The position numbers and the translations under genes are program-made. The notes under the pieces are model-generated. The model did no database searches. It saw only the letters and a list, made by a program, of their open reading frames with translations, and was not told where the DNA came from. From positions 1 through 37,630 of the forward strand of contig CACLSS010000008.1 in the NCBI GenBank assembly GCA_902609645.1: a stretch of DNA of 37,630 nucleotides. The letters run 5' to 3'. The stretch's first letter is position 1. The number at the start of each line of letters is the position of its first letter. Below are positions 1-37,630 of the stretch, piece by piece. Origin of the DNA: an uncultured Pelagibacteraceae bacterium. Lineage in GTDB: Bacteria; Pseudomonadota; Alphaproteobacteria; Pelagibacterales; Pelagibacteraceae.

Positions 1-1041
1 TTAAATTTTTTCCATCCCGAAAATAAATTATTGGGTAAAAAAATTCACGAATATAATGAGATTGAAGTATACGAATCTAAAGATAAAAATGGATTTGGAT
101 TTTATAGGGGATTAAAACGTGTAGACATAAAAGATATCCCGGTAATAATTAATATTAAAAAACCCTATACAGCATTAGAAAAAAGAACAAAGTTTGATAG
201 AGATAGAAATGCGTTTTCAGATAAACTCCAAAGCACATTTTTTTCAATTTTTTCTAGATCTGGTTTTTACTCAATGGAACTAAATGAGGCTATTTACTTC
301 ATACTACGTAAATCTAAAAAAGTATGGAAAAAAGGCCATCCTTTACTTTCAGCAATTGCATCTCATAGCTATTCTCGTTTGAAGGATGACCCTGAAATGC
401 AAAGTATTTTTGGAAAAGAATATATTAGCGAGTCTAAATTTAGATATTCTTCCTCAATTAGTTGGTCCGATTGGTATTCTACATCCACGCAGGGCTATAT
501 TTTAAAAAGAGATAAAAAACAAAAGAAAAATAAAATCATGTTACCATCTTACTTCTCTGCTTTTGGCGTCGAAAGTAGCCTAGACGCTTTTTTAAGAAAC
601 AAAAAAAATAGTGAAAATAGAATTAAAAACGCTAAAACCAATAATCTTTCAAAAAAACAACAAGCTTCAGTAAATTTTTGTTTTAAAGCAATAAAAGAAA
701 TTTCACCAAGTTTTTCAAAACTTTTTGATACAAGTGAAGAAGAAAATCTTTATGAAGTTAAATTTAAAAGTATTAAATGTAGAGACTTGTTAGGGCAACT
801 AAAAGATGATTCAAGTACTTATAATAATAAACTTGTTTATCTTCATGAGAATTTATTTAAATCTTCTTTTGGCAAAATGCTTTCAACTTTCATGCATGAA
901 CTTGGTCACTCAACAGGAAGTAGAGACGGTGATAGAGAGTTTTCAGATTTGTTGACATATATGCTTGAACAAGCCCTTGATAAAAACTCAAAAGTTAGTA
1001 AATTTTCTAAGCAATGGGAAAAGGAGTATAGAATACATTAG
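1..1041 (+). CDS. Putative zinc metallopeptidase-like protein with HELGH motif, truncated at left edge
   Basis: The reading frame is open to the left edge of the window, so the true start lies upstream. The TTG at 31 is probably not the start. The clearest signature is HELGH at 895-909, near the C-terminus, in the context FMHELGHSTGSRDGDREF. This is the HExxH zinc-binding and catalytic motif of gluzincin-type metallopeptidases, and the HELGHSTG context resembles the ArdC/ImmA-like class. A downstream acidic residue in DREFSD could be the third zinc ligand. The central part is Lys/Ser/Phe-rich and I recognise no domain in it. The part before residue 60 could be the end of a larger N-terminal domain such as a GHKL ATPase, but that is a guess. 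It is the first visible gene of a tight operon (2-nt gap to the next) with an unknown protein and an RmuC-like protein. A protease acting in DNA metabolism or defence is inference. Confidence 0.6.
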   Translation, partial: LNFFHPENKLLGKKIHEYNEIEVYESKDKNGFGFYRGLKRVDIKDIPVIINIKKPYTALEKRTKFDRDRNAFSDKLQSTFFSIFSRSGFYSMELNEAIYFILRKSKKVWKKGHPLLSAIASHSYSRLKDDPEMQSIFGKEYISESKFRYSSSISWSDWYSTSTQGYILKRDKKQKKNKIMLPSYFSAFGVESSLDAFLRNKKNSENRIKNAKTNNLSKKQQASVNFCFKAIKEISPSFSKLFDTSEEENLYEVKFKSIKCRDLLGQLKDDSSTYNNKLVYLHENLFKSSFGKMLSTFMHELGHSTGSRDGDREFSDLLTYMLEQALDKNSKVSKFSKQWEKEYRIH

Positions 1042-1043
1042 AT

Positions 1044-1631
1044 ATGAATAAACTACCAAGTAATCCACAAGTCCTAGAGAAAAAAGCTTTAGAAAAAGAG
1101 CTTAACGTTGTTGGACAAGGATTAACTTATAAAGAATTAAGAAAAAGGTGGCCTGAACACAGAGAGAAAATTATAAAAAGAGAAATAAAGAGTGGTGGCC
1201 TACTAGACTCCGATGAACTAATTAAATTTTTAAAGGAAAAAGGAGCTCCTATTGATCCGAAAACCAAAAATATTGTTAGGTTTGCAAAAAATAACGGTAT
1301 TAAAATGAAAAAGTTTGGTCGAATAGGTAAAGCTGGTTATGACCCAAATTATTTTTTTAAACCAGATAACGATAAAATAAACGAAATAATTAAAAATTTG
1401 AAAAATAACAATAATTCTTTTCCAGGTAGAAAAGCGCTTCAAGAAAAAAAAAGAGAAATAATAAAAGTATTTAATCAATCTAATCCTAAAGAAGAAAGCA
1501 AAACTTCAATAGCTAAAGAGGTAGAAAAAACCACTAAAGTAAAAACAAATAGAAAATTAGTTAGATCTGTTTTGGAGGATGTAAAATCTAAATCAGAAAT
1601 AAATAAAAAATTAAATAGGACCGTATATTAA
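1044..1631 (+). CDS. Hypothetical basic protein in the HELGH/RmuC operon
   Basis: A 195-residue, very Lys-rich protein that I do not recognise. It has no signal peptide or membrane segment. The N-terminal half looks helical and folded (TYKELRKRWPEHREKI, then a DELIKFLKEKGAPID stretch). The segment from about residue 155 is a low-complexity Lys/Ser/Glu tail. The basic composition would suit nucleic-acid binding, but no helix-turn-helix or zinc motif can be defended. It starts 2 nt after the HELGH gene stops and ends 1 nt before the RmuC-like gene, so the three are almost certainly co-transcribed and probably work together. An antisense ORF inside it is a shadow. Confidence 0.7.
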   Translation: MNKLPSNPQVLEKKALEKELNVVGQGLTYKELRKRWPEHREKIIKREIKSGGLLDSDELIKFLKEKGAPIDPKTKNIVRFAKNNGIKMKKFGRIGKAGYDPNYFFKPDNDKINEIIKNLKNNNNSFPGRKALQEKKREIIKVFNQSNPKEESKTSIAKEVEKTTKVKTNRKLVRSVLEDVKSKSEINKKLNRTVY

Positions 1632-1632
1632 A

Positions 1633-2781
1633 ATGGAAAATTATATTTTAATCTTATTATCAGCTGTTCAAGCAATAATTATTGCAATGTTAATCTTATA
1701 TTTTTTAAAGTTAAGAAAAAATAATGTTGAAAACAATGATATTAGCAATAATCCAGATTTTATAAGATCTGCTGCAGATGTTAAGAATCTAGAAGATAAA
1801 GAAAAAATGTATATTGAAACAATTAAAAATTTAAAAGAAGAAAAAAAAACACAATTAGATTTAATTACCGATGTTAATTCTTATAAAGAAATAAGTGAAA
1901 AATCTATTTCTAATTATAAAGAAGTTGTGAACGACTACAGGGAATTTCATAATAAATTAATTGGAGATTTTAAATTTCAAGGAAACTATAATGAAAAAAA
2001 ACTAAAAGATTTACTTTTAAAAAGCGGAATATCCGAAGGTAAGGGTGGGTTTCAAAAAGCAAAAGGTGAAAAAAATTTTAATTCAGATGGTGATGTAAAA
2101 ACGCAAATTCCAGATTATATAATTTCACTTCCAAACGAGCAGAAAGTAGTAGCTGATTGCAAGGTTTCACTTTCAAATTTTAAAAGTTATTGTAATGAGA
2201 AAGATAAAATTACAAGAGCCAAATATTTAAAAGCACATATTCAATCTGTTCGAAAACATATTCAAGACTTGTCAAAAAAGGATTATACAAGAATTCACAG
2301 CATTAAAAATAATGCATTCAAGTATGTGATATGCTTTATGCCGTTTGACCAAGTATACCTATCAGTTTTAGAACATGATGAAGATATTTTAGATTTTTGC
2401 ATTAAAAATAAAATTTTATTAGCAGGGCCACTTACAATGCTTGCAATTTTGAATAACATTCAAGAGAGTAAAAATCAAATAAAGCAAGTTGAAGAAGTCG
2501 ATAAAATAATTAAGATCGCTGAAGAAGTTTTAGATAAATATTCTAATATTAAAATGAATGTGAAAAATGCCATTTCAAGTTATGGAACCCATCAAAAAAG
2601 CCTAAGAAACTTAATAAAACAGGTTTTTGGTAGCCCTCAAAGTTTAGAAAGTAAATTAAAAAAATTAAAAAATCACGGTGTTTCTGGAAAGGAAATTCCT
2701 AAAATATCAGACGAGGAAACTCAAATAAAAGATTTAGAGGATCCTGAAGAAAATAAGATTATAAAGCTACCAAAAAGTTAA
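1633..2781 (+). CDS. rmuC: RmuC family protein (putative DNA recombination limiting protein)
   Basis: A 382-residue protein. It has one N-terminal membrane segment (about residues 4-24), a coiled-coil-like Lys/Glu-rich stretch to about residue 110, and then the RmuC domain. Family landmarks are PDYIISLPNEQKVVADCKVSLSNF (written in parts: PDYIISLP, then VVADCKVSL), which matches the usual PD-x-x-LP...DSKVSL pattern, and FMPFDQVYLSVLEHD followed by ILLAGPLTMLAIL. RmuC proteins have a restriction-endonuclease-like core and were named for limiting inversions at short inverted repeats in E. coli. The biochemical role is still unclear. The usual Asp-Ser-Lys triplet is Asp-Cys-Lys here. It is the third gene of the tight operon starting at the left edge, and its end overlaps by 4 bp the end of the convergent nuclease gene. 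It could be either housekeeping RmuC or a copy recruited into an accessory system. Confidence 0.85.
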   Translation: MENYILILLSAVQAIIIAMLILYFLKLRKNNVENNDISNNPDFIRSAADVKNLEDKEKMYIETIKNLKEEKKTQLDLITDVNSYKEISEKSISNYKEVVNDYREFHNKLIGDFKFQGNYNEKKLKDLLLKSGISEGKGGFQKAKGEKNFNSDGDVKTQIPDYIISLPNEQKVVADCKVSLSNFKSYCNEKDKITRAKYLKAHIQSVRKHIQDLSKKDYTRIHSIKNNAFKYVICFMPFDQVYLSVLEHDEDILDFCIKNKILLAGPLTMLAILNNIQESKNQIKQVEEVDKIIKIAEEVLDKYSNIKMNVKNAISSYGTHQKSLRNLIKQVFGSPQSLESKLKKLKNHGVSGKEIPKISDEETQIKDLEDPEENKIIKLPKS

Positions 2782-3431
2782 AATTTTTTAAAATATTCAT
2801 TCGTCTTTTCTAAAAAAACTTTCTTAAAGAAGTCTAATTTTTCACCAAACAAATCAAATCTTTGAAACATATAATTTTCTGTTGAAAGTAGAATTATCCC
2901 TTGAGAAATTTTCGTGTTATAAACTTTATCATGTGCCATTATATAAGCGGCTAATTGCAAGAAATAATCATCGCAAAACTTTTCTTGCTTTGGATTATTA
3001 CTTTGTTTGAAATCGATTATTGTTGTCTTAGCATTCATTACTCCTACCAAATCAGTTATCCCAATATAACGTTCTGGATAATGAAGAACTGCCTCCGTTT
3101 TCCAAATTTCCTCTAAGTTGTTCTTCAAACCATTATTAATAATTACTTTTGCCATTTCAAAAGCCTTTTGGTCTTTTTCAGGTTTAAGAATTTCATTTTT
3201 AAGAAATTGCTCTATATATTGATGCATAAAATCACCTCTTTTTGATGCATCAACTTTAACTTTGTTTGCTTCCTCTCTACCAACTTTATCAATCCAATTT
3301 TGAAGAGCTTTTTTTTTCTCCTCAGACATTGTTTCTTTTAGAATTTTTGAAACGGAAGGAATTTTATCGTCATATAAATTTTGAATAATTTTTGTTGAAA
3401 GTGGATATTTAAATTTGTTAACCCATCTCAT
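2778..3431 (-). CDS. MGME1-like PD-(D/E)XK exonuclease
   Basis: A 217-residue protein with the full signature of the MGME1/phage-type single-strand DNA exonucleases of the PD-(D/E)XK fold. The signature is RGDFMHQYIEQFL (His70), a Glu in KTEAVLHY (Glu113), GITDLVGV (Asp127), IIDFKQSNNPK (Asp140, Lys142) and the QLAAYIMA helix (Gln159, Tyr163). The N-terminal PSVSKILKETM is also typical. Human MGME1 processes mitochondrial DNA ends; related proteins occur in alphaproteobacteria and phages. Here it may trim DNA ends in repair or recombination. It converges on the RmuC-like gene with a 4-bp overlap and is divergent from trxA, with about 100 bp between start codons. It could be a chromosomal housekeeping gene or phage-derived; its AT-rich composition does not stand out from its neighbours. 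Confidence 0.85.
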   Translation of the reverse strand: MRWVNKFKYPLSTKIIQNLYDDKIPSVSKILKETMSEEKKKALQNWIDKVGREEANKVKVDASKRGDFMHQYIEQFLKNEILKPEKDQKAFEMAKVIINNGLKNNLEEIWKTEAVLHYPERYIGITDLVGVMNAKTTIIDFKQSNNPKQEKFCDDYFLQLAAYIMAHDKVYNTKISQGIILLSTENYMFQRFDLFGEKLDFFKKVFLEKTNEYFKKF

Positions 3432-3498
3432 GATTTATTAATTACAATATTATACTTTTTGTCAGAATTAAATTATAATTTTGGTACAAAATTATTAA

Positions 3499-3526
3499 TT
3501 GACATTCATACAAAAAACTTTAATAA
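3499..3526 (+). promoter_or_regulatory. Candidate sigma-70 promoter of trxA
   Basis: TTGACA at 3499-3504 and TAATAA at 3521-3526 are separated by 16 bp. Transcription would begin at about 3532-3534, which is at the trxA start codon, so the mRNA would be leaderless or nearly so. No Shine-Dalgarno sequence is visible before the ATG, which agrees with that reading. Called by eye. Confidence 0.45.
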
Positions 3527-3532
3527 ATAATT

Positions 3533-3847
3533 ATGCCTACAATTACATCTACAGATGATACTTATAAAAAATTAGTTGCAGAGAATAAATTGGTTTTAGT
3601 AGATTTCTGGGCGCCTTGGTGCTCGCCATGCAAGACCCTAACTCCAATATTAGAAACTATAGCTCAGAATTATAAAGAGCTTAAAGTTTTAAAACATAAT
3701 ATCGATGATTTTCCAAACGTTGCGACGGCCGAAAATATTAGATCTATACCCACACTTTATTTATATAAAGACGGCAAGCAGGTTGAGACTATTATTGGCG
3801 CTCTACCTGAAATACAAATCGTAAACATAATAAAAAAGCATCTTTAA
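3533..3847 (+). CDS. trxA: Thioredoxin
   Basis: A 104-residue classical thioredoxin, a cytosolic dithiol-disulfide reductant normally recycled by thioredoxin reductase. The active site is WAPWCSPCK (Cys30, Cys33); Gly of the common WCGPC is Ser here, a tolerated variant. The cis-proline loop SIPTLYLY and the buried Asp in LVDFW are present. Length is standard for the family. It is a single plus-strand gene, divergent from the MGME1-like nuclease and ending 2 bp from the end of folC, so there is no room for a terminator between them. In many alphaproteobacteria trxA sits beside folC, so the location is expected. Confidence 0.95.
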   Translation: MPTITSTDDTYKKLVAENKLVLVDFWAPWCSPCKTLTPILETIAQNYKELKVLKHNIDDFPNVATAENIRSIPTLYLYKDGKQVETIIGALPEIQIVNIIKKHL

Positions 3848-3849
3848 GA

Positions 3850-5106
3850 TTAAATAATTTCCTGTAAATAATAAAAAGATCCTGTGATCAGAAAAACTGC
3901 ATTTTTCTTTTTTTTAATCGATTTAATCGCTTCATTACAATTTTCTGAAATAGTACTTCTAATATTTAATTTTTTCGAAATTTTAAATAAAGTTTCCTTT
4001 GGATATGTATTACTTTGTTTCATATCCACAAAAAAAACTTTTTTAAAATTTTTAAATGGTTTTAAAAAAGACGCGGGGTCTTTTGATGATATCATAGAAA
4101 TAATTGCGTAAAGATCTTTATTTTTATATTTATTTACCAAGGCTGCACACACTGATTTAGAACTTAAAGAATTGTGAGCTCCATCAGCAAATACTAAAGT
4201 TGAATTAGGCAAGTATTTTCTTAACTTTCCAGATTTTATTTCCTGCATTCGACCAGGTATGTTTATTTTTTTAAGACCTCTCTTAATAATTGATAACTTA
4301 ATTCCTTGATCTATTGCAATTTTAATAGCTAAAACAGCATTTTCGTACATAAAATCTCCCATTAAGTTAGAAATTATTTCAAAGTTATGTTCTTTGTCAT
4401 GGTAGAAATATTTACCCTTTTTTCTTTTGAGCCAAAAATCTCTTCCGTAATAAAAACTATTTTTATTTTTTAAGTAGTATCGAATAAATTTTAATGAGTG
4501 AGGGTGTTGTTTTGATACGTAGATCTTTCTTGCTCTTAAAAATGAAGTTTTTTCATAAACAATTTCCTTTAGGGTTTTTAGATTTCCTTCCTGGTTTTTG
4601 AGCCAGTGTAAATGATCAAATAATATTGGACTAATAATATGAATGTCAGGCGAGGGAAATATAGCTCTTATCGCATCTTTCCTGCCCAATAAGCCAAATT
4701 CTGCTAAGGTGTATTGAATATTTTTACTTTTGATGAATTCTGCAAAAGCTAGACAAAGCATTTCAAATTCTGTAAGTCGAATAGGTATTTTATAAATTTT
4801 TTTAAGAATATTTTTTAATTTTAATATACTAATGTTTTTTGAATTAATTTCTATACGTTCTGATATGGATTTAATATGAGGTGAAAATGTTGCAGCATAA
4901 GTATTATTATTTTCAACTAAAATTTTTTTTATTAAATAAAGTATTGAAAACTTTGCTGAAGTCCCGTTACATGTCAAGATTTTTGATTTGGTTTTTTTAT
5001 GCCAATTAATATTCTTTAAGGCTTTTCTAGTCCGTGATAATCCTAAAGAAATTTTTCTATGCTGATTGATTTTTAAAAGTTTTTGTATTGATTTCGTTAT
5101 CGACAT
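3850..5106 (-). CDS. folC: Bifunctional folylpolyglutamate/dihydrofolate synthase, divergent
   Basis: A 418-residue Mur-ligase-family enzyme that adds L-Glu to dihydropteroate or folate using ATP. Recognisable parts are the N-terminal ISLGLSRTRKAL helix, FSPHIKSISERIEIN (usual TSPHL...ERI), EFGLLGRKDA (usual EVGLGGRLDATN), PILFDHLHWL and FADGAHN. The ATP loop is unusual: residues 47-54 read NGTSAKFS where the family has GTNGKGS. The Lys and final Ser remain, but both glycines around the Lys are replaced. The catalytic-loop Asn after GRxDA is Arg. It ends the 13-gene minus-strand run and its start overlaps accD by 50 bp. That overlap is kept because the N-terminal helix it encodes matches the family. 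Weakened activity or a changed substrate is possible. Confidence 0.85.
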   Translation of the reverse strand: MSITKSIQKLLKINQHRKISLGLSRTRKALKNINWHKKTKSKILTCNGTSAKFSILYLIKKILVENNNTYAATFSPHIKSISERIEINSKNISILKLKNILKKIYKIPIRLTEFEMLCLAFAEFIKSKNIQYTLAEFGLLGRKDAIRAIFPSPDIHIISPILFDHLHWLKNQEGNLKTLKEIVYEKTSFLRARKIYVSKQHPHSLKFIRYYLKNKNSFYYGRDFWLKRKKGKYFYHDKEHNFEIISNLMGDFMYENAVLAIKIAIDQGIKLSIIKRGLKKINIPGRMQEIKSGKLRKYLPNSTLVFADGAHNSLSSKSVCAALVNKYKNKDLYAIISMISSKDPASFLKPFKNFKKVFFVDMKQSNTYPKETLFKISKKLNIRSTISENCNEAIKSIKKKKNAVFLITGSFYYLQEII

Positions 5107-5998
5107 CGCCAGAATCTGATATAGCCTGAGTTTCTTTTTTCTTCAACAAAATTTGTAATAATTTTATAATTGTGCTTCTCAAATATTTTCTCTCAACCAC
5201 CATATCAATCATCCCACTGTGTTCTAAGTGCCATTCAGTTTCTTGAAAGGACTTAGGAAGCGTTTCGCGTACCGTATCTTTTATGACACGGGCCCCGGCA
5301 AATCCCACCGTCGCGCCGGGCTCTCCAATAGATATATCACCTAAACTTGCAAATGAGGCCGTTACGCCACCCGATGTTGGGTGAGTAAGAACAACAATAT
5401 ATGGAATATTATTTCTTTTTAATTCGCTTACCGCCAATGTTGTGCGGGTCATTTGTGAAAGGGCTAAAAGACTCTCTTGCATCCGCGCGCCACCACTAGC
5501 ACTAAAAACTATGAAAGGTGTTTTGTTTTTAATAGCGTATGCCGCACCCTCAACAAATGCATGTCCACTATTAATTGATAGAGAGCCCCCAATAAAGCTA
5601 AAAGACATCGCTGCACATGTCACCTTCATACCTTCTAATTTACCATGAGCAACTAAGATCGAGTCAGATTGATTTGTTTTTCTCCTTGCCTCTTTTAATT
5701 GGTCCTTATAATTTTTTTTTGCTTTAAAATTTAATGGATCATCGTTTAGCGCTATAGGTGGATCTAGAATTTCATAGTGATTGTTATCAAAAAACATGGA
5801 AAAGCGATCTCTAGGTTCTACTTTTGCTCTGTGACTATTGCATTTAGGGCAAACAAATAGATTATCTTTAAATTCATCTTTCATAATTAAAGCTTTACAA
5901 TCAACACAAGTAATCCAGAGAGATTCTTCTAGCTCAGATGATTTCTTTTTAAAAAGTGATTTAATCTTTGGTTTAAGAAAGTTTTTTATCCAATTCAT
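5057..5998 (-). CDS. accD: Acetyl-CoA carboxylase carboxyltransferase subunit beta
   Basis: A 313-residue beta subunit of the carboxyltransferase that transfers CO2 from biotin to acetyl-CoA to make malonyl-CoA for fatty-acid synthesis. The N-terminal zinc ribbon is intact (Cys31, Cys34, Cys50, Cys53; WITCVDCKAL and FVCPKCNSH). The crotonase-fold body has FSASGGARMQESLLALSQM, HPTSGGVTASFASLGD and EPGATVGFAGARVI. Its partner accA is in this window at 29769. The start overlaps the trpA stop by 4 bp (ATGA). The C-terminus carries about 25 polar residues that overlap the folC start. Sequence motifs are standard, in contrast to its trpA and folC neighbours. Confidence 0.95.
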   Translation of the reverse strand: MNWIKNFLKPKIKSLFKKKSSELEESLWITCVDCKALIMKDEFKDNLFVCPKCNSHRAKVEPRDRFSMFFDNNHYEILDPPIALNDDPLNFKAKKNYKDQLKEARRKTNQSDSILVAHGKLEGMKVTCAAMSFSFIGGSLSINSGHAFVEGAAYAIKNKTPFIVFSASGGARMQESLLALSQMTRTTLAVSELKRNNIPYIVVLTHPTSGGVTASFASLGDISIGEPGATVGFAGARVIKDTVRETLPKSFQETEWHLEHSGMIDMVVERKYLRSTIIKLLQILLKKKETQAISDSGDVDNEINTKTFKNQSA

Positions 5999-6816
5999 TT
6001 AGTGCTTTCTGATAATTGTTTAACATATTTCGCGACAAATTTCGCCAATTTTGGGGCAGAAAGCCTTCTTTCATGACCCTCCTTAATTTTATTAACAATA
6101 TTTGATCCGCAAATAACTACATCAGCATATTTTGATACTTGTTTTACTTGTTTAGGGGTTTTTATTCCAAAACCTACACCAGTAGGCATATTTTTTGAAT
6201 ATTTTTTTACCTTGTACACTAATTTTTTAACATTATTTAAATTTACATTTTTTGAACCTGTTAATCCTGCATATGTAGTAATATAAATGAAAGAATTTTT
6301 AGTATTTTTAATACTTTGTTGAATAAACTTTTCACTATTTGTTGGAGAAATAATTTTTGTATATCCAATACCCTTTTTTGAAAGACCGTTAAGAAGAATT
6401 TTTTCTTCTGGAGAATTAAGATTATTATCAACTATTATAACACCTGCTATACCTATAGAAGCAGAACTTTTTATAAATTTTTTTACTCCATAGACAACTA
6501 TTGGATTTAAATATGTCATTATAACAAAGCAGGTATCATTGTTAGTTTCTTTAATAACCTCCTTTATGAGCTTAAAAGTTTTAGTCATATTCATACCTGA
6601 TTTAATTGCACGATCATTTGCCTCCATAATTATTGGAGAGTCAGACGTACTGGTGGAGAAACTTTGGCCAGCTTCAATAATATGGCAGTGCTTAGTCATT
6701 TCTTTCATAATTGCTTTTGAGGAGGCATAGTTAGGGTCACCACTTGTTACAAAACCACAAAATGCTGATTTTTTTTTTATTTTCAAATTTTTGAAGAGTT
6801 TGTTTAGTTTACTCAT
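5995..6816 (-). CDS. trpA: Tryptophan synthase alpha-like protein, divergent active-site loops
   Basis: A 273-residue TIM barrel homologous to TrpA, which splits indole-3-glycerol phosphate to indole and G3P. The family start GFVTSGDPNY is clear. Aligned with Salmonella TrpA, the catalytic Glu49 and Asp60 equivalents remain (Glu48, Asp59). The phosphate cradle also remains (GLTG 184-187, GFGI 215-218, CGSNIV from 236). Loop 2, normally PFSDPxADGP, is SFSTSTSDSP, and the usual PDLPPEE loop is DNNLNSPEE. These regions shape the indole-glycerol site and contact TrpB. The 4-bp overlaps with trpB and accD show co-translation with an equally altered TrpB. It may be a fast-evolving TrpA or a TrpA-like partner with another substrate; trpF is absent from this locus. 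The symbol indicates homology, not proven function. Confidence 0.8.
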   Translation of the reverse strand: MSKLNKLFKNLKIKKKSAFCGFVTSGDPNYASSKAIMKEMTKHCHIIEAGQSFSTSTSDSPIIMEANDRAIKSGMNMTKTFKLIKEVIKETNNDTCFVIMTYLNPIVVYGVKKFIKSSASIGIAGVIIVDNNLNSPEEKILLNGLSKKGIGYTKIISPTNSEKFIQQSIKNTKNSFIYITTYAGLTGSKNVNLNNVKKLVYKVKKYSKNMPTGVGFGIKTPKQVKQVSKYADVVICGSNIVNKIKEGHERRLSAPKLAKFVAKYVKQLSESTK

Positions 6817-8057
6817 TTATTTTTTTTCATAAATTCCATCATTTGAGCAACATTTGGTTCTCCAGAACCACACAAGTGAATTAAATGATTTTGTTTTGGT
6901 TTTCCTGTTTTCTTAATTTCTCTAATCGCAGCATGAATTACATAGCATGCTTCAATTGCACATATTAATCCAATTTTACGTGCCATCATCATAAATGTTT
7001 TTTTTGCCTCTATATCTGTAGCGGTGAGAAATTTTATTCTGCCAATTGAATGAAGATAAGCCACCTCCGGCCCAATTGATGAAAAATCAAGCCCGCTGGC
7101 CTCCGTGAAGCTGTCAGCAATGTTGCCACCGTTTAATAAGACCTTTGAACGCATACCAAGCAAAACTCCCATCTTGCCCCCACCTGAAATTGTCGCTCCG
7201 TGTTTTCCTGTTTTGATACCTTTGCCCGCACTCTCGACTGCATATAGCTTTACTTTATTAGATTTAATGTATGGATAAGTTATTGATTCGAGATTCGAGC
7301 CGCCACCACAAACTGCAAAAATCGTTGATGGATCTTTACCTGTTAGACTTTTAAATTGCTTTTTTGTTATTCTACCAATGACACTTGCAAACGTTCTAAC
7401 CATAAGTGGATATGGATGTGGACCCGCCACGCTGCCTACTATATACATACTATCTGGCTCACTTTGAAACGCTCGAAGTGCAGCCGCCATGGCGGGCAAA
7501 AGTGACTTCGTTGAATCATGTACCTCAATTATATTTGCACCATGCAGAGCAGAAATATCTTTGTTAATAGCTAATTTCTTAGCATCGTTTGCACCTACGT
7601 AAATATCTAGATCAAGTCCCAGCGCAGCACATGCTGAGGCAACAGCTCTACCATTTTGAAAAGCTCCAGTTTCTGTTAAAACTTTTTTGAAGCCTAAATA
7701 CTTTGCTAATTTACAGCAAGAGTAAGCAGAAATTGGTTTGTGAGAATGATTTGTATGTAAATCAGTTCTTTTTAAAAAGATTTTTCCAACTTTTTTCTCA
7801 CCACCAGCTAATTTTGTAAGTTCTGGACTAAAATGTATTGGTGTATTAACACCAATAAAGGAAAGTAACTCTTCGTTGAGTTCTTTCATAAATTTTTTAT
7901 CTTTAATAGCTTTAAAAAAACCTTCTTGCACTCTTTTAAGGTTAGGAACCAAAAGAGGCGAAATGTACTGTCCTCCATAGCGTTCTTTGTTTTTTTTGTT
8001 TATCCAATAACCATCTTTAGTCGGTGGGTTTAGTTCTTTGAAAGGGTCAATCTTCAT
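6813..8057 (-). CDS. trpB: Tryptophan synthase beta-like PLP enzyme, divergent
   Basis: A 414-residue PLP fold-type II enzyme, unmistakably TrpB-derived: YGGQYISPLLVPNL, LKRTDL, AGPHPYPLMVRTF, CGGGSN (250-255) and SGLDFSSIGPE. The PLP lysine (Lys107, in HSHKPIS), Glu129 (Salmonella Glu109), Asp324 (Asp305) and Glu369 (Glu350) are kept. The carboxylate loop is ETGAFQNG instead of ETGAGQHG (Gly113 to Phe, His115 to Asn). The segment before the PLP Lys, normally HTGAHK, is HTNHSHK. The invariant NNxLGQ after it is lost (PISAYSCC). The C-terminal LSGRGDKD is LCGSGEPN. These changes sit on substrate binding and domain closure, while cofactor binding is kept. It is the upstream partner of trpA (4-bp overlap). 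PLP beta-replacement chemistry is likely; tryptophan as the product is uncertain. Confidence 0.8.
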   Translation of the reverse strand: MKIDPFKELNPPTKDGYWINKKNKERYGGQYISPLLVPNLKRVQEGFFKAIKDKKFMKELNEELLSFIGVNTPIHFSPELTKLAGGEKKVGKIFLKRTDLHTNHSHKPISAYSCCKLAKYLGFKKVLTETGAFQNGRAVASACAALGLDLDIYVGANDAKKLAINKDISALHGANIIEVHDSTKSLLPAMAAALRAFQSEPDSMYIVGSVAGPHPYPLMVRTFASVIGRITKKQFKSLTGKDPSTIFAVCGGGSNLESITYPYIKSNKVKLYAVESAGKGIKTGKHGATISGGGKMGVLLGMRSKVLLNGGNIADSFTEASGLDFSSIGPEVAYLHSIGRIKFLTATDIEAKKTFMMMARKIGLICAIEACYVIHAAIREIKKTGKPKQNHLIHLCGSGEPNVAQMMEFMKKNK

Positions 8058-8716
8058 ATTAATGAAGATTGTATAATTTTTTTAATGTTTTTTCTAGTAT
8101 CTCCATTTTCATAAATGGGTCGACCTATTACGGCAAATGCTCTATCATCATTTTTTGAGATTTTACAAAACTCGGAATAGCTCATAACTCTTTTTTGATC
8201 GTGTTTTTTGTCATCAACACCCCTAATACCTGGGCAAAAAATTTTTAAATTTTTTGATAAAGATCTAATTGATTTATATTCCTGAGCAGAGGCAACTATA
8301 CCACTTAATCCAGATTTAATACCTAGTTCTGCCAACATATTTACTTGCTCTTTTGTTGCAAATTGTGAAGTCAAAACAGTTACACCTAATAAATCTAACT
8401 TATTACCTGCTACTTCTTTAGCCGCTTCAAGAGCATCTTGACCGGCACTAGTGTGTATAGTTAAGTATTTTACGGCATTTAAAGAAACTATGCTTGCCAC
8501 AGTTTTTTTAACTGTATTAGGAACATCGTGAATCTTTATATCTAGAAATATTTCAAGACCAAAGTTTTCGAGTTTTTTTAATCCTTCTCTACCACAAATT
8601 GCAAATAACTCGTTGGTAATCTTAAGTCCTGCAGCGTCATCTTTTACGCTTTTGGCAACATCAAGAGCTTTATCAAAATTTGAAAAATCTAAAGCAACAA
8701 AAATATTTTTTCTCAA
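8054..8716 (-). CDS. pyrF: Orotidine 5'-phosphate decarboxylase
   Basis: A 220-residue TIM-barrel enzyme for the last step of UMP synthesis. FVALDFSNFDKAL begins the family profile. The catalytic DxKxxD array is FLDIKIHDVPNT (Asp59, Lys61, Asp64), and the phosphate-binding end is FCPGIRGVDDKKHDQKRV with VIGRPIYENGD. Length is normal. It overlaps ihfB and trpB by 4 bp on each side. In many alphaproteobacteria trpF would lie between pyrF and trpB; here the two overlap directly. Confidence 0.95.
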   Translation of the reverse strand: MRKNIFVALDFSNFDKALDVAKSVKDDAAGLKITNELFAICGREGLKKLENFGLEIFLDIKIHDVPNTVKKTVASIVSLNAVKYLTIHTSAGQDALEAAKEVAGNKLDLLGVTVLTSQFATKEQVNMLAELGIKSGLSGIVASAQEYKSIRSLSKNLKIFCPGIRGVDDKKHDQKRVMSYSEFCKISKNDDRAFAVIGRPIYENGDTRKNIKKIIQSSLI

Positions 8717-9015
8717 TTTATTTCTCTCTCTATATTGTTAATTTCCTGTTTGAGTTTTTTAGACATTTTAAATGCAATAGATTTGCTATCACTTGTTTTG
8801 ATAATCTCACCAGTTCTAGGATTCCTAGCGTTTGATCGTCCTTTAATTTTTTTAGGAGAAAATCTTCCAAAGTCCCGCAATTCTGAACTTCTTCCATCTT
8901 TAATTCCCTGTATTATTGTTTCTAAAACAATATTTAGAATTTCTTCTAATTCCGACTTTTTTAATTTTTGGTGAATTTTTTTGGATAATTTTGAAATTAT
9001 CTCCGATTTCACCAT
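8713..9015 (-). CDS. ihfB: Integration host factor beta-type DNA-binding protein (HU/IHF family)
   Basis: A 100-residue HU/IHF-family nucleoid protein that binds and sharply bends DNA as a dimer. ELRDFGRFSPKKIKGRSNARNPRTGE (FGRFSPKKI, then RNPRTGE) is the beta-arm with the intercalating proline region. The N-terminal helices (SEIISKLSKKI) match the dimer core. Position just downstream of rpsA is the classic location of ihfB (himD), which favours IHF-beta over HU. It follows rpsA by 6 nt and overlaps pyrF by 4 bp. Confidence 0.9.
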   Translation of the reverse strand: MVKSEIISKLSKKIHQKLKKSELEEILNIVLETIIQGIKDGRSSELRDFGRFSPKKIKGRSNARNPRTGEIIKTSDSKSIAFKMSKKLKQEINNIEREIN

Positions 9016-9021
9016 AGAGAC

Positions 9022-10746
9022 TTATTTTTTTTCCTTTTTCTTTTTAGACTTGAATACTTTTCCTAGAATATCCCCTAAAACTGCTCCTGAACTTGATCCA
9101 TCTTTACCATACTTTTCTATTGCTATTTTCTCATTATGTTTCTCTAATTCTTTTATTGATAGGCCAACTTTCCTTTTGTCCTTATCAAGATCGACTATCA
9201 TGCAATCCACTTTATTCCCTCTAGTAAAAATTTCTGGTCTACAATCCTCTATTTCTTTTGCCAACTGATTTTTCTTAATTGTAATCATCAAATTTTTATC
9301 ACTTCCAACTGATACTTTAATACCGTTTTTCAAAACTTCTTTTACTGTAGCTGTAACAATATCTTTATTCTCTTTTTTCAAAAAAAATTCAAAAGGATCT
9401 TTTTCAAGCTGTTTGATTCCTAGTCTTATTTTTTCTTTTTCTGTATCGATCTCTAGTAGTTTAGCTTTAACTGAATCACTCTTTTTAAACTTTTTCAAAC
9501 TTTCTTCGGACTCCTGCCATGAAATATCTTTGTAATGTATCATCCCATCGAATTCGGTATCTTCGATTGAAACAAATAATCCAAAATCAGTAATATTTTT
9601 GACTTTTGTATTTACTGTAGTTCCATTCGGATATTTTTTTATGAATGAAGTCCAAGGATTTTCTAATGTATCCTTATAAGACAAAGATATTCTTCTTTTT
9701 TCAGTATCAAGCTCTATAACTTTTACTTTGATTTTTTGAGAAGAAGATAAAATTTTACTTGGGTGAATATTTTTTTTAGTCCAAGACAAACTTGATTGGT
9801 GGACAAGACCCTCAAGACCTTCTTGGAGTTTTACAAACGCACCATAGTCAACGATCTTCGTGACGGTCCCATCATAAATTTTTCCAACCTGATATTTTTT
9901 TTCAAGGTTTTCGTAAGGATCTGGATGCATTTGTTTAATTCCACAACTTATCCTTTTGGTTTCTTGATCAATTTTAATTATACAACACTTTATTGATTGC
10001 CCCACTGATAACAAAGAGGAAGGTTTATCTACACGTGAATAGCTCAGATCTGTAACGTGCAGCAAGGCGTCCGCACCGTTTAAATCTAAAAATGCTCCCC
10101 AGTCTAAAATAGATTTCACCTGAGCATTTACAATATCGCCCTCTTTTATTTTTGATAAAATATTCGCAAGCTCTTTGTCCCGAGTTTTAGAAAGCACTGC
10201 TTTTCTAGATACAACAATGTTACCTCTTGCCTTATCGAGTTTGACACATAAAAATTTTTGAGGAACATTCATCAACGTATCCATATTTTTTATTGGTTTC
10301 GTGTCGACTTGAGATCCTGGTAAAAAACAAAGACAAGACTCTACATTTACAATGAACCCTCCCTTAACCTTATTTGTAATTATACCTTCAACTTCTTTTT
10401 GACTTTCAAATGCCTTGGTCATTTTTTCCCAAGAACCCATTCTTTTTGCTTTTTCTCTGCTTACTACTATATCTCCTTTGTAACTTTCAATCTTTTCTAA
10501 ATAAACATCTATCTTTGATCCAACTTTTAAATTTTCTAATTCTTTTGAGATTTTAAATTCTTCGATAGGTATAGCGCCCTCACTCTTTAATCCAGTTTCA
10601 ACAAAAATATGTTTTTTTCCAATTTCGCTTACTACTGCTTTTATAATTTTGCCCTCTTTAAAGTCTCTTTTTTTAAAATCTTCGTTTAAAAGAGTTTCGA
10701 ATTCTTTAGTTTTGCTATTTTTAGATGTGTCTGTATCTAAGCCCAT
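9022..10746 (-). CDS. rpsA: 30S ribosomal protein S1
   Basis: A 574-residue protein with six S1 (OB-fold) repeats, beginning roughly at residues 31, 118, 205, 290, 375 and 460. Repeats 3 to 5 are the best preserved (WGAFLDL...LLHVTDLS, YGAFVKL...LVHQSSLS, FGLFVSI...MIHYKDIS). S1 captures mRNA on the 30S subunit and matters most for mRNAs with weak Shine-Dalgarno sequences, which are common in this window. The C-terminus is a Lys-rich tail. The ATG overlaps the cmk stop by 10 bp, matching the widespread cmk-rpsA-ihfB order. Length is normal for alphaproteobacteria. Confidence 0.97.
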   Translation of the reverse strand: MGLDTDTSKNSKTKEFETLLNEDFKKRDFKEGKIIKAVVSEIGKKHIFVETGLKSEGAIPIEEFKISKELENLKVGSKIDVYLEKIESYKGDIVVSREKAKRMGSWEKMTKAFESQKEVEGIITNKVKGGFIVNVESCLCFLPGSQVDTKPIKNMDTLMNVPQKFLCVKLDKARGNIVVSRKAVLSKTRDKELANILSKIKEGDIVNAQVKSILDWGAFLDLNGADALLHVTDLSYSRVDKPSSLLSVGQSIKCCIIKIDQETKRISCGIKQMHPDPYENLEKKYQVGKIYDGTVTKIVDYGAFVKLQEGLEGLVHQSSLSWTKKNIHPSKILSSSQKIKVKVIELDTEKRRISLSYKDTLENPWTSFIKKYPNGTTVNTKVKNITDFGLFVSIEDTEFDGMIHYKDISWQESEESLKKFKKSDSVKAKLLEIDTEKEKIRLGIKQLEKDPFEFFLKKENKDIVTATVKEVLKNGIKVSVGSDKNLMITIKKNQLAKEIEDCRPEIFTRGNKVDCMIVDLDKDKRKVGLSIKELEKHNEKIAIEKYGKDGSSSGAVLGDILGKVFKSKKKKEKK

Positions 10747-11399
10747 ATAAACTTTAGTTTTTTGTCCATAATTTTTTTTACTTTTAAAAAGCTCTCTCTT
10801 ATAGATAAGTTAGTAGTATTTATCAAGATAGAATCCTTTGTTTTTTTGAGCTTAGAATGACGCCTAGTACGATCTTCTAAATCCCTCTTTTTCAAATTTT
10901 TAAAAATTTCAGAGAATTTGACTTTCTTATTAAAACTTTTGTACTCCTTAAATCTTCTTTTAGCTCTCTCTTTAATATTTGCAGTGATATAAAATTTAAA
11001 ATCTGCATCTTTAATTATTTTTGAATTAATATCTCTTCCGTCTAATATAGAACCATTATATTTATTAGGAGGATGATAAGCTAATCTTCTCTGGAATCTT
11101 ACTACTAAGTTTCTAACTTTTAAGTCTTTAGCAATTTGAGAAGCTAAGTATGCCACATCATCATCAAGTAAATTTTTTTGCTTCAATTTATTTAAATTTA
11201 TGTTTCTACTAATTCTTTTTAAAAATTTTAATTTATTCTTAGGTTTATTGTCTATAATTTGTCTGGCCATAAACCTATAAATTTTTCCAGTATCAAGATA
11301 AAGAAGTTTATAGTTCTTTGCTATTAATTTTGAAATTGTGCCTGCTCCTGCAGCTACAGGCGAGTCTATACCTACCTTAATTTTAATTTTTTTTTTCAA
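10737..11399 (-). CDS. cmk: Cytidylate kinase with altered P-loop
   Basis: A 220-residue CMP/dCMP kinase homologue, which makes CDP from CMP with ATP. The start is TTG at 11399, chosen because a very strong Shine-Dalgarno (AGGGGGGAGA) lies just upstream and the N-terminus fits the family. LLYLDTGKIYR, the SILDGRDI segment, FYITANIKERAKRR and KKRDLEDRTRRHSKL are the expected CMP-binding, lid and core parts. The P-loop, normally GPxxSGKGT, reads SPVAAGAGT (residues 13-21): the phosphate-binding Lys is Ala19, read directly from the codon series GCA-GGA-GCA-GGC-ACA. Location between aroA and rpsA is classic for cmk. Either another residue supplies the charge or activity is reduced. Confidence 0.88.
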   Translation of the reverse strand: MKKKIKIKVGIDSPVAAGAGTISKLIAKNYKLLYLDTGKIYRFMARQIIDNKPKNKLKFLKRISRNINLNKLKQKNLLDDDVAYLASQIAKDLKVRNLVVRFQRRLAYHPPNKYNGSILDGRDINSKIIKDADFKFYITANIKERAKRRFKEYKSFNKKVKFSEIFKNLKKRDLEDRTRRHSKLKKTKDSILINTTNLSIRESFLKVKKIMDKKLKFIWA

Positions 11400-12732
11400 A
11401 TCTCCCCCCTAATTTTTTAATAGTATATAAAAAATTCGGACAACTTGTAGAAACCTGTTCGAAATTTGATAATTTAGACTTAATTCCTGTAATTAAACTA
11501 ATTATAGCAGCTGACATTAAAATCCTGTGGTCATAAACTCCTGAGACAGCAATTTTCTTTTTGTCACTACTAAGGTTTGGATTACCATTTATAATCATTT
11601 TATTTTTGGATGCTGAAAATTTTATTCCAATTTGTTTTAAAATTTTTCCCATCTCCTTTATTCTGTTACTTTCCTTATTTGCAAGGTCACCTATACCATT
11701 AAATACAGACTTTCCTGGCAATAACGAAGCCATTGCAAACATTAAAGGAAATTCATCTTGGCAACTAACAAAAAGTTTTTCATCTACTTTAATTGGTTTC
11801 AGTCTGCTACTCTTTACATGAATATCAGCAGTTAATTCATTTCCTACAACTTTTTTGTTTCTAAAAAAGATTTTACCATTATGTTTTTTTATTAAATTAA
11901 AAAATCCAATTCTCGTTGGATTAATATGTACTTGTTTTAGAATAACTCTAGATTTTTTGTTAATTAGACATAAAGCGGCAAAAAAACTAGCAGATGAAGG
12001 ATCACCTGGCACAAATAAATTAAAAGGGTTTAAAACCTCTTTTCCGTTAATTTCAATTAAATTTTCTTTACCCTTTTTGACTTTAATTACTTTAGTATTA
12101 TGCTTTAGCATTTTTTCAGTGTGATCCCTACTTTTTATACTCTCGGTCACTTCAGTCTTGCCAAATGAATTTACTGCACCAAGTATTATTGCAGATTTTA
12201 TTTGACTTGAAAAATCGTTTTTAAATTTGAAACCAATAGGACTAGGAGAAGAAATTAATGTAATAGGTAATTTAAATTTATTTTTAGGCAGAAAAGTTAC
12301 ACCAAAATTTTCCATTGCTTTAATAATTTTATACATACTTCTATTTCGTAAACTTTTGTCTCCAGTAATTTTTATTTGAAGGTTAGGATTAGTGCTGCAT
12401 ACTCCAAAACCTAAAAGACGAGCAGCAGTACCCGAATTTCCGAAATTTAATACTGTGTTTTTATTACAGTAATAGCTTCCAAGACCTTTACCAAAAATTT
12501 TGTATTCTCCTTTTCTAATTCTTTTTATTTTACAATTAAGTTTTCGAAGACAATTTATTGTTGAATAAATATCTTGAGACTCTAAGATATTTTTGACTGT
12601 TGAAGTACCCTCACAAATTGATCCAATAATAAAACTTCTTTGAGAAATTGATTTGTCAGAGTCTACAGAAATAATTTTGTTAAATTGAGTAATTTTTTTT
12701 TTAAAAATAACAGAGAAACTTTTACTAGGCAT
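11383..12732 (-). CDS. aroA: 3-phosphoshikimate 1-carboxyvinyltransferase (EPSP synthase)
   Basis: A 449-residue enzyme joining shikimate 3-phosphate and PEP, the sixth step of the shikimate pathway. Motifs in order: DSDKSISQR (usual GDKSISHR; Lys27 kept), FGNSGTAARLL, GDKSLRNRSM (usual RPM), SSQIKSAIILGA, SRDHTEKML, VPGDPSSASFF, QDEFPLMFAMA with the catalytic Asp, NKESNRI (usual KESDR) and DHRILMSAA. Several usually constant positions are replaced (His to Gln, Pro to Ser, Asp to Asn), but the catalytic Asp and the Lys/Arg ligands mostly remain, so it is probably active. It overlaps cmk by 17 bp and follows lptB by 8 bp. Its product feeds chorismate and so pheA at 23932. Confidence 0.9.
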   Translation of the reverse strand: MPSKSFSVIFKKKITQFNKIISVDSDKSISQRSFIIGSICEGTSTVKNILESQDIYSTINCLRKLNCKIKRIRKGEYKIFGKGLGSYYCNKNTVLNFGNSGTAARLLGFGVCSTNPNLQIKITGDKSLRNRSMYKIIKAMENFGVTFLPKNKFKLPITLISSPSPIGFKFKNDFSSQIKSAIILGAVNSFGKTEVTESIKSRDHTEKMLKHNTKVIKVKKGKENLIEINGKEVLNPFNLFVPGDPSSASFFAALCLINKKSRVILKQVHINPTRIGFFNLIKKHNGKIFFRNKKVVGNELTADIHVKSSRLKPIKVDEKLFVSCQDEFPLMFAMASLLPGKSVFNGIGDLANKESNRIKEMGKILKQIGIKFSASKNKMIINGNPNLSSDKKKIAVSGVYDHRILMSAAIISLITGIKSKLSNFEQVSTSCPNFLYTIKKLGGRFEKKN

Positions 12733-12740
12733 TTAATAAA

Positions 12741-13499
12741 CTAGTTATCAAAAGAACCAAAATATAATTTTTTGGCTTTGTCTGATCGAAGAACATCATC
12801 CTTTTTCCCACTTGCTATAATACTATTAGAAGCTATCACATAAAGGCGATCAACAATCGGCAGGACGGAATTAATATTATGGTCCGTGATAATTACACCA
12901 GTAGATTGTGCTTGAAGTTTTAGAATATAATTTTGAATTTCTTGAACTATAATGGGATCTAAGGCGGCCAGAGGTTCATCTAAAAGGATAACCTTTGGTT
13001 TTGTTATTAAAGTTCTTGCGATTTGTAATCTGCGCGTCTCGCCTCCCGATAAAACTGAGGCTTTTAAAGTTCTTAGATGATTCAGGTTAAACTCAAAAAG
13101 TAATTTTTCCACAAGCTCATTTCTTTTTTGTTTTTGGTCTATACACAACTCGGCGACCCCCATAAGATTTTCAAAAACAGAAATATCAAAGACATTTCTA
13201 TATTGACTTAAGTATGAAATACCCATGTTTGCTCTTTTATGTATTGGTAATTCAGTAACTTTTTTTTGATTTATAAATATATCACCACTATCAACTTTAT
13301 ACTGTCCAATTATAGTTCCATACAAAGTAGATTTGCCTGATCCATTAGGACCCACAAGTCCAACGATCTCACCAGGGTAAACTTCCATATCTATTTTCTT
13401 CAAAACCGGTCTACCATCAAAAGATTTACTTACAGACTTAATTTGCAGTACAGGCTTGTTCTTTTTGAATTTTATTATTCTAAAACTTTTTTTCATCAA
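12741..13499 (-). CDS. lptB: LPS export ABC transporter ATP-binding protein
   Basis: A 252-residue cytoplasmic ATPase of the Lpt machine that moves LPS from the inner membrane. Walker A is GPNGSGKST (50-58), the Q-loop is SYLSQYRNVF, the signature is LSGGETRRLQIAR, Walker B is VILLDEPLAALDP and the switch is ITDHN. LPIHKRANMGISYLSQ and the spacing match the LptB branch of ABC ATPases. Its start overlaps lptC by 4 bp; lptA, which usually lies between lptC and lptB, is not there. The N-terminus has about 15 extra basic residues before the ABC domain. Confidence 0.92.
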   Translation of the reverse strand: MMKKSFRIIKFKKNKPVLQIKSVSKSFDGRPVLKKIDMEVYPGEIVGLVGPNGSGKSTLYGTIIGQYKVDSGDIFINQKKVTELPIHKRANMGISYLSQYRNVFDISVFENLMGVAELCIDQKQKRNELVEKLLFEFNLNHLRTLKASVLSGGETRRLQIARTLITKPKVILLDEPLAALDPIIVQEIQNYILKLQAQSTGVIITDHNINSVLPIVDRLYVIASNSIIASGKKDDVLRSDKAKKLYFGSFDN

Positions 13500-14083
13500 A
13501 ATTTTGTTTTAATTTTAACTCTTTCTTCACTATACATACTTATCTTTAAATCTTTTGTGTTTAAATCAAAATCCAATTCATCAGCATTCAAATTAGTAGT
13601 TGGTCCTTCTCCACTAATATTACCAGCCACCAATAATTGATTTTCGTAGTTATTAAAGTCAGCTCTGTCAGAGTATAAAATATTTTCTAAATAATCCATT
13701 CTAACATTCTCAGAAAATTTCATATCATTCGTTAAATTATTATACACCCCTTTATCAGAAATGACTGTTAAAACTGTATTGTCTTTGAAAGTGAACAAAC
13801 ATTTCACATTTTCCATATTTATTAGCTCAGGACTTTCTTTCTCAAATTCAGCAAACTTAGAACCAATAACAAATTTGTTCCCAGAATTATCAATACCCTG
13901 ATACTCAACATTTTCAAATCTATTAATCCCTTCTTCAAGAAATCTTTCATCGTCAGAAGTGTTTTCACTTACTTTAAAATCTTCCCGTTGGTTTCTTTCT
14001 AAATTTGTAAAATATGTGAGAAAAACAATAATTAATCCCAAAGTAATTAAACTAATTTGAAATAATTTTCTTCTATTAGGCAT
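13496..14083 (-). CDS. lptC: LPS export system protein LptC
   Basis: A 195-residue protein with a short basic N-terminus, a single membrane anchor (about residues 8-26) and a periplasmic beta-jellyroll-like region with repeated short strands (FTFKDNTVLTVISDKGVYNN and NLNADELDFDLNTKDLK). This is the layout of LptC, which passes LPS from LptBFG to the LptA bridge. Identity rests mainly on architecture and on sitting between kdsD and lptB. It follows kdsD by 3 nt. Confidence 0.8.
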   Translation of the reverse strand: MPNRRKLFQISLITLGLIIVFLTYFTNLERNQREDFKVSENTSDDERFLEEGINRFENVEYQGIDNSGNKFVIGSKFAEFEKESPELINMENVKCLFTFKDNTVLTVISDKGVYNNLTNDMKFSENVRMDYLENILYSDRADFNNYENQLLVAGNISGEGPTTNLNADELDFDLNTKDLKISMYSEERVKIKTKF

Positions 14084-14086
14084 ATT

Positions 14087-15070
14087 TTATTTCATACCAT
14101 AATTTAATAAAGAATGTATATGAACTATTCCTATTGGTTTAAACATCGATTTTCTTTTTTTATAATCCTTATCAGAAGAAACTATTAAACTTGTAATTTT
14201 TTTCTCACTCATGATAGATAGTGCTTTTGCAGCTGAAGTGTTCTCTCCAATAAACATAGGCCTCTTTGTCATAAGATAAGTAATCTTGGTATTTCCAGAG
14301 AAGTTTTTAGATTCTCTTCTAATATCTCCATCAGAAACTACACCTATTACATTATTTTTTTTTGTAATCACTCCAATACCAAGATTTTTTTTACTTATAA
14401 TTTTTAAAGCTTTATCAATACTATTGTTGAAGTTAATCAGAGGTATTTTATTACCTTTCAACATAATATCTTTCACTAACAATAAAGTCTTACCTATATT
14501 TCCACCAGGGTGAAAAATCTTAAATCTTTCTTTAGTAAATTTTTGTTTTGCAAGAAGTGCTGACATAAGACTATCACCAAACAATAATGTAATTGATGTG
14601 CTTGAACTTGGAACCATTCCGATTGGATCTGCTTCTTTTACTTTTGGAAGAATTATCGGAATATCGCTTGCTCTTATAAGTAAACTATTTTCACCTGAAG
14701 CAACCCCTATAACTTTAATTCCAAATCTATTTGAATATTTTAAAAGAGTTGTTAATTCTGAAGTATTTCCAGAATAAGAAAAAAGAATTAGAACATCTCT
14801 CTTATCAATCTGACCAAGGTCACCGTGTATAGCTGAATTAGGATCAAGAAAAAAAGAACTGATGCCAACGGATGAAAGGGAAGCACTAACTTTTCTTGCT
14901 ATTAATCCAGACTTGCCAACACCTGAGCAAACAACTTTACCTTTCGCCTTATGAATTATATCTACAGCTTTTACAAAATTTTTATTGAAGACTCTGTTGA
15001 TTTTTTTTAATTCTTTAATTTGTATTGCAGCAGATTTTTTGGCTACGCTTATGTAATTTACTTTAGTCAT
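14087..15070 (-). CDS. kdsD: Arabinose-5-phosphate isomerase (KpsF/GutQ family)
   Basis: A 327-residue enzyme converting ribulose-5-P to arabinose-5-P, the first committed step to Kdo for LPS. The N-terminal SIS sugar-isomerase domain has CSGVGKSGLIARK, PNSAIHGDLGQI and FSYSGNTSEL. Two C-terminal CBS domains follow (about 205-325; GVVSDGDIRR is typical). Length and domain order are standard. The start overlaps the rnd stop by 1 nt. It works with kdsB at 23201 and precedes the lpt genes, as in many Gram-negatives. Confidence 0.95.
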   Translation of the reverse strand: MTKVNYISVAKKSAAIQIKELKKINRVFNKNFVKAVDIIHKAKGKVVCSGVGKSGLIARKVSASLSSVGISSFFLDPNSAIHGDLGQIDKRDVLILFSYSGNTSELTTLLKYSNRFGIKVIGVASGENSLLIRASDIPIILPKVKEADPIGMVPSSSTSITLLFGDSLMSALLAKQKFTKERFKIFHPGGNIGKTLLLVKDIMLKGNKIPLINFNNSIDKALKIISKKNLGIGVITKKNNVIGVVSDGDIRRESKNFSGNTKITYLMTKRPMFIGENTSAAKALSIMSEKKITSLIVSSDKDYKKRKSMFKPIGIVHIHSLLNYGMK

Positions 15071-15693
15071 TAATGTTCGAATATATCAAACTTAAATCCT
15101 GATTGGTCCAAGGCAATTCTGGTATCAAGAAATGTTATACAATTTTGATATAAATCCATTCTATTTTCCCTTTTCAACATTTTTTCTAATTCATTTTTAA
15201 TTTTATGTAGATAGATTACATCGTTCGCAGCATATTCTAATTGTTTGTCAGTTAGTTCATTTATATTTTTATTCCAATCGCTACTTCCAGCTCTTTTGTC
15301 TAAATTTTTATTACAAAATTCATAAACTAAATTTTTAAGTCCATGTTGGTCAGTATAAGTTCGAACAACTTTGCTAGCTATTTTCGTGTCGAAAATATTC
15401 TTTATTTTGCATTTTAGAAAAAATTCTAAAGCATTTTTATCAAACCTTAAATAATGACCAATTTTTAAAATTTTTTCATCTTCTAGTATTGATACTAAAT
15501 TTGGTGCTTTATAAGTTTTTCTATCAGGTTGAATGACGTAAACATTTCCAGAAGCATCACATAGTTGAATTAGGCTTAACTTGTCTCTCTCAGGTATCTT
15601 CAAACCAGTTGCTTCGGTATCTATAGCTACACTATCTTTGATTTTTGCGACAATTTCCTTAGGCAAATCGTTTGAAAATTTATTTATCTTCAT
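15070..15693 (-). CDS. rnd: Short ribonuclease D (DEDDy 3'-5' exonuclease)
   Basis: A 207-residue DEDDy exonuclease. The metal ligands are Asp25 and Glu27 in AIDTEATG, Asp85 in GHYLRFDKN, and Tyr154/Asp158 in YAANDVIYL. E. coli RNase D is about 375 residues with HRDC domains; this protein is the exonuclease core only, the short form common in alphaproteobacteria. It probably trims tRNA or other stable RNA 3' ends. It is the first gene of the 13-gene minus-strand run and its start lies only 18 bp from that of the divergent NDUFA9-like gene. Confidence 0.9.
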   Translation of the reverse strand: MKINKFSNDLPKEIVAKIKDSVAIDTEATGLKIPERDKLSLIQLCDASGNVYVIQPDRKTYKAPNLVSILEDEKILKIGHYLRFDKNALEFFLKCKIKNIFDTKIASKVVRTYTDQHGLKNLVYEFCNKNLDKRAGSSDWNKNINELTDKQLEYAANDVIYLHKIKNELEKMLKRENRMDLYQNCITFLDTRIALDQSGFKFDIFEH

Positions 15694-15711
15694 ATACTCA
15701 TTCTAATTACC

Positions 15712-16656
15712 ATGAATAATTACCCGATAGCAACAATTCTAGGCGGTGGGGGTTTTATAGGCCGGTATCTTGTCAGAAATTTGACGAAGAAGAACTATAG
15801 ATGCATTATTCCTACTCGTAACCCATTTACTAAGGTTTATTTGAAGACCCAAGCACCTCCAGGGGCAATAGAAATTATAAAGTTTGGTCAAAATAATTTT
15901 GAAGAAATTAAAAACGCTGTAGAAAATTCAGATGTAGTTATTAATCTTTGTGGAATATTATTTGAAAATAGAAAACAAAAATTTAATAGTATTCACGGAG
16001 ATATTCCTGAAAGCATCGCAAAACTTTGTGCACAATCAAAAGTAAAAAAGTTTATTCATGTTTCTGCAATTGGCGCAAGCAAAGACTCTAAATCAAAATA
16101 CCAGCAATCTAAATTTTTAGGTGAAGAAAAAGCTTTAAATAATTTTGATAAAACAGTGATTATTAGACCAAGCGTTGTAATTGGTAATGAAGATAATTTT
16201 ACAAATTTATTTGCTAAATTAAGCCTTTCGCCAATAATTCCCGTAGTGAATTTAAATTATAAATTTGAGCCTATTTTCGTAAATGATGTAGCAAGAGCAA
16301 TTTTAAAAGCTATAGAGACAAAAAATAATGAAGGAAAAATTTATGAACTAGGTGGCGGCAGGGTGATTAGTTTTGGCGATATGATAAAACTAATTTTAAG
16401 CACAATTGGAAAAAAAAGATTTGTTGCTGATGTGCCGATGACTTTAGCTAAAATTCAAAGTTCGCTTTTAAGTATTTTACCTATTGATCCAATTATAACA
16501 AAAGATCAATGTCTAATACTTTCTGAAAAAGATAATGTGGTATCTGGCGACCACTTAACTTTAAAAGATTTAAATATCAAACCGACGGATATTGAAAAAG
16601 AAATGGAAAAGTGGCTGTGGCGTTACCGATCAGGTGGAGAGTTTGCTAAAGTCTAA
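15712..16656 (+). CDS. NDUFA9-like NAD(P)-binding protein (atypical SDR)
   Basis: A 314-residue Rossmann-fold protein of the atypical/extended short-chain dehydrogenase class. The nucleotide-binding loop is ILGGGGFIGR near the start, followed by VVINLCGILFE, FIHVSAIGAS and SKYQQSKFLGEE (the YxxxK site). The whole resembles the complex I NDUFA9 subunit family found in mitochondria and alphaproteobacteria, which binds NADPH tightly and supports complex I assembly. The C-terminal IGKKRFVADVPM region is also typical. No complex I genes are in the window. It is divergent from rnd and followed by a 77-residue membrane protein 21 bp downstream. Confidence 0.88.
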   Translation: MNNYPIATILGGGGFIGRYLVRNLTKKNYRCIIPTRNPFTKVYLKTQAPPGAIEIIKFGQNNFEEIKNAVENSDVVINLCGILFENRKQKFNSIHGDIPESIAKLCAQSKVKKFIHVSAIGASKDSKSKYQQSKFLGEEKALNNFDKTVIIRPSVVIGNEDNFTNLFAKLSLSPIIPVVNLNYKFEPIFVNDVARAILKAIETKNNEGKIYELGGGRVISFGDMIKLILSTIGKKRFVADVPMTLAKIQSSLLSILPIDPIITKDQCLILSEKDNVVSGDHLTLKDLNIKPTDIEKEMEKWLWRYRSGGEFAKV

Positions 16657-16677
16657 ATTAGCAATTATAATTAATTA

Positions 16678-16911
16678 ATGGATTTACTCTTTATATTAAT
16701 AGGCGCAGGTCTTGCTATATTTGTTATATTCGTATCTTTTAAAAGCATCGGAGCAGGTATAGCCGCAAAATCAGAAATAAATAGACAAAAAGACAAACTA
16801 AAATCAGAAGAAATTGAAAAAGAAGAAGAAGTACTCGATAAATTAAAAAATGAAAATTTAACACAAGAAGAACTTACAAAGATTTACGAAGATCTTAAAA
16901 AAAAGAAATAA
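16678..16911 (+). CDS. Small single-pass membrane protein with charged coiled-coil tail
   Basis: A 77-residue protein with an N-terminal membrane segment (about residues 2-22), a short Gly/Ala linker and a Lys/Glu-rich helix likely to form a coiled coil (EIEKEEEVLDKLKNENL). I do not recognise a family. It sits 21 bp downstream of the NDUFA9-like gene on the same strand, so the two may be co-transcribed. It ends 6 bp from the end of the convergent PiT-like gene. Confidence 0.65.
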   Translation: MDLLFILIGAGLAIFVIFVSFKSIGAGIAAKSEINRQKDKLKSEEIEKEEEVLDKLKNENLTQEELTKIYEDLKKKK

Positions 16912-16917
16912 TACTTT

Positions 16918-17886
16918 TTAATATAATCCTTTAGGGATAATGAAATAGTGAATTGCCAAAACTATTGCAACTGAAACACTTAGACCAAAAAACATTTTAA
17001 CAAAATCTTTTCCAATTAAAGGAAATACATATTTAAACTTATAATCTTTGTTCATGGTTGAAATGGCTAGCTCTCTACCACATAAAAGGCCTACGAATAC
17101 CCAAGTAGTTGACATTGGAAGATCATTTAATTCTTTAAAATAGAATAATACTGCAGCATAAATAATATTTATTATTGTTGCTGATCTAGCGTATCTTGTA
17201 CCTGTTTTTTCTAAAACTACCTTTTGTATTGGACCACCATGAATATAAAAAATATAAAATAGAAGCACAGTGAAGTAAGCCATAACAGTTAGCAGCAAAG
17301 TAATATCTAATTGTCTGGGCAAGAATACTGCAATATTTGCAACATCGTGTGATAACCATACCCACCATAACCAACCGGATGTTACCCAAACTGCATTTCT
17401 CCAAAATTTTATCCAAAAATCTCCTTTTACCTCATCGAGTTTTTCATTAATAAATTTAGAAACCCCAATCCAGCATATATAAGCCACAGTTGCTGCAATA
17501 CCATAACCAACTATACTTTTTACCAGCATTTTTTCTAAAACAACTGTTGATGCAAAAGCCGATAAAACCAAAAAAGTCGTTGAGACCGGAATTCCTATTC
17601 TTGTGAGCAATAAAAGAATTGCTGGAGCAACTGCATGATACCACTGAATTTCCTGATAAGGTATTCTAGTTAATCTTCCATAAGAAATGTCACCATCGTA
17701 ACTGTACCAACCCCATGCTAGAGCCATTATCATTACAGATGAAGCTGAACCTGCTAATATATACCAAGCGAACCATTTTTTCTTAGATGCAATGAATGTT
17801 CCAAGTGTTTGAATGGAATCGTTAGCTATTACACTATAGCCTGCTAGCCCGAAACCAACGATTGTATATATTAATGTTAGGTCCAT
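16918..17886 (-). CDS. PiT-like inorganic anion permease (phosphate or sulfate), divergent
   Basis: A polytopic membrane protein of about 322 residues with roughly nine or ten hydrophobic segments. Two inverted-repeat signatures of the PiT family are visible: ANDSIQTLGTF with GIPVSTTFLVLSAF in the N-terminal half, and SHDVANIAVFLP with DLPMSTTWVFVGLL in the C-terminal half (family GANDxxNA and PVSTTH). The substrate is probably phosphate or sulfate; sequence alone does not decide. The frame extends to a GTG at 17898, but ATG at 17886 is preferred because AAGTGAG lies 7 nt upstream and the hydrophobic N-terminus starts there. About 200 bp upstream carry no gene, only a short tandem repeat. Confidence 0.75.
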   Translation of the reverse strand: MDLTLIYTIVGFGLAGYSVIANDSIQTLGTFIASKKKWFAWYILAGSASSVMIMALAWGWYSYDGDISYGRLTRIPYQEIQWYHAVAPAILLLLTRIGIPVSTTFLVLSAFASTVVLEKMLVKSIVGYGIAATVAYICWIGVSKFINEKLDEVKGDFWIKFWRNAVWVTSGWLWWVWLSHDVANIAVFLPRQLDITLLLTVMAYFTVLLFYIFYIHGGPIQKVVLEKTGTRYARSATIINIIYAAVLFYFKELNDLPMSTTWVFVGLLCGRELAISTMNKDYKFKYVFPLIGKDFVKMFFGLSVSVAIVLAIHYFIIPKGLY

Positions 17887-18067
17887 AAGACGACTCACTT
17901 ATATCTAATTTATAAATCGAGTCTAGAGGTTAAATTTATTATTTAAAATTTTGGTATGGAGGGTTTGTCCTTTATAATTTTTTTTTTATTTAGATCAAGT
18001 TGTAAAACTGTTAGTAAGTTTTTTTACCAAGTATTTGAGATAACATTTTGTTACTAATTTTTTAAAA

Positions 18068-18100
18068 TTTCACGCCAGGTTTCACGCCAGGTTTCACGCC
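18068..18100. repeat. 12-bp tandem repeat, about 2.75 copies
   Basis: TTTCACGCCAGG repeats perfectly at 18068-18079 and 18080-18091, and then TTTCACGCC follows to 18100. It abuts the aquaporin stop codon at 18102 and lies in the otherwise featureless AT-rich gap 17899-18101 upstream of the PiT-like gene. It is more GC-rich than its surroundings. It could be an operator, a slippage product or a 3'-UTR element. Confidence 0.9.
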
Positions 18101-18101
18101 A

Positions 18102-18746
18102 TTAGACCTTTAATTTCCTCAAAATATATATTGCAAATAAAGTACCGATTAACTCAGCAATTATAAAAAACGGTGTATTAAGATAATTTATTCCAGTAAA
18201 AGTATTGGTAAAAGTTCGTGCTATCGCAACCGCAGGATTTGCAAATGAAGTAGATGATGTAAACCAATAACCTGCGGTAATAAAAGTTGCTACTGATGTA
18301 GCTACAAGGACTTTGCCTCCTTTAATTGTTCGAAATATTATAAAAATTAATCCAAAAGTTGCTATTATTTCTGATACAAAAACATTTATTCCAGATCTAC
18401 TTTTAGAAGATAATTCGATTAAGGAATAATCAAAGAAAAAATTTGCTAACATTACACCAGTTAAACAACCTAAAATTTGTGCAGTAAAATAAACTGGTAG
18501 CAGTTGGGATTTAATTTTTTTTGAGAGGTACATTGCAAGAGTTACAAAAGGATTAAAGTGTGCTCCTGAAATATCAGATATTGATACAATCAAAAAATAT
18601 AAAGCCGCACCGGTTGCAACTGCATTAGCTAACAACATCACAGCAGTATCATTTGTAAGACTCTCTGCCATAATACCCGAGCCTACTATAGCCATCACTA
18701 ACAAGGCACTTCCTATAAATTCACCAACAAATATTTTATTCTTCAT
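18102..18746 (-). CDS. Aquaporin / MIP family channel
   Basis: A 214-residue MIP channel with six membrane segments in the usual two halves. The first pore motif is GAHFNPFVTLAMYL, with NPF in place of the canonical NPA; the second is FANPAVAIARTFTNTF with NPA intact. Both NPx asparagines remain. The Phe at the first motif could alter pore size. Substrate (water, glycerol or another small neutral solute) is not decidable. It lies 4 bp downstream of a 75-residue membrane protein gene and the two are surely co-transcribed. Confidence 0.9.
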   Translation of the reverse strand: MKNKIFVGEFIGSALLVMAIVGSGIMAESLTNDTAVMLLANAVATGAALYFLIVSISDISGAHFNPFVTLAMYLSKKIKSQLLPVYFTAQILGCLTGVMLANFFFDYSLIELSSKSRSGINVFVSEIIATFGLIFIIFRTIKGGKVLVATSVATFITAGYWFTSSTSFANPAVAIARTFTNTFTGINYLNTPFFIIAELIGTLFAIYILRKLKV

Positions 18747-18750
18747 AAAA

Positions 18751-18978
18751 TTATATTGAATATTTTATAATACCCACAAACATTATAGGTATTTGCAATG
18801 CAAAGTTTGTAAGTAACGGTTTATCCTTTGTTATGGTTCCAACAACTGTCCATCCAATAATACCAAGTCCGTGAGGTATCATGCTGTAAGGATAGTAATC
18901 TAAATAGAATGCCAATATTCCAAATAAGGTTAAAAACGTACTTGTCCATTTAAGATATTTTATAGTTATTTTATTCAT
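18751..18978 (-). CDS. Small two-pass membrane protein upstream of aquaporin
   Basis: A 75-residue protein with two hydrophobic segments (about residues 10-28 and 35-48) and a shorter hydrophobic stretch at the C-terminus. No family is recognised with confidence. A clear Shine-Dalgarno (CAGGAGAC) lies about 6 nt before the ATG, which supports it as a real gene. It is 4 bp ahead of the aquaporin gene. Confidence 0.65.
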   Translation of the reverse strand: MNKITIKYLKWTSTFLTLFGILAFYLDYYPYSMIPHGLGIIGWTVVGTITKDKPLLTNFALQIPIMFVGIIKYSI

Positions 18979-19030
18979 ATTTTGTCTCCTGATTGTTATA
19001 TTAAAGTATTGTTAAGGTTTTATTAAGGAA

Positions 19031-19528
19031 TTACTTAGAAGCTTTAACTTTTTTCTCAATAAATTCTGGAACATCATCTTCTTTATCTATGAGCTCCTCT
19101 TTTTGATTTTTAGGCTGGAATGCGTAAAGCACGTGCAATTTACAATAAGAAAATCCTTCAATTGGAGATCTACCGCAGAAATAAAAGCCTTCTTGATCTG
19201 GATGACCTATGGGCCATCTGCAATTATTATCACCTAATTCTTCCAATTTTTTTGGATTCTCAGGTTCAAAGTTTTTATCTAAAAGAATTGATTTAAATCT
19301 AGATTTTCTACTGATCTGTTTATCGTTTCTATTTTGAACATTTGAAACTTCTTTTTTCTGAGCTACTGATTTTTTATTAGGAGCTCTAGCAGCAAGTTTG
19401 AGTCTGTGAGCTTTTCCAATAACAGCGTTCCTTGTAGTATCACCTAGAATCTCAGCTATTTGGCTTGCTGTATGGCCTTTTTCCCACAATTGTCTTAATT
19501 TTTCTTCTTTTTCTTGTGTCCAACTCAT
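19031..19528 (-). CDS. gcrA: GcrA cell-cycle regulator
   Basis: A 165-residue GcrA-family protein, an alphaproteobacterial cofactor of sigma-70 RNA polymerase that reads CcrM-methylated GANTC sites in Caulobacter. The N-terminal MSWTQEKEEKLRQLWEKGHTA region and the TRNAVIGKAHRL helix form the DNA-binding domain. The C-terminal CRWPIGHP...FCGRSP...YCKLH segment, with its conserved Cys/His, is the sigma-interacting part. A basic linker joins them. It is a single minus-strand gene, divergent from the ABC permease, with a perfect inverted repeat 7 bp upstream of its start. Confidence 0.93.
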   Translation of the reverse strand: MSWTQEKEEKLRQLWEKGHTASQIAEILGDTTRNAVIGKAHRLKLAARAPNKKSVAQKKEVSNVQNRNDKQISRKSRFKSILLDKNFEPENPKKLEELGDNNCRWPIGHPDQEGFYFCGRSPIEGFSYCKLHVLYAFQPKNQKEELIDKEDDVPEFIEKKVKASK

Positions 19529-19534
19529 ATTCGA

Positions 19535-19554
19535 AGAAACTAAATATAGTTTCT
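19535..19554. repeat. Inverted repeat in the gcrA leader
   Basis: AGAAACTA-AATA-TAGTTTCT is a perfect 8-bp stem with a 4-nt loop, ending 6 bp before the gcrA start codon (minus strand). No good Shine-Dalgarno is visible for gcrA. The repeat could be a protein operator or an RNA hairpin next to the start codon. A second, looser pair (TAATAC at 19566-19571, GTATTA at 19583-19588) follows in the same intergenic region. Confidence 0.55.
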
Positions 19555-19665
19555 AAGTACTAAACTAATACATAATCTAGTAGTATTAAAATAAATAAAC
19601 TTATAATTAGGTTGTAAAAAAAGTTTTTCACAGAAAAATTATTTTTTGAAGATATAAGACTACGT

Positions 19666-20481
19666 ATGGTTGAAATTAGTAAAAAATATAAACTTAAAAA
19701 TACTGTAACTTTTGGCTTTGTAAATTGGATTGGGTTGTGGACACTTTACAAAAAAGAGGTTTTAAGATTCCTTATTGTTTGGATTCAAACCCTTTTATCG
19801 CCAATAATTTCATCCTTACTGTTTCTTTTAGTTTTAGCACTAGCGATAGGTAACGAAAGAGCAGACGTTTTAGGTTATCCTTTTATTACTTTTTTAGCAC
19901 CCGGATTAATTGCAATGCAAGTAATACAACAAGCGTTTTCACACTCTTCCTCATCTTTTATGATAGGTAAAATTCAAGGAAACATTGTTGATATTTTATA
20001 CGCTCCCCTTTCACCAGGTGAAGTCACAACCGCAGTTGTTTTAGCATCTGCAACCAGAAGCTTTATGATTGCCTTCATATCAATAATAATATTTTATTTT
20101 TTAGTAGATATTGAGATTAGAAATATTTATGCCGTAATTTTTTTCACCTTAATTTCATCCATTATACTTGGTTGTATTGGCGTAATAGCAGGTTTGTGGG
20201 CAGAAAAATTTGATCATATGGCAACAGTAACTAGTTTTATCATTATACCTTTATCATTCTTGTCAGGAACATTTTATTCAATAGAAAGATTACCTGAAAT
20301 ATTACAAACAATAAGCAAATGTAATCCCTTCTTCTATATGATCGATGGTTTCAGATATGGTTTCTTAGAAAAATCAGATGGCTCTATTTTTATTGGATCA
20401 ATCTATCTTGTAGGATTATCAATTTTACTTTGGTTCGTGTCTTACTTACTTTATAAAAAAGGGTATAAAATAAAGTCTTAA
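19666..20481 (+). CDS. ABC-2 type transporter permease
   Basis: A 271-residue inner-membrane permease with six predicted membrane segments of the ABC2_membrane family (YadH/NodJ-like). FGFVNWIGLWTLYKKEVLRFLIVWIQTL is the characteristic cytoplasmic amphipathic start (quoted in parts: NWIGLWTLYKKEVLRF). PLSFLSGTFYSIERLP and PFFYMIDGFRYGF are family landmarks near the C-terminus. Its ATPase partner is not adjacent and not in this window. It lies 1 nt upstream of argD, so it leads the ABC permease-argD-argF operon. The exported substrate is unknown. No strong Shine-Dalgarno precedes the ATG. Confidence 0.9.
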   Translation: MVEISKKYKLKNTVTFGFVNWIGLWTLYKKEVLRFLIVWIQTLLSPIISSLLFLLVLALAIGNERADVLGYPFITFLAPGLIAMQVIQQAFSHSSSSFMIGKIQGNIVDILYAPLSPGEVTTAVVLASATRSFMIAFISIIIFYFLVDIEIRNIYAVIFFTLISSIILGCIGVIAGLWAEKFDHMATVTSFIIIPLSFLSGTFYSIERLPEILQTISKCNPFFYMIDGFRYGFLEKSDGSIFIGSIYLVGLSILLWFVSYLLYKKGYKIKS

Positions 20482-20482
20482 A

Positions 20483-21649
20483 ATGTCTGCATTAGCTAAA
20501 AATTACAACAGAAGAAAAATTTCTTTTAAAAGAGGTAAGGGAAGTTTTCTTTATTCTACAAATGGTAAGAAATACCTAGATTTTGTTCAAGGTATTGCGG
20601 TTAATTCATTGGGTCATGCAAACCCTTATTTAACTAAAATGATGAATAAACAAGCAAAAAAAGTTTGGCATGTTTCAAATGCATTTTTAATTCCTGAAGG
20701 TGAAAAACTTGCAAGAAGATTAAAACAAAAAACTTTTGCAGATTATGTTATTTTTCAAAATAGTGGAGCTGAGGCTACAGAAGTTGCTGTAAAGGTAGCG
20801 AGAAGATATTTTTACTCAAAAGGAAAACCTGAAAAAAATAGAATACTTTGTATAAAAAATTCTTTTCACGGTAGAACTTTGGCTGCAATTTTTGCAAGCG
20901 GATCTAAGAAAATGACTGAGGGGTTCGGGCCAAAAGTACCAGGGTTTGATCATTTTGACTTTGCTGATCATAAAGGTTTAGAAAAAGCCATTACAAAAAA
21001 AACAGCAGCGATAATGTGCGAAACTGCGATGGGTGAGTCAGGAATAAAAGTTATACCTGATTGGTGTTTAAAGGGTTTAAGAAAACTCTGTAATAAGAAA
21101 AAAATACTTTTAATTCTCGACGAAGTTCAATGTGGAGTAGGTAGATCTGGTAAATTCTTCGCATTTGAACATGCTAAAATAAAGCCTGATATTGTCCCAA
21201 TAGCCAAAGGTATTGGTGGTGGTTTTCCAATTGGCGCAGTTTTAATGAATAAAAAGGTGGCACCCGCGATGACAGCTGGATCTCATGGAAGTACTTTCGG
21301 TGGAAATCCTTTAGCAATGAGCGTTGGAAATGCTGTTATGGATCAAATGTTTAAAAAAGGATTTTTACAAAATGTACAAAAATTATCAAAATATTTTATT
21401 AATGAATTAAACCTAATAAAAGAAGATTACCCAGATATAATTAAAGAGGTAAGAGGGATTGGACTATTGATCGGATTACAACTTTTTGAAGACCAATCAA
21501 ACTTTATTAAAAAATTAGAATTAAACAAATTACTTACAATAAGAGCAGGAGAAAATGTAGTCAGAATTCTGCCTCCTTTAAATGTTAAAAAACAAGAAAT
21601 AGATCTTGCAGTAAACATAATTAGAAAAGTTTGCAAAAATTATAATTAA
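20483..21649 (+). CDS. argD: Acetylornithine aminotransferase
   Basis: A 388-residue class-III PLP aminotransferase that makes N-acetylornithine in arginine synthesis. FQNSGAEATEVAVKVAR binds the cofactor phosphate, FHGRTLAA is a family mark, ILDEVQCGVGRSGKFFAFEH holds the PLP-binding Asp, and Lys242 in AKGIGGGFPIGA is the Schiff-base lysine. Length is normal. argF follows 2 nt later, which supports ArgD over related ornithine or succinyl-ornithine aminotransferases. Confidence 0.94.
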   Translation: MSALAKNYNRRKISFKRGKGSFLYSTNGKKYLDFVQGIAVNSLGHANPYLTKMMNKQAKKVWHVSNAFLIPEGEKLARRLKQKTFADYVIFQNSGAEATEVAVKVARRYFYSKGKPEKNRILCIKNSFHGRTLAAIFASGSKKMTEGFGPKVPGFDHFDFADHKGLEKAITKKTAAIMCETAMGESGIKVIPDWCLKGLRKLCNKKKILLILDEVQCGVGRSGKFFAFEHAKIKPDIVPIAKGIGGGFPIGAVLMNKKVAPAMTAGSHGSTFGGNPLAMSVGNAVMDQMFKKGFLQNVQKLSKYFINELNLIKEDYPDIIKEVRGIGLLIGLQLFEDQSNFIKKLELNKLLTIRAGENVVRILPPLNVKKQEIDLAVNIIRKVCKNYN

Positions 21650-21651
21650 AA

Positions 21652-22575
21652 ATGAAAAATTTTATTAATATTTCAGATTTATCGAAAAATGATCTTAGAT
21701 CAATTATCGATGGAGCTAAAAAAAGAAAATCTGAAAGAGGAAAAATACCTAATTCCCAACCCGATGTAGATTTACCGATAAAAGGTAAAACTATGATTAT
21801 GCTTTTTGGAAAACCATCTACTAGAACCAGAATATCTTTTGATCTTGCAGTGAAACAATTGGGAGGATCATCAATTATTTTAAACCAAGATGAAATTCAT
21901 TATGGTAAAGGAGATGAAACAATAAAGGATACAGCCAAGGTTCTTTCCCAATACGCAGACATTTTGATGATAAGAACAGATTCTCATAATGATGTTGATG
22001 AATTTCAAAAGCATTTAGATATTCCGATAATAAATGGACTAACAGACCTCAGTCACCCGTGCCAAATAATGGCTGACATTTTAACTTTTGAGGAATCTAA
22101 AGGTGATATAAACGGAAAAACAATTGCATGGCTTGGAGATGGAAATAATGTAGCGAATTCTTTTATTGAAGCTGCAACTAAGTTTAAATTTGAGCTTAAA
22201 ATTGCTTGTCCAAAAAAATACCAGCCAAATAAAAAAATAGTAAGTGAAGCAAAAAAAAATAATTGTAAACTTTTAGTTACCGAAGATCCTTTCGAAGCTG
22301 CCAAGGGCGCAGATTGTGTAATGACTGATAAATGGATATCTATGAGTGATAAAGGCGACAAAAAGAAAAAAAAGAAAATTTTAAAAAAGTTTCAGGTTAA
22401 CAAAAAGTTAATGAACTCAGCAAAAACAGATGCAATATTTATGCACTGTCTTCCGGCAAGTAGGGGTGAAGAAGTTACTAACGATGTTATGGACGGAAAA
22501 CAATCTGTAGTTTGGTTACAAGCCTTTAACAGAATACATGCTCAAAAAAGTATAATTGAGTGGTGTTTAAAATAG
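21652..22575 (+). CDS. argF: Ornithine carbamoyltransferase
   Basis: A 307-residue enzyme forming citrulline from ornithine and carbamoyl phosphate. GKPSTRTRISFDLA (STRTR at 56-60) binds carbamoyl phosphate, with LSHPCQIMAD next. MTDKWISMSD is the usual TDxWxSMG loop and IFMHCLPASRGEEV carries the catalytic Cys. All active-site motifs are standard. It ends the plus-strand operon and lies 1 bp from the end of the convergent cytochrome gene. Confidence 0.96.
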   Translation: MKNFINISDLSKNDLRSIIDGAKKRKSERGKIPNSQPDVDLPIKGKTMIMLFGKPSTRTRISFDLAVKQLGGSSIILNQDEIHYGKGDETIKDTAKVLSQYADILMIRTDSHNDVDEFQKHLDIPIINGLTDLSHPCQIMADILTFEESKGDINGKTIAWLGDGNNVANSFIEAATKFKFELKIACPKKYQPNKKIVSEAKKNNCKLLVTEDPFEAAKGADCVMTDKWISMSDKGDKKKKKKILKKFQVNKKLMNSAKTDAIFMHCLPASRGEEVTNDVMDGKQSVVWLQAFNRIHAQKSIIEWCLK

Positions 22576-22576
22576 T

Positions 22577-23107
22577 TTAAGGTTTAGGAAGAGGATTATC
22601 GCTCAGCGAATTCATATACAAAATAACTGACGCTCTATCTTTTTCTTTTTTCAGTCCTGCAAAAGCCATTTTTGTCCCTTTGATATGAGCCGTAGGTTTT
22701 AAAAGATATCCATTCATTTCTTCGTAAGACCAAACTTTTCCATGAGCAATTAACGCTTTAGAATATTTATAATCACTTATTGCACCTGATTTTCTACCTA
22801 AAACACCATATAAAACTGGACCAATTTTATTTTTTCCACCTTTTGCAACTACGTGACAAGCAGAACATTTTTTAAAAACCGCTTTTCCATGCTCTATATC
22901 TCCAAGAGCCAGAAAATCTTTTATATTTAAACCATCAGACCCTGCTGTTGATACCGCGGTTTTTGCAATCGGAGCTTCAACGACATAAGCAGCTTCTTTT
23001 GGTTTTTCTACGTAAAAAATCAGATCTGTTACTTTATCAATTCCAAAAACAACAAGAACAGTGAAAATAATTGCTGCTATAATTTTATTTATTTCAAAAC
23101 CATTCAT
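22577..23107 (-). CDS. cycM: Membrane-anchored cytochrome c (CycM/c552 type)
   Basis: A 176-residue class-I cytochrome c held in the inner membrane by an uncleaved N-terminal helix (about residues 8-30), with the haem domain in the periplasm. CSACH (81-85) binds haem and Met146 in GTKMAFAG is the sixth ligand. The [13 protein letters not shown] and [19 protein letters not shown] stretches are typical of CycM, which carries electrons from the bc1 complex to terminal oxidase in alphaproteobacteria. The frame extends ten codons upstream to 23137, but ATG at 23107 gives the expected N-terminus. Confidence 0.9.
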
Positions 23108-23200
23108 AAATTTGATAATTACTAAATTATATATCATGAGTTTATTAAAAAAACTTTAACTAAATTAAACATCATTGCGTCCTTGAGCCGCAGAATTTAT

Positions 23201-23935
23201 ATGACAAATACTGTAATTATAATTCCTTCACGTTTACAAGCCACAAGGCTTCCAGAAAAACCATTAAAAATTATAAAAGGTAAAGAGATGGTTTTGCATG
23301 TTTTAGATTTAGCAACTAAATCTGGTGTGGGCGATGTCCTGGTAGCAACGCCAGATACTAAAATTTCTGACTTAATCAATAAAAATAAAGGTAAATCTTT
23401 TTTATCACAAAAAACTCACCAGACCGGAACAGATAGAGTTTTTGAGGCGTTCGAGAATTATTTCTCCAATAATCCTAAATTTATTATTAATCTTCAAGGA
23501 GATATGCCAAATTTAAACCCAAAGGAAATTATATTTCTGAACAATTATTTAAATAAAGGTTTATGCGATATAGTTACTTTAGCTGCACCTCTTAAAAGTA
23601 ATGAAGTTGAAGATCAAAATGTAGTAAAAGTTTTAACAAAGCAAGAAATGAAAAAATTAACATTTTCTTCAGCCATAGATTTTCAAAGAAACATTATCAC
23701 AGGTCAAAGTGATTTTGCATATCATCATATTGGGATTTATGGATTTACTAATAAAGCATTAATAAAGTATGTAAATCTTAAAAGAAGTAAGTTAGAGTTA
23801 GAAAGAGATTTAGAACAAATGAGAGCTTTAGAAAATAATATGAAGATACATGTAGGCCTTGTTAACTCAATACCTTTAAGTGTAGATACTGAAGAAGATT
23901 TACAAGAAATTAAAAAAAACATGGAAAACAAATGA
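23201..23935 (+). CDS. kdsB: 3-deoxy-manno-octulosonate cytidylyltransferase
   Basis: A 244-residue nucleotidyltransferase activating Kdo as CMP-Kdo for LPS. IIPSRLQATRLPEKPL is the CTP-binding start, THQTGTDRVFEAF and NLQGDMPNLNP hold the metal and sugar ligands, and HHIGIYGFTNKAL and SVDTEEDLQ close the profile. The frame reaches a TTG at 23183, but ATG at 23201 matches the family N-terminus. It overlaps pheA by 4 bp. It partners in pathway with kdsD at 14087. Confidence 0.95.
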   Translation: MTNTVIIIPSRLQATRLPEKPLKIIKGKEMVLHVLDLATKSGVGDVLVATPDTKISDLINKNKGKSFLSQKTHQTGTDRVFEAFENYFSNNPKFIINLQGDMPNLNPKEIIFLNNYLNKGLCDIVTLAAPLKSNEVEDQNVVKVLTKQEMKKLTFSSAIDFQRNIITGQSDFAYHHIGIYGFTNKALIKYVNLKRSKLELERDLEQMRALENNMKIHVGLVNSIPLSVDTEEDLQEIKKNMENK

Positions 23936-24777
23936 CAAAAGAAATTATTGCATTTCAAGGAGAAAAAGGCGCTTATTCCCACTTAGCTTGCGAGGAAACT
24001 TTTCCGAATGCAACTATAAAAACATGTGCAACTTTCGAAGAAACATTCAAGATGGCTTTTGAAAATGAAAATCTTAAAATAATGGTACCAATTGAAAATT
24101 CATTAGCAGGAAGAGTTGCTGATATACATCATTTGTTAACAAAATATAAACTTCAAATTTACTCAGAGCATTTTCAAAAAGTTGAACACAATCTTCTAGC
24201 TAATGTAGGCACAGAATTGAAGGACATAAAGTATGTAAGAAGTCACGCACAAGCTATTGATCAATGTCAAAAAATTATCAATAAACATAAATTCAAAACT
24301 ATTATTTCTGCAGATACTGCGGGATCAGCAAAAGATCTTTCTTTAAGTAAAGATAATTCTGTTGCGGCAATTGCTTCAAAACTATCTGCAAAAATTTACA
24401 ATCTTAAAATTTTAAAAGCCAATATTGAGGATGATATTGGTAATGTGACTAGATTTTTAATAATGGGGAAAAAAGTAAATCAACCTGAATATAAAAAAGA
24501 TAAAAAGTTTATTACAAGCTGTATTTTTAGACTAAAAAGTATTCCAGCGGCTTTGTATAAATGCTTGGGAGGTTTTGCAACCAATCAGGTAAATTTAACT
24601 AAATTAGAGAGTTTCTCTGTAAAAAACACGTTTGATCAAACTAATTTTTATCTTGATATTGCAGGACACATTGAGGATCAAGCAGTCCAAAAAGCTCTAG
24701 AAGAATTAGGCTTTCACACAGAAAGCTTAGATATTTTAGGAGTTTACGAAGCTGCTCCATTTAGGCAAAAAAAATAG
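23932..24777 (+). CDS. pheA: Prephenate dehydratase
   Basis: A 281-residue monofunctional dehydratase converting prephenate to phenylpyruvate on the way to phenylalanine. IAFQGEKGAYSH begins the catalytic domain, VPIENSLAGRVADIH and the NVTRFLIM motif (with the catalytic Thr) follow, and a C-terminal ACT domain (about residues 195-275) is the phenylalanine-sensing part. The ACT motif usually written ESRP is ESFS here, which could weaken feedback binding. There is no chorismate mutase domain. It overlaps kdsB by 4 bp; the SRP RNA promoter begins 24 bp after its stop. Confidence 0.93.
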   Translation: MTKEIIAFQGEKGAYSHLACEETFPNATIKTCATFEETFKMAFENENLKIMVPIENSLAGRVADIHHLLTKYKLQIYSEHFQKVEHNLLANVGTELKDIKYVRSHAQAIDQCQKIINKHKFKTIISADTAGSAKDLSLSKDNSVAAIASKLSAKIYNLKILKANIEDDIGNVTRFLIMGKKVNQPEYKKDKKFITSCIFRLKSIPAALYKCLGGFATNQVNLTKLESFSVKNTFDQTNFYLDIAGHIEDQAVQKALEELGFHTESLDILGVYEAAPFRQKK

Positions 24778-24801
24778 TCCACAAATCCATATAAACATGT
24801 C

Positions 24802-24831
24802 TTGTAGAATTGTTTTTTATGTTGATATAAT
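24802..24831 (+). promoter_or_regulatory. Sigma-70 promoter of the SRP RNA
   Basis: TTGTAG at 24802-24807 and a perfect TATAAT at 24826-24831 are spaced by 18 bp. Initiation 6 to 7 nt later falls at 24837, the first base of the SRP RNA terminal stem, so position and RNA end support each other. Confidence 0.75.
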
Positions 24832-24836
24832 AATTT

Positions 24837-24928
24837 GGAGGCCATTCAGGCGATTTTGATATGTTTAATGTGTCAGGGTGTAACAACAGCAGCACGAACT
24901 TTTGAAAGCGGGTTGTTTGGTCTCCTGA
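24837..24928 (+). ncRNA. ffs: Signal recognition particle RNA, small (4.5S) type
   Basis: A short SRP RNA that forms the particle with Ffh. The diagnostic helix-8 core is GTCAGG ... AGCAGC at 24871-24893, closed by a GUAACA apical loop instead of the common GGAA. The 5' GGAGGCC (24837-24843) pairs with GGTCTCC (24919-24925), closing the rod. It lies directly upstream of dnaX, the usual alphaproteobacterial position, and follows a consensus promoter. The 3' end is approximate. Confidence 0.85.
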
Positions 24929-24936
24929 ATGAATGA

Positions 24937-26616
24937 ATGAATAAAAATAATACAAAAATTTTAGCATTAAAATATAGGCCTCGAATATTTAAAGAATTAA
25001 TAGGTCAAGAAGTAATTGCAGAAACTATTTCAAACGCAATTAAATTAAAAAAAACTCCTAATGCGTATCTATTAACTGGAATAAGAGGTGTTGGAAAAAC
25101 CACTACAGCAAGATTAATAGCGAAAGCATTAAATTGTTCTAAAAATATAGAAGTAGGAGAAATGTGCGGTGAAAAAGAAACTTGCCACTGTAAAGAAATT
25201 GAAAACTCAAATCATATTGATGTTCTTGAGATGGATGCAGCATCTAAAACTGGTATTGATGATGTAAGGGAACTTATTGAAAATTCAAAATATAATCCAA
25301 CCAGTGCAGAGTATAAAATTTTTATAATTGATGAGGTACATATGCTTTCTAAACAAGCTTTCAATGGATTATTAAAAACTTTAGAAGAACCTCCTGCAAA
25401 ATTAAAATTTATATTGGCTACTACCGAACCACGTAAAATCCCAATCACTGTTCTATCTAGATGCCAAAGGTTTGATTTGAAAAGAGTAAGCTTAAATATT
25501 CTTTCAGACCATTTAAAAAAAATATGTAAGATAGAAAATGGTAAAATAACTGAAGAGGCCTTAGATATAATAGCACGGGCTGCAGAGGGATCTGTAAGAG
25601 ATTCAATTTCATTACTCGATAGAGCTTTAATTCATCAAAGTTTAAAACCTGAAGTGGCTTTAGATGCACAAGAAATCAGGAATATGTTAGGCTTGGTTGA
25701 TAGGTCTAAAATAATAAATTTAATTCAATACGTTTTAAAAGGAGATCAAAAGAGTGCTTTGTTAAATTTTCAAAAGATATTTCAGGGAGGTTTGGATGGC
25801 AAGCTTTTTTTAAACGATATTTTAGAGGTTCTTTATTTGTTTAGTCGAAGAATAAATTTAGGCTCAATTGAAAAAGATCTTTTTATTTCTGAAAACGAGA
25901 TAGATTTAATCGAGTCGAGCACTGAAGGGTTAAATAATGAGGACCTTGCTTTATTTTGGCAAATCACAATAAAGACCATTGAAGATTTAAAAACAGTTTC
26001 AAATGAGCAGTTGGCGTTAGAAATGTATTTACTTCAGTTAATACACGTGAAAAGTATTGAAGAATTCGACAAACCTGAAAGTCAATATTCAAAGGGATCA
26101 AGTGACCCAATTGGTCAAAAAAAAATTATTGAGGAAAAAGAACTAGAGCAAAATCTTACAAATCCAGTAAAACAACAACTAAAAAGCATTGATCAAATAA
26201 AAGTTCTAAAAGAAAAAAATATTGATAAAAAAAATGATGTGCAACCTAAATTTAACATCAATTCTTTTGAAGATTTAATTTCTATTTCTGGAGAGGAAAA
26301 AGACGCTGAACTAAAATATGATCTCGAGAGAAATGTAAAATTAATAAGATTTGAAAACGGAAAAATAGATATAAATTTTAATGAAAAATTAAATAAAAAT
26401 TTTATAAAAAAATTATCTCAAAGTTTGCTTAAATGGACAGGGAAAAGATGGATTATAACTTTAAGCAAAGAAGATGGTGGAAAAACATTTTTTGAGGAAA
26501 AATTAAATTTAAAGAAAAAATTATTAGACGAAGAGAAGCAAAGTGGCCTTTATAAAGAAATTTCAAGTATATTTCCGGATATCGATTTAATTAAAGTAGA
26601 GGAAGAAAATGAATAA
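24937..26616 (+). CDS. dnaX: DNA polymerase III subunits gamma/tau
   Basis: A 559-residue clamp-loader ATPase. The start LALKYRPRIFKELIGQE is diagnostic. Walker A is GIRGVGKT (48-55), the zinc module is Cys67, Cys77, Cys83, Cys85, the Walker B/DEAH-type box is FIIDEVHMLS, and the sensor LSRCQRFDLKR carries the SRC arginine. A Lys-rich linker and a C-terminal tau-like domain (about 440-555) follow, so full-length tau is encoded. I did not find a convincing slippage site for gamma. Its start is within about 10 bp of the SRP RNA end, and it overlaps ybaB by 8 bp. Confidence 0.96.
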   Translation: MNKNNTKILALKYRPRIFKELIGQEVIAETISNAIKLKKTPNAYLLTGIRGVGKTTTARLIAKALNCSKNIEVGEMCGEKETCHCKEIENSNHIDVLEMDAASKTGIDDVRELIENSKYNPTSAEYKIFIIDEVHMLSKQAFNGLLKTLEEPPAKLKFILATTEPRKIPITVLSRCQRFDLKRVSLNILSDHLKKICKIENGKITEEALDIIARAAEGSVRDSISLLDRALIHQSLKPEVALDAQEIRNMLGLVDRSKIINLIQYVLKGDQKSALLNFQKIFQGGLDGKLFLNDILEVLYLFSRRINLGSIEKDLFISENEIDLIESSTEGLNNEDLALFWQITIKTIEDLKTVSNEQLALEMYLLQLIHVKSIEEFDKPESQYSKGSSDPIGQKKIIEEKELEQNLTNPVKQQLKSIDQIKVLKEKNIDKKNDVQPKFNINSFEDLISISGEEKDAELKYDLERNVKLIRFENGKIDINFNEKLNKNFIKKLSQSLLKWTGKRWIITLSKEDGGKTFFEEKLNLKKKLLDEEKQSGLYKEISSIFPDIDLIKVEEENE

Positions 26617-26929
26617 TTTTTCGGACATGCTTTCAAAAGCAAAAAAAATGCAAGACCAAATGAAAGAGGTCCAGGAAAATATAAAAAAAATCGAAGTTGA
26701 AGGTATTGCTGGAGGAAATTTGGTTAAAGTTATTTTAAAAGGGGATTATGAAATGAAATCTATAACTATTTCTTCAGATGCAAAAAATGAAAAAAGTGAA
26801 ATAATTAATGATCTTATTATAGCTGCCCACAATGATGCTAAAGAAAAGCTAAAAAAACGAACATCTGAAGAATTATTAAAAGCGACAGGTGTCGCAAATT
26901 TTCCAATTGATTTTAAATTACCGTTTTAA
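26609..26929 (+). CDS. ybaB: Nucleoid-associated protein YbaB/EbfC family
   Basis: A 106-residue small DNA-binding protein. The N-terminal helix MLSKAKKMQDQMKEVQENI and the VEGIAGGNLVKVILKGDYEMKSI core (GGxVKVxxxGxxEMxxI pattern) define the family, which forms dimers that coat DNA. The dnaX-ybaB-recR order is almost universal in proteobacteria. It overlaps dnaX by 8 bp and recR starts on the next base after its stop. Confidence 0.95.
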   Translation: MNNFSDMLSKAKKMQDQMKEVQENIKKIEVEGIAGGNLVKVILKGDYEMKSITISSDAKNEKSEIINDLIIAAHNDAKEKLKKRTSEELLKATGVANFPIDFKLPF

Positions 26930-27538
26930 ATGAATAATAATATTCCAGAAATAGAAGAACTTATTAAAAATTTTTCTAAGCTACCAGGACTTGGTCCTAA
27001 ATCTGCAAAAAGAATAATATTAAAATTAATAAATAACAAAGAGAATATGATTAAACCTTTGGCTAAACTATTAGCGAATGTTTATAAAAATGTTACCCGT
27101 TGTAATGATTGCGGTAATCTTAAAATTACTACACAAAAATGTATCTGCGAAACCGAAACTAATAATTATGATAAAATCTGTGTTGTAGAAAACTTATCTG
27201 ATATGTGGGTAATTGAGTCAGCAAATATATATAAAGGACACTTTCATATTTTGGGAGGGACACTAAATTCCGATGAAAAATATGAAAAAAAAAATTTGCT
27301 AATAGACTCTCTGGTTAAAAGAGTAAAAAAAAATAATTTAAAAGAAGTTATAATTGCTACAAGTGCAACTGTTGAAGGCCAAACCACGGCTCATTACATA
27401 GAAGATGTAATTAAGAATGATAAGATTAAAATTTCTAAGCTTGGTCAAGGACTGCCCGTAGGCGGAGAAATCGAACAATTAGATGATGGTACTTTAGTTT
27501 CAGCTTTTAAAAATAGAGTTCCAGTTTCTAGTGACTAG
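26930..27538 (+). CDS. recR: Recombination mediator RecR
   Basis: A 202-residue protein that works with RecO and RecF to load RecA on gapped DNA. Features in order: the helix-hairpin-helix [12 protein letters not shown], a four-cysteine zinc finger (CNDCGNLK...KCIC), and a Toprim domain beginning [14 protein letters not shown], with [15 protein letters not shown] and [15 protein letters not shown]. Length is normal. Its last 11 bp overlap the end of the convergent glcB. Confidence 0.96.
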
Positions 27539-29672
27539 CTTTTTTTTCAAGTCTTTTTTTGTGAAGCAAAGGTTCAGTATATCCAGATGGTTGATCTTTT
27601 CCTTTGAAAACCAAATCACATGCCGCCGCAAATGCAAACGACTTCTCAAAATTTTGTGACATTGGAATGTAGTTTTTATCATTGGCATTTTGCTTATCTA
27701 CAATTGCTGCCATTTTTTTTAAAACTTTCATTACTTGATCTTTTGAACAAATGTTATGGTGTAGCCAATTAGCCATATGTTGAGAAGATATTCTTAATGT
27801 AGCTCTATCCTCCATCAAACCTATGTTGTTAATATCTGGTACCTTTGAGCAACCAACACCTTGATCAATCCATCTGACAACATAACCCAATATACCCTGA
27901 GCATTATTTTCTAATTCTTTATTAATATCCTCCATTGACCAATTTGGTCTATCTGCTTTTGGTATTTCAAGAATGTTTTTAATATCAGCTTTTTTTCTTT
28001 TACTAATTTCTGATTGTTTTTCAAAAACATTAATTTTGTGATAGTGAATTGAATGAAGCGTTGCAGCTGTTGGCGATGGTACCCATGCACAGTTTGCACC
28101 AGATTTTGGATGACCTATTTTTTGATCCATCATATCCGACATCCTGTCTGGCATTGCCCACATCCCTTTACCTATTTGTGCTTTACCAGAGAAGCCACAA
28201 GATAAACCTACATCGACATTCCAATTCTCGTAAGTATTTAACCATACAGATTTTTTCATATCAGCTTTAAAAATCATTGGACCTGACTCAAAAGAGGTAT
28301 GCATCTCGTCTCCGGTTCTATCCAGGAAACCAGTATTAATAAAAACCACTCTTTCTTTTACTCTGCGAATACATTCTTTTAAATTTACAGTAGTTCTTCT
28401 TTCCTCATCCATAATCCCTACTTTTATAGTAAATTTATTTAGCCCAAGGCATTTCTCAACATTCTCAAAAATTTCATTTGTGAAACTTACTTCATCAGGT
28501 CCATGCATTTTAGGTTTGACGATGTAAACAGACCCAGTTCTCGAATTCTTTTTATTTTTAAAATCATGTAAAGCACAAAGTGTTGAAATAAATGCATCCA
28601 TTATACCCTCTGGAATTTCAGATCCATCCTTCAGCAAAATTGAGGGATTAGTCATAAGATGACCCACGTTTCTATTTAGCAGTAGAGCCCTTCCATGCAA
28701 AACTATTTTAGAGCCATTTGGTGATTTATAAATTCTATCAGGGTTTAGTTTTCTAATAAATTTCTTTTGACCTTTTTTAACTTCGGTTTCTAAGTCGCCC
28801 TTCATAAGACCGAGCCAATTTCTATAACATCTTACTTTATCTTTAGCATCAACGGCAGCTACCGAGTCTTCGTTATCGACAATAGTGGAAATTGCTGATT
28901 CAACGATTAAGTCTGTGATACCAGCCTTATCTTTTTTTCCAATAATGCTGTTTGGATTTATAATGATATCAGTATGTAAATTATTATTTTTTAGCAAAAG
29001 AGAACTTATATTTTCATCATCACCTGTGTATCCAACAAATTGAGAATTATCTTTTAAACTATAATTAACCTCATTTACTTGAAAAACTAAATTTTTTTCA
29101 TTAATTTTAATCTTTGTAATTTTCTTCCAACTAGCATCTCTAATTGGGAAAGTGTTATCTAAAAATTCTCTTGTAAATTTTATTACTTTATTTCCTCTAT
29201 CTTCATTGTAATCTTTACCAATTTCTCCAGGTATTGCATCTGTTCCATACAACGCATCATATAAGCTGCCCCAGCGAGCATTGGCAGCATTCAAAGCATA
29301 TCTTGCGTTATCAACTGGCACCACTAATTGAGGTCCTGCTATTGAAGATATTTCTTTATCAACATTTGATGTATTGATTTCAAAATCAGATTGTTCTTCT
29401 ACAATATAATTAATTGATTTTAAGAAATCTATATACTCACTTTTGTCAAAATTTGATCCCTTTTTTGATAAATGCCACTGATTGATTTTTTTTTGAATAT
29501 CATTTCTTTTTTGAATTAATTCTTTATTTTTTGGAGACAATTTATGTATAGACTTATCAAACTCTGACCAAAACTTTTTTGGATCTATACCTGTGCCTGG
29601 TATTACTTCGTTATCTATGAAATCAAGAAGATTTTCATCTACCTTTAGATTGTTAATAGCAGTTTTTTTCAT
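27528..29672 (-). CDS. glcB: Malate synthase G
   Basis: A 714-residue monomeric malate synthase that condenses glyoxylate and acetyl-CoA. N-terminal [17 protein letters not shown], then [47 protein letters not shown] and the C-terminal [15 protein letters not shown] and [16 protein letters not shown] are all G-isoform marks. No isocitrate lyase or glycolate genes are in the window. The 5' region is only 96 bp, shared with the divergent accA. It shows no glycine-riboswitch core, although such a riboswitch is reported ahead of malate synthase in Candidatus Pelagibacter ubique. Confidence 0.96.
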
Positions 29673-29768
29673 TTACAAATAATACAACAAATAAATTAAG
29701 TTTTAACAACACTTTATTGACACATTTGAAATTTAGTTAAATTAAATATATTATTTTTATTATAGTTT

Positions 29769-30881
29769 ATGAGAAATTACCTGGAATTTGAAAAAGAGAT
29801 AAAAAGTCTTGAAGAAGATCTAGATCAGTCTAAGAACCCATTCGATAAAGAAGGTATTTCAGAGGTAGATACGAATAAAATTGAAAAAATTCAAGATGAG
29901 ATAAATGAAAAATTAAGATCTACTTATTCCAAACTAAATAGCTGGCAAAAGACCCAAGTTGCTAGACATGAAGACAGACCCAGAGCAAACTTTTATATTA
30001 ATAAAATATTTTCAAATTTTACTTTGCTTTCAGGCGACAGACTATTTGCAGATGATAAGTCAATAATTGCAGGTTTTGGTTTAATTGATGGAAAGTCTGT
30101 TTTAATTTTAGGTCAAGAAAAAGGTGACAATTTAAATACAAGACTCGAAAGAAATTTTGGAATGATGAAACCAGAGGGATATAGAAAGTGTATTAGATTA
30201 ATGAAATTAGCTGATCGTTTTAAAATACCAGTTGTTTCATTTATTGATACACCAGGTGCTTATCCAGGGATTGGAGCAGAGCAAAGAGGGCAGGCAACTG
30301 CGATAGCTAGCTCAATAGAATGTTGTATGTCATTAAAAGTTCCAAACATATCTATAATTATTGGAGAGGGAGGATCAGGAGGAGCAATAGCCTTAGCCTC
30401 CTCAAACAAAGTTATAATGTTAGAACATTCAATTTATTCCGTTATCTCACCTGAGGGGTGCGCTTCTATTTTATGGAGAGATCCAACTAAGTCGTTAGAA
30501 GCAGCAGAGGCAATGAAACTAACTGCAGATGATTTGTTAAAATTGAAAATTATTGATGAAATTATTCCAGAACCACTCGGAGGTGCTCACCGAGACTCTG
30601 AACAAATTGCAATAGAAATAAAAAAATCAATCTTAAAAAATTTAGTAGAATTTGAAAATTTATCTGGTAATCAAATTTTTGAGCAAAGAAAAAATAGGTT
30701 TTTAAAAATAGGTAGAGATCAAGGATTTAAAAAATCATCAGAAAGAGAGTCTATACGTGGTTTAAGCTATATTGAACCTGGATATAATAAAGTTATAAGA
30801 TTTTTTAAAAACAATAAAAATATTTCTTTAATTGGTTTGGGAGCTTTGATATTAGCTTCTATTCTTTACTTTTTAGTGTAG
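29769..30881 (+). CDS. accA: Acetyl-CoA carboxylase carboxyltransferase subunit alpha with C-terminal membrane tail
   Basis: A 370-residue alpha subunit; the usual length is about 320. The N-terminal LEFEKEIKSLEEDLD helix, ARHEDRPRANFYINKIF, SFIDTPGAYPGIGAEQRGQ, IGEGGSGGAIALASSNKVIMLEHSIYSVISPEGCASILWR (in parts: IGEGGSGGAIALA and SVISPEGCASILWR) and PEPLGGAHRD are standard. After about residue 318 an extra basic region ends in a hydrophobic segment ISLIGLGALILASILYFLV at the extreme C-terminus, which looks like a tail anchor. It pairs with accD at 5057. Membrane association is inferred from hydrophobicity only. Confidence 0.93.
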   Translation: MRNYLEFEKEIKSLEEDLDQSKNPFDKEGISEVDTNKIEKIQDEINEKLRSTYSKLNSWQKTQVARHEDRPRANFYINKIFSNFTLLSGDRLFADDKSIIAGFGLIDGKSVLILGQEKGDNLNTRLERNFGMMKPEGYRKCIRLMKLADRFKIPVVSFIDTPGAYPGIGAEQRGQATAIASSIECCMSLKVPNISIIIGEGGSGGAIALASSNKVIMLEHSIYSVISPEGCASILWRDPTKSLEAAEAMKLTADDLLKLKIIDEIIPEPLGGAHRDSEQIAIEIKKSILKNLVEFENLSGNQIFEQRKNRFLKIGRDQGFKKSSERESIRGLSYIEPGYNKVIRFFKNNKNISLIGLGALILASILYFLV

Positions 30882-30929
30882 TAAATACGCATTAAATCAT
30901 AATTTCTCTAATTAACTTCAATCATTAGC

Positions 30930-30958
30930 TTGACATTTATTCTTTAAACCAGTTAAAG
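30930..30958 (+). promoter_or_regulatory. Candidate promoter of the cold-shock gene
   Basis: TTGACA at 30930-30935, then 17 bp, then TTAAAG at 30953-30958. The -35 is consensus; the -10 is weak. It would give a 5' leader of about 60 nt before the cspA start, which is in keeping with long structured leaders on cold-shock mRNAs. AATAAGGAAG provides a ribosome-binding site ahead of the ATG. Confidence 0.45.
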
Positions 30959-31025
30959 GTCCATATCGGTTTTCTTTTTTTTTAAAAGAAGATCAATGTT
31001 AAGTTAATAAATAAGGAAGAAAAAA

Positions 31026-31232
31026 ATGAGTCTAAAAGGAAAAGTAAAATGGTTCAATGGAACTAAAGGTTATGGTTTTATTGAAAGAGAAGATAAGGAA
31101 AAGGACGTTTTCGTTCATTCTTCAGCAGTAAGAGCAGCTGGTTTAAAACATTTAAACGAAGGTGATGAGCTTACTTTTGATGTAGAGAACGGAGAAAAAG
31201 GACCTGCCGCGGTAAATCTACAGAAATCTTAA
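31026..31232 (+). CDS. cspA: Cold-shock domain protein
   Basis: A 68-residue single cold-shock domain. RNP1 is KGYGFIER and RNP2 is VFVHSSAV, the two single-stranded nucleic-acid binding strands; [15 protein letters not shown] opens the family profile. It probably acts as an RNA chaperone. It stands alone with an AT-rich leader and an 11-bp-stem hairpin 26 bp after its stop. Confidence 0.96.
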
Positions 31233-31257
31233 ATCTTAATTACCAGCAAAATAATCA

Positions 31258-31295
31258 ATTGGGACAAAGGCCAAGATTTATGTTTTTGTCCCAAT
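31258..31295 (+). terminator. Long-stem hairpin downstream of cspA (possible terminator or processing site)
   Basis: ATTGGGACAAA (31258-31268) pairs perfectly with TTTGTCCCAAT (31285-31295) around a 16-nt loop. No T-tract follows on the plus strand, so it is not a standard intrinsic terminator. It may stabilise the cspA mRNA 3' end, stop transcription with Rho, or be part of the leader of the histidine cluster. Confidence 0.4.
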
Positions 31296-31340
31296 AATTA
31301 TGGGTTGAATTAAATTTTTAATTTGTTAAAAACACGAAAG

Positions 31341-31415
31341 ATGAAAAGACAAAAAATCACTATTAAATCACACTCACACTCTCACAGAGTGCACGCTAAG
31401 CTATTGCTTAGCTAA
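31341..31415 (+). CDS. His-codon-rich 24-residue ORF, candidate leader peptide of the histidine cluster
   Basis: ATG at 31341 opens a 24-codon ORF ending TAA at 31413-31415. Its centre reads SHSHSHRVHAK: four CAC histidine codons within eight codons. It lies 55 bp upstream of tRNA-His and hisS-hisZ-hisG. Histidine runs in a tiny ORF before his genes are the hallmark of ribosome-sensed attenuation, as in the enterobacterial hisL leader. Two hairpins overlap it (31377-31391 and 31395-31412). The ribosome-binding site is weak (ACGAAAG). No T-tract follows the second hairpin, so a classic terminator is not visible. Function is inference. Confidence 0.5.
   Translation: MKRQKITIKSHSHSHRVHAKLLLS
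31377..31412 (+). promoter_or_regulatory. Two adjacent hairpins within the candidate His leader
   Basis: Hairpin 1 is CACTCT-CAC-AGAGTG (31377-31391) and contains two of the His codons. Hairpin 2 is GCTAAGC-TATT-GCTTAGC (31395-31412), a perfect 7-bp stem over the last codons of the ORF. A ribosome stalled at the His codons would disrupt hairpin 1 and influence hairpin 2. Downstream the sequence is AT-rich without a T-run. Confidence 0.45.
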
Positions 31416-31470
31416 ATCACTACATATTTAAAATACAAATTTATAAACAATTAATATAAAAAGGAGTAAT

Positions 31471-31547
31471 GCAGCAGTAGCTCAGTTGGTTAGAGCACTA
31501 GTTTGTGGAACTAGGGGTCGGTGGTTCGAATCCACCCTGCTGTACCA
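31471..31547 (+). tRNA. tRNA-His (GTG), lacking G-1
   Basis: A complete cloverleaf with encoded CCA (31545-31547). Acceptor GCAGCAG pairs with CTGCTGT, the T-arm is GGTGG-TTCGAAT-CCACC, and the anticodon stem CTAGT/ACTAG holds loop TTGTGGA with anticodon GTG at 31505-31507. The discriminator base is A and the base before position 1 is T, so the near-universal G-1:C73 pair is missing. A group of alphaproteobacteria is known to have exactly this tRNA-His, read by a co-adapted HisRS. The hisS ATG is only 4 nt after the CCA. Confidence 0.97.
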
Positions 31548-31551
31548 TAAA

Positions 31552-32886
31552 ATGGTAAAAGACAAAAAAACTAAACCTTCAAAGGAATTACCTTTAGGTT
31601 TTGTTGATAGAAAAGAAAAAGAACTATTAATCCGTGATTTTGTAATTTCTAAAATCAAAGAAGTTATGATCAAATATGGATTTCAATATCTCGAAACACC
31701 AAGCTTCGAGTATTCGGATAGTATTGGAAAATTTTTACCTGATAAAGATAGACCTGACTCTGGCGTCTTTTCATTTAAAGATGAAAATAAATGGCTATCT
31801 CTTAGATATGATCTTACCGCTCCATTAGCGAGATATGTTGCAAAAAATTATCTTGAACTTGCCAAACCATTCAAGCGTTATCAATTAGGCACAGTCTGGA
31901 GAAATGAAAAACCTGGACCAGGAAGATTTAGAGAATTTTTACAATTCGATGCTGATTATGTTGGAACAAAAAATTTACAAGCCGACGCTGAACTTTGTGT
32001 TTTAATTTCTGAGATATTAGAAAAGTGTGGTTTAGATAAAAAAGATTACACTGTCAAAATTTCCTCTAGAAAATTAACAGATAAATTATTCCAAAAGATG
32101 AAAATTACATCGAAAGAGCAAATCTCAACTACTTTGAGAGCCCTAGATAAAATCGACAGATTTGGCTGGGACGAGGCAAAAAAACTTCTCGGAGAGGGTC
32201 GAAAAGATAAATCAGGAGATTATACAAGGGGAGCAAATCTCAGTAATGACCAGATCAAAATAATCGAATCTACTTTGAGGGGAAAAATTCCTGATAGCGA
32301 AGATATATTAGAGATTTTAAAAATATTTGAATTTTATAATTTTAAGAATTACAAATTTGATCCATCAGTTATAAGGGGACTGGAATATTATACAGGACCC
32401 ATATTTGAGGTTAATTTAAATTTTCAAGTAAAAAATTCAAAAGGACAGACTATTCAATTTGGATCAATAGGTGGCGGTGGAAGATATGATAATCTTGTAA
32501 ATAATTTTGGAAATTTAGATTGTCCCGCAACTGGGATTTCGATTGGTCTAGATAGACTTGTATTTGCTTTGATGCAGAAAAAAGATTTTAAAATAAAGTC
32601 TACACGACCTGTCATTATATGTGTTTTCGATAAAAACAATGTTAAGGAATATGTAAATATATTAAATAAACTTAGAGCCTCTAATATCAGTTCAGAAATT
32701 TATCCAGGTGAAGGCAAGTTAAAAAAACAAATGGAATATGCAAACAAGTTAGGATCCCCAGCTGTTATTTTGTATGGTGATAATGAAATAAAATTAGGAA
32801 AAGCAACTTTAAAAAATTTAGAAAGTGGAAATGAGAGTTCAGTTAAAATTGAGGAACTAGTAAATGAAATCAAAAAATTACTCTGA
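31552..32886 (+). CDS. hisS: Histidyl-tRNA synthetase
   Basis: A 444-residue class-II synthetase. The frame runs back into the tRNA gene, but ATG at 31552, 4 nt after the tRNA CCA, gives the proper N-terminus (LPLGFVDRKEKEL). LRYDLTAPLARYVA, motif 2 with RNEKPGPGRFREFLQFDADYVG, the histidine loop RGLEYYTGPIFEV and motif 3 GGGGRYDNLV ... GISIGLDRLVFAL are present, with a C-terminal anticodon-binding domain (about 355-444). The GPGRFREFLQFD motif resembles the HisRS form in alphaproteobacteria whose tRNA-His lacks G-1. It overlaps hisZ by 23 bp. Confidence 0.96.
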   Translation: MVKDKKTKPSKELPLGFVDRKEKELLIRDFVISKIKEVMIKYGFQYLETPSFEYSDSIGKFLPDKDRPDSGVFSFKDENKWLSLRYDLTAPLARYVAKNYLELAKPFKRYQLGTVWRNEKPGPGRFREFLQFDADYVGTKNLQADAELCVLISEILEKCGLDKKDYTVKISSRKLTDKLFQKMKITSKEQISTTLRALDKIDRFGWDEAKKLLGEGRKDKSGDYTRGANLSNDQIKIIESTLRGKIPDSEDILEILKIFEFYNFKNYKFDPSVIRGLEYYTGPIFEVNLNFQVKNSKGQTIQFGSIGGGGRYDNLVNNFGNLDCPATGISIGLDRLVFALMQKKDFKIKSTRPVIICVFDKNNVKEYVNILNKLRASNISSEIYPGEGKLKKQMEYANKLGSPAVILYGDNEIKLGKATLKNLESGNESSVKIEELVNEIKKLL

Positions 32887-33913
32887 CAATATAATAAAAG
32901 TATTTAAAAAAAATGGTTTTGTTTTATCAGAGCCAGATGTGCTTTTAGACTCCGATTATATTATAGAAAGATCTGGTGAGAATTTTAGGAAGATAATGCT
33001 CACTTTTGAGGACGATACTGGGAAAAGTATGTGTTTAAGACCAGATTTGACAGTTGCATCGTGTATTAAATATTTAAAAGATAACTCAAAAGCAAACTCA
33101 AAGATATATTATTCAGGTCAAGCTTATAGAAGGTCGAAAAGTTTAAAAAAAGTCATTAATTATCAATTAGGTTTAGAGATTTTTGGCTCTAAGAATAAAT
33201 CAACTGATGATTTAAAAGTTTTAAAAACAATAACTAGTTCAATTAATAAAATAAAAATTAAAAATATATCGATCAAAGTTGGCGATGTAAGTTTATTCAA
33301 GCAATTAATCGAGTCCTTAAAAATGCCAGAAAGATGGAGAATGAGATTAAAAAGACACTTTTGGCGACCAAAATATTTTGAAGATTTACTTAATAGACTT
33401 GAAACAAATTCTGACGTTGATCCTGCTACAGTGGAATTGGATAAGAAAAAGTTTTATGAAATGAAGAATATTGATCAAAACAAAGAAGTTGCCAGCCGAA
33501 AAGTTTCGGAAATCATATCTAGATTTGATAGAAAAATTAAAGACCCAAGATCATTTAAAGAAAATAAAAAAATTGTTAAAATTATCAAAGATTTTTTAAA
33601 AATTAATTGTTCATTGGATAAACTTGATAAAACATTAAATAATTTTATTGATAAAAATCAATTAAGCAGGAGCGTTTTTAAAGATCTATCAAGTTTGAAA
33701 AATTTATCTAGATTAAATTCTAAAATTACTTTTTCTACTAATTTTGGTAGAGATATCGAGTACTATTCTGGAGTAGTATTTGAGATATACAGTTCATCAA
33801 ACAAAGAGATAGCACGAGGTGGTAGGTACGATGGTTTGTTGAAAAATCTTGGATCTGATAAAAATATTTCAGCAGTAGGTGCTGCAATAAATTTAAATAA
33901 TTTAAAAATATGA
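32864..33913 (+). CDS. hisZ: ATP phosphoribosyltransferase regulatory subunit HisZ
   Basis: A 349-residue HisRS-like paralogue without aminoacylation function. CLRPDLTVASCIKYL, YYSGQAYRRSKS, FGRDIEYYSGVVFEIYS and RGGRYDGLLKNLG echo class-II motifs, and there is no anticodon-binding domain. HisZ associates with short-form HisG and is needed for its activity and histidine feedback. The central region (about 150-245) is Lys-rich and poorly conserved. It overlaps hisS by 23 bp and hisG by 4 bp, so the three are translationally coupled. Confidence 0.93.
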   Translation: MKSKNYSDNIIKVFKKNGFVLSEPDVLLDSDYIIERSGENFRKIMLTFEDDTGKSMCLRPDLTVASCIKYLKDNSKANSKIYYSGQAYRRSKSLKKVINYQLGLEIFGSKNKSTDDLKVLKTITSSINKIKIKNISIKVGDVSLFKQLIESLKMPERWRMRLKRHFWRPKYFEDLLNRLETNSDVDPATVELDKKKFYEMKNIDQNKEVASRKVSEIISRFDRKIKDPRSFKENKKIVKIIKDFLKINCSLDKLDKTLNNFIDKNQLSRSVFKDLSSLKNLSRLNSKITFSTNFGRDIEYYSGVVFEIYSSSNKEIARGGRYDGLLKNLGSDKNISAVGAAINLNNLKI

Positions 33914-34587
33914 AAAATTTGATAACTATAGGGTTACCAAGCAAAGGTAGATTGAAAGAGAGTTCAATAAGCTTTCTTGATAAAAATAATTTAAAACTTA
34001 CTACAAATGGTGGAGAGAGAAATTATTTTGCTGAAGTAAAAAATTTCCCCAATATCAAAATAATTTATTTGCATGCAAAAGAAATCATCCAAAGAATTGG
34101 TGATGACACACTTGATATTGGGATTTCAGGTTTAGATCTTTTAAATGAGTCAGCTGCAAACCTGAGACAAAAGATTGAAATTAAGAAAAAACTAGACTTT
34201 GGTTTAGCAAACGTTGTGATTGCTGTTCCAGATGATTGGATTGATGTACAAACCTTAGCTGATTTAGAGGAGGTTTCATTTGATTTTAGAGATAAAAAAA
34301 ATACAAGATTAAGAGTTGCAACCAAATATCCTAATCTGACAAATACCTTTCTTGTTTCAAAAGGCATTACACAATACAAAATAATTCCTAGTCTTGGTGC
34401 AACAGAGACCTATCCTTTTATTGGATCTTCAGAAATTATTACAGATATAACTTCTTCAGGTAAAACTTTGAAAGATAATAATCTCAGAATTTTAAAAGAC
34501 GGCTTAATTTTAAAATCTCAGGCTTGTTTATTTTACTCAAAAAAAAAGGCTGCGAAATTGCAGCCTTTTTTAAATTCCTTAAAGTGA
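33910..34587 (+). CDS. hisG: ATP phosphoribosyltransferase, short form
   Basis: A 225-residue short-form HisG, which joins ATP and PRPP in the first step of histidine synthesis and lacks the C-terminal regulatory domain, consistent with hisZ next to it. GLPSKGRLKE, DIGISGLDLLNE, RVATKYPNLTNTF and the PRPP region SLGATETYPFIGSSEIITDIT are diagnostic. Other his genes are not in the window. Its last codons contain a strong terminator-like hairpin (34542-34571) before the stop codon at 34585-34587. Confidence 0.95.
   Translation: MKNLITIGLPSKGRLKESSISFLDKNNLKLTTNGGERNYFAEVKNFPNIKIIYLHAKEIIQRIGDDTLDIGISGLDLLNESAANLRQKIEIKKKLDFGLANVVIAVPDDWIDVQTLADLEEVSFDFRDKKNTRLRVATKYPNLTNTFLVSKGITQYKIIPSLGATETYPFIGSSEIITDITSSGKTLKDNNLRILKDGLILKSQACLFYSKKKAAKLQPFLNSLK
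34542..34571 (-). terminator. Intrinsic terminator, groEL side, inside the hisG end
   Basis: GGCTGC (34548-34553) and GCAGCC (34560-34565) close a GAAATT loop. The stem is flanked by an A-run (about 34538-34547) and T6 (34566-34571), so it reads as a terminator on both strands. The minus-strand T-run is longer and lies after groEL, so its main job is probably groESL termination. On the plus strand it would act 14 nt before the hisG stop codon. Confidence 0.75.
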
Positions 34588-34593
34588 TAGGGA

Positions 34594-36258
<1,665 letters not shown>

Positions 36259-36264
36259 TTATAA

Positions 36265-36558
36265 TTATTTACTTTTTGTGATACCCATAATGTCAGACTC
36301 CTTCATTATGCTGTATTCTTTACCGTCAATCTTAACTTCTGTTCCAGACCATTTTCCAAATAAAACTCGGTCGCCAGCTTTAACATCCATTTTGACAATT
36401 TTTCCATCCTCAGTTTTTGCCCCATTACCCACCGCAACTACCTCACCTTCTTGAGGTTTTTCCTTTGCGGTATCTGGTATAATTATTCCACCCTTGGTTT
36501 TTTCCTCACTATCAAGGACTTTAATAAGAACTCTGTCGTGTAACGGTCTAAATTTCAT
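36265..36558 (-). CDS. groES: Co-chaperonin GroES (Hsp10)
   Basis: A 97-residue lid protein of the GroEL chamber. [36 protein letters not shown] (in parts: [10 protein letters not shown] and [16 protein letters not shown]) holds the mobile loop, and [18 protein letters not shown] is the core. A good Shine-Dalgarno (TAGGAG) lies 6 to 7 nt before the ATG. It is the first gene of groESL, under a heat-shock-like promoter. Confidence 0.98.
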
Positions 36559-36587
36559 GAAAACTCCTATAATTTATAATAATGTGG

Positions 36588-36616
36588 AATATGGTATGTA
36601 TTTAGAAATTTGCAAG
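36588..36616 (-). promoter_or_regulatory. Candidate sigma-32 (RpoH) promoter of groESL
   Basis: On the minus strand CTTG (36616-36613), then 18 bp, then CCATATT (36594-36588). This fits the alphaproteobacterial RpoH pattern CTTG-N17/18-CYTATnT apart from one base. No CIRCE inverted repeat is present in the 100 bp upstream of groES, so RpoH control is favoured over HrcA. Confidence 0.5.
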
Positions 36617-36659
36617 AGTATGATAATAAAAAATTTGTCAAAAAAAGCTTGAATTTCCT

Positions 36660-37472
36660 ATGAAAATTAAAAAATTAGAGCATCTTTCCGAAATTTTTCA
36701 AGAATATGATGCATTTATAATCGATTTGTGGGGAGTAATGCACAACGGAGTAAATTTGCATAATTCTGCAGTCAAAGCAGTAAGGGAACTTCAATCAAAT
36801 GAAAAGAGAATAGTTTTTTTATCAAACGCTCCTCGACCAACAAAGAAAGTTGTTGAGTTTTTAAAGAAAATGAAAATGGATGACAAGTTTCTTAGAAACG
36901 TCTTTACATCAGGTGAGGCAGCACTTAATTCACTTAAACAAAATAAATTTGGTAAAAAGTTTTATCACCTTGGCCCTAAAAGAGACGATTCTTTATTTAT
37001 CGACATAAAAGAAAACAAAACTACCCTAGAAGAAAGTGATTTTATACTTTGTACTGGACTATTTGATGAGGAATATGAAAATTTACAGTTTTACAAAGAT
37101 TTACTAAAAAATAATACAAATAAAAAATTAGTTTGCACTAATCCTGATCTAATTGTTCACAAAGGGGGTGTGGAAGAATATTGTGCTGGAAAAATAGCTG
37201 AAATTTTTGAAAATCTAGGCGGGAAAGTAATATACTTTGGTAAACCACATAAAGAAGTTTATCTTTCCTGTTTAAAAAAAAATCAAAAAACTTTAGTAAT
37301 TGGGGATAATCTTAGAACAGATATTAAAGGCGCAAACAATATGAATCTGGACTCGATATTTATAACCAGTGGTGTACACAAAGCAAAAACAATAAATGAA
37401 AATCTAATTGAAAAATTATTAGTTGAACATAGTGTATCAGCTAATTACTTTCAAAAAGAATTAACTTGGTAG
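36660..37472 (+). CDS. HAD-superfamily class IIA hydrolase
   Basis: A 270-residue HAD phosphatase of the class IIA type (NagD/CECR5-like, as in the group often placed beside ribF in alphaproteobacteria). Motif I is IIDLWGVMHNG; the usual DxDG has become DLWG, which is normal for this subgroup. Motif II is VFLSNAPRP, motif III is YFGKPHKEVY and motif IV is VIGDNLRTDIKGAN. The substrate is unknown; a small phosphorylated metabolite is likely. It is divergent from groES and followed directly by ribF. Confidence 0.88.
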   Translation: MKIKKLEHLSEIFQEYDAFIIDLWGVMHNGVNLHNSAVKAVRELQSNEKRIVFLSNAPRPTKKVVEFLKKMKMDDKFLRNVFTSGEAALNSLKQNKFGKKFYHLGPKRDDSLFIDIKENKTTLEESDFILCTGLFDEEYENLQFYKDLLKNNTNKKLVCTNPDLIVHKGGVEEYCAGKIAEIFENLGGKVIYFGKPHKEVYLSCLKKNQKTLVIGDNLRTDIKGANNMNLDSIFITSGVHKAKTINENLIEKLLVEHSVSANYFQKELTW

Positions 37473-37630
37473 ATGAAAATTTATAAAAATTTCAATATTT
37501 CCAAAAAATTTGAGAGTTCAGCAATTGCAATTGGTAATTTTGATGGATTTCATTTAGGTCACCAAAAAGTAATAAAGTCTGGAAAATATCTGGCCAGAAA
37601 ACATAAACTTAAGTTTGGTTTATTAGTTTT
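37473..37630 (+). CDS. ribF: Riboflavin kinase/FAD synthetase, truncated by the right edge
   Basis: The ATG at 37473 follows the HAD stop codon directly. About 52 codons are visible, ending at the window edge. AIAIGNFDGFHLGHQKVI is the FAD synthetase (FMN adenylyltransferase) ATP-binding start of RibF, equivalent to the common GNFDGVHLGHQ. The riboflavin kinase domain is beyond the window. Confidence 0.93.
   Translation, partial: MKIYKNFNISKKFESSAIAIGNFDGFHLGHQKVIKSGKYLARKHKLKFGLLV

Follow-up and report, generated by a model that had tools for sequence, protein, structure and literature searches.

The window, the whole 37,630-nt stretch of DNA analyzed here, starts at base 1 of a contig (G000:C8, G000 denoting the window genome), so its first gene is truncated at the 5′ end. 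Three forward-strand reading frames separated by gaps of 2 and 1 nt, described in an earlier sequence-only reading, were found again at 1 to 1041, 1044 to 1631, and 1633 to 2781. The first, open at its 5′ end, encodes the last 346 aa of a protein that we name HZ, and covers the end of a GHKL/transducer part, a helical part, and a HELGH (HExxH) motif near the C terminus. The second encodes mid, a basic protein of 195 aa that is often but not always part of the island described below, and the third an RmuC-family protein of 382 aa. Convergent with the RmuC gene and overlapping it by 4 nt is a reverse-strand gene (2778 to 3431) for a PD-(D/E)XK nuclease matching PF12705 (9.3e-6) and the phrog_298 exonuclease (9e-36). 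Next comes trxA (thioredoxin-like; 3533 to 3847, forward strand), which forms the fixed edge of a variable site in the order. On the reverse strand beyond it lie four genes that, by similarity to relatives and by gene order, we take to be homologs of folC (3850 to 5106), accD (5057 to 5998), trpA (5995 to 6816), and trpB (6813 to 8057).

When the first 2781 bases were shuffled 500 times, the longest frame had a median length of 69 aa and a maximum of 168 aa. Between the window genome and the same-genus genome G018, HZ, mid, and RmuC showed dN/dS of 0.04 to 0.12, a rough bound only, with dS near saturation, and the three genes are under purifying selection. The far shorter shuffled frames and the low dN/dS argue that the three frames did not arise by chance. 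The N-terminal 121 aa of HZ in the window genome were found at the end of contig C28, and the intact gene in G018 encodes 534 aa; set against G018, some 200 nt are missing between C28 and C8. The leftward extension that the sequence-only reading had proposed was carried out, and the unit continues past HZ with a gene of 180 aa, a divergent one of ~480 aa, a gene resembling ExoI, and one of 94 aa, as far as a PIF1 helicase. The ~480-aa gene has no Pfam match, and its assignment as S24/LexA-like, which came from likeness by eye, was dropped; assignment of the 94-aa gene as a membrane protein was unsupported (hydropathy 0.76 to 1.17).

Full-length HZ, of ~534 aa, combines a GHKL (Hsp90-type) ATPase module with a following HExxH motif. 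In an alignment of 11 homologs, the HExxH motif and a subsequent DG.R.FSD motif are invariant (11 of 11), and an N-box, (E/D)xxxNxxD, and a GxxGEG motif are kept in all 10 proteins that have an N terminus; the classic DxGxG box is not evident by eye. A structural model built from three sequences was poor (pLDDT 43) and was discarded. The model built from the 11-sequence alignment had a mean pLDDT of 77.1 and a pTM of 0.66; its residues 25 to 191 superimposed on the Hsp90 N-domain of HtpG (Z 11.2, rmsd 2.6, 135 aligned), and residues 19 to 324 on TRAP1 (Z 10.6, rmsd 4.7, 227 aligned). Motifs and predicted fold agree in assigning HZ to the GHKL ATPase (Bergerat) fold. The HExxH segment of the model is of low confidence, so the putative protease activity of HZ rests on the motif. 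No zincin or other Pfam family scored above cut-off with HZ (DUF4344 reached 16.6 bits, under its cut-off of 29.6), no M15 match was found, and no PADLOC model matched. The best hit to HZ in a sequence search of solved structures had E 0.013 and was not convincing, and no convincing match came up for mid or RmuC. The sequence-only reading had called the first gene a putative zinc protease; the HELGH motif is present, but the gene is a fragment of a larger one whose product has an ATPase module.

A Foldseek search of viral models with HZ returned 58 matches at E up to 0.001, phage RIIA proteins included, and 7 of the 11 HZ proteins matched phrog_6077 (best 2.6e-10). Pseudomonas phage Ab19 gp34 (363 aa) has the GHKL part in common with HZ. 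No HZ relative was found in viral contigs (three scans) or in plasmids; a phage sequence search with HZ gave only a weak match, covering 20% and found in two records of one phage, and the same search with the HZ protein of G609 gave none. A phage origin of HZ was therefore unsupported by these searches. A class-wide search of 385 genomes recovered HZ only from the window genome, and a short-pattern search of genome contigs, an insensitive method, only from G018 and G067 records.

The window RmuC matched PF02646 with 160.8 bits (cut-off 26; E 5.2e-47), which places it in the RmuC family, and near its N terminus it has a single strongly hydrophobic segment (mean hydropathy 2.73 over the 19 residues that start at residue 5); its description as a membrane-anchored RmuC-like protein thus stands. 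A PD-(D/E)XK motif, PDYIISLPNEQKVVADCK, begins at residue 160. The PD...DxK signature kept here is absent from the native RmuC of same-genus G016 and from the RmuC neighbors of HZ in G493 and G627. In the native RmuC of the window genus and in those of G493 and G627, it is replaced by VEF...VDSHW or VDAHW (L064:6539-7570, L092:3128-4156, L093:12718-13707). As judged from these residues, RmuC proteins lacking PD...DxK may be inactive as nucleases, and their presence beside HZ in G493 and G627 tells against the view that every RmuC under HZ control is an active nuclease. In G493 and G627, HZ and RmuC are separated by a gene for an ARPP-1 domain protein (L092:2176-3126 and L093:11209-12186); the G493 copy matched at 2.3e-57, and the G627 copy is named only by position and likeness of its start. 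Outside the trxA locus, G602 (L109) encodes an RmuC with 52% identity to the G493 protein close to genes for Z1 and cytosine methylase; it is a second RmuC in a defense-like setting.

The mid protein, noted before as lysine-rich and unrecognized, does have 25% K+R residues and no Pfam match above cut-off, leaving its fold unassigned by Pfam. Among 397 genomes, 12 gave strong mid matches (E<1e-50), always at trxA; 7 of these have HZ and 5 do not, and the count omits weak matches in 45 further genomes. Those weak mid-profile matches (E 7e-6 to 9.5e-4) fall in frames of ~814 to 877 aa that appear to be one long conserved protein, and mid and this protein possibly have a small domain in common. 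The PD-(D/E)XK nuclease, formerly read as an adjoining MGME1-like nuclease, is confirmed as a nuclease but is accessory, being found in only 3 of 61 relatives; in genus g3 it sits between RmuC and ExoI. Another protein that recurs in the island is one of ~1120 aa with Cas4-like, RNase H-like, and helicase parts (L086:3127-6501; similar in G715, G530, G635, G732, G511, and G491).

We read 33 trxA loci across the Pelagibacterales (SAR11), picked by gene matches rather than randomly. RmuC is encoded in 32 of the 33 and a full-length ExoI-like exonuclease in 31; in G635 neither RmuC nor ExoI is found in the stretch read, and in G074 ExoI is in pieces. Across 101 relatives, an ExoI-like gene is found in 89, and most relatives hold only the native rmuC-exoI pair beside trxA. 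A search of the 101 relatives detected HZ in 3, and a search of 397 genomes from the order detected it in 10, amounting to 11 distinct genomes from three genera and two families. In all 11 it is located at the trxA locus (trxA being frameshifted in G722), just upstream of RmuC and read in the same direction. Adjacent genes from HZ through RmuC are spaced by −25 to +29 nt, and HZ is found across three RmuC backgrounds. This constant pairing contrasts with the fate of the three-gene system envisaged in the sequence-only reading: 17 of the 33 trxA loci encode RmuC with neither HZ nor mid, the very arrangement that reading had named as refuting it; mid occurs without HZ in 5 of its 12 genomes; and HZ occurs without mid in G067, G585, and G722. 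Because the three genes do not stay together across trxA loci, a three-gene unit as such is rejected.

The ~480-aa gene is divergent from the RmuC operon in eleven loci. In quick trees with long branches, above all that of G067, the RmuC and ExoI proteins of these 11 cassettes form single clades (SH-aLRT 97 and 100, respectively) that span the window genus, g1, and genus g3 and exclude the native pairs found in the two genera. HZ identities agree with cassette exchange between g1 and g3: the G018 protein is 59% identical to that of G609 (g3), whereas G609 and G493, both g3, are only 50% identical. By these comparisons, a cassette common to another genus has taken the place of the native rmuC-exoI pair in the window lineage. 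The sequence-only reading had placed the genes at the edge of a conserved housekeeping region, but the flank is itself variable. The window TrpB and TrpA are 63% and 53% identical, respectively, to those of G511 (g3) and only 24 to 28% identical to those of same-genus G016, G006, and G029, compared with 78 to 81% for the adjoining pyrF; when complete genomes were searched, trpB alone was matched at full length. By these identities, trpA and trpB of the window are alleles foreign to the genus, and flanking genes have been exchanged too. The catalytic motifs of the window trpA and trpB products differ from the textbook motifs. In G067 (L038 7158-11655), trpB, trpA, accD, folC, and trxA are only 43 to 54% identical to those of genus mates, with the mates' own controls at 95 to 99%.

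Selected frames in the 33 loci were scanned for defense genes, and matches to known defense genes were found at the trxA site in 5 of the 33 (G067, G585, G038, G033, and G715). A sixth locus, G530, has the same genes as G715, as recognized by length and sequence start. Immediately upstream of the native rmuC-exoI pair of G038 are DrmA and DrmB matches (4.9e-221 and 5.8e-85; L069 2-4749), the DISARM core. At or beside the trxA site are MzaB and MzaC matches in G585 (2.1e-28 and 1.1e-107), Z1, HATPase, and cytosine methylase genes in G067, SspD and PbeA matches in G033 (4.7e-119 and 2.6e-26), and type IIG-like restriction-modification genes in G715. Z1 was detected in 17 of 317 genomes, and 3 of the 17 have it at the trxA locus: G067, G585, and G494, the last placed by gene order, with trxA outside the stretch read. 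The remaining Z1 genes are elsewhere or on stretches too short to place. Under a simple random model, the probability of at least three Z1 genes falling in a 40-kb window is 0.018. The trxA site thus takes up defense genes above expectation, as a hotspot of modest strength that is not the main home of the Z1 family.

The closest known counterpart of the HZ-RmuC pair is Shield. In Shield II, the membrane RmuC nuclease ShdA is accompanied by an M15-like peptidase, ShdB, which interacts with ShdA and lowers its level; in Shield II and III, ShdB is encoded downstream of ShdA, and phage protection by ShdA alone counts as a feature of these subtypes. That report describes Shield only from Pseudomonas (PMC10270631). 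The locus resembles Shield II/III in encoding a membrane-anchored RmuC together with a putative metallopeptidase, beside known defense genes, and the window RmuC has the ShdA arrangement of an N-terminal transmembrane stretch and an RmuC domain, a likeness drawn by domain and hydropathy only. HZ differs from ShdB in being encoded upstream of RmuC, in combining GHKL and HExxH, and in having no M15 match; the locus also differs in its Pelagibacterales host and in including ExoI-like and other genes. Defense-associated reverse transcriptase (DRT) systems, represented in PADLOC by the RTasSbcB and RTasRmuC models, involve the same two nuclease families, but ExoI and RmuC of the native, housekeeping type hit these models as well, and the labels were discarded as proof of defense; they carry no weight because native ExoI scores above cassette ExoI. 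No reverse transcriptase was found among the G018 island proteins scanned, with not every frame covered in both libraries, so the locus is not assigned to DRT. Mza likewise has a GHKL ATPase in a multigene unit, and G067 and G585 have Mza-like genes at the trxA site, but HZ matches no PADLOC model, MzaB and MzaC included, and no Z1 protein was found in the window genome (82% complete). The phage GHKL proteins (phrog_6077 and RIIA) resemble HZ in GHKL module and predicted fold, and differ in that Ab19 gp34, the single phage relative examined, lacks HExxH, whereas HZ is chromosomal and paired with RmuC.

With some hesitation, and by analogy with Shield II, we favor the reading that the locus is a mobile, probably defensive nuclease cassette in which HZ acts as an ATP-gated metalloprotease controlling a membrane RmuC. 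The window represents one end of a horizontally moving cassette at the variable site beside trxA, comprising its own membrane-anchored RmuC with an intact nuclease motif, an ExoI-like DEDD exonuclease, the ~480-aa protein, small proteins, the PIF1 helicase, the PD-(D/E)XK nuclease, and HZ. ATP binding and hydrolysis by the GHKL part would gate the putative protease of HZ. Shield II provides a precedent, by analogy with which HZ would regulate the amount or the release of the RmuC made from the same message, RmuC being its presumed substrate. On activation by a putative trigger, RmuC and the exonucleases would destroy invading, probably phage, DNA. The linkage of HZ to RmuC in 11 of 11 genomes, the horizontal sharing, and the defense genes at the site thus sustain the earlier idea of an undescribed defense-type unit of tethered RmuC and protease, though not with three genes. 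A stronger version of this idea, which we regard as rather unlikely, is that HZ is a new defense switch, an Hsp90-type ATPase clamp of the kind common to phage RIIA/phrog_6077 proteins fused to a zinc protease, which would sense infection and release or activate the membrane-tethered RmuC in exchangeable cassettes.

The near-universal presence of RmuC and ExoI at the trxA site (32 and 31 of 33 loci, with the ExoI-like gene in 89 of 101 relatives) fits a repair core and argues against a defensive reading, as does the higher score of native than of cassette ExoI on the same model. The locus might then serve housekeeping recombination and repair, RmuC and ExoI acting on DNA of the cell itself, with HZ, mid, and the remaining genes as lineage-specific repair regulators that have no antiphage role. 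We consider this somewhat unlikely, given that the additional genes occur patchily in few genomes and have been exchanged horizontally and that defense genes occupy the same site in some relatives. Peptidases of the IrrE/ImmA type derepress genes by cleaving a regulator, and HZ could similarly sense damage or infection and cleave mid, the ~480-aa protein, or an XRE-type HTH protein of G067, derepressing the nuclease genes. An HExxH protein beside DNA-binding-like partners, the basic mid and the XRE-type protein (HTH_3 3.9e-4, below cut-off), would suit such a switch, but it is decidedly unlikely: no regulator is common to all 11 HZ loci, mid being missing from three and the XRE gene known only in G067, whereas RmuC always adjoins. 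It is highly improbable that HZ came from a phage as a gene of the RIIA/phrog_6077 kind and was retained by chance or domesticated as an antiphage or counterdefense protein, with no working tie to RmuC. The phrog_6077 and RIIA matches and the GHKL part of Ab19 gp34 speak for such an origin; against it are the dN/dS of HZ itself (0.04 to 0.09 between G000 and G018, dS near saturation), its invariable position beside RmuC, the lack of HExxH in gp34, and the absence of any match in the three viral-contig scans.

A literature search, with subscription journals mostly outside its coverage, found no report on RmuC in Pelagibacter, on a GHKL-protease partner of RmuC, or on this locus. The pairing of RmuC with a peptidase is already known from Shield. 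SAR11 bacteria are among the commonest in the ocean, have very small genomes, and live under constant phage pressure. If the cassette reading is correct, the trxA locus would be a chromosomal site at which SAR11 exchange nuclease and defense modules, an ATP-gated protease would be an added partner of RmuC nucleases outside Pseudomonas Shield, and HZ would connect phage GHKL proteins to a bacterial defense protein in a way that can be tested.
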